Shown here one piece after another: positions 1 through 64,000 of a stretch of DNA of 64,000 nt. The stretch is from Gemmatimonadota bacterium (GTDB taxonomy: Bacteria > JAAXHH01). How positions within the stretch are numbered: position 1 is the stretch's first letter; each line of letters opens with the position of its first letter. Below the pieces are notes generated by a model. The model was not told the origin of the DNA. It did not search any database and saw only the letters and a list, made by a program, of their open reading frames with translations. Position numbers and translations under genes: made by a program. The DNA lies in the NCBI GenBank assembly GCA_009837395.1, contig VXTP01000006.1, positions 1-64,000 on the forward strand. The letters are read 5' to 3'.

Positions 1-9244: not shown

Positions 9245-10030
9245 TCAACCCCAGCGGTACTCCGGCGGATCGAATACAAACCCGTGGAAGAAGCGCCGAT
9301 GCCGAGGCGTGAGGCTGTTCAGGAAATCCCTGTCGTACCGCCACTGCTCCGCGCATGCCAGCATCCACGGGTGTTCGTAGCCGTAGTAGAGGATCACCCG
9401 CTTGCCCCTGCGCCGCGTGAACGGGCCGGCCGTATGCCACACCCCGTTGTGGAAGAGCACGGCCGTGCCGGGCCGTCCGCAGATCTGTACGGCTCCGGGC
9501 ATGCCGTTCTTCGCGTCCGGCTCGACCAGGGACTTGTGGCTGCCCGGTACCAGGGTCAGGTTGCCCTGGTCGGGTTCGGTCATGTCACTCAGGTAGTACC
9601 CCACCTTGAACTGCAATAGCGGAACGTGCGGCCGGAAGTCGCGAAATCCGTCCTGGATCCCGTCCGTGTGCCAGCCCTGGCCGTGATGCTCTTCGGGTTC
9701 GATTTCGTAGATGGCGTCGGTCGAATGCAGATGGGGCATCTCGTTGAACAGGCCGTGGACATAATCCATCATCGGCTCGTAGTCGAGCATGTCCAGGTAA
9801 AGCGGGTCTTCGGCCAGCAGGTGCATGACCCGTGCGTTGGCCGAATCCAGTTTGTCGTCAAAGGCCGGTTCATGCGCTCGACGGAACCCCGGGTCGCGGC
9901 GCCGCGTAATCGTCCGTTCCAGCGCGGCGTTGAGCACGTCGACCAGGGAATCAGGAAGGAAACCCTCCAGTACCAGGTAGCCGTTCGTGTCGAAGAGGAA
10001 GCGTTCGGCGTCCGTGGGGTGGTTAGGCAT
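9245..10030 (-). CDS. Phytanoyl-CoA dioxygenase (PhyH) family protein
   Basis: A 261-residue Fe(II)/2-oxoglutarate-type oxygenase of the PhyH family. The facial triad is visible as His121-Thr-Asp123 (WHTDG) and the distal His199 (VWHTAGP), with Arg211 placed to bind the 2-oxoglutarate carboxylate. Length is typical. Members hydroxylate very diverse small molecules, so the substrate cannot be assigned. It lies alone on the minus strand, 55 nt downstream of the large LRR lipoprotein start and divergent from the amidohydrolase at 10220. The other two PhyH proteins in this window are clearly different in sequence, so these are not recent copies. Confidence 0.88.
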   Translation of the reverse strand: MPNHPTDAERFLFDTNGYLVLEGFLPDSLVDVLNAALERTITRRRDPGFRRAHEPAFDDKLDSANARVMHLLAEDPLYLDMLDYEPMMDYVHGLFNEMPHLHSTDAIYEIEPEEHHGQGWHTDGIQDGFRDFRPHVPLLQFKVGYYLSDMTEPDQGNLTLVPGSHKSLVEPDAKNGMPGAVQICGRPGTAVLFHNGVWHTAGPFTRRRGKRVILYYGYEHPWMLACAEQWRYDRDFLNSLTPRHRRFFHGFVFDPPEYRWG

Positions 10031-10219
10031 ATACCGGATCCATTTAAATGTCGTCCGTCGTGATCAATCTTCCAACATCCTTAACGACATGGTATTTATC
10101 CGTCAAGCCCATTCAGAATCAACATGCAGGAATGAAGTTGCGGGCTTGCAGCCATACTTGTTCATTATGCGTCTTCCAGGGATTCGACAGTTCATTCCAG
10201 GTGAACTTCGAGGTATGTA

Positions 10220-11335
10220 ATGATCTACGACGGTCATGCCTATTGCTTTCCTTCTCCGGACGAAATCGGTGGTTTCGACGATCGTGCCGAATTCCATCGT
10301 CACCTGCAAATGTTCATGGCCCAGGCCCGGCAGCAGCCCGTCTGGCGGCGTGACGACCGCGCGCCGGACGACGCTACGGGGCTCTACGATCCTGATCGTC
10401 CGTGGCGCTTCGACGGTCTACGGGACGCGGACTTCCGCACTGGAAAACACGGCCTGGCCGAGTGGACGGTCGATGGCGAGGATTACGTCAAGCAAGCGCT
10501 GCCGCCGTGGACGGAGGGCTTCTCCTTTTCACCGGAATACCTGGTGGCGGAAATGGACTATGCCGGCGTCGACCGGGCTCTCCTGCACCGCACGCCCTAC
10601 ATGGGGCTCGACGACGGTTACATTGCGGAATGCTGCATGCGCTATCCGGAGCGGATCCAGGGACTGGTCCAGGTACCTGAATGGTGGATACCGGATCGGA
10701 CCGGCGAGGCCATTGAGAAATTGGAACGGGCGGTCGGCGTACACGGGCTTTCAGGCCTTCAGTTCGCACCCTTTCACCGGCCGCTCTACGACCTCTCCGC
10801 CGAGTGGACCGGGCCCGATTTCGACCCGTTCTGGCAAGCGGTGACCGGGCTGGATATACCGGTGTTTTTTACGCTCGGAGCAGTCGGTTCTCCATCCGCT
10901 TACATCGAAGAGTTACGATCGTTGCGTGCCTGGATGGACCGATTCCCCGACGTCGACGTGATCGTGACGCACGGATTCCCCTGGCGGATGTTTGCCGAAG
11001 GCGACCGAATCAACGTCCCCGACGAAGTGTACGAAGCCGCTCCAGCGGACCATCCCCGCTTTCACATCCAGATCCTCTTTGCCGTTTTCCTGCAGTCGCG
11101 CTGGGACTACCCCATGCCCCAGATGAGGCCCGTCCTGGAGAAGATGGTCGAACGCTTCGGCGCCGATCGCATCCTGTGGGGAACGGACATCCCCATCGTG
11201 CTGCTGCACTGGACCTATCGCCAGAGCCTCGACTACGTGCGGCGATATTGCCCGTTCCTGGACGAGGACGAGATGGCGGCGATCCTCGGTGGCAATATGG
11301 AACGGATTATGGGAATGGGCGGGTTGGCCGGGTAG
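10220..11335 (+). CDS. Amidohydrolase-related (amidohydrolase 2 family) protein
   Basis: A 371-residue TIM-barrel metal hydrolase or decarboxylase of the amidohydrolase 2 type (the ACMSD/gamma-resorcylate decarboxylase group). The ATG at 10220 follows a weak AGG site. The strand 1 motif is D-G-H-A-Y: the second histidine of the usual HxH is replaced by tyrosine. Later elements are kept: 'VIVTHG' around residue 252 and 'ILWGTDIP' around residue 318, the last carrying the metal-binding aspartate. Altered metal loading or a changed reaction is therefore possible. It is divergent from the PhyH gene at 9245-10030; PhyH and amidohydrolase 2 genes also lie side by side at 29-31 kb. Confidence 0.82.
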   Translation: MIYDGHAYCFPSPDEIGGFDDRAEFHRHLQMFMAQARQQPVWRRDDRAPDDATGLYDPDRPWRFDGLRDADFRTGKHGLAEWTVDGEDYVKQALPPWTEGFSFSPEYLVAEMDYAGVDRALLHRTPYMGLDDGYIAECCMRYPERIQGLVQVPEWWIPDRTGEAIEKLERAVGVHGLSGLQFAPFHRPLYDLSAEWTGPDFDPFWQAVTGLDIPVFFTLGAVGSPSAYIEELRSLRAWMDRFPDVDVIVTHGFPWRMFAEGDRINVPDEVYEAAPADHPRFHIQILFAVFLQSRWDYPMPQMRPVLEKMVERFGADRILWGTDIPIVLLHWTYRQSLDYVRRYCPFLDEDEMAAILGGNMERIMGMGGLAG

Positions 11336-11409
11336 GGACGAGGCGGGGACTTGTTGGGACCGTTCGGAGTCCGAGCCAACGACTGGGCATGTTGGATATG
11401 CACGGCGGG

Positions 11410-12567
11410 CTAACTCACACTCCGGCCCAGACGGCCGTCTTCCTCGGCGAGCCATTCCGCATAGGGGCGCGGCATCGGGGCGGGCAGGCCCAGACCGTGT
11501 TCCTCGCGCCAGCGCAGGAGCGGGTGATCGCGTTCCGCTTGCGGTAGATCCACGCGCCGACCGCGCGCGCCCGATTCGAAAATGCCCATGAGAATCTCTA
11601 ACACGTGGCGGCCTGCGTCACCTGAGCACTCGTGCGTACGGCCCTCGTCGAGCGCCTGCACGTACTCATCGACGTACTGATAGTCCTCCACCGAAGCCGG
11701 ACCGGCCGAATCGTAGTGCTCCGGCACGATGGGGTCCAGCGGCTGCCACTCGGCCTGGCCGGGGGCAAAGTGCGGCGTGGACAGAAACCACGGAGCGCCG
11801 CTTTTCCAGTGGAGCCGGCCTTCGGTACCGTAGATCTCGATCATATAGGCTGTCGAATCCATCACGGGGAAGCGGTGCTGCAAGAGGACACCCGAAATCC
11901 CGCGTTCGAAGGCAAGGGCCGCGGTCACGTGTTCACCGGCAATGTAGCCCATGCCACTCGGCGACGGCAGCACATCCTCGGGCGTGATCGGACGGCCATC
12001 GGTCAAGGCCACGGCCTGCACGCTTCGCACCGGCCCGGCCACACCGAGCATGGCATTGAGAGAGTGCGTGGCGATGTTCATCAGGCCGTAGCCGCCGTAG
12101 TAGCCTTTGCCGCTGCCCTGTATAAAGCGCAAGTCTCCGATCCGGCCCTCGGCGATCACCGCTTTGACCGCCTGAAGCGCGCCACCGGTGCGCCCCTGGT
12201 GATGGACGGCCACCTGCACGCCTTTATCCGCGGCTTTGGCCAGCACCGCGTCGGCCTCGGCCAGGGTCGTGCAGATCGGCTTTTCAATGTCGATGTGGAC
12301 GCCGTGCTCCAGCACGCGCATAGCCAGCGGATAGTGGAATTCGGTACCCGTGGGAATGGCGACAATATCTGGAGCCTCGGCCTCGATCATCCGGTCGAGA
12401 TCGTCGTAACGAGCCGCAACCCCCAGTTCGTCGCCGAGGATCGCCAGCAGTTCGGGAACGAGGTCGCAAAGTGCCACAACCTCGGTGCGGGGATGCTGAT
12501 GGTATGCGCGGCCCGCGGCCGTGCCCCGGCCTCGGCAGCCCAGAATAGCGACTCGGTACGGTTTCAT
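11410..12567 (-). CDS. Gfo/Idh/MocA family oxidoreductase
   Basis: A 385-residue NAD(P)-dependent sugar/polyol dehydrogenase-like protein. The N-terminal Rossmann fold shows 'AILGCRGRG' at 7-15, and the catalytic EKP motif is at 95-97. An 'ATHSLN' segment near 165 supplies the usual active-site histidine. The ATG at 12567 is preceded by a GGAG ribosome site at normal spacing. It stands alone, convergent with the amidohydrolase upstream on the plus strand. Substrate unknown; family members oxidise inositols, glucose, and uronic or amino sugars. Confidence 0.87.
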   Translation of the reverse strand: MKPYRVAILGCRGRGTAAGRAYHQHPRTEVVALCDLVPELLAILGDELGVAARYDDLDRMIEAEAPDIVAIPTGTEFHYPLAMRVLEHGVHIDIEKPICTTLAEADAVLAKAADKGVQVAVHHQGRTGGALQAVKAVIAEGRIGDLRFIQGSGKGYYGGYGLMNIATHSLNAMLGVAGPVRSVQAVALTDGRPITPEDVLPSPSGMGYIAGEHVTAALAFERGISGVLLQHRFPVMDSTAYMIEIYGTEGRLHWKSGAPWFLSTPHFAPGQAEWQPLDPIVPEHYDSAGPASVEDYQYVDEYVQALDEGRTHECSGDAGRHVLEILMGIFESGARGRRVDLPQAERDHPLLRWREEHGLGLPAPMPRPYAEWLAEEDGRLGRSVS

Positions 12568-12806
12568 GGCGCGATCTCCATTTCCGGCTACAGAACTCGA
12601 GAATAGAATGTGTTACGGCTACTATATAGATTATCCGGGAAATTCACACGTGGTATCGGATGAAATGAACACCACCCGGACGGTTAGATAATGAAGTCGC
12701 CAGCTCGGTCATTCGACAGATTCGGAAGGGGAACTGTTCGCGAAGTGATTCGTTCTCCATATTGAGTAGTATGGCTCTTTTCTGTGTCTGAAAGAAAGGT
12801 AATCTC

Positions 12807-13274
12807 ATGCGATACCTGGTAGCGGCGTTATGCATGGTTGCGGTGCTGTGTATCTCATTTTCACTCCTGGCCTGTGACGACCGCGATCCTATAGTTGGAT
12901 CAGACAACAATGGCGACCAGCGAACCGAGGAGGACGAGCAACCGACGGAGGAAGACGAACCGCGGACCGAGGAAGGCGACCAGGCGAAGCTCATGATGAT
13001 GCGCCAGGAAATCGACGCGCTCATCGGCGACGCTGCGGGAGTGTCGATTGATGACTGTCGCAGCGTGGCCATAGGTTCCAAACCCTGTGGTGGACCCTGG
13101 GCATACATAGTTTACTCCGCTTCATCCACCGATCCGACGGAACTGGCCAACCGGCTGGCGGAATACAACGCCTTTGAAGCCGAGATGAATGCGCTTTACG
13201 GGTACGTTTCCGACTGCTCGATTCCAAATATGCCTGTTCTGGTGTTTAAGGATGGACGATGCGGTACCGAGTGA
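12807..13274 (+). CDS. Small acidic lipoprotein of unknown function
   Basis: A 155-residue predicted lipoprotein: hydrophobic signal with lipobox LLAC and Cys23. Residues about 35-58 form an acidic run with three imperfect copies of a 'TEEDE' unit, mirrored by imperfect repeats in the DNA. The C-terminal domain has five cysteines (in 'DDCRS', 'KPCGGPW', 'SDCSIP' and 'RCGTE' contexts), suggesting disulphide bonds outside the cytoplasm. An AAGG ribosome site precedes the ATG. It lies in a small plus-strand island between minus-strand genes. No family recognised. Confidence 0.75.
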   Translation: MRYLVAALCMVAVLCISFSLLACDDRDPIVGSDNNGDQRTEEDEQPTEEDEPRTEEGDQAKLMMMRQEIDALIGDAAGVSIDDCRSVAIGSKPCGGPWAYIVYSASSTDPTELANRLAEYNAFEAEMNALYGYVSDCSIPNMPVLVFKDGRCGTE

Positions 13275-13404
13275 CGGCTTGCCCTAAAACGACGTCGATC
13301 CACTCGAACAGCGCTGACTAAGCAAGCGAATGGTTGATCACTGCGCATCGAAATCCATCAGGTACGTTACGGAGGCAGGGCGGCGCCGGACAACCAGCCG
13401 GGAT

Positions 13405-13971
13405 TCAGTCACTTTCCATGAGCTCCAGCAACCGGGTCGTCGTGTTCCAGTTGCGGACGGTAACGCGCTGGTACACGGGCATCGACGCGAGACGGCTGAG
13501 ATAGCTTCGCGAGGCCTGGTCGATCCGTCTGGAAAAGTAGAGCACACCGGTGCCCGCCCAGGCTTCATCCACGCCGGGCCTGGTGGGGACGCCCTCCATG
13601 GCGGCAGTTGACGTAAGGGGCGCCTTAAGAAAGATCACGTCGTAGCGGTACGTCTCCGGCTGTTCTCCAAACCCCACCGGCGCATCGGAAACCACTGCCC
13701 GCATCTGCTTTCGAGAGCGCATCACGACACTCGCTTCGTAGTCGAACGACTCGGAAAGTATCCCTTCGATTTTCTTCGTCAGGATTCTGAGACCGGTGGA
13801 AGGCGAGCGGAAGATCACGTTCCCGCTCTGGATATAGGTGGCGACATCGCGAAAGCCTTCGGCCTCGAAGCAACTCCGGAGATCCGCCATCTTGATGATG
13901 TTCTTGCCGCCGACATTGATACCGCGCAGCAGGGCCAGGTAAGTTTCGTCCGAGGGGTTTTGTGCGGTCAT
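13405..13971 (-). CDS. DUF1697 family protein
   Basis: This 188-residue protein matches the DUF1697 family: an N-terminal 'LLRGINVGGKN' stretch, then 'YIQSGNVIF' near residue 45, and a typical total length. A GAGG ribosome site precedes the ATG. The family is widespread but has no established biochemical role. The gene ends beside the small lipoprotein gene (convergent) and starts about 35 nt after the stop of the EEP-fold gene on the same strand. Confidence 0.85.
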   Translation of the reverse strand: MTAQNPSDETYLALLRGINVGGKNIIKMADLRSCFEAEGFRDVATYIQSGNVIFRSPSTGLRILTKKIEGILSESFDYEASVVMRSRKQMRAVVSDAPVGFGEQPETYRYDVIFLKAPLTSTAAMEGVPTRPGVDEAWAGTGVLYFSRRIDQASRSYLSRLASMPVYQRVTVRNWNTTTRLLELMESD

Positions 13972-14004
13972 GTCGTACCTCGTTAATCTGAAGACACGCT
14001 ACAG

Positions 14005-14826
14005 CTACGATACCTTGATCTCAATCCTGCAGTGATCGCTTGGCCCCCACTCTTCGGGGCGGTTCAAGGCACGTACGTCGACGGAATTGGCCATGCTTTC
14101 GGACGCGAATACGTAGTCCAGTTGACTCGTCGCTGTCTCGGGCGTCTGAGAAGAATGGATATACGTAGGAACGTTCTTGCTGTCATCTGGCAGCTCGTCG
14201 GGCCAGGGATCGGCCTGGCGGCCATGAGGATGCTGCGGGCCAACTAACGGGAGTCCCAGGGCGCGCATCCTGTTAAAAACCGTGTCATATCGTCCCTTCC
14301 AGTAACCGCCCTTGTCTTCGCCGTAGCCGTGGTAGATGGTGAGATCGCCAGCGGCGACGATACGGTGTCCCCGCTGGTTGCCTATGAGTAGGGACAGGTC
14401 GGAGATGACGCGGTGGATGGACGCATCTACGATGTTCCATGACATTTTACCGGTGGAACGATGTGGTTTCTCGAATTCCGGGCAGAATGAGACTGCGGTG
14501 AAAGGACGACCGCTAAAAGGAGTGATTATAGCAGCGGCTATGCTACCTGGCTGGCTTTCAACTAAATCACCGTAATTTGCGCTGGGTATTGGAACAGGCT
14601 CAAGCCATTCGATCTCGACTCCCTCTGATAGTTTAACGATAGCACATCTCGATATTCCCTTCCCTCTGGCATCATAGAATGGCGAAGGATCCACTTCGAC
14701 CTTATCGGAAACATCCTTTGGAGGAACTCTGGCTTCCTGTAACAGAGCCACATCCGCATCCGCTCCGACCAACGATCGCCAGGCAGCATGTCGATGCGCG
14801 ATGTTCCAGCAGACTAATTTGATCAA
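14005..14826 (-). CDS. Endonuclease/exonuclease/phosphatase (EEP) fold protein
   Basis: A 273-residue EEP-superfamily hydrolase, the DNase I/Mg-dependent phosphodiesterase fold. The expected motifs are in order: 'VCWNIA' (Asn8), 'VALLQEA' (Glu31, metal ligand), 'AAGDLT', 'QLDYVF' and 'PSDHC' near the C-terminus (catalytic Asp-His). The usual GDxN asparagine is threonine here (GDLT), so activity may be altered. The start is a TTG at 14826 that overlaps the stop of the upstream small HTH-like gene by 4 nt (TTGA), indicating translational coupling. Whether it acts on DNA, RNA or a lipid cannot be told. Confidence 0.78.
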   Translation of the reverse strand: MIKLVCWNIAHRHAAWRSLVGADADVALLQEARVPPKDVSDKVEVDPSPFYDARGKGISRCAIVKLSEGVEIEWLEPVPIPSANYGDLVESQPGSIAAAIITPFSGRPFTAVSFCPEFEKPHRSTGKMSWNIVDASIHRVISDLSLLIGNQRGHRIVAAGDLTIYHGYGEDKGGYWKGRYDTVFNRMRALGLPLVGPQHPHGRQADPWPDELPDDSKNVPTYIHSSQTPETATSQLDYVFASESMANSVDVRALNRPEEWGPSDHCRIEIKVS

Positions 14827-15011
14827 TTCGCATCTCCATTACTTTGACTAATTGTTTCGTCTCCCAATAGGTCCTTCTGCGACTTACCCAACCGATCACT
14901 AGCGAGTTTAATTCTTACGGCCAATTCGGCCATCTGCCTCTCCTCTTCATACAATCTACGAAAGCAATCGTCTTTGAGCTTCTGCTCGATATGAGCGGCG
15001 TAAGTTTGCAT
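14823..15011 (-). CDS. Truncated HTH (XRE/HigA-like) protein coupled to the EEP gene
   Basis: A 62-residue protein. Residues 5-45 resemble the front half of small XRE-type antitoxins: a charged 'QKLKDDCFRRLYEEE' helix, then 'LAVRIKLASDRLG.SQKDLL', which matches helix 1 and the start of helix 2 of the HTH. The recognition helix is absent and the frame ends in a short polar tail. A good AAGGAAG site precedes the ATG. A second frame on the same strand (14899 downward) carries 'KQLVKVMEMRIDQISLLE', which resembles the missing recognition helix, so a frameshift is possible. The stop overlaps the EEP start by 4 nt. An antitoxin-like role is inference only. Confidence 0.6.
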   Translation of the reverse strand: MQTYAAHIEQKLKDDCFRRLYEEERQMAELAVRIKLASDRLGKSQKDLLGDETISQSNGDAN

Positions 15012-15272
15012 CAGGGTCTTCCTTTTTGCCGACGTGCATTGAATCGATTAACAACCTTAGCACCCGGTAAAGTTTCGAGCAATAGGTGGACTCCATCCTC
15101 ACTACATCGAAATACGTGTACATACAAGTAGAAAACCTTCGCAGAAGCCACCAGACACGGGCAGTCGGACCATTAAAACGAACGCACCTTGAGATTTGCC
15201 GGACTACACGGTATCATACCTTCCAAACACGACGCTCGAGTAGTTTGCACGGAACCCGCCTTAATTTAACCC

Positions 15273-16595
15273 TTGTCTACATCCCGTTCATCTTACTCAT
15301 CAGACAACACCAGCCCACATCCAAGAGTCGACGGGCAGACCAACTGGACTGACCTCTTGTGGCTAGCAGCTATGAGTTCGTCGTTGTTCCTCGTGCTGCT
15401 GTCTTCCTCGAGCTACGTCGCGTCCCTGCCCTTCATTCGCGCTGAATGGGGGCTGAACAATACGCAGTCTGGTCTGGCCTTTTCGGCCTATCTGGCCGGG
15501 TATGCGGCGTCCTCGCTGTTCGTCATACCCTTTACCGACCGGTTCCGGCCGTACGTAATCATGCTCGTGGGTATCTTCCTGACGGCCGTCAGCGCCGTAC
15601 TGTTCCCCCTGTTGGCGGAAGGGTTATGGTCCGCGAGCGCGCTGCGATTTCTCTATGGCGTCGGGCACGTATGCGTGTACATCACAGGGATCCGGCTCGC
15701 TTCGCTCAGGTTCTCCGAAAGAGGGCGCGGCCTGGCTGTAGGCGTCTTCGTGAGCTCCGGATACGCGGGCACGACGGTTTCATATGTGCTCATGGGCATT
15801 TTGCTGGACCGGTTCGAAAGCTGGGAACCGGCTTATCTCGCCACGACATTGCCCGGTCTCTTGGGCGTTGCGGTCACGTTGCTGCTGGCCATTGAAAGAC
15901 GAACCGTTACACCCAGCAGCGAACGCACCCCAACAATGGCCGGCTGGCTGTCCCTTGCGCCGCTGCGAGACCGCCGGCTGATGCTGGTAATCATGGCCTA
16001 TGCGCTGCACACCGCCGAACTCTTCGTGGCCCGCCTGTGGCTGCCGCTTCTCCTCGTCGCCGCACTCATGATGACGGGGTTTGACTCGGAAGCCGCGGCC
16101 TCGCGTGCCGCCACCCTGGCCGGCTTCATGTTCATGACGGGCATCTTCAGCGTGCTGTTGGGTGGATGGATGTCGGATCGGTTCGGGAGAAACAGGACGG
16201 CGACTTTGATCTTCGCGGTGAGCGGCATCTGTTCTTTTCTCGCCGGTTGGCTGGTCGGACTTCCGATTGCCTGGCTTATTGCGCTGGGTTTCCTATACGG
16301 GTTCTTTACGGCTGCCGATTCCGCCATCTATTCGACGGCCGTCACGGAACTCGCCCCGAGGAACCTGGTCGGGTCCGCACAGGCCGTGCAGTCCTTCATC
16401 GGGTTTGTCGTGGGAACCGGTGCGCCGGTTGTCGCGGGATCGATACTCGACCTTTCCGGTGGGCCGTCGGCGTGGATCCTGGTGTTCAGTTTCAACGGCG
16501 TGCTGGCCGTGGCGGGCATAGCGTGTCTGCTATGGCTCCGGCGGATACCTGTCTCGAGCGTCACTTCCCGGAGCACCGCGCAACGTGCGGATTGA
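15273..16595 (+). CDS. MFS transporter
   Basis: A 12-helix major facilitator superfamily carrier of up to 440 residues. The loop 2-3 motif appears as 'FTDRFRPY' and the equivalent loop 8-9 motif as 'GGWMSDRFGRN', both typical of the superfamily. The start is uncertain: the longest frame begins at a TTG (15273), while an ATG at 15372 would begin inside the first transmembrane helix; neither has a strong ribosome site. The C-terminus ends just after helix 12. It is not in an operon, and the substrate cannot be inferred. The 261 nt upstream are AT-richer than the rest of the window. Confidence 0.85.
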   Translation: MSTSRSSYSSDNTSPHPRVDGQTNWTDLLWLAAMSSSLFLVLLSSSSYVASLPFIRAEWGLNNTQSGLAFSAYLAGYAASSLFVIPFTDRFRPYVIMLVGIFLTAVSAVLFPLLAEGLWSASALRFLYGVGHVCVYITGIRLASLRFSERGRGLAVGVFVSSGYAGTTVSYVLMGILLDRFESWEPAYLATTLPGLLGVAVTLLLAIERRTVTPSSERTPTMAGWLSLAPLRDRRLMLVIMAYALHTAELFVARLWLPLLLVAALMMTGFDSEAAASRAATLAGFMFMTGIFSVLLGGWMSDRFGRNRTATLIFAVSGICSFLAGWLVGLPIAWLIALGFLYGFFTAADSAIYSTAVTELAPRNLVGSAQAVQSFIGFVVGTGAPVVAGSILDLSGGPSAWILVFSFNGVLAVAGIACLLWLRRIPVSSVTSRSTAQRAD

Positions 16596-16780
16596 AGGCA
16601 CGCAACACGCTGGTTTAAAGGGTTGATTACTAAAAAACACAACAAATTCGCTGACTATGGCAATTGTTGCTTTCTATCTATGCGACCGAACCGTAAATTA
16701 ACACCCCGCCGACTTACCAGACTCGCACCGAGAAGTACATAACCATTAAATTTGCATAGCACTTACCACCGAGCAAGCAA

Positions 16781-18256
16781 ATGCGTCCATTTGAAAATCC
16801 ATCGCGGGCTGTTTCTGTCTCCGGCCCCGGATCGGCAGACTCCGAAACGACGGGCTTTGGATCCATAGGCTCCCACCGCCGCCTTCTTGCCCCATTCGCG
16901 CTACTCCTTACCCTGGCCGTCCTGGTTTCCTGCGGCGAGGATGGCCCTACCTCGCCCGATCCGGTGGATCCGCCACGGGCCGCCAGGATAAACGTTGTTT
17001 CCGGCGACGGGCAGCGCGCGCTTGCCGGTTCGAGTCTGCGGGAACCGGTCGTGGTCCGGGTGCTCGACGAGGAAGAACAGCCCCTGCCCGGTGCGCTCGT
17101 CCTGTTTTCACCCAACCATGGCGTTACCGAACCGACAACCGTCGGAACCGGACCGGACGGCATGGCCGCCACCCACTGGACGCTGGGTTCGACCACCGGA
17201 CTGCAGACGCTGACCGTCACCGCTTCGAGCGCGACCGCCAACGTGAGCGGCCACGCGATCTCCGTGGAAGATTCGCTAGACGTCCTGTTCGCGCCAGCCG
17301 AAGAGGTCGAAATATCGGCGGTCCGGGCCGACTGGGCCTCGCGGGACTTCTCGGCGGCAGGAGGGATGGTCGAGCTCGAAGAAGCCTACAGCATGGGCGG
17401 ATATCCAACCACTCTGCGGGTCGTCTCGCACCAGATCGAGGGCCTGCGTCATTTCGGCGCCATCATCGTGCCAGACGGCGCCGGCGCCGAGGGCCTCCCC
17501 ATACTGCTATTCGCCCATGGCGGTGACAACGGTGTTTCGGTGGAAAGCACGTTGTTCATCTTGACCGTCGCCCTCGGAGAAATGACGGACGACTTCGTCT
17601 ACCTGGTCCCGTCGTTCCGGGACGAACCGCTCAGGTACGATGACCGGTCCTGGCTGTCGGATGGTCCGGCCAGTCCGTGGGACCGGGACGTGGACGACGC
17701 GCTGGCGCTGGTCAACCTCGCAATGGAAACGATACCGGAAGCCCAGACCGACCGGTACTTCGCGGCGGGGGCCAGCAGGGGAGGCGGCGTGGCGATGCTG
17801 ATGGGGATCCGGGATGAGCGTATCGCGGGCCTCATCACGTTCTTCGGACCGACGGATTTCCAGAACGAATGGGCACGCGACATCGCTACGCTTCTGGTGA
17901 GCGGTGTGACCGTCGATCTGCCCGGGGTCGAACACCTGCGCACCACGTACGTCGTACCGTGGTGGACCGGGGACGTTACGCTCCAGGATGCCCGGCTGGC
18001 GCTCATCCGCCGGTCCGCCGTCCTGTTTGCCGAGGATATGCCCCCCTTGCAAGTCCATCACGGCGACATGGACGGGGTGGTTTCCGTCACCCAGGCGGAA
18101 TCCATGATTCAGGCCATGGCGGAGATCGGTCGCGGACCGCCTGAGTTCGAAGCCTATATCTACCCGGGTGGAACGCACGATATCACGTCGATGCCGAGCG
18201 CGATTCCCCGCGCGGTGGTGTTCTTGCGCAATCTCCTTGGAACAAATGGAGAATAA
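16781..18256 (+). CDS. Lipoprotein with Ig-like domain and alpha/beta hydrolase domain
   Basis: A 491-residue protein with an unusually long N-region before a lipoprotein signal (LVSC, Cys51). Residues about 67-160 form an invasin-type Ig-like (Big_1) domain. From about 165 there is an alpha/beta hydrolase of the prolyl-oligopeptidase/esterase type: an oxyanion segment 'LLFAHGG' at 242-248, the nucleophile elbow GASRGG with Ser332, probable acid Asp431 (HHGDMDG) and His466 (GGTHD). The triad is complete. It is likely a surface- or periplasm-anchored esterase or peptidase. It stands as a single plus-strand gene before the Gfo/Idh/MocA gene. Confidence 0.82.
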   Translation: MRPFENPSRAVSVSGPGSADSETTGFGSIGSHRRLLAPFALLLTLAVLVSCGEDGPTSPDPVDPPRAARINVVSGDGQRALAGSSLREPVVVRVLDEEEQPLPGALVLFSPNHGVTEPTTVGTGPDGMAATHWTLGSTTGLQTLTVTASSATANVSGHAISVEDSLDVLFAPAEEVEISAVRADWASRDFSAAGGMVELEEAYSMGGYPTTLRVVSHQIEGLRHFGAIIVPDGAGAEGLPILLFAHGGDNGVSVESTLFILTVALGEMTDDFVYLVPSFRDEPLRYDDRSWLSDGPASPWDRDVDDALALVNLAMETIPEAQTDRYFAAGASRGGGVAMLMGIRDERIAGLITFFGPTDFQNEWARDIATLLVSGVTVDLPGVEHLRTTYVVPWWTGDVTLQDARLALIRRSAVLFAEDMPPLQVHHGDMDGVVSVTQAESMIQAMAEIGRGPPEFEAYIYPGGTHDITSMPSAIPRAVVFLRNLLGTNGE

Positions 18257-18315
18257 CCCGGGCAGCGGCTAACGAAGCGGACTGCAAAGGCGTCTGAGCG
18301 CGTCATGAGGTGGAC

Positions 18316-19503
18316 ATGGGGCTTCAGGTCGGTATTGTTGGGACGGGTGCATTCTCACAGTCGTTCATCCCTCTGTTCAAGGCGCATCCGCACGTAGAAC
18401 GGGTGGTGCTGTGCGATTTGGACGACGAAAAAAGGGCGGTTGCGGCCGCCCGTTTCGAGATCAGGGATACCAGCCCCTCCCTCGATGACCTCTGCGCATC
18501 CCCCGTGGACGCCGTGTGCCTCTTTACCCAGAACTGGCTTCACGGCTCCCAGGCCGTCCAGGCCCTGGAAGCCGGAAAACACGTGTACTCGGCCGTGCCG
18601 CCGGGGATCAGCGTCACCGAGATCGAAAACCTTGTGGCCGCGGCCAGGTCCTCGGGCGCGGTCTACATGCTCGGCGAGACCAGTTACTATTATCCCGGCG
18701 TGCTGTATTGCCGGGAACAGTTCGCGCGGGGTGCTTTCGGCCAAATAGTCTACGGCCAGGCGGAATACTACCATGACTGGGACCACGGCCTCTACGACGT
18801 GGCGCGCTGGCGCGGCGGCGAGAACTGGCGGGAGACGGCCGGCATACCGCCCATGTACTACCCCACGCATTCGACGAGTCAGATCATATCCGTCACCGGC
18901 GCCCGGATGACCCGGGTATCCTGCCAGGGATTTCGAGACACCCACGAGGACGGGATTTACGGGGCTAATGACTGGGCCAATCCCTTCAGCAACCAGAGCG
19001 CGCTGTACAGCATGTCCGACGGGAGTGTCTGCCGCATCAACGAGTTCCGGCGCGTGGGCCATCCAGGTTGCGTGCGTATGGGCCTTCAAGGGACCGAGGG
19101 CGGCTTCGAACAGACCGCCGCCGGGGCGTCCTGGCTTCGCAAGGACGGGACCCGCGTGGAACCCCTCGACGACCTGCTCGCCTGCACCGGCCAGCCCGTG
19201 CCGGGAAGCGACCCGATGGACAAGGTGACCGCATCCGACGGCACCCATCTCGGCGTCTCCGCGGCGCACCCGGTCGAGCGGTTGCCGGAGGCTTTCGCCG
19301 GGCTGCCCAACGGCCATGCGGGCAGCCACCAGTTCCTCGTCGACGACTTCGTGATGGCCTGTGTGAACGGTACGGCGCACCCCAACAACGCCTGGGACGC
19401 GGCCAGGTACATGCTGCCCGGACTGACGGCCCATGAGTCCGCGCTCCACGGGGGTACTCTGCTTGAGGTACCGGATCTCGGCGATCCGCCGGGTACTGGT
19501 TGA
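18316..19503 (+). CDS. Gfo/Idh/MocA family oxidoreductase lacking the EKP motif
   Basis: A 395-residue Rossmann-fold protein with 'VGIVGTGAF' at the N-terminus and the general layout of Gfo/Idh/MocA dehydrogenases. The ATG at 18316 has a GAGG site 5 nt upstream and is preferred to the GTG at 18310. The stretch that normally reads E-K-P after 'KHV' is 'SAVPPG', so the catalytic lysine is missing; the protein may have lost oxidoreductase activity or use another residue. The C-terminal half is rich in aromatic residues ('YYHDWDHGLYDVARW'). A 27-bp direct repeat straddles its stop codon. Confidence 0.82.
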   Translation: MGLQVGIVGTGAFSQSFIPLFKAHPHVERVVLCDLDDEKRAVAAARFEIRDTSPSLDDLCASPVDAVCLFTQNWLHGSQAVQALEAGKHVYSAVPPGISVTEIENLVAAARSSGAVYMLGETSYYYPGVLYCREQFARGAFGQIVYGQAEYYHDWDHGLYDVARWRGGENWRETAGIPPMYYPTHSTSQIISVTGARMTRVSCQGFRDTHEDGIYGANDWANPFSNQSALYSMSDGSVCRINEFRRVGHPGCVRMGLQGTEGGFEQTAAGASWLRKDGTRVEPLDDLLACTGQPVPGSDPMDKVTASDGTHLGVSAAHPVERLPEAFAGLPNGHAGSHQFLVDDFVMACVNGTAHPNNAWDAARYMLPGLTAHESALHGGTLLEVPDLGDPPGTG

Positions 19504-19534
19504 GCAAGTACCGGATCTCGGCGATCCGCCGGGT
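19468..19534. repeat. 27-bp direct repeat across a gene end
   Basis: Two identical 27-nt copies lie at 19468-19494 and 19508-19534, 40 nt apart start to start. The first covers the last codons of the Gfo/Idh/MocA gene and the second is just past its stop. The 40-nt period is not a multiple of three, so this looks like a duplication of the gene's 3' end, not a coding repeat. Confidence 0.9.
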
Positions 19535-19682
19535 GTAGACTGACCCGGCAACGGAGCGCTGCGCGGCACTTCACCGGGCGCAGACTGACTCCGTTCCGGA
19601 ACATTACTCGTCGCTCAGCGTTAGCATTCAGTACGGAGTAACGCATGGTTACGGGCAATCCAGCAACCCTCGGGTCGGGATC

Positions 19683-21089
19683 TTGAACGAACCCTTGTTT
19701 GACAATGCAATCGCCCTGTGGCGAACCTTCGTGGAACGGCATGGATCGCTTACGGCGATCGAGCTGGATGAGCTCGAAGAACGGCTGAGGGTCCAGGCCG
19801 GCGACCTGCAGCGGCTCGGTCTCCCGGCCGAAGAGGCCTTCCAGGTCGCTGTTGGACGTATCAGCCGTGACAACGCGGCGACGCGCGCGTTCGTCCAGGT
19901 TCACGCAGCGCAGTTGATGGGCGCTGCACCAGACGAGCCCGCCACGGACGAAACCGGCAAAATCGACGTAACCGACAATATCGACATAGCCCCGCGGATC
20001 GCCAGGCCCAGGCTGACGGAATTCATCTTCGTCCTCTGCCTGGCCGCCGGTGCGGCGCTGGCGATCAAGGTTCCCGCGCTGTTCGGATACGCATTCGACG
20101 ACGATAACGTCAACCAGTTCTATGCGCTGAACATCAGTTTCTTCGCGTTTCCCTTCGTGACGGCCTATTTCGCCTGGAAACGCGGCATGGACATTGCCCG
20201 ATGGGGCTGGTTGATACCGCCCTTCTTCGTGGCCGCGCTGCTGTGTAATGTCTTTCCCTTCGAACCGGGCGGCGATACCGCAATACTCGCCACGTTGCAT
20301 GTGCCCATTGCCCTGTGGCTGTTCGTCGGCTTCGCATACGCCGGGGGTGACTGGCGGACGCGCGGGTTGCGCATGGATTTCGTGCGGTTCAGCGGACAAC
20401 TCTTCATTCTGTACGTGCTCATCGCCCTGGGCGGCGGGGTGCTCACCGGCATAACGCTGACAGTGTTTAACGCACTGGGCGTGGACCTGCGATGGGCGGT
20501 CGCATCGTGGATCATTCCGTGTGGGGCGATGGGCGCGTTCGTCGTAGCGGCCTGGCTCGTGGATACCGGGCAAGGCGCCATCGAGCAGGTGGCGCCGGTG
20601 CTCACGCGGATTTTCACGCCACTTTTCACGTTGATGCTGCTGTCCTTTCTCGCGGTCCTGGTTTGGACCGGAAGAGGGATCGACGTGCAGCGCGAGATGC
20701 TGATCGCCTTCGATGCGCTGCTCATCGTCGTCCTGGGTCTCGTGCTGTATTCGGTCTCGGCAAGAGACCCCGTGGCGCCGCCGGGCGTCTTTGACGGCCT
20801 GCAGATCGCGCTCGTATCAGCCGCCCTGGTCGTAGACGTACTCGTGCTGGCGGCCATGACGGCGCGCATCAGCGATTACGGGGTCACGCCGAACCGAATG
20901 TGGGCCATGGGATTGAACATCATCCTGTTCGTCAACCTGGCGTGGACGGCCCGTCTGTACATCGGATTCTTGCGACGGCGGGGGCCGTTCTCTGCCGTGG
21001 AACGCTGGCAGACGGACTATCTCCCCGTATTCTCCGTGTGGGCGGCCTTCGTCGTGGCCGTTTTTCCGCTGATCTTCGGGTACCGTTGA
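19683..21089 (+). CDS. DUF4153 membrane protein with permease-prefix domain
   Basis: A 468-residue protein. Residues about 1-75 match the 'permease prefix' helical domain ('LDELEERL..QAGDLQRLGLPAEEAF..AVGRI'). From about 115 there are roughly twelve transmembrane helices with DUF4153 features: an 'IVDTGQG'-like loop after helix 6, and the signature 'ISDYGVTPNRMWAMGLN' followed by 'RLYIGF' near the C-terminus. The start is a TTG without a strong ribosome site. DUF4153 proteins have no established role; some are annotated as accessory membrane proteins. It precedes the esterase gene by 72 nt on the same strand. Confidence 0.8.
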   Translation: MNEPLFDNAIALWRTFVERHGSLTAIELDELEERLRVQAGDLQRLGLPAEEAFQVAVGRISRDNAATRAFVQVHAAQLMGAAPDEPATDETGKIDVTDNIDIAPRIARPRLTEFIFVLCLAAGAALAIKVPALFGYAFDDDNVNQFYALNISFFAFPFVTAYFAWKRGMDIARWGWLIPPFFVAALLCNVFPFEPGGDTAILATLHVPIALWLFVGFAYAGGDWRTRGLRMDFVRFSGQLFILYVLIALGGGVLTGITLTVFNALGVDLRWAVASWIIPCGAMGAFVVAAWLVDTGQGAIEQVAPVLTRIFTPLFTLMLLSFLAVLVWTGRGIDVQREMLIAFDALLIVVLGLVLYSVSARDPVAPPGVFDGLQIALVSAALVVDVLVLAAMTARISDYGVTPNRMWAMGLNIILFVNLAWTARLYIGFLRRRGPFSAVERWQTDYLPVFSVWAAFVVAVFPLIFGYR

Positions 21090-21161
21090 CAGGGCGGCAC
21101 AAAGTGGGGTACCACAAGCGCACCACGTAACAAGTCTTCGTAACCAGCATTGGAGTGCATG

Positions 21162-22304
21162 ATGGATAACCGGACGGGAAAGCCGGCGGCCGTAACGTGC
21201 AAGCCCTATGACCAGGAAACTCATTTGAATGCCCTGTATGAAAACGTCTCCGGTACATATGCCTTCAGGGCGTCGGATCCGGACGGCCTGTCCGCCTGGC
21301 AGGCCGCCTTTCGCCCGAAACTGCGGGAAGCCCTCGGTCTGGACAACATGGCTTCGGACCTCTCGGGCTACGTGCCGAAGGCGCAGCGGCTTGAATCTAC
21401 CGACCTGGGCAGTCATGTCCGGGAACGCTGGTACCTCTGGGTCGAACCGACCGTGCCGCTGCCTTTCTATCTCCTGTTGCCGAAAGGCGTGAAGTGCGGG
21501 GACGCAGGCACATACACAGGCGCGGGCGCGGGCACAGGTGGGATAGACCGCGACGAAGCGCTCCCCCTGGTCCTCGTGCCCCACGGCCACAATCATCCCC
21601 ACATCTACGTCGGTATTTCCCGGGACGCGGCGGAAGAGGCGCACATGATGGAAGGCGAGCGGGACATCGCCCGGCAGGCGGCCGCCGAGGAAGGTTACAT
21701 CGTCATCGCGCCGACCACGCGCGCCTTCGGGGAAACGCGCACCGCGAAAGACATCGAGGCCGATAAAGTACACTCCTGCCGCGACCAACTCGTCCACGAC
21801 CTGCTGCTCGGGAGAACGCCCATCGGCGAACGGGTGTGGGACACGTCCCGCCTGATCGATTGGGCAGTCGCCAATTTGCCCATCGACGCCGACCGCATCG
21901 CCATCACGGGCAACTCGGGCGGCGGTACGATATCGGTCTTCGCCTCGGCCTGCGACACCCGGATCGCCCTCTCCATGCCGGGGTGCTATTTCTGCACGTT
22001 CGTGGGCAGCATCGGGACGATCCACCACTGTGAGTGCAACTACGTGCCTGGTTTGCTGCGGCTGGGAGAAATGTACGACGTGGCCGGTCTGATCGCCCCC
22101 CGCCCCTTCTGTGCCATTGCCGGCCGGCACGACCCCATCTTTCCCATCGACCACGTCCATGCCGCCTTCGACCGGCTCAAGGCCGTCTACGAGGTTGCCG
22201 GCGCCGGAGATAAATGCGAGCTGGCCGTCGGGGAAGGCGGACACCGGTTCTTCAAGACGCCGGCCTGGGATTTCGTGCGCCGGCATTTCGGCGCGCGGAC
22301 CTGA
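21162..22304 (+). CDS. Alpha/beta hydrolase (acetyl-esterase / dienelactone-hydrolase-like)
   Basis: A 380-residue cytosolic alpha/beta hydrolase. The ATG at 21162 lies 6 nt after a GGAG site; longer starts at 21150 and 21159 are less well placed. The nucleophile elbow is GNSGGG (Ser252), the acid is Asp324 (GRHDPI) and the base His361 (GEGGHRF). An oxyanion 'PHGHNHPH' segment precedes them. This layout resembles large bacterial acetyl-xylan-esterase-like hydrolases. A 'GAGAGTGG' loop near 120 is low complexity. It is followed by a PhyH gene on the same strand; the pairing hints at modification of one substrate class, which is inference. Confidence 0.82.
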   Translation: MDNRTGKPAAVTCKPYDQETHLNALYENVSGTYAFRASDPDGLSAWQAAFRPKLREALGLDNMASDLSGYVPKAQRLESTDLGSHVRERWYLWVEPTVPLPFYLLLPKGVKCGDAGTYTGAGAGTGGIDRDEALPLVLVPHGHNHPHIYVGISRDAAEEAHMMEGERDIARQAAAEEGYIVIAPTTRAFGETRTAKDIEADKVHSCRDQLVHDLLLGRTPIGERVWDTSRLIDWAVANLPIDADRIAITGNSGGGTISVFASACDTRIALSMPGCYFCTFVGSIGTIHHCECNYVPGLLRLGEMYDVAGLIAPRPFCAIAGRHDPIFPIDHVHAAFDRLKAVYEVAGAGDKCELAVGEGGHRFFKTPAWDFVRRHFGART

Positions 22305-22308
22305 ACCG

Positions 22309-22346
22309 GGGAAGCCGAAACCTCAGCGGGAAGCCGAAACCTCAGC
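22309..22346. repeat. 19-bp tandem repeat, two copies
   Basis: Two perfect head-to-tail 19-nt copies (22309-22327 and 22328-22346) start 5 nt after the stop of the esterase gene. They are non-coding. Confidence 0.9.
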
Positions 22347-22442
22347 GGACTACGCGCGGAAAACGCTTGAAAACGACCAGCCAGATCATATAGTTTCCTT
22401 AGACATCAGGATAGCAGACGACCGGTTATCAAGGAGCGCATC

Positions 22443-23318
22443 ATGGAAAGCGCCACGGTTCGAATCGATCCCCGGGAAGAGATCGGATTCATGCACGTCG
22501 ACGAGACGGAATTCGGGTCATTCACGACGGCCCAGCGCATCCGTCACCTGGAAGTCGAAGGCTACGTGCTGCTGCAGGACATGCTCGACGCCGATCACAT
22601 CGAACGGCTGAAGGCGGAACTGGCCGATGTGCCCATGGAATGCAAGGACTACAGCGACTGCCAGACCTACTGCCTGGAGGCCCAGTGGCGCAGTCCGGCC
22701 ATGTGCGCCTTGATCGGGCATCCGCCCATGATCGAGTTCCTCGAAGCGCTGATGGGGCCGGATATCGTGTTTACGCGAGGCCTGTTCACGCGGACCCTTT
22801 CGGGATCGCCGCCCATTTCCATGCATACGGACGGCCAGCCCTACGGCTCCTCTATTTTCAGCTTCGAGGGCAGTTCGCCGCGTCTGGTGCGCGTGCTCTA
22901 CTACCTGGACGATCTGCCGCCGGAAAGGGCGCCGTTCCGAGTCGTGCCGCGTTCGCACCTGTCCTTTCACGCCCACGGCAATCCCTACGTGCGCTACAAG
23001 TCCCACCCACAGGAGGTGACCCTCTGCGCGAAAGCGGGGTCGGCCCTGGTCATTCCCAAGGACGTCTTTCACGGTACCCACCCCAACCGCGACACGGTAC
23101 CCAGGGAACTGATCCAGTTCGGTTACCGGCCGGCCTGGTCGGGTCCCGTCCAGCCCATGGAGGAGTGGGATCCGGGGGATGTGGCCGCAGCGCCCGCACA
23201 GGCCAGGCCCTTCCTGAAGAGCCTGAACACGACCGGCCTGGAGTGGCAGCAGCCACACAAGCCGAAGGGGATGAAGAACGAGGCGCCGGGGATTAATCCG
23301 GACAGGTGGGGTGACTGA
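22443..23318 (+). CDS. Phytanoyl-CoA dioxygenase (PhyH) family protein
   Basis: A 291-residue non-haem Fe(II)/2-oxoglutarate oxygenase. The HxD pair is His128-Thr-Asp130 (SMHTDG); the distal histidine is His210 or His213 (VFHGTHPN), with Arg221 after it. An AAGGAG site at 22429-22434 supports the ATG at 22443. The protein has an N-terminal extension of about 30 residues relative to the shorter PhyH at 30237-30959. It sits between an esterase and an outer-membrane protein on the same strand. Substrate unknown. Confidence 0.87.
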   Translation: MESATVRIDPREEIGFMHVDETEFGSFTTAQRIRHLEVEGYVLLQDMLDADHIERLKAELADVPMECKDYSDCQTYCLEAQWRSPAMCALIGHPPMIEFLEALMGPDIVFTRGLFTRTLSGSPPISMHTDGQPYGSSIFSFEGSSPRLVRVLYYLDDLPPERAPFRVVPRSHLSFHAHGNPYVRYKSHPQEVTLCAKAGSALVIPKDVFHGTHPNRDTVPRELIQFGYRPAWSGPVQPMEEWDPGDVAAAPAQARPFLKSLNTTGLEWQQPHKPKGMKNEAPGINPDRWGD

Positions 23319-23392
23319 TCGAAACCGGCTCTGGTTGCCCGGCAACACTCGAGAGAAACCGGAGGCGGACGTCTCCGAATCAGGATACAAGG

Positions 23393-24193
23393 ATGAAATG
23401 TAGCACCTACAGCAGCATCAAGCGATTCGCGGTATGGACCATGATGTCGTTGGCCGCGGCGTCCACGGCGTCAACGGCTTCCGCCCAGACCGAATTCCAC
23501 CTGCAGGCGGGGAAGTTGAGGAATCCCTTCGCGCAGAAAAGCGTGCAGTCCCTGGTTTTCACCGTACAGCAGGCATCGCAATGGAAGCTCGGGGACAGTT
23601 TCTTTTTCCTCGACTATGTGATCGACCGGGAAACGGACGGTTTCAATGACCGCGATTTCTACGCCGAGTGGTATCCGACGCTCAGTATCGGCAAAATGCA
23701 ACAGTCCGGCGCCAATCTGGGGCTCATTGCCGACCTGGCGATTATCGCGGGCATCAACATGGGAGGCGACGCCAAGGTGTTCAAGTTTCTGCCTGGGTTC
23801 CGGGCGTCGTGGGACATCCCCGGATTCCTGTTCCTGAATACCGATCTCACGGCCTATATTGACCAGAACTTCGGCGTGGCAAAGGGTGGTGCACCGAAGG
23901 AAGGGCACAGTTTCATGTTCGACGTGAACTGGGCCGCTCCTTTTGATATCGGCCAGCATTCCTTCGCCTTTATGGGTCACGCGGAGTACATCGGAAGCCG
24001 GTCCAACGAACTCGGTGGCCGCCACGACGCATCGATTCTCGCACAGCCGCAGTTCGTCTGGGACATCGGTCGGGCCGCGGCCGGTGAACCCAATCAGTTG
24101 CTGCTCGGATTCGAGTACCAGTACTGGAGGAACAAAATCGGCACGGACGACGACGAGAACACCATTCAGTTTCTGGTGGTCTGGCGTCTCTAG
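23393..24193 (+). CDS. DUF5020 family outer-membrane protein (Tsx-like)
   Basis: A 266-residue secreted beta-barrel protein. Residues 1-31 form a signal peptide ending in ASA. The mature part alternates polar and hydrophobic residues as in barrel strands, with features of DUF5020, which is related to the nucleoside-specific channel Tsx: 'LQAGKLRNPF', 'FFFLDYVID', 'FYAEWYPTLS', and a final strand 'FLVVWRL' ending near the C-terminus. It may form a diffusion channel for small solutes. It follows the PhyH gene by 74 nt on the same strand. A short tandem repeat begins right after its stop. Confidence 0.8.
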   Translation: MKCSTYSSIKRFAVWTMMSLAAASTASTASAQTEFHLQAGKLRNPFAQKSVQSLVFTVQQASQWKLGDSFFFLDYVIDRETDGFNDRDFYAEWYPTLSIGKMQQSGANLGLIADLAIIAGINMGGDAKVFKFLPGFRASWDIPGFLFLNTDLTAYIDQNFGVAKGGAPKEGHSFMFDVNWAAPFDIGQHSFAFMGHAEYIGSRSNELGGRHDASILAQPQFVWDIGRAAAGEPNQLLLGFEYQYWRNKIGTDDDENTIQFLVVWRL

Positions 24194-24194
24194 G

Positions 24195-24254
24195 TCTGGC
24201 GCTTCCCGATCTGGCGCTTCCCGATCTGGCGCTTCCAGATCTGTCGTGCCGATT
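24195..24254. repeat. 15-bp tandem repeat, about four copies
   Basis: Two identical 15-nt units at 24195-24209 and 24210-24224, a third with one change at 24225-24239, and a degenerate fourth at 24240-24254. It begins 2 nt after the stop of the DUF5020 gene. Confidence 0.88.
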
Positions 24255-24338
24255 CCATAGCAGACCAACCATTCACGAGGCGGGTGCAACCAGCGGCCTT
24301 CGGTCACCGGAACGCCCGCCAAGCCTTTGGACAGCCTG

Positions 24339-25379
24339 ATGAAAGCCGCCGTAATGAATGCCTTCGGATCACCCCTCGAGGTGCGGGAAGTTCCCGATCC
24401 CGTGCCGTCGGAGGACGGCGTCGTAATCGAGGTGCGGGCCAACGGGATCTGCCGGAGCGACTGGCACGGATGGATGGGACACGATCCGTCGATCAAACTG
24501 CCGCACGTGCCGGGACACGAATTCGCCGGCGTGGTCGTCGAGACGGGCGGCCTGGTGCGGAACTGGCAGGTCGGCGACCGGGTGACCGTGCCCTTCTGCG
24601 GCGGATGCGGCACCTGCGAGCAGTGCCTGGCTGGCCATCACCACATCTGCGACAACGAGTACCAGCCGGGATTTACCGGATGGGGCGCCTTCGCCGGATA
24701 CGTGGCCATGCCTTACGCCGATGTGAATGTGGTGGCCCTCCCCGATGAACTGGACTTTGTCGAAGCCGCGAGCCTGGGCTGCCGGTTCATGACGGCGTTC
24801 CGTGGCGTGGTGGACCAGGGCAGGGTCACCGGCGGAGATTTCGTGGCCATCCACGGATGCGGCGGGGTCGGGTTGTCTGCGACCATGATCGCGGCCGCCG
24901 TGGGGGCCGAAGTGATCGCCGTGGACATCGACGAGACCCGGTTGCAGCTGGCGCGGGACTTCGGCGCGCGCATGACGGTGCATGCAAAGACCAGTACCGA
25001 CGTGGTCAGAGAAATACGGCAGAAGACGGGCGGCGGTGCCGTGGTCTCGATCGACGCCCTTGGGAGCAAAATCACCAGTCGCAATTCCGTCCGGTGCCTG
25101 CGCAAGCGGGGCCGCCACGTGCAGATCGGCCTGACCCTGGCGGACGAGGCCGACGTCCCGATCCCCATGAACGCGGTCATTGCCAAGGAACTTGAAATCG
25201 TGGGCAGCCACGGCATGCCCGCCCACCGGTTTGTCGACCTGCTGCGCATGGTCACCTCCGGCGCACTGCAGCCCGGGCGCCTGGTAGGCAAGACTGTCGC
25301 CCTCGAAGAGGCCGGCGCGGAACTGGAAGCCATGGGACAGTTCAGCCAGACAGGTGTCACGGTCATCGACCGGTTCTGA
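24339..25379 (+). CDS. Zinc-dependent alcohol dehydrogenase (MDR family)
   Basis: A 346-residue medium-chain dehydrogenase. The ATG at 24339 starts a normal 'MKAAVMNAFG' N-terminus; a TTG 12 nt upstream is less likely. Catalytic zinc ligands are Cys38, His60-Glu61 and Cys148. Structural zinc ligands are Cys90, Cys93, Cys96 and Cys104. The NAD(P) fold has GCGGVG at 173-178 and the acidic residue of 'AVDIDE' near 196, favouring NAD. Members oxidise polyols, sorbitol or threonine. It heads a tight plus-strand run with DUF899, ankyrin and 2-hydroxyacid dehydrogenase genes. Confidence 0.92.
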   Translation: MKAAVMNAFGSPLEVREVPDPVPSEDGVVIEVRANGICRSDWHGWMGHDPSIKLPHVPGHEFAGVVVETGGLVRNWQVGDRVTVPFCGGCGTCEQCLAGHHHICDNEYQPGFTGWGAFAGYVAMPYADVNVVALPDELDFVEAASLGCRFMTAFRGVVDQGRVTGGDFVAIHGCGGVGLSATMIAAAVGAEVIAVDIDETRLQLARDFGARMTVHAKTSTDVVREIRQKTGGGAVVSIDALGSKITSRNSVRCLRKRGRHVQIGLTLADEADVPIPMNAVIAKELEIVGSHGMPAHRFVDLLRMVTSGALQPGRLVGKTVALEEAGAELEAMGQFSQTGVTVIDRF

Positions 25380-25393
25380 CGAAAGGAATACGC

Positions 25394-25996
25394 ATGGCCG
25401 AAAAGGACATCGTTGCCCTCGAACGGCAGATCTTCGAACTTACCGCGAAGTTGAATGCCTTGCGGCGGGACAATGCACCCAGTCCGGTGCCGAACTACCG
25501 GTTCGCCACCCTGACCGGAGAGGTCTCCCTGCTCGACCTGTTCGCCGACCGCGACCGCCTGCTGGCCATCCACAACATGGGACAGGGCTGCCGGTACTGC
25601 ACGCTGTGGGCGGACGGATTCAACGGCATGCTGGCCCATCTCGAGGACGCCATGTCCGTCGTGCTGCTGTCCGGCGATCCACCCGCCCTGCAGCGTGACT
25701 TCGCCAATTCGCGGAACTGGCGCTTTCGCCTCGCTTCCCACGGCGGCGGCGCGTATATCGTAGAGCAGACGGTAATGGAAGGCGTGGAGAACATGCCCGG
25801 CGCGGTGCTCTACGAAAGGCAGGGCGACCAGGTGCTGCGAAAGAACAGCTGCGTGTTCGGCCCCGGCGACCTGTACTGCTCGCTCTGGAACCTGCTGGGC
25901 CTTGCGGGCCTCGGCGAAGCGGAATGGACCCCGCAGTACCGGTACTGGCGCCAGCCCGAGAAGATGGATGACGGCGGTGCCAATCTGCTCGAGTAG
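25394..25996 (+). CDS. DUF899 family thioredoxin-like protein
   Basis: This 200-residue protein matches the DUF899 family, distant relatives of AhpC/TSA thioredoxin-fold proteins. It has an N-terminal helix ('IVALERQIFELTAKL'), a CxxC pair (Cys66, Cys69) in 'GQGCRYCTLWADGFNG', and a 'LLSGDPP' strand. The CxxC suggests redox activity, but the family is uncharacterised. It starts 14 nt after the alcohol dehydrogenase stop with a GAAAGGA ribosome site, so the two are probably co-expressed. Confidence 0.82.
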   Translation: MAEKDIVALERQIFELTAKLNALRRDNAPSPVPNYRFATLTGEVSLLDLFADRDRLLAIHNMGQGCRYCTLWADGFNGMLAHLEDAMSVVLLSGDPPALQRDFANSRNWRFRLASHGGGAYIVEQTVMEGVENMPGAVLYERQGDQVLRKNSCVFGPGDLYCSLWNLLGLAGLGEAEWTPQYRYWRQPEKMDDGGANLLE

Positions 25997-26083
25997 GGCT
26001 GGCTCCGAACCACCGTGAGGCGTGGTGCGTGAAGGGCCTGCGGAGCGACAGACCTTCGGCGCGACAGGCCTGCGGGAGGTACG

Positions 26084-27190
26084 GTGCGCGACAGTCCAGC
26101 CATCAGACTGTTCCTCGAGAACTGGTTCCTTCGCGAAGTCCAATTACCGGACATTACCCGGGCGGAAGCGCGCCTGATCGAAGCCGCCATGGGCCCGGAC
26201 CCCGGACGTTGGGACGGCCGGCCGGACCTGTCGCGGATGACCACGATCCTTGCCAAAAACCCGGATGTGCTCGATTGCATAGGCGCCCACCTGCTCACCG
26301 TCATCGTCGGCATGCGCGGCTGTGGTAGCGCGGTATCGCTGCTGCTTGATCGCGGCGTGCCGTTCAAGATCGATACCCGTTCCTACAACGTACTCCACGA
26401 AGCGGCCTGGGCGGGTTCGACAGATACGCTCGAAGCCGTTTTCACTTCGGGCGCGGCGGACGCCACCCCGGTGTCCGTCGAGAAGCCCCATACGGGCTGG
26501 CCCGCGAACCTCTCCCTCATGTACTGGGCTGCCTGGGGCGGGTTTCCCGAAGTCGCCAGGCTTCTGATCGATTACGGCGCCGGAAGACATCACGAACGGC
26601 CAATCAAGGGCAACGGGGAGCGAGGTGTAACGTCCCTGCAAGAGGCCGTGGCCCCGGGTCTCTGGGGCGACGACGACGCACCCAGGAACCAGGGCAAGCG
26701 TGAAGTCGCCCGCATGCTGATCGAGGACGGTGCGACATACGACGCGTGCGCGGCGGCGGGACTGGACGACACCGGCCGTCTCGAGGCGCTCGTGGCCTCC
26801 GATCCCAATCACGCGGTGTCGGCTGGCCACTACGGGATGACCCCTCTGCACTGGGCGTCGAGGGCAGGTTCGCTGGAATGCCTGCGGTGGCTACTGGATC
26901 TCGGCGCAGAGGTTGATGCGCAGAATGACGCCCATCGATCGTCCATACAGCTTGCGGCCGAATGCGGCCGTGCGGAGGCCGTGAAGCTGCTGGCGGCGGC
27001 CGGCGCCGACCTGGACTCGCAGGACCGCAATGGCCGTACGCCCCTGCACCGTGCGACCTACGAAGGACATGCCAAGGCCGCGGAAGCACTGCTCGCCGCA
27101 GGCGCGAATTCGAACATGCAGAACAAGAACGGCAAGACCGCCTTCGAAATCGCGCGGAAGGGCGCTTCCTATCTCAAGAAACGAACCTGA
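26084..27190 (+). CDS. Ankyrin-repeat protein
   Basis: A 368-residue protein starting at a GTG with a GGGAGG site 4 nt upstream. The first 90 residues are unrecognised. From about 95 there are ankyrin repeats, degenerate at first ('NVLHEAAWAGSTDTLEAVF', 'LMYWAAWGGFPEVARLLIDYGA') and regular from 245 on ('GMTPLHWASRAGSLECLRWL', 'IQLAAECGRAEAVKLLAAAGAD', 'GRTPLHRATYEGHAKAAEAL'). There is no signal peptide or membrane segment, so it is probably cytoplasmic. It is 87 nt from DUF899 and 24 nt from the 2-hydroxyacid dehydrogenase, within the same plus-strand run. Confidence 0.87.
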   Translation: MRDSPAIRLFLENWFLREVQLPDITRAEARLIEAAMGPDPGRWDGRPDLSRMTTILAKNPDVLDCIGAHLLTVIVGMRGCGSAVSLLLDRGVPFKIDTRSYNVLHEAAWAGSTDTLEAVFTSGAADATPVSVEKPHTGWPANLSLMYWAAWGGFPEVARLLIDYGAGRHHERPIKGNGERGVTSLQEAVAPGLWGDDDAPRNQGKREVARMLIEDGATYDACAAAGLDDTGRLEALVASDPNHAVSAGHYGMTPLHWASRAGSLECLRWLLDLGAEVDAQNDAHRSSIQLAAECGRAEAVKLLAAAGADLDSQDRNGRTPLHRATYEGHAKAAEALLAAGANSNMQNKNGKTAFEIARKGASYLKKRT

Positions 27191-27214
27191 ATCCGACTAC
27201 CCCGAGGTGCAGCC

Positions 27215-28159
27215 ATGAACGTCCTGCTCAGGATGAATCTGATCAAACCCCTCGTCGAAGAGATCCGCCAGGTCGACAAAAAAGTACGGGTGATTAGGGT
27301 GGATTCGGAGGAGGAAGCGCTGGCCGTCATGCCGGAGATCGAAGTGGTCTGCGGCGAGATCACCCGGGCCCTCTTCGCGCGCAGGAGGAAACTCGCCTGG
27401 ATCCAGAGCTGGGGCGCCGGCGTGGACGGACTGCTCTATCCCGAACTGGTGGAAAGCGACGTGGTGCTGTGCAGCGCGAAGGGCTTCGTGGGCGTGCACC
27501 TGGCCGACCACGCCATGGCGCTCCTGCTCGCGCTGACCCGGGGCATCCACACCGCGATCCGCAATCCAGGCTGGGATCCGCGTTGGCCCATCCGCGACGC
27601 TTCGTGGGAACTGGTGGACCGGACCATGGGCATCGTGGGACTGGGGGGAACCGGCCGTGAACTGGCCATACGGGCGTCCGCCTTCGGCATGCGCGTCGTC
27701 GCCGTGGATCCGGAGGATGTGGAAGTACCGGATGAGGTAGAGGCCTGCTGGGGCATGGACCGGTTCCATGCGCTCCTGGAACAGTCGGACGTCGTGGCGG
27801 TCTGCGCGCCTCTGACGGCGGGGACGGAGGGGCTGTTCGACCGGGCCGCCTTCGCCCGCATGCCAGACCACGCGTTGTTGATCAACGTCACCAGGGGCAG
27901 GATCGTCGACGAAGCGGCCCTGCTCGAAGCGTTGGAAGGCAAACGGATCGGCGGCGCTGGGCTGGACGTGGTGCCGCAGGAGCCGCTGCCCGGTGACCAT
28001 CCGCTGTGGAAGATGGAAAACGTGGTGATCACGCCCCACACCGCCGGGGGATCTCCCAACCGGGACGGCCGGTGCGTGGCCCTGTTCTGCGAAAACCTTC
28101 GCCGTTACCTGGATGGACGGCCGCTGACGAGCGTGATCGACAAGCGCAAGGGGTACTGA
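27215..28159 (+). CDS. D-2-hydroxyacid dehydrogenase (NAD-binding)
   Basis: A 314-residue D-isomer-specific 2-hydroxyacid dehydrogenase. The NAD-binding motif is GLGGTG at 142-147 with Asp165 ('VAVDPE') ending the next strand. The catalytic residues are Arg227 (NVTRGRIVDE), Glu256 (VPQEPLP) and His275 (TPHTAGG). The catalytic domain has the usual 'WGAGVDGLL' segment near 66. It reduces 2-oxo acids or oxidises D-hydroxyacids; the substrate is unknown. It is the last gene of the plus-strand run starting with the alcohol dehydrogenase and ends facing the minus-strand DUF3500 gene. Confidence 0.92.
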   Translation: MNVLLRMNLIKPLVEEIRQVDKKVRVIRVDSEEEALAVMPEIEVVCGEITRALFARRRKLAWIQSWGAGVDGLLYPELVESDVVLCSAKGFVGVHLADHAMALLLALTRGIHTAIRNPGWDPRWPIRDASWELVDRTMGIVGLGGTGRELAIRASAFGMRVVAVDPEDVEVPDEVEACWGMDRFHALLEQSDVVAVCAPLTAGTEGLFDRAAFARMPDHALLINVTRGRIVDEAALLEALEGKRIGGAGLDVVPQEPLPGDHPLWKMENVVITPHTAGGSPNRDGRCVALFCENLRRYLDGRPLTSVIDKRKGY

Positions 28160-28226
28160 CTTTGCGCCCGCAGGCGCGCCGCGTGCTGGGAACCAGCAGG
28201 CCGCGTCCGGCAATCCAGCATCCTGC

Positions 28227-29312
28227 TCAGTGCCGGTGCACCACCCCGTGGTCGTGCGCGGTGTGATAGTGGTGGGCGAGCAGGTCCGCGCCGAAATCAT
28301 TCGTCGGGTTGCGCCATACCGTGTGCACGTGGTTGGCGTCGTTCTGCACGTTGTCGTATTCCACCAGGAACCGTCCGCCCTGCAGGCGGTAGTAGTGGGG
28401 TTGCCGGGCTTCGAGGCCGCCCGCCCAGGCCAGGTGGACGTCGCCCACGCCGTGTTTCCTCAACAGGCCGGATTCGATCTCGGCAACGGCGTCGGGCATG
28501 CGGTTTATGTACTCGCCGATGAGGACCTCCAGCATCTCCCGCTGCCCGTCGTTCATGCCTGCGCCGGCGAGGCCGCGGGGCGTTTCCGTGTATCGCACCG
28601 CATCGTAGGGCACGTCCGTTCGGGCCAGCCGGTTCGGTTTCTCCCTGTTTTCCGTTATAAAGCGCTGATTCACCGTGACGATATCCCCCGGCGGAACCGT
28701 TGCGATCAGCGCGCTGTGCCGTTGTTCCTCGTCCAGGGCGCGCACCAGTTCCCGCGCCAGGTCTTCCACGTTGCCCAGGGGCCGGAGCGAACAGACGCCG
28801 TTGAGCGCGGCCGATGCCGGATTCGCCCCGAAGAAGAAGGGCGTGGGCGCGACGATCTTTCCCCCGGCGATGGTATAGTTGATGGAAACGTGATGCCCCT
28901 CGAATTTCCATCCCCAGGGATCCTGGTCCGATGGCGTGCCGAATAGGGACACGTAGTAATCGGAAGGATCCCGCCAGTTGCCCGATGACCAGCCCTCACG
29001 GGCATCCAGCGTGGCTTCCAGGCCCATGATAGTCGTCGTGGTGGCGTATCCCGTGCCGCTAACCCCGGAGGCGACGAGTTGCATGGCCCGGCGCCGCTGA
29101 CCCCGGTCCATCTCGCCGAGCGGCAGGCCTTTTCGCGCCAAGGGCACGTAGTCCCAGAAGGTGCGCGCGTCCTCGTCTTCAAAGGGGAAGAGCGCTTTCG
29201 CCCGCTGATCCGGGGCCAGGACGGCCGTGAAACCGGCGGCCGCTTCTCCCATCCGTTGAACCAGGCCCTGGATGTGTGCGCTGGTCAGTAAACCATTATG
29301 GTCGTCGCTCAT
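28227..29312 (-). CDS. DUF3500 domain protein
   Basis: This 361-residue protein matches DUF3500. It has a 'FPFEDEDARTFWDYVPLARKG' segment near 40, 'SGTGYATTTTIMGLE' near 80, and a central 'DPWGWKFEGHHVSINYT' followed by 'PFFFGANPA'. The C-terminal 'GDVHLAWAGG' and 'HYYRLQG' are also family-like. The ATG at 29312 has a GGAG site 6 nt upstream and is preferred to the TTG at 29324. The family function is not established. It is the last gene of an operon with the amidohydrolase (12 nt upstream) and PhyH. Confidence 0.85.
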   Translation of the reverse strand: MSDDHNGLLTSAHIQGLVQRMGEAAAGFTAVLAPDQRAKALFPFEDEDARTFWDYVPLARKGLPLGEMDRGQRRRAMQLVASGVSGTGYATTTTIMGLEATLDAREGWSSGNWRDPSDYYVSLFGTPSDQDPWGWKFEGHHVSINYTIAGGKIVAPTPFFFGANPASAALNGVCSLRPLGNVEDLARELVRALDEEQRHSALIATVPPGDIVTVNQRFITENREKPNRLARTDVPYDAVRYTETPRGLAGAGMNDGQREMLEVLIGEYINRMPDAVAEIESGLLRKHGVGDVHLAWAGGLEARQPHYYRLQGGRFLVEYDNVQNDANHVHTVWRNPTNDFGADLLAHHYHTAHDHGVVHRH

Positions 29313-29324
29313 TTTGGTCTCCAA

Positions 29325-30224
29325 TCACTTCAGATCCGGAAAGCGCAGGAACCGCTTGGCCGTGCCGCCCATGATCGCCTCGTGTTCGTGGGGCTTGATA
29401 TCGGGCATGGTCTCCTCGACCAGTTTCGCCAGACTGTCGTATCCGGGTTCCTCGTAGATCCACGGGAAGTCGGTCGCCCACATGAGGCGGTCGGCCCCGA
29501 AGGTGCCCAGGAAGTTCTTCTGCCATCCCGCGAGATCAGGGTAGGGGTACGGTTCTTTGCTGAAGGCGTAGTGGCCCGACAGCTTCATCGTCACGTTTTC
29601 GTAGGTGCTCAGCCGGTGCGTGGTATGAAAGGCCGGATTGTACGGCACGATGTCGATCTGCGGCCGTCCCCATTGGTCCGTCCGGCCCTTGCCCAGTCCC
29701 GGGCAGATGCCCAGGTGGTTGATGACGACGCGCACCTGGGGAAAGGCATCGACAAGCCAGGCGATCAGGTGGGCGTCCGCCGCCCGCACGTACAGCCAGA
29801 GGACGAGGTCCTTTTCCGCCGCGTGCCGCCAGATGGGATAGGTCGTGAACGTGCGTACGTCTACGGGATCAAAGGGATCCGGGGGGCCGCCGACCATGCC
29901 GAGGCGAAAACCCACGATACCCGTTCCGTCCGTCAACCGGTCCATGTGTTCCTCCGGCGCGCCGTAGGCCGACTCGGGAATGAGCCCGATGCCCAGAAAG
30001 CGATCGGGATTAGACCCGAGGCAATGGAGCAGGTAGGCGTGTTGCGCCACGCTCGTGCCGCCGATCTGCACCAGCATGGCCTGGTCGATGTCGCTGGCGG
30101 CCATGTAGGTCATCAGCTTTTCGACCGTTTCTTCGCGTTCCGGCGGCGTGTTGCCGCCTGCTTCTCTCGGAAACTCGCGGGTAACCTTCGCGAACACGTG
30201 ACCGTGGGCATCGATACGCGGCAT
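29325..30224 (-). CDS. Amidohydrolase 2 family protein
   Basis: A 299-residue TIM-barrel metal hydrolase. The HxH motif is intact (DAHGHVF near residue 5), with 'RVVINHLG' near 165 and the metal aspartate in 'LMWATDFPW' near 258. This contrasts with the amidohydrolase at 10220, which has lost one histidine. It likely hydrolyses a lactone or decarboxylates a small acid. It lies between PhyH (12 nt upstream) and DUF3500 (12 nt downstream), which points to a three-step route for one compound. Confidence 0.88.
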   Translation of the reverse strand: MPRIDAHGHVFAKVTREFPREAGGNTPPEREETVEKLMTYMAASDIDQAMLVQIGGTSVAQHAYLLHCLGSNPDRFLGIGLIPESAYGAPEEHMDRLTDGTGIVGFRLGMVGGPPDPFDPVDVRTFTTYPIWRHAAEKDLVLWLYVRAADAHLIAWLVDAFPQVRVVINHLGICPGLGKGRTDQWGRPQIDIVPYNPAFHTTHRLSTYENVTMKLSGHYAFSKEPYPYPDLAGWQKNFLGTFGADRLMWATDFPWIYEEPGYDSLAKLVEETMPDIKPHEHEAIMGGTAKRFLRFPDLK

Positions 30225-30236
30225 GCGGTTTCCTGC

Positions 30237-30959
30237 CTATGCCATCCCGAACAGCCGGCGCCGGTCCGGCGTGTTCAGCGATGGGGCGATGTGCGCGTAC
30301 CGTCCGGGGTTGATTTTTCCGGGCGTACGCTTTTCGTAGGTAAGGATAATCGACTTCCGGGGGGTTTCTGTGCGGTTTTTCATGGCCACGTGCCATCCGT
30401 AGGTATTGAACATGACGGCCGTTCCGGCCTTGCCTGGGAACCGCCTGTGGCCCGGCATGGCTTCGAGGCTTTTCACGCGGGGGTACGGCCCCGCGCCGGG
30501 CCGGTGGCTGCCCGGGACGTATGCGAATTCTCCGCCGTCGCGCTCCACGTCGTTTACGTAGACCTGCACCTTGATGTGGAGGGGATGGTCCGGGGGGACG
30601 TCGGGATGCCATCCCGTGTAACCCATGGGCCAGAGCGGCGCTGTGCGGACCTGCTCGCCAATGAAGATCATGTCGTCATCGGTAAAGGCTTTGACGTACT
30701 CGAAGTAGCGCGGCCGGTCGAGGATATCGATGAATACGTCGTCTTTCTCGAGGGTATTCGGGATGTCGTAATAGGTCGCCGCGGCTTCGCCACGGGCTAT
30801 CCTGTCGAGCCAATTCTCCTTGCAGGCGGCAGCCCAGTGGTCGAATGCCTTTTGGAGTCGATCCAGCATCTCGCCCCGGATCGCGTCCTCGAAGACGAGA
30901 TACCCTTCTTCCTCCCACTGTTTCCATTCCGCCGGAGTGGGGCCGGATTCCATGGTCAT
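30237..30959 (-). CDS. Phytanoyl-CoA dioxygenase (PhyH) family protein
   Basis: A 240-residue Fe(II)/2-oxoglutarate-type oxygenase and first gene of the PhyH-amidohydrolase-DUF3500 operon. The metal triad is His118-Pro-Asp120 (GWHPDV) and His190 (YGWHVAM), with Arg201 as the likely 2-oxoglutarate anchor. The spacing is normal. Proline between the metal-binding His and Asp is a tolerated variant. The upstream 197 nt separate it from the divergent RmlC-like gene and should hold both promoters, though no clear box was seen. Confidence 0.88.
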   Translation of the reverse strand: MTMESGPTPAEWKQWEEEGYLVFEDAIRGEMLDRLQKAFDHWAAACKENWLDRIARGEAAATYYDIPNTLEKDDVFIDILDRPRYFEYVKAFTDDDMIFIGEQVRTAPLWPMGYTGWHPDVPPDHPLHIKVQVYVNDVERDGGEFAYVPGSHRPGAGPYPRVKSLEAMPGHRRFPGKAGTAVMFNTYGWHVAMKNRTETPRKSIILTYEKRTPGKINPGRYAHIAPSLNTPDRRRLFGMA

Positions 30960-31156
30960 TCGGGACTTCTTTCTTTTCGATTCAGATCGTGGCGATGGTA
31001 TAGACCGGAATCAACAGAAACGGCTGGACGCTGTCAAGCGCGACGGTTCGACACCGCCGACTGTGGCGGCGACCCCCCAGGATTTCCTGCTTGCCCCGGT
31101 CTTCCTCACCGGCCTATCTTCAGCGTGCGTACGACCGCTCGTGAAAGGAGAGACGC

Positions 31157-31786
31157 TTGAAGATCGAAGCCGTGGAAACCCTTGCGATCCCCGAGTTGAA
31201 AGTGATCCGCTTCGGCCGTTTCAGGGATGACCGGGGGTATTTCACCGAATCTTACCGGCTGGGGGATCTTTCGCGCAACCCGGAGACCGCGTTTCTCCGT
31301 GATGTCCGGTTTATGCAGATCAACGAGAGTTACTCCCGCGCCGGCGTCGTCCGAGGCCTCCATTTCCAGTGGAACCCCCACATGGGAAAGCTGGTCCGCG
31401 CCGTCAGGGGCGGCGTCGTGGACCTGGCGCTCGATATCCGGCTGGGTTCGCCCACCCTGGGCAGGATCGTGGCCCGGGACATCTCGGCGGATCCCGACGC
31501 GGACCACGCCGAGTGGATCTGGGTGCCGCCGGGCTTCGCCCACGGTTTCTTCTGCCCGACCGACTGCATCCTGGAGTACCTGTGCAGCGGGGAGTACAGC
31601 CACGGCAACGAGGCCGGCATCTCGCCGATGGCCCCGGACCTGGACTGGTCGCTTTGTGATCGCGCGTTGAAACGTGCGTTTGACAATGTTGTCACAGGAG
31701 ATGCCATCCTGTCCGAGAAGGACCGGGACGCGTTCTCCATGAAAGGCTGGCTTGCGGATGAAAGATCCGCGAACTTTACGTACTGA
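31157..31786 (+). CDS. dTDP-4-dehydrorhamnose 3,5-epimerase family protein (RmlC-like)
   Basis: A 209-residue cupin epimerase of the RmlC family. A strong AAAGGAG site at 31144-31150 sets the start at a TTG. The family features are 'DDRGYFTESYR' near 24-34, 'RGLHFQ' with catalytic His69, 'KLVRAVRGGVVDLALDIR' and 'WVPPGFAHGF'. It is longer than usual because of an acidic insert near 110-117 and a C-terminal extension. No other rhamnose genes (rmlA, B, D) are nearby, so it may epimerise a different nucleotide sugar. Confidence 0.87.
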   Translation: MKIEAVETLAIPELKVIRFGRFRDDRGYFTESYRLGDLSRNPETAFLRDVRFMQINESYSRAGVVRGLHFQWNPHMGKLVRAVRGGVVDLALDIRLGSPTLGRIVARDISADPDADHAEWIWVPPGFAHGFFCPTDCILEYLCSGEYSHGNEAGISPMAPDLDWSLCDRALKRAFDNVVTGDAILSEKDRDAFSMKGWLADERSANFTY

Positions 31787-31872
31787 ACGCGCAGCAAGCC
31801 CGCCGCGCAGCAAAAACGGCCGGGCATCTAAACCGAATCGTAGTTCACACTATGTATAACTGGAGAACCTCT

Positions 31873-32346
31873 ATGACATCGGATCAACCGTCACTCTGGT
31901 CGGACATCCGCGGACTCGTCTTCTTCGGCTGGATCGTCGCGGCGACGCGCCTGCTGCTGGATTTCGTCGCGCCCGATCAGTCCATGTTCATCGGCGTCTA
32001 CTTCCTGATGCCCCTGGCCTACCTGTACTACGGGTTAAAAGGCAGGTGGGACCATTTGGCCTGGAGGCGGGTGGCGGGATCGCTCATCGTGGTGGTGTTC
32101 CTGGTCTGGTTCATTCCGAACCTGATTTCGTACAGTACCGCGTTTTTCGTCGGGCTGGAGCACGGCCGGTTCTCGCCTGAGAACTCCGGGAGAGTACTCG
32201 ACTATGAGGGTCCGGTCATGACGATTTTGAACGGCGGCATGGTCGCGGGGGGCACGTTCCTCGCCGGTTCGGTCTGGAGCGTCTCGCTGGGTACGCTGTT
32301 CATCTGGCTGCCCGGGGCGATGCGCCGGCGGCAGGCTCGAGACTGA
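31873..32346 (+). CDS. Small integral membrane protein, unknown
   Basis: A 157-residue protein with four probable transmembrane helices (around 'GLVFFGWIVAATRLLLDF', 'FIGVYFLMPLAYLYY', 'GSLIVVVFLVWFIPNLI' and a C-terminal pair-like segment). The ATG at 31873 has a GGAG site 7 nt upstream and is preferred to the ATG at 31852. No family recognised. It follows the RmlC-like gene by 86 nt on the same strand and converges with the IolE-like gene. Confidence 0.72.
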   Translation: MTSDQPSLWSDIRGLVFFGWIVAATRLLLDFVAPDQSMFIGVYFLMPLAYLYYGLKGRWDHLAWRRVAGSLIVVVFLVWFIPNLISYSTAFFVGLEHGRFSPENSGRVLDYEGPVMTILNGGMVAGGTFLAGSVWSVSLGTLFIWLPGAMRRRQARD

Positions 32347-32353
32347 CGCGTCC

Positions 32354-33238
32354 CTAAAACCCGATTTCCCGCAGGTACTCCAGCGTTCGCTTGGCGATAG
32401 GTAAGGGTTTGTCGAAAGGCGCGGGATACATGTCCTGTTCCACGATGGCGTAACCGTCGTAGTCGATCCGCTTCAGCAACTCAAGCAATGCCGGAAAGTC
32501 GACCAGGCCCGCCGAGGGCTCGCAGAACATATCCATGGCCACCGCGTCGGCGAAGGGGATGTTCTCGGCTTCCACCTTCCGTTGCTTCTCCGGATCCACG
32601 CTCTTGAGATGGAGGTAGGGGATCCGGTCGCGGTGTTTCTCGAGGAAGGCCACCGGATCTCCGCCGCGGTAGGCGTGGTGGCCCACGTCGAAACACAGCG
32701 ATACCCGCCCGGGGTCGGTATCCACCAGAAATCGCTCGATCTGGTCCTCGTACTCGACGTGGGTCTCCGCGTGCGGATGGAACACGAGATGGAGTCCGAA
32801 TCCGTTGCGGGCGAGATCGGCCACGCGGTGGGTCGTATCGACCAGGCGACCCCAGTGCTCGTCGTCCAGGGTCCGGGGCTCGATCAATTCGCCGGTGAAC
32901 AGGTCGGAGTAGGTCCCGTCGATCAGGACGAGAAAGCCGGCCCCGGTGGCGGCCAGCAGTTCTCCCGCGCCGACCACCTGTTGCTCCAGTTCGGGCCAAC
33001 GGTCCGGATCCTCGAGGTTCCCCATGGCGAAGGCACTCGTCACCTTCAGGTTCCGCGCCGCCAGTTCCCGCTGCAGCCGGTCGATCTCCGTGGGAAGATA
33101 ACCATAGGGCCCCAGTTCGATCCATGTGTAGCCGGCTTCGGCCACTTCGTCCATGAACCGCTGCCACGGAGCCTGCCTTGGGTCATCGGGAAACCAGACG
33201 CCCCAGGAATCCGGCGCGCTGCCGATGCGGATGTTCAC
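32354..33238 (-). CDS. Inosose dehydratase-like TIM-barrel protein (IolE-like)
   Basis: A 294-residue AP-endonuclease-2/xylose-isomerase TIM barrel. The N-terminal 'APDSWGVWFPDDPRQ' is the hallmark of inosose dehydratase IolE. It also has 'GYTWIELGPYGYLP', 'HPHAETHVE', 'CFDVGHHAYRGGDP', 'LHLKSVDP' and 'YAIVEQDMYP', which give the usual Glu/Asp/His/Glu metal set. IolE removes water from scyllo-inosose. It is the last gene of the operon and directly follows the IolD-like gene by 27 nt, which supports the assignment. Related epimerases are possible. Confidence 0.85.
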   Translation of the reverse strand: MNIRIGSAPDSWGVWFPDDPRQAPWQRFMDEVAEAGYTWIELGPYGYLPTEIDRLQRELAARNLKVTSAFAMGNLEDPDRWPELEQQVVGAGELLAATGAGFLVLIDGTYSDLFTGELIEPRTLDDEHWGRLVDTTHRVADLARNGFGLHLVFHPHAETHVEYEDQIERFLVDTDPGRVSLCFDVGHHAYRGGDPVAFLEKHRDRIPYLHLKSVDPEKQRKVEAENIPFADAVAMDMFCEPSAGLVDFPALLELLKRIDYDGYAIVEQDMYPAPFDKPLPIAKRTLEYLREIGF

Positions 33239-33265
33239 GGAATCCTCCAGTCAGTTGTGAAACCG

Positions 33266-35155
33266 CTAGTAGTGAAACCGCTGGCTCGTGCGCCGTTCGG
33301 CCTCGTATCCCTCGCGCAGCTTCCGCGTCATGGGATCGTTGGTCGCCTCGGCGGACGCGATGTCCCACCATACGTCCGAAGGCGGCAGGTAGCGGTGTTT
33401 CTCGGTCTCGCACACGATCACGCAGGCCCGCGTCTCCGCTCGGGCTTCCCGGAGCGCCTCTCGCAACTCGTCCGGTGACTTCACGTGCCACGCCCGCGCG
33501 CCGAAACTCTCGGCGTTGGCGGCGAAATCGATCTCCAGGTACTCTCCTTCTAGACGGTCCGAACCGGCGTCCCGTCCGCGGAACTCGTTGCCGAACGACC
33601 GGCCCGCCCGGGCCATCTGCAGGGCCCGGATGATCTGGTAACCGTGGTTCTCCGAGATGACGACGGTCACCTTGAGGCCCTCCTGCATGGCGGTCATGAG
33701 TTCGGTGGGATTCATCAGGTAGGTACCGTCGCCGATGTAGACGTAGATCTCGTCGTGTTTCCCGGCCATGCGGGTGCCCAGTCCGGCCGGCAGTTCCCAG
33801 CCCATGCACGAATAGCCGAATTCCAGGTAGCAGGCCGCGCCGCCCGTCACGTCCCAGAGCCGGTGCAGGTCGCCCGGCGGGCTGCCGGCGGCGGCAATGA
33901 CGCAGTCGCCTTCCCGGGCTTCGCCGTTCAGGACCTGGATGAGTCGGGCCTGGCTCATGGCCTCGCCGGGATGGTCGACGTACACTTCTTCAATCAAAGA
34001 CTTACGGTAGGCGTCCATGTGGCGGCCGATTTCCGCTTTGTACGTGTCGTCGGGCCGGATGCCGGCCTCCCGTGCGGCTTCGGCCAGGGCGGTCAGCGTC
34101 TCCCTGGCGTCGGCCGTGACCGGCAGGGCGCCCTGCTTGTAGGCGTCGTGGCCGGCCACGTTGATGCCGATGAACCGGACGTCGGGATTCGTAAAGGCCG
34201 ACTGCGAGCCCGTGGAGAAATCGGTCAGCCGCGTCCCCACGGCGATGACCAGGTCGGCTTCGGCGGCGATTTTCGCGCCTGCCGGGGTACCGGTCACGCC
34301 GAACCCGCCGATCGCCCAGTCCGAGGACTTACGCATGGCGCCCTTGCCGCCGAAGGTCTCTCCCACGGGGATGCCGCAGGTCTCGGCGAAGGCCGCGAGG
34401 GCGTCCCAGGCTTCCGAGTAGTGGACGCCGCCGCCCGCGATGATCATCGACCGCTTCGCCCCTTTGAGCATCTCGATCGCCTCCGCGATACGCGCTCTCG
34501 TAGGCGGCCTGCGCTCCACGCGCCAGACCCGTTTCTCGAATAAGTGGGCCGGGTAGTCGTAGGCGTGGGCCTGCACATCCTGGGGCAACGAGATCGTCAC
34601 CGCGCCCGTATCCGCCGGATCGGTGAGCACGCGCATGGCTTCCGGCAGGGCGGTCAGTAGTTGCTCGGGCCGGTTGACCCGGTCGAAGAACCGGCTGACC
34701 GGGCGGAAGCAGTCGTTGACGCTCACCTCGGCGGACACCGGATGCTCGAGTTCCTGCAGGACCGGGCCCTGGTACCGGGTGGCGTAGTAGTCGGAAGGAA
34801 GCAGGAGCACGGGCAGGCGGTTGATCGTGGCCGTGGCCGCGCCGGACAGCATGTTGGTCGAACCCGGTCCGATGGAGGCTGTGCACGCGATGGTGGCCAT
34901 GCGGTGGTTCACCTTGGCGTAACCCGAAGCCGTATGCACCATGGACTGCTCGTTGCAGGGCTGGTGATAGGTCAGGTCCTGTCCGTACTCGAAAAGGGCC
35001 TGGCCCAGCCCGGCCACGTTCCCATGGCCGAATATGCCGAATATGGCGGGGATGAAGCGACGCTCCACGCCGTCGCGCTCGCTGTACTGCACGGACAGGT
35101 ACTTGACCACCGCCTGCGCCGTGGTCAGGCGGACCTTATCGTGGGGATATGCCAT
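33266..35155 (-). CDS. IolD-like ThDP enzyme (3D-(3,5/4)-trihydroxycyclohexane-1,2-dione hydrolase family)
   Basis: A 629-residue thiamine-diphosphate enzyme of the acetolactate-synthase fold. The 'RRFIPAIFGIFGHGNVAGLG' start and 'GPVLQELEHP' are IolD features. The ThDP-activating glutamate is in 'HQPCNEQSMVH' near 69, and the cofactor loop is 'GDGTYLMNPTEL' near 485. IolD opens the ring of the trihydroxycyclohexanedione formed by IolE. It starts 92 nt after the Gfo/Idh/MocA gene at 35248-36411 and lies 27 nt before the IolE-like gene. IolB, IolC and IolJ are not in the window. Confidence 0.9.
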   Translation of the reverse strand: MAYPHDKVRLTTAQAVVKYLSVQYSERDGVERRFIPAIFGIFGHGNVAGLGQALFEYGQDLTYHQPCNEQSMVHTASGYAKVNHRMATIACTASIGPGSTNMLSGAATATINRLPVLLLPSDYYATRYQGPVLQELEHPVSAEVSVNDCFRPVSRFFDRVNRPEQLLTALPEAMRVLTDPADTGAVTISLPQDVQAHAYDYPAHLFEKRVWRVERRPPTRARIAEAIEMLKGAKRSMIIAGGGVHYSEAWDALAAFAETCGIPVGETFGGKGAMRKSSDWAIGGFGVTGTPAGAKIAAEADLVIAVGTRLTDFSTGSQSAFTNPDVRFIGINVAGHDAYKQGALPVTADARETLTALAEAAREAGIRPDDTYKAEIGRHMDAYRKSLIEEVYVDHPGEAMSQARLIQVLNGEAREGDCVIAAAGSPPGDLHRLWDVTGGAACYLEFGYSCMGWELPAGLGTRMAGKHDEIYVYIGDGTYLMNPTELMTAMQEGLKVTVVISENHGYQIIRALQMARAGRSFGNEFRGRDAGSDRLEGEYLEIDFAANAESFGARAWHVKSPDELREALREARAETRACVIVCETEKHRYLPPSDVWWDIASAEATNDPMTRKLREGYEAERRTSQRFHY

Positions 35156-35247
35156 GATCTGCTCCTTCGTTTAGATACCTGGTCCCGGTCGATTCGGGCG
35201 GTACCGGCCGGCCGCGATCGATCAGTCGATAGCCTGCGCCAGGTAAC

Positions 35248-36411
35248 TCAGCCGATTTCCTGCACCGTTTCCCATCGGTCGGACGACCAGGAGCGCTCCA
35301 CTGCGGCCAGCACCTCGGCAACGGCCCGCGCTTCACTGAAGCCGGGCTCGCCCTGCCTGCCCGCCGCGATGGTCTGCAGGAAGTGAAAGGTTTCGATCGC
35401 CTTGAGGTCGTCGTATCCGAGTCCCACGGCCGGCCCGGGGTTGAAGTGGACATGCCCGGGATGGGCCGGACCGCTCTGCAGGGTGACGAAACCGTCGTGT
35501 GGTCCGTCGACCGTGTACAACTGCAATTCATTCATGCGCTCGAAGTCCCACCGGACCGCACCCTTCGTGCCGTGGATCTCGAAAGCCATCTGGCACTTTG
35601 TTCCCTGGATCACGCGGTCGACTTCGAAGGTCCCCATGGCGCCGTTCTCGAACTCCACCAGCGCTCCGGCGTAATCTTCATTCGTCACGGGTTCGCGCTG
35701 CCCGCCGGTCCCGACCGAGAAGTGGGTTCCTTCGCCGGCCGGCGCGACGGGCCGGTCTTCGATGAGGAGCGCCTTCTGTCCGACCACGCGCCTGATAGGT
35801 CCCGCGAGCAGGTGGGCCATGTCGGTTACATGGGACATAAGGTCGCCCAGGGTGCCGCTCCCGGCATCCTCTCTTCGGAAGCGCCAGGAAAGCACGCCGT
35901 CGGGATGGCTCGCGTAGCCCGCGAAAAAGCGTCCGCGATAGTGGGTAATGTCGCCCAGTATGCCGTCGGCAATGAGACTACGCGTATGCTGCACCAGCGG
36001 CGCCCACCGGTAGTTGTAACCCACCCAGGTCAGCACGCCGGCTTCGGCGGCCGCCCGGGCGATTTCGGCCGTTTCCGCGGGGGAGCGGCCCACAGGTTTC
36101 TCACAGAAGATATGCTTGCCTGCCGCCGCGGCGGTACGGACCATGTCCAGGTGGAGATGGTTCGGCGCGGTGATGTTGACCACGGAAACGTCCGGGTCGT
36201 CCATGACTTCGCGCCAGTCCGTGGTGGTCTTGGTGAATCCCAGCATGTTCCGGGCCTGCTCGCACCGGTTCGACACGTCATCGGCGCAGACTACGAGTTC
36301 CGGTATCAGCCCGCTTTCGGGAAAGCGCTGTCGGACCTGGTGGTAGGCCCGGCCGTGGACCATGCCCATCCACCCCATACCGATAATGCCGATGCCGATT
36401 TTAGTGGCCAT
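35248..36411 (-). CDS. Gfo/Idh/MocA oxidoreductase (inositol dehydrogenase-like position)
   Basis: A 387-residue NAD(P)-dependent dehydrogenase. The ATG at 36411 begins a clean 'MATKIGIGIIGMGWMG' Rossmann start; the longer frame to 36612 is Arg-rich and overlaps the Nramp gene. The EKP motif is intact ('KHIFCEKPVG'), and a 'HVTDMAHLL' helix supplies the active-site histidine. Its place directly upstream of IolD- and IolE-like genes suggests the IolG-type first step, oxidation of an inositol or similar polyol. The exact polyol is unknown. Confidence 0.88.
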   Translation of the reverse strand: MATKIGIGIIGMGWMGMVHGRAYHQVRQRFPESGLIPELVVCADDVSNRCEQARNMLGFTKTTTDWREVMDDPDVSVVNITAPNHLHLDMVRTAAAAGKHIFCEKPVGRSPAETAEIARAAAEAGVLTWVGYNYRWAPLVQHTRSLIADGILGDITHYRGRFFAGYASHPDGVLSWRFRREDAGSGTLGDLMSHVTDMAHLLAGPIRRVVGQKALLIEDRPVAPAGEGTHFSVGTGGQREPVTNEDYAGALVEFENGAMGTFEVDRVIQGTKCQMAFEIHGTKGAVRWDFERMNELQLYTVDGPHDGFVTLQSGPAHPGHVHFNPGPAVGLGYDDLKAIETFHFLQTIAAGRQGEPGFSEARAVAEVLAAVERSWSSDRWETVQEIG

Positions 36412-36527
36412 TTCCGCCGTTCCGGTCTGTCGATCGGCCGATCGCCGGGGTCGGGCGCTTCTCCGCTCACCGCTTGTTCGCGAGGATCGGCCGCAATAAC
36501 CTCCACCCGGCTGAATGATTGCCCGGG

Positions 36528-37760
36528 TCAACCCACGGCGTCGATCAACTGATTGACGCCGAGATACAGGAAGAGGACCAGCGCGAGGACGAGGAGTACG
36601 TTCAGCAGCCACCCCGTCTTCAGGTCTCCGACCCAGGCCCGTTTAGAGTTCATGTACAGCAGGGTGCCGGCCAGGAACGGCATGAAGAAAGCGCCGACCA
36701 CCGTGTAGATGATGACGATGGACACCGGCCGGTCGAACAGCAGCAGGACCATGGTCGGAAAGGTCAGGAACAGCAGGAACCCGCGGTAGTACCGTGAGTC
36801 GGTCCGGACCATGGCCTCGCGGGCCTCGCGGGACGCTTTTTTGAACAGTGCCATGAAATCGGCGAACAGGTAGGGGATGCCCTGCCAGACCCCCAGCACC
36901 GAGGTGATGACCGCGGCCCAGAAGCCCAGGTAGAGGGACCACCGTCCGAAAGGCCCCAGCGCGACCTCCAGCCGGTCCGCCATGCCCAGGACGATATCGA
37001 TGCCTACGGCCTCGGGACGGATCTGCGCGCCGAGGATCATGACGGCGATGCCGAAGAACCCCGTAAGGATATAAGCACCGCCGAGATCGATCCGTATGCC
37101 CTTGAGCCACTCGCTGCCTTCGCGCCCGGCTTCCCGGATCCAGTACCCGTAGCACATGACCGACAGGCTGCCGCCCACGCCGCCCAGGACGCTCAGTACG
37201 ACGACCACCGACCCCGACGGCGCAGTCGGAAGGGCGATGCCGCGCAGGATCTCGCCGATATCGGGTCGGAGCGCCCAGGCGCTGATCAGGAAGCTCACGA
37301 ACATGAGGCCGACGAGCACCTTCATGACGGTCAGGAAGAACCCGAAACGGCCCGCCCAGACCATGACGCACGCGGCCAGGGCGTGAATGACCCCCCATTG
37401 CGCGACCGAAAGGGCCGGGAATACCGTGTGGCCGGCAATGCCGGAGGCCGAAAGCAGCCCGCCGCCGACCAGGAAGGACCAGATGAGGAGATAGAGCAGG
37501 AAGAAATACTGAACGGGCCTGCCGAGGCGCTCCACCCAGCCTTCCAGGAGCGTGGTGCCCGTCGCGAGTTGCCAGCGTCCGACCCCTTCGTTCAGGGCGA
37601 ACTTGAGGACGGCGCCCCAGACGAGGGCCCACAGCAGCACCGTGCCGAAGTTCGCGCCGGCGTTGGTGGCCGAAATCATGTCCCCGGCGCCGACGCCCGT
37701 GGCCGCGACGGCGATCCCCGGTCCCATGAGGGCGAGCATCTGGAAGAAGTTCAGTTTCAA
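36528..37760 (-). CDS. Divergent Nramp-family transporter
   Basis: A 410-residue protein with about eleven helices and the Nramp opening 'MGPGIAVAATGVGAGD'. In metal-transporting Nramps the first helix carries DPGN; here that position reads GAGD (24-27). The helix 6 MPH metal motif is also absent ('SVMCYGYW' at 200-207). The family assignment rests on overall pattern and the glycine-rich helix 1. Without the metal ligands it may carry another substrate. It lies within the inositol-type operon, 28 nt before the TIM-barrel isomerase and 116 nt upstream of the Gfo/Idh/MocA gene. Confidence 0.8.
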   Translation of the reverse strand: MKLNFFQMLALMGPGIAVAATGVGAGDMISATNAGANFGTVLLWALVWGAVLKFALNEGVGRWQLATGTTLLEGWVERLGRPVQYFFLLYLLIWSFLVGGGLLSASGIAGHTVFPALSVAQWGVIHALAACVMVWAGRFGFFLTVMKVLVGLMFVSFLISAWALRPDIGEILRGIALPTAPSGSVVVVLSVLGGVGGSLSVMCYGYWIREAGREGSEWLKGIRIDLGGAYILTGFFGIAVMILGAQIRPEAVGIDIVLGMADRLEVALGPFGRWSLYLGFWAAVITSVLGVWQGIPYLFADFMALFKKASREAREAMVRTDSRYYRGFLLFLTFPTMVLLLFDRPVSIVIIYTVVGAFFMPFLAGTLLYMNSKRAWVGDLKTGWLLNVLLVLALVLFLYLGVNQLIDAVG

Positions 37761-37788
37761 ATTGGTTTCCGCATCGGAAGACGCCGCA

Positions 37789-38721
37789 TCAAATCTCGTC
37801 CCGCATCATTTCGTCCAGGTACCGCTTGCCGGACAGGATCGCGTTGAAGGGATCGGCGCCCGTGGCCAGCTCGATGCTGATGTACCCGTCGAATCCGCCG
37901 TCCCGCATGATCCGAAGCGCCCGGCGATAGTCGATCATGCCCTCGCCCAGGGGCGCGTTGATGTGCTGGGCGCGGTCTTCTTCCTGGAAGTAGATCCGCT
38001 GGATATTCTTGACGTGCCAGAAGTTGGTATGGGGCGCGAGCATGCGGCACACGTCGTCCCAGCCGCCCTCGGGCGTCGCGTAGGCGAAGTAGAAGTTGCC
38101 GAGATCCGGATTCGCCTTGATCAGGGGATGGCCGACCAGGTCGATCAGCCGAAGCATGCCCTCGGGGGTGTCCACGATGCTGTTCTGGTGGAGTTCCAGG
38201 GTCAGTTCGGTGCCCTCCGGTTCGGCTTCCCGCGCCAGCGACCGCAGCACGCCGGCGGCTTCTTCGTAGTCTTCGTCCCTCGCCCGCATGCTGCTGCCCA
38301 CCGGGTCGGACTGTCCCCTGAGATCCTGTTCGCGCACGCCCACTTCCCAGGGTTGGGGCGAGATGGACATGTTGACCAGCGGCGCGCCCGCGAGCTGGGC
38401 CGCTTTCACCGCACGGGACAGCAACCCCCGGTTCGTCGCCCTGACCTCCTCGGGCGCCGGCCAGGTGATGATCTTCCGCAGCACGGTCAGCCCGCCGATT
38501 TCGAGTCCGTGGCCCCGCGCCTCCTCGCCCAGCTCGACGAGCGCTTCGTCCGGCGCGTCATAGAAATTGAACCAGGTTTCGCCCAGGTCGATCCCGTCGA
38601 ATCCGTGGCGGACGAGCCAGTCCCACACCGGTTTGCGCTCCTCGGCCAGGGGATAGCCCCGTTCCGCGGCTTCGGGTGAGCGATAACCACTCAGGGTCAG
38701 GGTACAGAAGACGATTTTCAT
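37789..38721 (-). CDS. Sugar phosphate isomerase/epimerase (TIM barrel)
   Basis: A 310-residue xylose-isomerase-like TIM barrel. Landmarks are 'DGIDLGETWF' near 42, 'ELTLELHQNS' near 178 with a metal-binding Glu, 'KANPDLGNFYFA' near 205, 'FWHVKNIQR' near 235 and 'GYISIEL' near 290. In inositol clusters similar proteins (IolH, IolI) isomerise inososes or inositol intermediates; the specific reaction is not shown here. Its ATG overlaps the stop of the upstream Gfo/Idh/MocA gene by 4 nt (38718-38721), so the two are translationally coupled. Confidence 0.85.
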   Translation of the reverse strand: MKIVFCTLTLSGYRSPEAAERGYPLAEERKPVWDWLVRHGFDGIDLGETWFNFYDAPDEALVELGEEARGHGLEIGGLTVLRKIITWPAPEEVRATNRGLLSRAVKAAQLAGAPLVNMSISPQPWEVGVREQDLRGQSDPVGSSMRARDEDYEEAAGVLRSLAREAEPEGTELTLELHQNSIVDTPEGMLRLIDLVGHPLIKANPDLGNFYFAYATPEGGWDDVCRMLAPHTNFWHVKNIQRIYFQEEDRAQHINAPLGEGMIDYRRALRIMRDGGFDGYISIELATGADPFNAILSGKRYLDEMMRDEI

Positions 38722-39803
38722 GATGGGTTAGCCCGCATGTAGGTGTGTACGATGTCGCGGCACAAGGCGTGGTCCTGCCGCGCGCCGTATCCGTCGGTGA
38801 TGGGTGGTTTCCCGTTCACGACGCAATCGTGGAAATGAATCAGCTCCAGCTTGAAGGCGTTCTGCTTGTTGACGACGAGTTCCTTCGTCCAGGGTTGTTC
38901 GCCGTCCATGCCCATCACCGTTACCGGCGACGGCAGACCCCGGTCGAACCCCGTGGGGAACCGGATGCCCACGCGCCGTCCCGCGCCGAAGACCTCCAGG
39001 GTCTCCCGGAAATCGTGCAGTTCGGGCAGACTGGTCCACGTCGCCACGCACCGGGCGTCGTTCTCGTAGGCCAGCACCGTCGTCACGCTCGATCCGCCCC
39101 GCCAGATTTCGGCGCTGACCACCCGGTCCGGCGGACCGAAGAGACCCCGCAGGCTGCTGATGTCGTGGATCATGCTGCCGGAAAGCGAGAAGAAGATCCT
39201 TCGTGCGGCTTCGGGCACATCGCCAATGGCGTCCCGGACGGCGCGCTCCCGAAGGGCGGCCGTGCGCTCGATCACCTCGCCCGGTATGTCGTCGAAGGCA
39301 TACAGCGTGTATTCACTCAGATGCCGATCGTTCCCGCAGTGGAGGTGGTTGGCCTGAATGAAGCGGATATCGGGCATGGAAAGCACCTCGTCCCGGGCGA
39401 AACGGTACCCCGGATCGTGCTGCTTCATGTACCCCACCATCAGCGTCTTGCCCGAAGCTTCGGCGGCCCCGATGATCCTGTCTGCTTCCCGCACCGAGTA
39501 GCACATGGGCTTTTCGATGAATACGTGCTTGCCCGCGTCCAGCGCGGTGACGGCCGCGTCGGTCTTGGGGTCGGCGAAGCAGAGCAGCACGGCGTCCAGG
39601 TCCAGCGCCAGGAGGTCCTCGTAGCGGGTGACACGGTTGCGATCAGGCACGTCGTACATCTCGCCGATGAAGTCGACGAGTTTCGCGGATGCGTCGCAGA
39701 GTCCGGCCAGTTCGTAGCGGTCACGGAGTTCGGCGATATGGGGCAGGTGTTGAATCTGGGCGATCGCGCCGCATCCGACCACGCCGATCCTTATGCGGTC
39801 CAT
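38718..39803 (-). CDS. Gfo/Idh/MocA family oxidoreductase
   Basis: A 361-residue NAD(P)-dependent dehydrogenase and first gene of the six-gene inositol-type operon. The Rossmann motif is 'GVVGCGAIAQ' near 6, and the catalytic EKP is in 'KHVFIEKPMC'. A 'MIHDISSLRGLFG' segment near 210 gives the histidine-containing helix. It is different enough from the paralogue at 35248-36411 to be a separate enzyme. The start lies 81 nt from the end of tRNA-Arg(TCG), which is read in the same direction. Confidence 0.88.
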   Translation of the reverse strand: MDRIRIGVVGCGAIAQIQHLPHIAELRDRYELAGLCDASAKLVDFIGEMYDVPDRNRVTRYEDLLALDLDAVLLCFADPKTDAAVTALDAGKHVFIEKPMCYSVREADRIIGAAEASGKTLMVGYMKQHDPGYRFARDEVLSMPDIRFIQANHLHCGNDRHLSEYTLYAFDDIPGEVIERTAALRERAVRDAIGDVPEAARRIFFSLSGSMIHDISSLRGLFGPPDRVVSAEIWRGGSSVTTVLAYENDARCVATWTSLPELHDFRETLEVFGAGRRVGIRFPTGFDRGLPSPVTVMGMDGEQPWTKELVVNKQNAFKLELIHFHDCVVNGKPPITDGYGARQDHALCRDIVHTYMRANPS

Positions 39804-39884
39804 GAATAGGCCTTTCCGGTAATCGATGTCCTGGAATCGATGCCCTGGAATCTATGCAACAGATGGGGAAATCTACGAAGAGAA

Positions 39885-39958
39885 TACGCCCGGAGGGATT
39901 CGAACCCCCGACCTACTGATCCGAAGTCAGTTGCTCTATCCAGCTGAGCTACGGACGC
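39885..39958 (-). tRNA. tRNA-Arg (anticodon TCG)
   Basis: A 74-nt cloverleaf: a 7-bp acceptor stem ending in a G-U pair, a D-arm GCTC/GAGC, an anticodon arm with loop CTTCGGA (TCG) and a T-arm with TTCGAAT. Discriminator A at 39885; CCA is not encoded. It reads CGA (and by wobble other CGN) codons. Confidence 0.96.
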
Positions 39959-40031
39959 ACGGGGAACCCATTGAGGCCAGCACCCGATATACGCACAGAA
40001 CGGATTGATGTCAACGAAATCAATCTTCCAT

Positions 40032-40793
40032 TCATCGGCCAATACTGCGAACGAGGATCAGGCGGAGGAGGGCGAACCGCTGATCGATGCCATAGCGGCA
40101 TGGGCTCGGGAGACCTGCGGGTCCGCAGATGCCCGCGTTGACGCCAAGGCGGTTCGGGGCCTGGTGACCGGTCTCTCCTGTATCGACGTACTGACCTTCG
40201 AATCGGATGCTCCATGTACCGGCCACCGGCATTTCGATACCTGTGCCCACGACCCACCCGACGCGTGTCAGCTGATCGTCGAATGAATCGTCGTGGTCCA
40301 CGTGCATCTGGCCGTCGGTTCCCGGGTCGAGATCGATGAACGAATTCGATATACCGGCAACCGACACGCCGCCGTCGAGGAACACACCGACACGCCCGAA
40401 AGGCTTCCGAACGCCGATGCGCGCCGTCGCGACCCAACGCAATTCCGATGTGGCCGTTTCGTCCATGCCGACGGGGTCCATCTGCCGCGAGGCCGACGGA
40501 AGACCGACGAAGGCGCCATCCACTTCGAACCGGATCGGCACGCGTCCAAGGTGAAAGTGCCGCCCTGCCACGACACCGACCGGGAATCCGGTATCGTCGT
40601 ATTCGTACGTTTGTCCGGGGACGCCTTGAGACCCCGTAAATCCGTCGAGATCGGTCGATTGAACGTCCAATACACCCGGACCCGAGAATACGCCGACGTA
40701 GAAACCATCCCGGTTTTGCTGGGCTTGCGTGGTTCCCGTGAAGGTGAGCAGGGAAGCGAGTGCCAGCGCCAGCAAACGCCAGCCACTTCGCAC
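40032..40793 (-). CDS. Outer-membrane beta-barrel protein, small
   Basis: A protein of about 253 residues if it starts at the GTG at 40793, which begins a clean signal peptide ('RSGWRLLALALASLLTF') ending in AQA. The frame extends to a TTG at 40898 with an ATG at 40880, but this would bury the signal. The mature part shows alternating barrel strands ('GFYVGVFSGPGV', 'VPIRFEVDGAFVG', 'VGVFLDGGVSVAG', 'WSIRFEGQYV') as in the eight-stranded OmpA/OMP_b-brl class. The C-terminus is not a classic ending in Phe. No specific function can be given. It lies alone next to the tRNA. Confidence 0.68.
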   Translation of the reverse strand: MRSGWRLLALALASLLTFTGTTQAQQNRDGFYVGVFSGPGVLDVQSTDLDGFTGSQGVPGQTYEYDDTGFPVGVVAGRHFHLGRVPIRFEVDGAFVGLPSASRQMDPVGMDETATSELRWVATARIGVRKPFGRVGVFLDGGVSVAGISNSFIDLDPGTDGQMHVDHDDSFDDQLTRVGWVVGTGIEMPVAGTWSIRFEGQYVDTGETGHQAPNRLGVNAGICGPAGLPSPCRYGIDQRFALLRLILVRSIGR

Positions 40794-40998
40794 GGTGACT
40801 GGCCGGGGAGACGAGGACTGTGTAGCTGATTTGCAATCCACAATCTTCAAATCTCGTAAGCATCCCATGTTTCTGCCCATCCTTGTGCTTGATTCCAATG
40901 TGGAAATCCGGATGGATCGATACTACGCTTTCGAGGACTATTTAACAACCTATACATGCAGACTGATGTTCTTTTGAGACTTTTTTCGACAAAGGGGC

Positions 40999-41027
40999 TT
41001 GACAATCGTCTTAATGTGTACTATATA
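40999..41027 (+). promoter_or_regulatory. Sigma-70-type promoter for the XRE gene
   Basis: A consensus -35 TTGACA at 40999-41004 and a -10 TATATA at 41022-41027 are separated by exactly 17 nt. The ATG of the XRE gene at 41034 lies 7 nt after the -10 box, so transcription should begin at or next to the start codon and give a leaderless mRNA. The box region also contains a short direct repeat (ATATGACA, ATGACAC), a possible self-binding site. Confidence 0.8.
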
Positions 41028-41033
41028 TGACAT

Positions 41034-41387
41034 ATGACACATTTTGGCAAACACATCCGTTCCCGCCGCGAAGCCCTGAGGAAGCAAGACAGGCGATTCT
41101 CCCTGCGTCAGGTGGCGCAGCGCATCGAGGTCGAGCCGGCCTACCTGAGCAAGATCGAGCGTGGCGATGTGGCGCCGCCGTCCGAGGCCACGACGCTTAA
41201 GCTGGCGCGGGACCTGGGCGAGGACCCGGACGTGCTTCTGGCCCTGGCGGGCAAGGTATCGAGCGATCTGAAGGAGATCATCCGCAAACGGCCGAAGCTT
41301 TTCGCGGACTTGATCCGAAAGATGAAGGAAGCGCCCGATCACGCCATCCTCAGGATAGTACGCGAGGTGCGGGACGGTGAATGGTAA
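41034..41387 (+). CDS. XRE-family HTH transcriptional regulator
   Basis: A 117-residue regulator. Residues 5-65 are a Cro/C1-type HTH: 'FSLRQVAQRIEVEPAYLSKIERG' holds helices 2 and 3. The C-terminal 50 residues are a conserved helical tail ('DPDVLLALAGKVSSDLKEII'), with no peptidase domain. No ribosome site precedes the ATG; the promoter placement suggests leaderless translation. It is followed after 18 nt by a conserved gene of unknown function (41406), probably in one transcript. The likely job is control of this two-gene unit. Confidence 0.9.
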   Translation: MTHFGKHIRSRREALRKQDRRFSLRQVAQRIEVEPAYLSKIERGDVAPPSEATTLKLARDLGEDPDVLLALAGKVSSDLKEIIRKRPKLFADLIRKMKEAPDHAILRIVREVRDGEW

Positions 41388-41405
41388 CATTTAAGGAGGA
41401 AAGTG

Positions 41406-42419
41406 ATGATTTACCTTGAGCACGACCAACTGGAAATAAGTTGCCCGGAAGTCCACGAAAAGGCCCGGTGTTCGATCTCGTTTCAGCGTACGCTGCGCAT
41501 CCCGGACGATGGGCGGGACTACCCATTGCCTCCGGGCCTGGGCTGTTTCCCCCTGCGCCACCTGGACGACTACGCGGAGCGCCTGCCGGACGAGTGGGTC
41601 CGCAGAGGCGGCGTGATCATGCCGATGTTCCAGGCCGAGGCGATGTGGCTGAATTTCGGCGGTTACAGCGCTTATCCGTTCGCATTGAAGATCGCGACCG
41701 GAAAGGTCTGCGCGATCACGGGAGAGCACTGGATAAATCATCTGAATACCGATCCACAGGACTACCTGGTATTGCCCGAACAGCCGTGGCTCGATGGGTA
41801 CTGCGTCGAAAAGGGCGTGATCCGCCAGTTCGTGGCCATGCCGCTGGGCAAGGGGTACACGGTCGAGGAGCAGTTGACGGGCTCGGCGCAACACGGCGGC
41901 CTGCAGATAACGGCCTATCCCATGAAGGCGGAACGGTATGAAGCGATGCGGACCAGAGTATACGGAGAAATGGACATGGCGCCGATGGCGATGCAGAGCC
42001 CCCAGGAGGAAGGCATGGGCCTGGCGCCCGGCGGCAAGATGCGGCAGGAGATCTACGAGGACGACTACGGCCTGGATGCCTGGGACCAGCGGCACCCCGT
42101 CCGGTGTTTCGTTACCATCGCAAATTCGTCCCAGTGGATGGCGATAACCGGTGAGCGTCCGCCGATAGAGCCGCCCACAGCCCAACACTATACCGAAGCC
42201 GGCCTGCCCTGGTACGACTATTACGATGCCGATCACGAGCCCGTTTCGGGCAGCGAAATCCTGAAGTCGGTGAAGAGTGTGGCACAGACCAGCAAGGAGA
42301 AAGGCGAAACGGCGCTGCCAGACAACGAATCGATCAATGGAACCCGGGTCGTTACCCTCCGGGACACGAGGAAACGCAAGGTTCGGGAGTATTCCGACAG
42401 CGAATCGCAGGATACGTGA
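41406..42419 (+). CDS. Conserved protein of unknown function paired with XRE regulator
   Basis: A 337-residue soluble protein without signal peptide or membrane segments. The ATG at 41406 has a near-perfect AAGGAGGA site at 41393-41400. The composition is regular and well-folded looking, with several aromatic-rich conserved-type blocks: 'YPLPPGLGCFPLRHLDDY', 'GGYSAYPFALKIATGKVC', 'PQDYLVLPEQPWLDGYC' and 'PLGKGYTVEEQLTGSAQHGG'. I recognise the type as a conserved hypothetical protein that follows a short XRE gene in other bacteria, but know no function. The last 60 residues are charged and probably disordered. It is co-directional with, and 18 nt downstream of, the XRE gene. Confidence 0.8.
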   Translation: MIYLEHDQLEISCPEVHEKARCSISFQRTLRIPDDGRDYPLPPGLGCFPLRHLDDYAERLPDEWVRRGGVIMPMFQAEAMWLNFGGYSAYPFALKIATGKVCAITGEHWINHLNTDPQDYLVLPEQPWLDGYCVEKGVIRQFVAMPLGKGYTVEEQLTGSAQHGGLQITAYPMKAERYEAMRTRVYGEMDMAPMAMQSPQEEGMGLAPGGKMRQEIYEDDYGLDAWDQRHPVRCFVTIANSSQWMAITGERPPIEPPTAQHYTEAGLPWYDYYDADHEPVSGSEILKSVKSVAQTSKEKGETALPDNESINGTRVVTLRDTRKRKVREYSDSESQDT

Positions 42420-42553
42420 GGTCTGGGGTGCTCAGGAGGGGACGTTCTCTTCGGCGGCTAAAGTGTGGCCCTTGGTTCTAACTGTGAGGTTCAGGCGGTA
42501 TGAAAGGGTAATTATCGGATAAGCCCGGAATTCGGTCTGATGCGAGGTCGGTA
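42420..42553. other. Non-coding spacer 3' of the XRE unit
   Basis: The 376 nt between the unknown gene and the PorV-like gene hold only the tRNA-Arg(TCT). In this part I see no clear terminator, repeat or small gene. Confidence 0.5.
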
Positions 42554-42627
42554 TACCCCAGGCAGGATTCGAACCTGCGACCCTCGGATTAGAAGTCCGA
42601 TGCTCTGTCCAACTGAGCTACTGGGGC
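42554..42627 (-). tRNA. tRNA-Arg (anticodon TCT)
   Basis: A 74-nt cloverleaf with acceptor GCCCCAG paired to CTGGGGT, a D-arm GCTC/GAGC, an anticodon loop CTTCTAA (TCT) and a T-loop TTCGAAT. Discriminator A at 42554; CCA is not encoded. It reads AGA and AGG codons. It has the same orientation as the tRNA-Arg(TCG) 2.6 kb away but a different body, so the two are not recent copies. Confidence 0.96.
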
Positions 42628-42795
42628 GCACCACCCTAAATATACGGGATCGGAGGTTGCTGTCAACACGAGAGTGGGACGGTCCCTGGTCGACTTTTTA
42701 CTGTAGAAAACGAGATTTCAGAAACGGCTTCCGACTGTTGAGGTATGCCGCATTGAAGCGGTCACTCAACAGTTCACCTTCACATGGGAGCCAAA

Positions 42796-43605
42796 ATGAA
42801 ACGTATTCTACCGCTTTTGTTGTTTCTCGCGACGCCAGGCACGGCCTGGAGCGCATTCGAACCGGTCTACGCCGGTGCCAGGCCCGTCGGCATGGCGGGC
42901 GCATTCGTGGCCGTCGCGGACGACGCCGAAGCGTCTTTCCTGAACCCGGGCGGAACGCCCAGGATAGGCCGGCTTGCCCTGACGAGTTACTATACGCGGC
43001 TCTTCGGCATGAAAGAGCTGGCCCAGGTGGCCGTCTCCGCCGTCGCGCCGACCGGCCTGGGTCACTTCGGCCTGTTTTATCACGGACTGGGTAGCTCGCT
43101 GTACCGGGAGAGCGTCTTCGGTCTCTCCTACGGACGTTCCATCGGCAGGCGGTTCCATGCGGGACTCGCCCTCCGCCGGTTAAACCTTTCCATTAAAAAC
43201 TACGATGGCGCTTCCGCTGTTGCGATGGACGCGGGAATCCTCCTGGATCTCCCCTATGAACTTCGTTTCGGCGCCATGGCCCACGCCGTCGGCCGTTTTT
43301 CGGAATCCGGCCCTGCTGCGGAAAGTCCCCGCATCATCCAGGTGGGCTTGAGCCGAACGGGAGACCGGCTGACGGTTTCCTTCCAGCTCGACCGCCACCC
43401 GCGTCATGGCTACACCTCGAGAGTGGGCCAGGAGTTTCGCCTGGCCGAGTCCGTTACGATCCGGGCCGGCTTGAGCACCGATCCTTCCCTGTTCTACGTC
43501 GGCCTGGGTCTGGCGAAGGGACGGGTGAAAACGGACTACGCCCTCTCGTCCCACGCCCTGTTGGGTATCACGCACCGGTTTTCCCTTAGCATGGAGTTTG
43601 GTTGA
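42796..43605 (+). CDS. PorV/PorQ-like outer-membrane protein
   Basis: A 269-residue secreted barrel protein. The ATG at 42796 lies 5 nt after a GGGAG site; an ATG at 42784 is too close to that site. A signal peptide ends near 'TAWSA'. The mature start 'ARPVGMAGAFVAVADDAEASFLNPGG' is the signature of the PorV/PorQ/UPF0164 group (FadL-related barrels). Such proteins serve type IX secretion or transport in other phyla, but no secretion genes are seen here. It directly precedes the ComEA-barrel gene (1 nt gap), so the two are co-expressed and probably work together at the outer membrane. Confidence 0.82.
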   Translation: MKRILPLLLFLATPGTAWSAFEPVYAGARPVGMAGAFVAVADDAEASFLNPGGTPRIGRLALTSYYTRLFGMKELAQVAVSAVAPTGLGHFGLFYHGLGSSLYRESVFGLSYGRSIGRRFHAGLALRRLNLSIKNYDGASAVAMDAGILLDLPYELRFGAMAHAVGRFSESGPAAESPRIIQVGLSRTGDRLTVSFQLDRHPRHGYTSRVGQEFRLAESVTIRAGLSTDPSLFYVGLGLAKGRVKTDYALSSHALLGITHRFSLSMEFG

Positions 43606-43606
43606 A

Positions 43607-45307
43607 ATGCGTTTGTTCATGAAACCACTGGCGAGGATGCTGGCCTCCGCATCCATTGCGGCGATGATGTGCCTGCCTGAAGAGCGGGCGGCCCAGGACC
43701 TCGATTACTCGATCGATGCGTTGATCGACCGGCAAGCGGCAGATATCGATCCGGAGGACATCGCGCTGCTGGTATCGCTGCGGCGCGACCCGCTCGATAT
43801 CAACCGGGCGGACCGTACCGAGTTGGAACAACTCCCGTGGATCACGCCTGCCCTCGCCGGCGCGATCGTGGCCTGGCGGGAAAGACACGGCTCCTTCGGC
43901 AACGCCGGGGAGCTCGTACGGGTTCAGGGGTTCACGCCTGTCCTTGTTTCCCGGATCAGTCCCTTCGTTCGCGTGGTATTAGGCCGCGCGGAGGACGACC
44001 GCAGTCTCGAGACCACCGGGCGCCTGCGCCTGGCCCGGAGCCGCACCGACCGTCCCGACGCACCGGGAAACGGCATCCTGGGTGTGCAGGCGGATATCGG
44101 ACTGGGAAACAGGTTCAAGCTGGGAGGCCGGGGCGAACGCCGGGACCGGGGCGGCGAAACCAGGTGGAGGTCCGGATACGTGGAATTCGGCGGATCGGCT
44201 ACTTCCCGCAGGCTGATCCTCGGGTATTTTGAAATGGATTTCGGCCAGGGACTGATATGGCGCAGCCATTCGATCCGGCCTTCCACGGCCAGTCTCAGCG
44301 CGTCGGTGAAACGCCGCATCCGTGGCCTTCGGCCCGTGCGGACGACCTATGCATCCGGCGCACGACGCGGTATGGCCATGCGGATTGACCGCCGAGGTTT
44401 CAACCTGACGGGGATCCTCTCGCGGGCCGATTCGGGCAAATGGGAGCCAGGCGGCCGCCTGGGTTGGAGCCGGAACAGTGGGTTGGTCGGTATCTCGGTC
44501 CTGCAGTCGGACGGTAGCCTGCGTGTTGGTACGGACCTGGACTACCTCTACGGCGGCACGAATCTGTTCGGTGAGATGGCGATCGACGGCGAGGGTTACC
44601 AGACCGTTCAGGCAGGCATGGTCTGGAGCATGGAGGGCGTGGAAGGCGGGCTGACCTTCCACCGCCAGCCGGATGCCAGATTAATTGAGAAAACCGAAAG
44701 GACATGGCAGAGTCTGCTGTTGCGCTGGCGGCCGGATCGCCGGACCACGCTTCAACTGAGCGTCGAACCCCGGTTGACCTACCTGGAACTGTACCGGCGC
44801 AGCACCATGCGGTTTCGCCGTAGAGTGGGGCGCGGTGTCATAGCCTCCGGAGTCTGGCGCCGTGAAATGGATGAGCGGCAGGCCACCGGATCGGCCCTGC
44901 TGGATACCTGGCGGGGACAGGTGGCCTGGCGCGTGCCGGCTCGGGTCCAGTGGCGGGCCCGCTACGAGCGGCGCGGCCGATATGGACTAAAGCCCGAACA
45001 CGATATGCGGCTGTACATGCGGTACCGGTCCAGGGACCGCTTCAGCCTGTCCGCGCAGTGGGAATACACACTGTCCGAGTTTCCCGCGCCGGAGATCGCG
45101 TTAGCCGGGTTTCCTGATCCGGAATCCTCGGCATCCCTGTTCAGGTCCAATCACCGGGAGCGATGGGTTATCCTGCTGTACGGACCGGTCGGACCGGGCG
45201 TTTCAACCCTGATTCGCTACACGCGGACTCGCCAGACCCGTTACGATCAACTCAAGGTACCCATCGTCGAAACACGGTGGGTTCTGCAGTTGAATGCGCG
45301 GTGGTGA
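43607..45307 (+). CDS. Outer-membrane barrel protein with ComEA-like helix-hairpin-helix domain
   Basis: A 566-residue protein with a signal peptide (about 1-28). Residues 61-124 are a ComEA-type tandem helix-hairpin-helix domain: 'LDINRADRTELEQLPWI' and 'RERHGSFGNAGELVRVQGF', which in ComEA binds DNA in the periplasm. The remaining 430 residues are a probable beta-barrel of Arg/Tyr-rich amphipathic strands, ending '...LQLNARW'. The ATG at 43607 follows the previous stop by 1 nt; a TTG at 43598 would overlap it. The combination suggests DNA handling at the outer membrane, or a structural plug; this is inference. Confidence 0.82.
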   Translation: MRLFMKPLARMLASASIAAMMCLPEERAAQDLDYSIDALIDRQAADIDPEDIALLVSLRRDPLDINRADRTELEQLPWITPALAGAIVAWRERHGSFGNAGELVRVQGFTPVLVSRISPFVRVVLGRAEDDRSLETTGRLRLARSRTDRPDAPGNGILGVQADIGLGNRFKLGGRGERRDRGGETRWRSGYVEFGGSATSRRLILGYFEMDFGQGLIWRSHSIRPSTASLSASVKRRIRGLRPVRTTYASGARRGMAMRIDRRGFNLTGILSRADSGKWEPGGRLGWSRNSGLVGISVLQSDGSLRVGTDLDYLYGGTNLFGEMAIDGEGYQTVQAGMVWSMEGVEGGLTFHRQPDARLIEKTERTWQSLLLRWRPDRRTTLQLSVEPRLTYLELYRRSTMRFRRRVGRGVIASGVWRREMDERQATGSALLDTWRGQVAWRVPARVQWRARYERRGRYGLKPEHDMRLYMRYRSRDRFSLSAQWEYTLSEFPAPEIALAGFPDPESSASLFRSNHRERWVILLYGPVGPGVSTLIRYTRTRQTRYDQLKVPIVETRWVLQLNARW

Positions 45308-45438
45308 ATGGGTAAAGAAGTGTGAGAAGATGTCCAGTTCAGGGGTTTTGTGTGGGTGTTTAACAGCCGTACGTATGACAACAGGACTAGAAATCGGGTA
45401 CGCTTAAGCCCGTGTTTCCAACCAACTCGGAGCAAATC

Positions 45439-45711
45439 ATGACCGTTTACCTGGAAGACCGGGTCACGAAACTTGAAAAACAGTACGACCACATCGTAAC
45501 ATGTCTTGCGGGGCTTGCAGATTCGTTTGTTAAACTCGACAAACGGATGGATGCGCTGGAACAGAAGGTTGACGGTCTGGAACAGAAAGTAGATCGTCTT
45601 GAGCAAAGAGTAGACCGACTCGAGCAGAAGGTTGACGGTCTTGAGCAGAAGGTTGACGGTCTTGAGCGGAAGGTTGACCGTATTCTGGAGATCATTCAGT
45701 CTAATCAGTGA
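45439..45711 (+). CDS. Small coiled-coil protein with heptad/minisatellite repeat
   Basis: A 90-residue protein. The ATG at 45439 has GGAG 6 nt upstream; a GTG at 45412 is less likely. From about residue 37 it is a regular seven-residue repeat of the type L-E-Q-K-V-D-G, six units, giving an uninterrupted coiled coil. The N-terminal part ('RVTKLEKQYDHIVTCL') is also helical. No signal peptide. Short coiled-coil proteins of this kind are common and their function is unknown. Confidence 0.7.
   Translation: MTVYLEDRVTKLEKQYDHIVTCLAGLADSFVKLDKRMDALEQKVDGLEQKVDRLEQRVDRLEQKVDGLEQKVDGLERKVDRILEIIQSNQ
45555..45680 (+). repeat. 21-bp coding minisatellite
   Basis: Six 21-nt units, each encoding one heptad, lie in the coiled-coil gene. 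Units differ at a few positions (GGT/CGT, AAG/AGA/CGG), so the array is old enough to have diverged but still in frame. Copy number may vary between strains. Confidence 0.85.
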
Positions 45712-45776
45712 TGTATTGGAAACAGAACTGCTCACCGTACTTTGATGACAGGCCATAGACTGTGATAGCGGCAGAA

Positions 45777-46607
45777 TCAATCCGCCCGCCCATTGAGGAT
45801 GACGCGCCCCAGTAGTTCACAGGCCAGTTTCGCGGCGACGATCGCCGTCCCGCCGTCTCGGTCCAGCTTGGGATTGAGCTCGACCACATCGCCGCCGACC
45901 ACGTACGGCGCCCGCATCGCGGCAATGACCTCGAGCACCTGGCGCACGCTCAGTCCGCCCGGCTCGGGATGGGAGACGCCAGGCGCGAAACCGGGGTCGA
46001 GCGCATCGACGTCCATCGAGATGTAGACCGGCGTGTCGAACGCCAGCGCGGGAACCGGTCCGGTGGAGTAGGCGGGGATCACCTCGACGTTGTGTCGCTT
46101 CGCCGCGTCGTGCTGCGCGGGGGTGAAGCTGCGAATGCCGACCTGGACCAGCCGCTCGACCAGACCGTCTTCCAGGATGCGGGCCATGGGACAGGCGTGC
46201 GAAAATCTATTGCCTTCGAAGTCGGGGTACAGATCCGGGTGCGCGTCGAAGTGCAGCAGGCTGATCCGACCGTGCTTCGCGGCGAAAGCCCGAACTACGG
46301 GATAGGTGACTGCATGATCACCGCCCAGGACGACGAGTCGCGGCGTTTCACACAGTGCCCGGCTCACTCCGCGTTCGATGACATCGATGGGTTCGCGCGT
46401 GCCCTTTTCGTCCGGGACGTCGAGATCGCCGTGGTCGAGCACGCTGTCACTCGGCCACACGCGCACGCCGGATTCGGCGTAGGGATTGCCGGATTCTGAC
46501 CCGAGGGCGGTCCTGATCGCGGGCGGCGCGGCGGCTGGACCGCGTCGAAAGGTCGAATTCGCATCGAAACCGACCCCCAGCAGGCCGACTTTCACGTTAT
46601 CGATCAT
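45777..46607 (-). CDS. Ureohydrolase (agmatinase/arginase family)
   Basis: A 276-residue manganese ureohydrolase. Metal ligands are complete: His98 (GGDHAV), Asp121, His123 and Asp125 (FDAHPD), and Asp199 and Asp201 (SMDVDALDP). It hydrolyses a guanidino compound (agmatine, arginine, or formiminoglutamate), releasing urea or formamide. The subfamily cannot be settled by eye; 'DLDVPDE' and the overall length suggest agmatinase or a relative. It stands alone, divergent from the cobalamin-controlled receptor gene. Confidence 0.9.
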   Translation of the reverse strand: MIDNVKVGLLGVGFDANSTFRRGPAAAPPAIRTALGSESGNPYAESGVRVWPSDSVLDHGDLDVPDEKGTREPIDVIERGVSRALCETPRLVVLGGDHAVTYPVVRAFAAKHGRISLLHFDAHPDLYPDFEGNRFSHACPMARILEDGLVERLVQVGIRSFTPAQHDAAKRHNVEVIPAYSTGPVPALAFDTPVYISMDVDALDPGFAPGVSHPEPGGLSVRQVLEVIAAMRAPYVVGGDVVELNPKLDRDGGTAIVAAKLACELLGRVILNGRAD

Positions 46608-46739
46608 TGTGTTTGTCCCGTTCGAACTCTATGCTCTTTTTACATTCCGAATATTGTAGTGCATGAATTGCAGTGCCTTGGAAAGTAGTCACGGAGCGGT
46701 GGGTACCTCAAGAAAATTTACACTTTTCGTTTGATCTCC

Positions 46740-46936
46740 CGTTGCAGTGGCATTACAATGACAGAAGCAGGTGAGAAGTTGGGAAGACGGTGCGAATCCG
46801 TCGCGGACCCGTCGCTGTGACCGGGGACGAAAGCCGCATCATGAGCCTTAAGGGCTCGAGCCACTGTTCCGAACGGAATGGGAAGGCGCGGTGAGTAGAA
46901 CGATCCGGAAGCCAGAAGACCGACCTGCGCCATAGT
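46740..46936 (+). ncRNA. Cobalamin riboswitch
   Basis: The conserved elements are in order: GGTGCGAATCCG at 46789-46800, 'GTCGCTGTGACCGGGGA' from 46811, the B12-box GCCACTG at 46860-46866, GGGAAGGCG near 46880, and GGAAGCCAGAAGACCGACCTGCG at 46907-46929. This is the cobalamin (AdoCbl-type) aptamer. It lies upstream of a BtuB-like receptor, the expected target: with enough B12 the receptor is switched off. Confidence 0.93.
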
Positions 46937-47075
46937 TTTCATCGGCACTTCCGTGGACTGAAGTCGTCCGGTGTACATGGATAATGGAATGCGTGGCCAT
47001 CCGGCGTAGACGCTCCGGCTTAGTGTCCCGGGGGCGTGGTATAGCGCGGGCCATGCTCCGAGGATGATAAACGGC

Positions 47076-47112
47076 ATCCCCGTATCTGACATCGTCAGGT
47101 GCGGGGATTTTT
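47076..47112 (+). terminator. Riboswitch-associated intrinsic terminator
   Basis: The stem ATCCCCG (47076-47082) pairs with CGGGGAT (47102-47108), enclosing a nested CTGAC/GTCAG hairpin (47086-47098) and followed by a T-run at 47108-47112. It lies between the aptamer and the receptor start, as expected for transcriptional control. Confidence 0.85.
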
Positions 47113-47224
47113 GTTTAATGGGAGGACACCTTGTAAAACAGTCTGATGCCAGTAATCAGAAAGCCCGGATTTGAGTCACTATATCGCTAAGCCGCGAACC
47201 ATTTACCAGGTCAGGAGACCAAGA

Positions 47225-49171
47225 ATGAAATACCTACGAAGCACCATTAAATCCGTGTTCTGTTTGATCCTGCTTTCCGCCATGCCAGGATTCGCCCAGG
47301 ATGCGCAGGATACGCAGGATGCACAGGATACGTCGGACCAGGCGCCCAGGTACATTCTGGACACCGTAGTTGTAACGGGCAACAAGATTGAAACACCCCT
47401 GCGGCAGGTCTCGAGTTCGATCGCTATAATCACCGCGGAAGACATGGCGCGCAGCGGTCAGACGACGGTCGCTGAAGTGTTGCGAGACATAGGAGGAATG
47501 AGCGTAGCGCAGAACGGGGGACCGGGCAAGAACGCGTCTGTTTTCCTTCGCGGCGCCGAATCGGCCTACACCCTGTTTCTGATCGACGGCGTCGAAGTGA
47601 ACGATCCCATGTCTCCGGGACGCAGCTACAGCCCGGCGCATATGACCGTCGACCAGGTTGAGCGGATCGAGGTGCTGTACGGGTCCCAGAGCACGCTCTA
47701 CGGATCGGATGCCATCGCGGGCGTAGTGAACATCATTACGAAGCAGGGGGAAGGTCCGCCGAAGATCGATGCCACCATCGAGGGCGGCGCGCTGGGTACG
47801 TTTCGAAGCCGGGTGGGGTTGAGCGAGGGCACGACAGTCTACCGGTATGCGATGGACGGCTCGTTCCTCAATACGAGGGGTATTTCGTCAAACGCCCTGG
47901 GGAACATGGAAGAAGACGGATACCGGAATACCACGCTGGGCGGCCGGTTCGGGGCGACGCCTGCCGCCGGCGCTTCGGTAGATCTCAACGTCCGGTACAC
48001 GGACGGCCGCGCCGATATCGACAACGGAACCGGCCCCAATGGAGACGATCCGAACCGGATAAACACATCCAGGCAACTATTTGTCAGGCCCTCCGCGACC
48101 CTCGAGCGCTGGTCGCAACGATGGAAACAGACGCTGGGCTACAGCCTGGTCGACCACAGCAGGGAGGATGACAATCCGGTGGACGCCAACCAGGAAACGG
48201 CCGCGAATTCCACGTTCGACGCCCGGTTGCACAAAGTGGACTGGCAGCACACGCTGTTACTGGCCGAGGGGAATACCGTCGTGTTCGGAGCGGAAACCGA
48301 ATCAGAACAAGGAGAATCGGAATCCAGGGGGTCGTTTTCGAGCAAGTTCGACCGGCGGACGGCGAGGATGACGGGCGTCTACCTGCAGGAGTTACTGCAG
48401 TATGGCGACGCGTTGTTCGCCGCCGCGGGTGTCCGGGTCGATCACCACGACCGGTTCGGATCCGAAGTCACCTATAATCTCGCACCAAACGTGTTCTTTC
48501 AGGAGACGGGAACCAGGATAAAGGGCGCATACGGTACGGGTTACAAGGCGCCTTCGCTGTTCCAGCTGTATTCATCCTTCGGTGATTCCACGCTTCAAGC
48601 GGGTACGAGCAAAAGCTGGGAAGCGGGGATCGAACAGTATACGGCTGACCAGCGTCTTGCGGCCGGTGTGACGTACTTCGACAATACCTACGATAACATG
48701 GTCGGATGGGATAGTGCGACCTCCAGTTACAAGAACGTCTTCAAGGCAACGAGCAAGGGCGTGGAGTTGACCGGCAGGTATTCGGGGAGCGCGGGAACAT
48801 CTCTGCGGGCCTACTACACCTTTACCGATTCAAAGGACCACGAATCGGATGAGCAGTTGTTGCGGCGGCCGCGGCACAGCGGCGGGATCGTATTGGATCA
48901 GCGGGTACGGCCGGGGTTCGACCTGAACCTGAGTTACCGGTTCGCGGGGGAACGGCGGGATAACGACTTTTCCACCTGGCCTGCGACACCGGTTACGTTG
49001 GACGGCTACGGGATCGTGAATGTCGCCGCCAACTGGAAGATCACGCCGAACTTTCAACTGTTCGGCCGGGTCGACAATCTCTTCGATACGAAGTACGAGG
49101 AGGTCCTGGGCTACGGGACCGTGGGCATTACGGGCTACCTGGGTATCCGGGTAGGGTACGGCGGAAATTGA
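47225..49171 (+). CDS. TonB-dependent receptor, BtuB-like (vitamin B12)
   Basis: A 648-residue outer-membrane receptor. The ATG at 47225 has AGGAG 7 nt upstream and starts a good signal peptide ('MKYLRSTIKSVFCLILL'). After an acidic linker, the TonB-box region 'DTVVVTGNKIE' precedes the plug domain ('IAIITAEDM...', 'VFLRGAESAYTLFLIDGVEV', 'YGSQSTLYGSDAIAGVVNI'), then a 22-strand-type barrel. The plug pattern is BtuB-like. Control by the cobalamin riboswitch upstream makes B12 or cobinamide the likely ligand. No BtuC/D/F genes are in the window. Confidence 0.92.
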   Translation: MKYLRSTIKSVFCLILLSAMPGFAQDAQDTQDAQDTSDQAPRYILDTVVVTGNKIETPLRQVSSSIAIITAEDMARSGQTTVAEVLRDIGGMSVAQNGGPGKNASVFLRGAESAYTLFLIDGVEVNDPMSPGRSYSPAHMTVDQVERIEVLYGSQSTLYGSDAIAGVVNIITKQGEGPPKIDATIEGGALGTFRSRVGLSEGTTVYRYAMDGSFLNTRGISSNALGNMEEDGYRNTTLGGRFGATPAAGASVDLNVRYTDGRADIDNGTGPNGDDPNRINTSRQLFVRPSATLERWSQRWKQTLGYSLVDHSREDDNPVDANQETAANSTFDARLHKVDWQHTLLLAEGNTVVFGAETESEQGESESRGSFSSKFDRRTARMTGVYLQELLQYGDALFAAAGVRVDHHDRFGSEVTYNLAPNVFFQETGTRIKGAYGTGYKAPSLFQLYSSFGDSTLQAGTSKSWEAGIEQYTADQRLAAGVTYFDNTYDNMVGWDSATSSYKNVFKATSKGVELTGRYSGSAGTSLRAYYTFTDSKDHESDEQLLRRPRHSGGIVLDQRVRPGFDLNLSYRFAGERRDNDFSTWPATPVTLDGYGIVNVAANWKITPNFQLFGRVDNLFDTKYEEVLGYGTVGITGYLGIRVGYGGN

Positions 49172-49227
49172 GCAGGCGGTAGCTGGGACCGCGACAGCTG
49201 AGACTGCGGCCTGGCGAAGTGGCCAGA

Positions 49228-50346
49228 CTACACTTTGTCTCGCCCGATGCCCAGTTCGTCCATGATTTCCTGAATGGCGGACCAGACGGGCGGATCGATT
49301 TCGATGCCTTGGACCGTTTGCTGCTCCCGCTTGCGACGCGCGCCTTCGCCCGGTACCCGGATTTCGTCAACGCCGGGCGCCTTGTGCGCGCCTTTGATGC
49401 TTTCCACGAGCCGATCCACTTCAGCGGATAGGGCGACCCTAGAAACAAACATCTCCGGATCGATGACGAGGATGAACAGGGCGTTCTGGTCGAGGTCCTC
49501 AGGAGATCGGCCGCTGCAGCCCGCGCCGCTCAGACCGCCGGTCAACACATCGACCAGTATGCTCAGCGCGAAGCCTTTGTGTCCTGCGAGCAGACTGCCC
49601 AAGGGCAGAATCGCCGCCCGTCTGGGCGTTGCGAAATAGTCCTCGGCATCCGTTGTAGTCCGCCCATCGCCGTCGATGAGCCAACCGTCGGGCACCGCCT
49701 GGCCCTTGTTCCGAAGCATCTTCAGCCCGCCCTCGGACGTAACGCCCGTGGAGATGTCGATGAGGATCGGGTCGCCGCTTTCCCTGGGGATGCCGACGGC
49801 CATGGGATTGGTGCTCATCAGGGGCGAGGTCGCGCCCCACGGCGCCACGCAGGGATTGCCCCCGGCGTCGTTGGTCATGAGCAGTGCGATGTAGCCCTCT
49901 TTCGCCGGCTGTTCCACGTATCCCCCCAGCCGGGCGATGTCGTTGGCGTTCACGACGCTCGCGCAGCCGACACCCGTCGCAGCGGCCTTGCCGATGGCGC
50001 GCTTCATGGCCTCGGTGGCCGTCCAGGGGCCCATGCCCATGTTGGCGTCCAGGTGCACGGTGGAGACGGTTTCCCCCAGGACGTCCAGTGGTGCGCCCGG
50101 GATCATGTTGCCCGCGCGGATCCCTTCCGTGTACATGGTGATCCGCATGACGCCGTGGGAGTGGTAGCCGGAGAGCGAGGCTTCCATGAGCCGGTCGACG
50201 ACTACCTGCCTTTCCTCGCCTTCAAGCCCCAGGCGTTCGAAGATGCGGTCCATGGTCCGGGCCAGCCGGTCCGGTTCGATGCGGACGGGACGCGGGTCGG
50301 ATTGGGATCTGTGCTCCGCTGGGGACCTGTGCTCCGATGCGGACAT
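49228..50346 (-). CDS. Malate/L-lactate dehydrogenase family protein (Ldh_2)
   Basis: A 372-residue NAD(P)-dependent oxidoreductase of the Ldh_2 family (malate, ureidoglycolate, delta-1-piperideine-2-carboxylate reductases). The ATG at 50346 begins a Ser/His-rich tail; the frame upstream is Arg-rich and overlaps the DapA gene, so it is non-coding. Family motifs: 'GYHSHGVMRI' with His62 and His64, 'NANDIARLGGYVEQ' near 125, 'STNPMAVGIP' near 175, 'DISTGVTSEGG', and 'GHKGFALSILVDVL' near 270. It lies 38 nt after the DapA-family gene. Confidence 0.88.
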   Translation of the reverse strand: MSASEHRSPAEHRSQSDPRPVRIEPDRLARTMDRIFERLGLEGEERQVVVDRLMEASLSGYHSHGVMRITMYTEGIRAGNMIPGAPLDVLGETVSTVHLDANMGMGPWTATEAMKRAIGKAAATGVGCASVVNANDIARLGGYVEQPAKEGYIALLMTNDAGGNPCVAPWGATSPLMSTNPMAVGIPRESGDPILIDISTGVTSEGGLKMLRNKGQAVPDGWLIDGDGRTTTDAEDYFATPRRAAILPLGSLLAGHKGFALSILVDVLTGGLSGAGCSGRSPEDLDQNALFILVIDPEMFVSRVALSAEVDRLVESIKGAHKAPGVDEIRVPGEGARRKREQQTVQGIEIDPPVWSAIQEIMDELGIGRDKV

Positions 50347-50384
50347 GTTCGATGTTTCCTCTATCCTGTGCGGTCCTTGCCGTA

Positions 50385-51275
50385 CTAACCGTCCAGCGCG
50401 CCCAGGAGCGCAAGGCCTTCTTCGATGCTCCGCTTCTGTTCGTCGGTCGCTTCCTGCATGGGTGCGCGGGGAAACCTGCCGGGACAGCCCTGCAGCGTCT
50501 GGGCATGCTTGGTACAGGCCGGCAGGTTCGTTCCCGCCATGGCGTTCCAGAGTCGCAGGAGTTTTCGGTGCAGATCGAGGGCCCGCGCGTGATCGCCCGC
50601 CTGTACCGCGTCCCATACATCCACCGAGGCCCGGGGCGCGGCCGTCAGGATGGCCGCTATCGATCCGCGTGCGCCCAGGGTGTAAGCCGAGTACATCAGG
50701 GCGTCCACGGCGCAGAAGAGCAGGTGTTCCGGGTCGGCCATGATCATCAGGTCGGCGAACAGCTTCAGGTCGCCGGCGCTCTGCTTGACGCCGACCACGC
50801 CGGGAACCTCGTCCATGATCCGGCAGAGCAGTTCCGGCGAGAGGTAGCTCCAGGGCACCACGTTGTAGATGATGATGGGCTGATCCACTTCCTCGCCCAT
50901 CACCCTGAAATGCTCCTGCATGGCATCGTCGTCCGGGCGGAAGAGGTAGTGGACCGGAGTAACCTGGAGCGCGGCCACGTCGAGATCGGCGATGGCCTGT
51001 CCCCGCCGGACCGCATCGCGGGTGCTGTCGACGATGATGCCGGCGATGATCGGCACGCGTCCGGCCGCCGCGTCCAGGGTCGTGTCCACGAGTCCGCGGA
51101 ACTCATCGACGTCAATCGTGTGGCCCTCCCCGGTGCTTCCACCCACCGCGATGCCGTGCGCCCCCTGGTCGATCAACCAGTTGACCTGTTCTTTCATGGC
51201 CCCGAGATCCACGGCGCCGTCCCGGGAGAATGGGGTGGTCGCCGGGGGGATGACGCCCCTCAGGTCATTGAGCAT
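50385..51275 (-). CDS. DapA-family aldolase (dihydrodipicolinate synthase-like)
   Basis: A 296-residue class I aldolase TIM barrel. An AAGGAGGA site inside the longer frame (51290) sets the ATG at 51275. The family motif is GGSTGEG at 45-51; the Schiff-base lysine is Lys164 (VVGVKQSAGD) and the catalytic tyrosine Tyr137 (IIIYNVV). It is probably not the lysine-pathway enzyme but a catabolic relative (for example a 2-keto-3-deoxy acid or hydroxyproline-derived substrate aldolase), judged from its transporter and Ldh_2 neighbours. The exact substrate is unknown. Confidence 0.88.
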   Translation of the reverse strand: MLNDLRGVIPPATTPFSRDGAVDLGAMKEQVNWLIDQGAHGIAVGGSTGEGHTIDVDEFRGLVDTTLDAAAGRVPIIAGIIVDSTRDAVRRGQAIADLDVAALQVTPVHYLFRPDDDAMQEHFRVMGEEVDQPIIIYNVVPWSYLSPELLCRIMDEVPGVVGVKQSAGDLKLFADLMIMADPEHLLFCAVDALMYSAYTLGARGSIAAILTAAPRASVDVWDAVQAGDHARALDLHRKLLRLWNAMAGTNLPACTKHAQTLQGCPGRFPRAPMQEATDEQKRSIEEGLALLGALDG

Positions 51276-51364
51276 GTCTTCCTCCTTCATTGGGTTGATG
51301 TTGATGTTGATTTTCAGACTGATTCAGATCTGCGTCTTTGCACGCTGCCTGGTCGATACCGACG

Positions 51365-52759
51365 TCACCCCGCAGTTTCCGTCCCGCGCCGGGACATCAT
51401 GTGCAGCGCCATGATGACCGCGGCCGTTCCGATGCCCCAGGTCGCCGGGGATATGCCGGCCAATCCGCCGCCGTTCGACCCCAGATGCACGAGGATCATC
51501 ACCAGGACGGAACCGGCAATAGTCGCCAGGGCACCATTCGCGTTCGGCCGGGTGGAATACAGTCCCGCGATCAGGGGTACGAAGAGCGCCACGGACAGAA
51601 TGCTGTAGAAGATGGTCAGCGCGGTGATGACGTCCGGCAGCACGGCCGCCAGGACCACGCCCGCGAGTCCCGCGACCACGGCCGTGATCCTGCTGACGGC
51701 CAGCATCCGCTGCTCGGAAGCGCCGGGTTCGATATAGGTCTGGTACAGGTCGCGGCTCAGGGAAGTCGTCAGCATGAAGAGCACGGCGTCCGCGGAACTG
51801 ATCTCGGCGGAGAACACGGCGGCCAGCGTCAGTCCGCCGATCCAGAAGGGCAGGGCATCCATCAGCAGGCGGGGCAGCGCCAGGTCCGGGGAATCCAGGG
51901 ACGGGAAGGCATGGAAGGCCGCCATGCCGAGGAGCGCGGGGATGAAGGCGAAGAGCATCAGGGCGACCGCGTTCGTACAGACGCCCTGCCGGACCGCACG
52001 GGCATCCCGGGCGCCGTAGATCTTCTGCAGAAGTCCCGGCGAGATGATAAAAGCGGGCACCAGGACGATGAAGTAACCCCAGATGCGGGAAGGATCGTCT
52101 CCGAACCAGTTCTCGAAATCGGTCGGCGCCCCGCCCGCGCCGGACAGGAGACCGGCCCCCGAAACGATCAACAGAAAGGCCAGGATGAAGCCGGAGAGTT
52201 TCACCACCAGCTGGACCATGTTGACCCGGGCCGTAGACGTCAGGCCCCCGAAGGTAAAGTACACGACCACCACGGCGCCCCCGGCCAGGCAGGCGACGTA
52301 CTTCGGGATGCCCAGCACGAGGTTGAGGATCCAGGCCAGGGGTATGAGTTGGCCGGCCAGAATGGCCAGCGAACCGAACCACAGCAGCACGGCGATGAGG
52401 CCCCGGACGCCGCGGCTGTACCGGTGCTCGAGGTAATCCCCGACCGTGTACAGGTTCTGTTCCTTGGCCACGCGCCACATGCGGGGCCCCACGGTCAGGC
52501 CCAGGATGAGGCTCCCGATTCCCGCGGAGCCCACCCACCACCACGCCGAGAACCCGTGCGTGTACCCGAGACCCGTGGCACCCACCGTGGAACCGGCGCC
52601 CAGGTTGGCGGCCAGCAGCGTGCCGAACAGCAGCGCGGGAGAAAGCCTCCGGCCGGCCACGAAGAAGTCCTCGGCGCGGCGGACCGATCGCGACGTCCAC
52701 CAGCCGATCGCCATGAGGAATATGGAATAAACGAGGAGGGCGGTTACGTAGGGGGACAT
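51365..52759 (-). CDS. Sodium:solute symporter (SSS family)
   Basis: A 464-residue Na+-coupled symporter with about 13 helices. Helix 1 is 'TALLVYSIFLMAIGWWTSR', followed by 'DFFVAGRRLSPALLFGTLLAANLGAGS', the SSS signature region. 'YTVGDYLEHRYS' near 105 is typical of the family. SSS carriers import sugars, amino acids, carboxylates or urea. It is transcribed ahead of the DapA-family and Ldh_2 genes, so it may import their substrate. Confidence 0.92.
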   Translation of the reverse strand: MSPYVTALLVYSIFLMAIGWWTSRSVRRAEDFFVAGRRLSPALLFGTLLAANLGAGSTVGATGLGYTHGFSAWWWVGSAGIGSLILGLTVGPRMWRVAKEQNLYTVGDYLEHRYSRGVRGLIAVLLWFGSLAILAGQLIPLAWILNLVLGIPKYVACLAGGAVVVVYFTFGGLTSTARVNMVQLVVKLSGFILAFLLIVSGAGLLSGAGGAPTDFENWFGDDPSRIWGYFIVLVPAFIISPGLLQKIYGARDARAVRQGVCTNAVALMLFAFIPALLGMAAFHAFPSLDSPDLALPRLLMDALPFWIGGLTLAAVFSAEISSADAVLFMLTTSLSRDLYQTYIEPGASEQRMLAVSRITAVVAGLAGVVLAAVLPDVITALTIFYSILSVALFVPLIAGLYSTRPNANGALATIAGSVLVMILVHLGSNGGGLAGISPATWGIGTAAVIMALHMMSRRGTETAG

Positions 52760-52781
52760 AGAGCTTCGTTCGCGCTTCCCG

Positions 52782-53885
52782 TCATCCCGTGTTCAGGTCC
52801 GAATAGGAAGGATACCCGGGGAGGCCTTCGGCGGTGACGATGGCGCGGATGATGGCCCGCGAGACGGCTTCCGCCGCAAGGATGGACAGCAGGGAGAGGT
52901 TCACGCTGCCCTCCCAGGTCCCGGTGGCCATGGTGAAGAGGGTGTCTCCGTCCGCCTGCAGGTGGGCCGGGTTGATGGCACGGGCCAGTCCGTCGTGCCC
53001 GACCTGGGCGATACGGCTGGCCTGGATCTTGGTCAGTCCGGCATTGGTCACGATGACGCCGATGGTCGTATTCCCGGGCGGCGCTTCCAGGCGAAGAGAC
53101 CCGGTCTCGCGAATCCGCCGGGCCACGTGGACGAAACCGGACCCATCGGGCATCCTGGCGCCGGCGAGCACGCGGCCCGTATCCGGATCGTACACGTCAC
53201 CCACGGCGTTCACCGCAACGATAGCGCCGACCCTGAGCCCGTCGGGCGTGGTGAAGCAGGCGTTGCCGATGCCGCCCTTCATGGCCGTGCGGGTGCCCGG
53301 TGCGCCGACGGACATCTTGCCCACCGTGGCGCCGGCTCCTGCGCCGATGCTGCCCTCGGGGACCGGATCCGGCGTCGCGGCCTCGCAGGCCCGGTAGCCG
53401 GCTTCCGCGTCGGGACGGATCTCAGGCTTGCCGCCGATGCCGAGATCGAAGAGGATCGCGGCGGGGACGATCGGGACCCGGGCGATGCGCACATTGAATC
53501 CGATGGATCGTTCCTCGAGATAGCGCATCACGCCCGTGGCCGTGTCCAGGCCGAAGGCGCTGCCGCCTGAGAGGACGATGGCGTGGACCCGCTGCACCAT
53601 GTTCACGGGATCGAGCAGGTCGGTCTCCCGGGTGCCCGGCGCTCCGCCGCGCACGTCCACCCCGCCCACGGCCCCTTCCTCGGCCATGATCACCGTGCAG
53701 CCCGTCGGACGTCGCGGGTCGGTGAAGTGCCCGGCCTTGATCCCTTCGACGTCGGTGATGGATCCGGAGGGTCCGTAGGGGTCGGTCGTCTGGCCGACGG
53801 CGATCTCGCGCAGGGAGCCCAGACCCGCCAGGACGCCCGCGCCGGTTACCCCGGCGGATTTTCGCAGAAAGGATCGTCTGTTCAT
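52782..53885 (-). CDS. P1-family peptidase (DmpA-like), Tat-exported
   Basis: A 367-residue S58/DmpA-type aminopeptidase. The N-terminus carries a twin-arginine signal (NRRSFLRKSAG, residues 2-12) and then 'VTGAGVLAGLG'. Family features: 'GHFTDPRRPTGCTVI' near 52, 'GGAPGTRETDLL' near 78, 'VLSGGSAFGLDTATGV' near 105, 'VGAIVAVNAVGDV' near 220 and 'NTTIGVIVTNA' near 275, the likely self-cleavage and nucleophile site (Thr). These enzymes release N-terminal amino acids, including D-residues, after export of the folded protein. It ends 22 nt before the symporter gene, so its products may be imported. Confidence 0.88.
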   Translation of the reverse strand: MNRRSFLRKSAGVTGAGVLAGLGSLREIAVGQTTDPYGPSGSITDVEGIKAGHFTDPRRPTGCTVIMAEEGAVGGVDVRGGAPGTRETDLLDPVNMVQRVHAIVLSGGSAFGLDTATGVMRYLEERSIGFNVRIARVPIVPAAILFDLGIGGKPEIRPDAEAGYRACEAATPDPVPEGSIGAGAGATVGKMSVGAPGTRTAMKGGIGNACFTTPDGLRVGAIVAVNAVGDVYDPDTGRVLAGARMPDGSGFVHVARRIRETGSLRLEAPPGNTTIGVIVTNAGLTKIQASRIAQVGHDGLARAINPAHLQADGDTLFTMATGTWEGSVNLSLLSILAAEAVSRAIIRAIVTAEGLPGYPSYSDLNTG

Positions 53886-54058
53886 GGTGATCGGCGTTCT
53901 ATGAAGCGTTGTGGTGATGGATCGACCGCAAGACCGGTCCGGGAAGACCCGTCCGGGTCTACGGTTTCCGCCAGATCAAGATGAACAATCGGCCATTCGC
54001 CGTCAATTCAATTGTATGGGCGCGTATGCGGGACGAAGCCGGTCACGGGGACCTGCGA

Positions 54059-56656
<2,598 letters not shown>

Positions 56657-57046
56657 GAGGTCCCTCCTCGCCGGTTCTGTACTGATATGGCCGGTTTCAT
56701 CACATACAATATTGTTCTAAATCGCAAAACTTGTGCCATGGCTGATACCGCCACGAACCGCGCGATTTCGACCTGTTTTGAGTAAAAACCGACTGCTCAA
56801 TCGGTCGAGAAACCGGAATTGGTTCGATATAAACTGCCAAATTGGCAGATATGCCAAAATGGCAGTTCTGTTCAAATGTACGCGGCTGAACTCGACCGGA
56901 CGGGAACGCCGAAGTAGCTCAGGTTGGGAACGGGATGTAGTATCGGTGCGGTACAGGATCAGCCTGGGAGGCCGATCGCGACAGGAGCGTGCGGAACCAG
57001 CACCATGATCAGTGGGGCCAGCATGATCCGGGCCCCGGACACGGCG
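56657..57046. other. clpB upstream intergenic region
   Basis: 390 nt without a supported gene between the BNR-repeat gene and clpB, both on the minus strand. It is AT-richer near 56700-56880. It holds the nested inverted repeat listed separately. No consensus promoter box was identified with confidence. Confidence 0.6.
56832..56867. promoter_or_regulatory. Nested inverted repeats upstream of clpB (possible operator)
   Basis: Four half-sites of type TGCCA/TGGCA form two adjacent dyads, CTGCCAAATTGGCAG at 56834-56848 and TGCCAAAATGGCA at 56852-56864, with an outer AACTGCCA/TGGCAGTT dyad (56832-56839 and 56860-56867). The dyad centres are about 17 bp apart. The site is about 165 nt upstream of the clpB start codon. 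It is not CIRCE or HAIR. Confidence 0.6.
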
Positions 57047-58144
57047 CTACCTCACCTTCACGTAGCCGATGCCCCGGACATCGGGCTGGATGAGCCAGAA
57101 CACGACCAGGAACGCACCGTCCGGAAGCACCGTCACCGCGGGTTCGCCGAAGGAGTAGTCCTGCCAGTCGTCGTGACCTCCGGAGGTGTCGCTCTGGGTC
57201 CGGACTTCGGCCTTCCAGACCAGTTCGTCTGTTTCTATGCCGAAATCTTCGTCCGTGGGCTGCACCACGGCGAGGCGTATCCCGGGGTCCCCGTGCTGCC
57301 GCTGGTTGTATACCATCAACGCCCGTCCGTCCTCCAGGGCGGTCAGTGAGATGGACTGGCCCAGCGTGCCCGTGGACCGCGTCGGCGTCCAGGTCTGTCC
57401 CCCGTCGTGGGACACCGCGTACGCGTTGGGGTAATCCGGCTTGCCGTGCGGAGCGATATGCCAGCACGCACCGAGGAGTCGCCCGTCGGCCAGTTCCACG
57501 ACCCAGGCCTCGGCGGCCGTCGATCCGGCATCGTCGAATCGCAGCATCGTACCATGGGTCCACGACTTGCCCTGATCGGTACTGCGCAGGTAGACCACCC
57601 TGTTTCGATCCACTTCCACGGCGGGATCAAAGGTGTTGTAGGGCGAATAGCAGCAGATCCAGGTCCCGTCGCGCGTCACGGTGAGCGCGCCGGGCGCCTC
57701 GGCCGAACCGGCTACGGGCAGTAAGATGGGCGCCGGATCGGTCCAGGTCAGGCCCTGGTCCGCGGACGACGCCCAGAACATGGCGTTCTGCTTGATGCCC
57801 TGGGTCTCGTCCCGCCAGAACGATTCGCCGGGTTCATCGATGGGAATGCGGATGCCCGAGATGAAGCAGGTGCCGTCCGACGCCTGGCTGATCGACCCGA
57901 TGTGCGCGAAATCATCGTGCAGATGGGGCCACAGGTAGGCCGGCTTCGTCCACGTTCCGCCGCCGTCTTCAGACCGGACGATGACCTGCTTGAAATCGTT
58001 CTGGCCGAGGGCTTCCTGGACGGCGAAGGAGCAGACCAGCCCACCAGTCCCGGTGACCACGCAGCGGGAGCAGGCCGCGACCGCGTCCGGCCCGGTAGAC
58101 GGCTGGCGGGCGATCATTCCCTGGTCCAGTATTTCGAATGCCAT
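57047..58144 (-). CDS. BNR-repeat protein (exo-sialidase-like)
   Basis: A 365-residue predicted six-bladed propeller. The ATG at 58144 has an AGAGGT site upstream; the longer frame to 58303 overlaps the lipoprotein gene and is Arg/Pro-rich. Four Asp-box repeats (S-x-D-x-G-x-x-W) are visible: 'SEDGGGTW', 'SADQGLTW', 'STDQGKSW' and 'SHDGGQTW'. The domain is of the sialidase/neuraminidase superfamily. No signal peptide is seen, so secretion is doubtful. Catalytic residues are not all identifiable, so the sugar substrate is uncertain. It starts 11 nt after the lipoprotein gene stop. Confidence 0.8.
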   Translation of the reverse strand: MAFEILDQGMIARQPSTGPDAVAACSRCVVTGTGGLVCSFAVQEALGQNDFKQVIVRSEDGGGTWTKPAYLWPHLHDDFAHIGSISQASDGTCFISGIRIPIDEPGESFWRDETQGIKQNAMFWASSADQGLTWTDPAPILLPVAGSAEAPGALTVTRDGTWICCYSPYNTFDPAVEVDRNRVVYLRSTDQGKSWTHGTMLRFDDAGSTAAEAWVVELADGRLLGACWHIAPHGKPDYPNAYAVSHDGGQTWTPTRSTGTLGQSISLTALEDGRALMVYNQRQHGDPGIRLAVVQPTDEDFGIETDELVWKAEVRTQSDTSGGHDDWQDYSFGEPAVTVLPDGAFLVVFWLIQPDVRGIGYVKVR

Positions 58145-58155
58145 GGTGTATACCT

Positions 58156-58656
58156 CTATTCGAATGTATAGACGAGCGGTCCGTCCGGTGCTCGGTCGAG
58201 CCCGAGGACGATGGTGCCCGGTCCGGACCCGTACGAGGCCTTGTACCGTGCCTTGATCGGATCGAGGATGAAGTGGTAGTCTTCCGTGGGGTAGGCCTCG
58301 CACGGGTCGCCGTCGGCGTCGTGGGCGATGGCGACATCAAGTTGTACGGGATCCGATTCTATGAAGGATTCGGCGGCTACGAGCGTGAACCGGTGCGCTC
58401 TGCATCCACCGCTGTACGACACGGAAACCGCGAGTGTATCTCCCCGGACGGCGGCCGCGTTCAGTTCATAGTCATCCGTGCCCCACAGCGTGGTGGAACG
58501 GATGTCTCCGGGACTGAAGATGACGTTGCCGGTCCTAGGGCCGGTGTCGAACGGGCCTTGATCAGGTGTCGTGGAAACGGGACTGTCTTCGTCGTTGCCG
58601 CAGGCCGCCGCACAAGCGAATAACATAACCAGCAGCAGTGGCCCGAGATCCTTCAT
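58156..58656 (-). CDS. Lipoprotein of unknown function
   Basis: A 166-residue predicted lipoprotein with lipobox AAAC (Cys19) and an AAAGGAA ribosome site. Two further cysteines lie in 'SGGCRAHRF' and 'GDPCEAYP', the latter after 'AHDADGD', giving a likely disulphide. The same overall pattern is common in lipoproteins of unknown role. It lies between the NHL protein and the BNR protein, within a minus-strand run. Confidence 0.75.
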   Translation of the reverse strand: MKDLGPLLLVMLFACAAACGNDEDSPVSTTPDQGPFDTGPRTGNVIFSPGDIRSTTLWGTDDYELNAAAVRGDTLAVSVSYSGGCRAHRFTLVAAESFIESDPVQLDVAIAHDADGDPCEAYPTEDYHFILDPIKARYKASYGSGPGTIVLGLDRAPDGPLVYTFE

Positions 58657-58680
58657 GCTGGTGTTCCTTTCATTAAATCG

Positions 58681-59538
58681 CTACACCCGCCGAAACTTCT
58701 GAATCCGGTTGTGCGCGAAGGGTACTTCGCACACGTAGACGTCTCCGTGGGCATCCACCCAGATCCCGTGGGGCGCATCCACGAACACCCCGTCCTTTTC
58801 GCCCCGGTTACCCCATTGGGACAGGACCTCGCCGTCCAGGTTGAGGATGCTGACTCTTCCCGGCGCTTCGGCAAGATACACCACATCATCCTGATCGATA
58901 TACAGGTCGTTCGCGGCCAGCAGATGGTCCCATGATTCGAGGTACCGGCCTTCGGCATCGAAAATCTGCACCCGAGCGTTCCCCCGGTCCACGATCAGGA
59001 CCCGGCCGTCCCTGTCGACGCGGACGCAATGGGGGGTATCGAACTGTCCCGCCTCGCTGCCGTGACCGCCCCAGGTACAGCGCAGCTCCCCGTCCGTCGT
59101 GAAGCGGTGCGCGTAGTGCTGGCCGTAGCCGTCGGTCACATAAAGGTCGTTGTCCAGGCCGAGTACCGCCCAGGTGGGCGAGTTAAATGGCTGGCCCAGT
59201 TCACCCGGCCTGCCGTACGTACCGAGCATGGACAGTATCTTGCCTTCGAGCGTGAACGTCATGACCGTATGCAGTTCAACTTCAGTGATGTAGATGATGT
59301 CGTCGTCGCTGATCCAGAGGGAGTGAGGCACCTTGAAGATGTCTTGGCCCCAGTCGTACAGGAACCGGCCGTCGCGGTCGTAGACGACGATGGCGGGATT
59401 CGGTTCCCGGTCTATCACGTGCACACGGTCCTGCGAGTCCACGGCCATGGAAGATACCACGCCGAGGTCCCGGCCGGCGGGTCCGCCCCCCCAACCCTCG
59501 ACAAGTTTATAGGTGTAGTCTCCCGATCCGTATACCAT
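58681..59538 (-). CDS. NHL-repeat (six-bladed propeller) protein
   Basis: A 285-residue beta-propeller. The ATG at 59538 follows a GGGAG site; the longer frame to 59733 is Arg-rich. NHL-like units recur: 'GVVSSMAVDSQDRVHVIDR', 'FNSPTWAVLGLDNDLYVTDG', 'FDTPHCVRVDRDGRVLIVDRGNARVQ' and 'PHGIWVDAHGDVYVCEV'. The pattern is that of the peptidyl-amidating-lyase-like propellers. No signal peptide. Function unknown; related proteins bind ligands or act as lyases. Confidence 0.8.
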   Translation of the reverse strand: MVYGSGDYTYKLVEGWGGGPAGRDLGVVSSMAVDSQDRVHVIDREPNPAIVVYDRDGRFLYDWGQDIFKVPHSLWISDDDIIYITEVELHTVMTFTLEGKILSMLGTYGRPGELGQPFNSPTWAVLGLDNDLYVTDGYGQHYAHRFTTDGELRCTWGGHGSEAGQFDTPHCVRVDRDGRVLIVDRGNARVQIFDAEGRYLESWDHLLAANDLYIDQDDVVYLAEAPGRVSILNLDGEVLSQWGNRGEKDGVFVDAPHGIWVDAHGDVYVCEVPFAHNRIQKFRRV

Positions 59539-59641
59539 GTTGGTATCTCCCGTGTTTAGCATGGACCTTAACCGTGCAACCGGTCTCAGACTGCCTGCCG
59601 ATCCGCTTGGAATCGCTTGATTTGTGCTCTGCGGCCCGATG

Positions 59642-60769
59642 TCAAACGATGCCCGCCCGGGCCGTGAGCACGGGTTCCCAGCAACCGCCTGGACGCTGCA
59701 CCCCGTCCACGTCGCGCAGCGACGGCGCGTCATCGTTCCAACGCAGCACCGCCACGTCGCCGCAGGCGCCGGCGCGCAGAGTGCCGATATCGCCCTGCAA
59801 GCCCAGTACTTCCGCGGGACGGCTCGTCACCCGCAGGAAGGCGTCGCGCTCCGACATGCCGGCCGCGATCAGCTTGGAAAGCGTCCTGGGCAGGTCGTGC
59901 TGCGGGTCGCTCCCCACGTGGCGGCTGTACTGGTCGGTGGATATGGTATCGGGCAGGAATCCGTCGGCGATGGCCGCCTCGGCGACCGGGAAGCTGAAGG
60001 ACCGCATGCCGTGGCCGATATCGAAGAGGACGCCCCGTTCTCGGGCGTCGCGGACGCTGGGCCGGATCTTCCCGTCCTTCACCACGCTTTCGGGAAAATC
60101 GTTGAAGCAGTAAGTGACCACGTCTCCGGCTCGCAGCAGCGGCAGCTGGTCGTCGAGTGACCAGTCGCTGGACAGGCGCGTGCCGACCAGGAGGGGTTTG
60201 CCGGTTCGTTCGGAGGCTGCCAACGCCCGGTCCATGATCTCCCTGGGCGGCGTGGGGTTGCTGGGGCCCGTATTGGCCGCGATGCCCCAGATGGCGTCTC
60301 CGCCGGATTCGATGGCCGACACGCAGGCCTCCACGTCCGCGGCCTCCAGGTCCGGGAAGCACGCATCCGGATGGGATTCGCCGTGAACCGACAGGTTGAT
60401 GGCGAGGATCACCCGCGTCCTGCATGCCCGGATCACGCAGTCCCGGTAGGCCGGCCAGTTGCTGGCGCCGGCGTCGCCCTGGGACATGACGGTCGTAACG
60501 CCCCGGGGCAGGAAGTGAACGTCGGGGTCCACACCGTAACGCGAACCGCCACGGGCCGGATGGGCGTGCAGGTCCACCAGCCCCGGCATCGCCACCGCGT
60601 CGGGAAAATCGAAGGTCATGGCCGCGTAACCGTCGACCCCGGGTCCGGACGCCGCAATGCGCCCGTCTTTCACCGCCACGGCCCCCGGACCGTCAAGGCC
60701 GGTTTCGCCGCAGAACACTCGGCCCGCACGAATGAGCAGGTCGTAGTCGTGTGCGAGTGGTGCGGGCAT
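59642..60769 (-). CDS. Amidohydrolase/deacetylase-family metallohydrolase
   Basis: A 375-residue cyclic-amidase-type TIM-barrel protein. The ATG has a GGAG site upstream. The metal motif HAHP follows 'PGLVDL' near 67-72. The features 'FDIGHGMRSFSFPVAEAAI' and 'PDTISTDQYSRH' near 250-280 match the EF_0837-like amidohydrolase/deacetylase group. The final third has 'TSRPAEVLGL' and 'GDIGTLRAGACGDVAVL', the usual end of amidohydrolases. Substrate unknown; it resembles D-aminoacylases and dihydroorotase relatives. Confidence 0.85.
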   Translation of the reverse strand: MPAPLAHDYDLLIRAGRVFCGETGLDGPGAVAVKDGRIAASGPGVDGYAAMTFDFPDAVAMPGLVDLHAHPARGGSRYGVDPDVHFLPRGVTTVMSQGDAGASNWPAYRDCVIRACRTRVILAINLSVHGESHPDACFPDLEAADVEACVSAIESGGDAIWGIAANTGPSNPTPPREIMDRALAASERTGKPLLVGTRLSSDWSLDDQLPLLRAGDVVTYCFNDFPESVVKDGKIRPSVRDARERGVLFDIGHGMRSFSFPVAEAAIADGFLPDTISTDQYSRHVGSDPQHDLPRTLSKLIAAGMSERDAFLRVTSRPAEVLGLQGDIGTLRAGACGDVAVLRWNDDAPSLRDVDGVQRPGGCWEPVLTARAGIV

Positions 60770-60953
60770 GGTGTCTCCGATCTCGTTCAGGGCGAGTTAC
60801 CCTATCGTCAGGGTATGGGGCGCCGCGTTTATATTAGACATGGCATTTCATTTGGACATGGCATGTAATCCGAACTGAGAGATTATACCAATGCCCCGGT
60901 ACAGGACCAATACAAAAACATCCGGTAGGGACCCTTCAACCAGAAGGGACGCT

Positions 60954-62420
60954 TCAACCCAGACCGACCCCGATTCTGCCCGCGAGGAGCGAGAGATCCA
61001 GGTTTTCAGCCATGGCGTCGGCGATCCGGTCCAGGTCGCGGGTCCACCGGGCCGTGACATGCTCATCGGAACTGCTCGTCCAGTTCAGCCAGGATTCGAG
61101 TACCGCGCCCCGGTACTTCCCATCATCGAAGAGTCCATGGATGAACGTGCCCATCACCCGGCCGTCGTCGGAGCGTGCGCTGAAGGGGAACAGTCCGGGA
61201 CCCTCGCTGCTCCGTCCGTGCCGGATTTCGTACCCGGTGAACGGCAAATCAGCAGGCCATTTCGCCCGGGCCGTCAACGGATGAACCCGCTTGTCCGGCT
61301 GCATCTCGGTTTCGATCGGCAGCCAGTCCAGTCCTTCCGTTACGGCGGGTCCTTCTATCTCCCTGGGATCCAGGATACGTCTCCCGAGCATCTGCGCACC
61401 GCCGCAGATGCCCAGCAAGCATCCCCCGTATCGAAGGTGCCGTTCGAGAGCCGGGGTCCAGCCGCGCTCCCTCAGCCACGCGAGATCGGCGGAAGTGGAC
61501 TTCGAGCCGGGCAGGACGACCAGGTCCCATCCATGCGGTCCGGTCAGTTCCGAGGGGTCGCGCAACCAGGCAAAAACTACCTCCGGATCGTGCAGGAAGG
61601 GATCCAGGTCGGTCGTATTGCTCGCTCTCGGATAGTGGATGCCGGCGATACGCAACTTGAGGTCATCCCCGGGTTTCGCGGCACGCGACGAGCGATCCAT
61701 GCCCGTGTAGGGGGTGTCTTCTTCCGGGAGTCCCAGATCCTGAAAATACGGCAACCAGCCGAGCACGGGCGTGCCCGTTCGGCCTTCGAGCCATTGGAAT
61801 ACGTCGCCCAGCAGGGAAGCTTCACCCCGGAATCGATTGACGATCATCGCTTCCACGAGCCTGCGGTCATCCGTTTCCAGGGCCGTCATCGTACCGAGCA
61901 GGGCGGCGAAAACACCCCCGCGGTCGATGTCCCCGACCAGCCATACCGGGATGCCGGCGGCACGGGCGAAACCCATGTTGGCGATGTCTCCCTCGCGGAG
62001 ATTGGGTTCCGCCGGCGATCCCGCGCCTTCCACGACGACCCAGTCATGGGCATGGCGCAACCGGTTGAACGCCGCCACAACCTCGGGCATCAGTCCGCCC
62101 CGGTCTTCCTTGAACCGACCGGCCATGAGCTTGCCACGCACCTCGCCGCCCACGACCAGTTGCGCCACGTTGTCGGCTTCCGGCTTGATCAGGACGGGGT
62201 TCATGTCCACGGTGGGATCGATGCCGGATGCGAAGGCCTGCAGGGCCTGCGCCCGTCCGATTTCACCACCGGAGGGACAGGCGGAGGACGCGTTGCTCAT
62301 GTTCTGCGGTTTAAAAGGAGCCACTTTCACACCGGAACGCGCAAGTAGCCGGCATAACCCTGCAACAAGCAGCGTTTTGCCGACGCCCGAGGCCGTGCCC
62401 TGGATCATTAGAGCGTTCAT
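60954..62420 (-). CDS. cobQ: Cobyric acid synthase CobQ/CbiP
   Basis: A 488-residue amidotransferase that amidates four carboxylates of cobyrinate a,c-diamide in cobalamin synthesis. The ATG at 62420 begins the P-loop region 'MIQGTASGVGKT'; the longer frame to 62534 is only a leader. The glutaminase triad is visible: Cys339 (GICGGAQML) and His428 (FIHGLFDD). Length and order of domains are those of the family. No other cob genes are in the window, but the cobalamin riboswitch and BtuB-like receptor at 47 kb show the organism also handles B12 by uptake. Confidence 0.93.
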   Translation of the reverse strand: MNALMIQGTASGVGKTLLVAGLCRLLARSGVKVAPFKPQNMSNASSACPSGGEIGRAQALQAFASGIDPTVDMNPVLIKPEADNVAQLVVGGEVRGKLMAGRFKEDRGGLMPEVVAAFNRLRHAHDWVVVEGAGSPAEPNLREGDIANMGFARAAGIPVWLVGDIDRGGVFAALLGTMTALETDDRRLVEAMIVNRFRGEASLLGDVFQWLEGRTGTPVLGWLPYFQDLGLPEEDTPYTGMDRSSRAAKPGDDLKLRIAGIHYPRASNTTDLDPFLHDPEVVFAWLRDPSELTGPHGWDLVVLPGSKSTSADLAWLRERGWTPALERHLRYGGCLLGICGGAQMLGRRILDPREIEGPAVTEGLDWLPIETEMQPDKRVHPLTARAKWPADLPFTGYEIRHGRSSEGPGLFPFSARSDDGRVMGTFIHGLFDDGKYRGAVLESWLNWTSSSDEHVTARWTRDLDRIADAMAENLDLSLLAGRIGVGLG

Positions 62421-62530
62421 CAGGATCCCTTGCCGTATGCGCCGCGATCCAGCCATTACGCTGAAACCGCGCGAACCCTTTCCGTACCTGCCTACAGCCA
62501 ACGGTCCGCGGGTGGTGTCACACGGGTCTG

Positions 62531-63889
62531 TCATAATTGCCCGCGCGTCGCATCCCTCATGTCGGCCATATCGGCTTCCGAAAGACCGTCGAAACGATCA
62601 AAGGAGAAGGTCTGCGCGTAGTCCGGCAAATCCCCGCCTGTGACGTGGGCCGCAACCAGTTCTCCCGCCGCCTGCGAACCCATCACGCCGTAGCCGGACA
62701 GCGCTCCGGCGATGTAAGCGCCTTTGACGGGCAGCGGTCCGATCAGCGGCCGGTTGTCCGGGGTCTTGCAGTAGTAGCCGCCGTCGACCGGCAGTGCATC
62801 GGCCCTATCGAAATACGCCCTCATGGCGGGGATCATCCGGGCGAGCCCGCGCAGGACGATCATCGGATAGGCCGGGTCGAATGCGAGCGGAAACACCGCC
62901 TCTCTCGGCGAGACGTCATAGGTCCAGATGCCCAGGAATGTCTGTTTCCCATCCCGGAACCGGGGACGGATGTGAAGCCCCGCGGGAAAGGGCTCCGTGA
63001 GGTAGCGGGCGTCTGGATCGGCGGCGTGTCTTCTTCGTTCGTCTTCGCCCCAGACCAGTTCGACCGGATCCGTCCAGATTATCATGGGCGCGTCGGACGG
63101 CAGGACGCCGGCCGTATCCTCCACGATGATCTTGCCGTGCAGTTCCATGAAGATCGGGAAGTCCAGGTCCAGCATCCGGCCGGCCTCCCCGACCAGCGGT
63201 CCCGCGGCAAGGACGAACTTGCCGGTTTCGATCGTTGATTCGGATTCCAGCCTTACGCCCGTGACCCGGTTGTTCTTCGTGTCGACGCTTGTGATCCTGT
63301 CCCTGGCGATCCTGCCGCCCTCAGAGGCGATGCGGTCGAGCATCCACCGGCCGAGGGAGGGGACGTCCATCCAGCCGCAGCGGCGCACGTGCAGCATGGC
63401 GGCCGTATCGTCCGTGAGAAAGGGAAACAGCCTTCCGATCGTCTCCGTATCCAGTACGAGGTCCGCGCCCGTCAGATCCGGTTGGAGTCCCTCCGGCCGC
63501 GATGGCTGGTAGGCCCCACCGTCGTGATGTACGCGCAGGGCGCCTCCACCCAGGCGGGATACCGCTTCCGCCTCTTTTGCAAGCTCGGTGACGTGGCGCC
63601 GGTGGCCGGTCAGAAAGACGTAGCCCCTGCGGTTCATTCCAACCGCGTTCCCGCTTTCCGCCGACACTTCCTCCAGCAGGTCGATGCTCCGGCTGACGAA
63701 CCGGAACATGGTCAGATCGGGCCACCAATTGCGGTAGGCCTCGGTCCCGTAGGCGCTGGTCAGTGAAAGCGGCGGTCTTTCGTCGACGAGCACGACGTTT
63801 CGTACGCCGCGGCGAACGACGAGATGATACGCGGCGGACACACCGGCCACGCCCGCGCCGCAGATGACGATTTCCGCCCTGGTAGACAT
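62531..63889 (-). CDS. FAD-dependent oxidoreductase (DAO family)
   Basis: A 452-residue flavoprotein of the glycine/D-amino-acid oxidase class. The FAD-binding motif GAGVAG is at residues 11-16, then 'YHL..RRGVRNVVLVDE'. The C-terminal half has 'DNRPLIGPLPVKGAYIAGALSGYGVMGSQAAGELVAAHV', the usual second FAD-contacting segment. Likely substrates are D-amino acids, sarcosine-like or N-methyl compounds; the precise one is not known. It starts 11 nt from the next upstream open frame that runs off the window. Confidence 0.87.
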   Translation of the reverse strand: MSTRAEIVICGAGVAGVSAAYHLVVRRGVRNVVLVDERPPLSLTSAYGTEAYRNWWPDLTMFRFVSRSIDLLEEVSAESGNAVGMNRRGYVFLTGHRRHVTELAKEAEAVSRLGGGALRVHHDGGAYQPSRPEGLQPDLTGADLVLDTETIGRLFPFLTDDTAAMLHVRRCGWMDVPSLGRWMLDRIASEGGRIARDRITSVDTKNNRVTGVRLESESTIETGKFVLAAGPLVGEAGRMLDLDFPIFMELHGKIIVEDTAGVLPSDAPMIIWTDPVELVWGEDERRRHAADPDARYLTEPFPAGLHIRPRFRDGKQTFLGIWTYDVSPREAVFPLAFDPAYPMIVLRGLARMIPAMRAYFDRADALPVDGGYYCKTPDNRPLIGPLPVKGAYIAGALSGYGVMGSQAAGELVAAHVTGGDLPDYAQTFSFDRFDGLSEADMADMRDATRGQL

Positions 63890-63920
63890 GGATGTGCTCT
63901 TCAGGTAAGGGCGTCAGGCG

Positions 63921-64000: not shown

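Follow-up and report, generated by a model that had tools for sequence, protein, structure and literature searches.

Comparative sequence analysis indicates that a gene for a predicted XRE-family repressor and the gene that follows it, here called Q, form a real, very likely self-regulated and mobile two-gene module of an undescribed family in the window (the whole 64,000-nucleotide stretch of Gemmatimonadota DNA analysed here). A role in conflict or defence is our best single guess at its function: we consider, with a probability of about one half, that XRE–Q is a self-contained, horizontally mobile conflict cassette, probably anti-phage or anti-MGE, that operates by a tail-docking mechanism.

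The first-pass annotation had described the two genes as a unit in which an XRE regulator is followed, after 18 nt, by a soluble 337-residue protein of no known function. Both open reading frames (ORFs) were confirmed at the coordinates collected in Table 1, as was the 18-nt gap between them. Q starts with the ATG at 41406, an in-frame GTG at 41403 being the less likely start, and ends with the stop codon at 42417–42419. The XRE protein belongs to the HTH_31, or Cro-C1 type, HTH family, scoring above the curated Pfam cut-offs for HTH_31 (PF13560, E 9.9e-10; 39 bits, cut-off 27) and HTH_3 (PF01381; 33.4 bits, cut-off 23). Each of the two genes is present in the genome in one copy of its kind. 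Solubility of Q is borne out by the absence of a membrane segment (maximum 19-residue hydropathy 0.83), and its lack of a known family by zero matches in Pfam, NCBIfam, PADLOC and PHROGs; it matched 0 families of the PADLOC 2.0 defence models at E<=10, and a search of the PDB by sequence and profile gave nothing meaningful. Four peptide motifs of Q and XRE were found in no paper of the collection searched, and our search of this literature found nothing on the XRE–Q pair.

Table 1. Features of the XRE–Q locus and of the spot that it occupies (positions in the window).
Feature	Position	Strand	Basis
tRNA-Arg (TCG), left border of the variable spot	39884–39959	-	ARAGORN; occupied and empty sites compared
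OMP_b-brl outer-membrane protein gene, same variable spot	40032–40898	-	Pfam PF13505, E 6.8e-10
-35 element TTGACA	40999–41004	+	Sequence
Predicted XRE operator, imperfect palindrome TGTGTACTATATATGACATA	41015–41034	+	Overlaps the -10 box and the A of the XRE ATG
-10 element TATATA	41022–41027	+	Sequence; 17 nt from the -35 element
XRE-family repressor (predicted)	41034–41387	+	117 aa; HTH_31 and conserved C-terminal region
XRE C-terminal tail VRDGEW	41367–41384	+	Tail pattern
Shine–Dalgarno sequence AGGAGG of Q	41394–41399	+	Read from the sequence, within the 18-nt gap
Q	41406–42419	+	337 aa; no family match; predicted compact beta-rich fold
VRE remnant of the shared tail in Q (KVREYSDSESQDT)	42381–42389	+	Comparison of Q tails
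tRNA-Arg (TCT), right border of the variable spot	42554–42627	-	ARAGORN; site comparison

One promoter fits both genes, as had been proposed, and it is accompanied by a conserved operator. The TTGACA–17 nt–TATATA arrangement places the predicted start of transcription at 41034, the A of the XRE ATG; a consensus promoter scanner missed it because it demands T at the sixth position of the -10 box. Downstream of Q, no terminator above chance was detected. Of 52 relatives, 40 have a TTGA[CT]-like box between -28 and -50 relative to the start of XRE, most often at -34 to -39, and a Shine–Dalgarno-like motif precedes only 7 of 52 XRE starts, compared with 45 of 52 Q starts. The -35 spacing and the rarity of such motifs before XRE suggest that transcription starts at the ATG or only a few bases from it, so that the XRE–Q mRNA is expected to be leaderless. 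Leaderless mRNA is known for lambda cI.

Homologues from different phyla and from phages have, at the start codon of XRE, a palindrome that resembles TGTGTACTATATAGTACACA; it is perfect in L060 and nearly perfect in L059, L030, L116 and L129. At least 14 positions of the 20-bp operator consensus are matched in 44 of 58 nonredundant upstream regions, and at least 16 in 31 of them, as compared with dinucleotide shuffles, which centre on 10 and reach 14 at most. Spanning the -10 box and the start, the operator is well placed for repression, and XRE very likely represses its own promoter. In the genome, 41015–41034 is the only site within three mismatches of the operator. An XRE regulon was therefore rejected, and XRE appears to be dedicated to its own operon.

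Judging by the alignments, XRE and Q are both conserved as proteins far beyond chance. Thirty-one columns of the Q alignment are invariant among 79 homologues; the residues concerned are mostly Gly, Pro, Trp, Gln, Arg and Asp, and no recognisable catalytic set or motif was found among them. The AlphaFold model of the window Q (pLDDT 83.7, pTM 0.82) and the AlphaFold2 model of a phage Q, L105 (pLDDT 87.9, pTM 0.85), are both beta-rich with small helices. Foldseek found no PDB neighbour for either (best E 0.15 and 1.0); a known fold was thus rejected, and the predicted fold is apparently new, without a PDB relative. In a viral structure library, two Harvfovirus proteins match nearly the whole of Q (E 2.5e-22 and 6.6e-20; TM 0.68–0.70 over the query) and a Hyperionvirus protein with a ubiquitin-like domain matches the fold with E 4.3e-9; further matches were found in pitho-, asco-, irido- and nudiviruses, all those beyond the two Harvfovirus proteins being partial, with TM mostly 0.2–0.45.

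A single scan of a species-level genome collection detected 98 Q loci at E<=1e-3, 80 of which were kept. The phyla represented include Latescibacterota, Gemmatimonadota, Nitrospinota, Acidobacteriota, Chloroflexota, Pseudomonadota, Planctomycetota, Verrucomicrobiota, Kiritimatiellota, Lentisphaerota, Poribacteria, Spirochaetota, Deinococcota, Myxococcota and Actinomycetota, and the pair is spread over at least 15 bacterial phyla and very large phages. Because most Q relatives come from metagenome-assembled genomes (MAGs), single Q contigs could be misbinned. The distribution is patchy: Q was found in 4 of 349 genomes of Pseudomonadota, 6 of 297 of Actinomycetota, 9 of 289 of the phylum of L047 and 20 of 301 of Chloroflexota, the positive centre genome is part of each count, and some matches in Actinomycetota and the L047 phylum are weak or partial. 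Within the genus, 7 of the 11 other members searched carry Q; a second, partial and diverged Q, with 72% identity over residues 56–167, occurs in a genus member (L089; G010, contig C3, 3335–3685). Q is also found on six plasmids, in two phage records and in 12 IMG/VR contigs (nine of 13–452 kb). The Q tree has 36 changes of phylum, compared with a least possible number of 20, and a 43-row clade with 98% support mixes Pseudomonadota, Chloroflexota, Acidobacteriota, Gemmatimonadota, Nitrospinota, Latescibacterota, Spirochaetota and Deinococcota.

This 98%-support clade is rich in MAGs of sponge symbionts from many phyla; the sample codes RHO, COS, IRC, SB06, jk18 and p16 presumably denote sponge origin. 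The accessions of bins 129, 56, 52 and 95 appear in Table 2 of a paper on Aplysina aerophoba, and sponge symbionts of this kind are reported there to be enriched in defence genes (PMC5649159). This clade, the high conservation of Q with its invariant columns and the giant-virus relatives, whose ubiquitin-like-domain protein hints at eukaryotic links, would also agree with a role in housekeeping or in interaction with a host, for example in sponge symbiosis, in which Q senses a ligand and acts as a co-regulator of its own XRE. We regard such a role as unlikely, however, as the one operator in the genome leaves no regulon, most genomes lack the pair, the pair is carried by plasmids and very large phages, and Q matches no enzyme family.

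A same-type XRE gene lies beside Q, directly upstream and on the same strand, at 118 of 146 Q loci, and the adjacency that the first-pass annotation had recommended checking is thus nearly constant. Pairwise distances of XRE and Q are correlated (r 0.758 over 77 nonredundant pairs; maximum 0.34 in 2000 permutations), a correlation to which the host phylogeny common to both may add. When about 900 neighbouring ORFs were clustered, only XRE and Q recurred beyond lineage-specific synteny, and a third conserved gene was rejected. The case for an undescribed system had been made to depend on a conserved neighbourhood and on Q having no clear match to a housekeeping family; the neighbourhood is conserved and a housekeeping enzyme was rejected, the similarity of Q to enoyl-CoA hydratase (E 1.2–1.6) being noise. 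On these sequence comparisons XRE and Q clearly travel together, the family has been transferred between phyla, and XRE–Q is almost certainly a mobile two-gene module.

The gene order, the small upstream HTH protein, the short intergenic gap, the putative self-repression palindrome, the tight co-inheritance and the carriage on plasmids and phages are also those of a classical type II toxin–antitoxin (TA) operon, in which XRE would be the labile antitoxin, neutralising the toxin Q through its C-terminal region and repressing the operon. That XRE–Q is such an operon is nevertheless distinctly improbable. An adjacent XRE is lacking from every full-length Actinomycete copy of Q sampled, those of Streptomyces and Labedaea included, except for that on a Euzebya plasmid; it is also lacking in two Poribacteria and in the phages L090, L105 and L108, and an unneutralised toxin should kill the hosts of such copies. 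Moreover, Q is large (about 320–425 aa), predicted to be compact and without a toxin-family match in Pfam, NCBIfam or PADLOC. Of the earlier proposal that the pair is a defence or addiction module, simple addiction is therefore disfavoured by the many Q genes that lack XRE, and defence is favoured by the genomic spot described below.

The complete pair is found in six viral contigs of 230–452 kb (L098, L100, L103, L104, L106 and L107), integrase-type genes are present at L038, L042, L060, L069 and L070 (Pfam-confirmed for L070) and a leaderless, self-repressed HTH gene recalls lambda cI, all of which would suit a phage-derived decision or superinfection switch, that is, a minimal repressor/antirepressor pair of large phages and prophages that hosts have kept because it protects them from related phages, but this is very unlikely in view of the window-genus copies, which lie between tRNA genes without phage genes, and of the phage Q sequences, which fall mostly in one subclade that is not at the base of the family in a tree with a midpoint root only.

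In the window, XRE–Q and an OMP_b-brl gene lie between two tRNA-Arg genes. The OMP_b-brl gene accompanies the pair within the genus only (its ORF cluster comprises L002–L004 only). The spot is empty in the sister genome G008, where about 60 bp separate the two tRNAs. The same interval in G004 (L170:2314–4633) is occupied by a type II restriction cassette with an MT-A70 methylase (E 3e-27), a BglII-type endonuclease (E 2.5e-24) and a 253-aa protein without a Pfam match. At L172 and L173, in two further sister species, XRE–Q is joined by a DUF4268/NucS_C gene matching the PADLOC model PDC-S11 (E 4e-170 and 7e-168). The inter-tRNA interval is a hot spot exchanging defence-type cargo, PDC-S11 being a candidate defence gene. 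The presence of antiviral genes in the XRE–Q spot of sister species argues that XRE–Q is probably itself a defence or conflict system. The left-border tRNA-Arg (TCG) is missing at L171 and L172 (sister genomes G006 and G001) relative to 39913–39983 of the window: the alignment skips most of this tRNA and ARAGORN finds tRNA-Arg (TCT) only. Elsewhere in the window, a small ORF at 45412–45711 encodes head-to-tail heptad-like repeats (VDGLEQKVDRLEQK), probably a coiled coil.

The flanking defence genes sought at the suggestion of the first-pass annotation are thus present, as the restriction–modification (R-M) cassette and PDC-S11, in the genus spot; no clear enrichment was seen elsewhere. Outside the genus, defence models near the pair are not clearly denser than a few kilobases away, and general defence-island enrichment was rejected, PADLOC matches being similarly few among 94 near and 94 far neighbours. 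Among the near matches, inspection showed a helicase at L017 (DpdF model) and matches of kinase type at L051. Diverged Q genes were found in several settings. On a Bradyrhizobium conjugative plasmid, a 33%-identical Q lies among M12, caspase-family and trypsin-like peptidases; a Q of the Verrucomicrobial group is located inside a sigma factor/FHA-kinase/kinase operon; and one Puniceicoccaceae Q (L070; L176:6835–8403) is naturally fused to a C-terminal VWA domain, on an element with two integrase genes nearby. Peptidase, kinase and VWA partners are common in conflict systems. A DUF932 protein of phage or plasmid type lies directly 3' of Q in L047, L054 and L055, and Pfam detects DUF932 in four near neighbours of Q in total.

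XRE proteins of different phyla end in VREVRDG[DEN]W. Comparable ends are found on Q: VRDGKW (L090), VRDGSW (L094), VRNGKW (L100), VRNGSW (L105) and VTDGTW (L091), as well as PVEDGDW in Streptomyces, VREGTF and similar ones. In the fetched loci, the tail pattern is carried by 87 of 92 XRE ORFs and 25 of 114 Q ORFs, as compared with 4 of 7499 other ORFs. Among 101 nonredundant Q tails, 30 have the full V..G.[WF], 46 only VRx and 25 neither; the tail is degenerate in most of the clade of the window Q, in some other Q and in the window Q itself, which keeps VRx only. One of the four other ORFs encodes a small protein that lies directly upstream of Q in L105, a phage without XRE, and ends in KKVRTGKW. 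This 155-aa protein (L105:5359–5826) also has paired CxxC/H motifs. A DNA pattern search for further tailed proteins in the window genome found none, XRE being the sole carrier of such an end.

The same terminal motif on two otherwise unrelated partners argues for a common receptor, which could be Q, a Q oligomer or a third protein, and we think it probable from this pattern that the tail is an interaction motif. Actinomycete Q genes retain the tail without any XRE; consequently, it cannot serve XRE–Q contact only. Docking of the tail in cis was considered for the L105 model, where the pLDDT of the tail is 55–69; stable cis docking is therefore not supported.

As a conflict cassette, XRE–Q could function as follows. 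XRE would bind the palindrome over its own -10 box and start codon and keep both genes low, and the leaderless mRNA would make the first gene translatable in many hosts. Q would be the effector, or a sensor-effector. Carrying the same motif, V-R-[D/E/N]-G-x-W/F-COOH, repressor and effector would probably dock into the same site, which could belong to an oligomer of Q or to a partner of both. If this site were altered, for instance by infection, a ligand or loss of the repressor, the promoter would be freed and Q would rise. A more far-reaching version, which we consider doubtful, is that XRE–Q represents an immune system, or a conflict system between elements, of a new class, in which an effector of new fold is silenced by a repressor with the same docking tail, competition between tails couples sensing to derepression and the fold reaches as far as very large phages and eukaryotic giant viruses.

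Beyond the first-pass annotation, the analysis adds the operator and the expected leaderless start, the C-terminal motif common to both proteins, the hot spot flanked by tRNA genes and the occurrence in phages; the proposed tail-docking mechanism is likewise new. A family with 31 invariant positions across bacterial phyla and no relative in family libraries or the PDB is a gap worth filling, the more so as Q occurs in viral contigs of 200–450 kb and, by fold, in giant viruses. The operator, the tail motif and a hot spot that may be empty or hold R-M or PDC-S11 genes make two hypothetical genes specifically testable. If XRE–Q is an immune module, it would be one shared among bacterial phyla, with many sponge symbionts among its hosts, and adopted by very large phages.

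XRE–Q resembles several known systems in part. Within the hot spot, PDC-S11 and the type II R-M cassette either take the place of XRE–Q or sit beside it between the same pair of tRNA-Arg genes, although their sequences are unrelated to XRE–Q. The giant-virus proteins of Harvfovirus, Hyperionvirus and others are similar to Q in predicted fold. Like the XRE/HTH_31 autorepressors (HigA, CapH of CBASS, lambda-like repressors), XRE is a small HTH protein encoded by the first gene, with a palindrome at its own promoter; unlike them, it has a specific C-terminal region ending in VREVRDGxW. Its match to the capH model is weak (E 5.5e-8) and there is no conserved adjacent peptidase gene; CapH/CapP-regulated CBASS operons combine an HTH repressor with a peptidase and a cyclase/effector, whereas XRE–Q has no conserved third gene. 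With type II TA systems XRE–Q shares the two-gene layout, the putative self-repression signals and the mobility. The toxin of such a system would be expected to come from a known toxin family and its gene not to persist without the antitoxin; in contrast, Q is large, has no relation to known toxins and often lacks its regulator, as in the Actinomycete, Poribacteria and phage copies.
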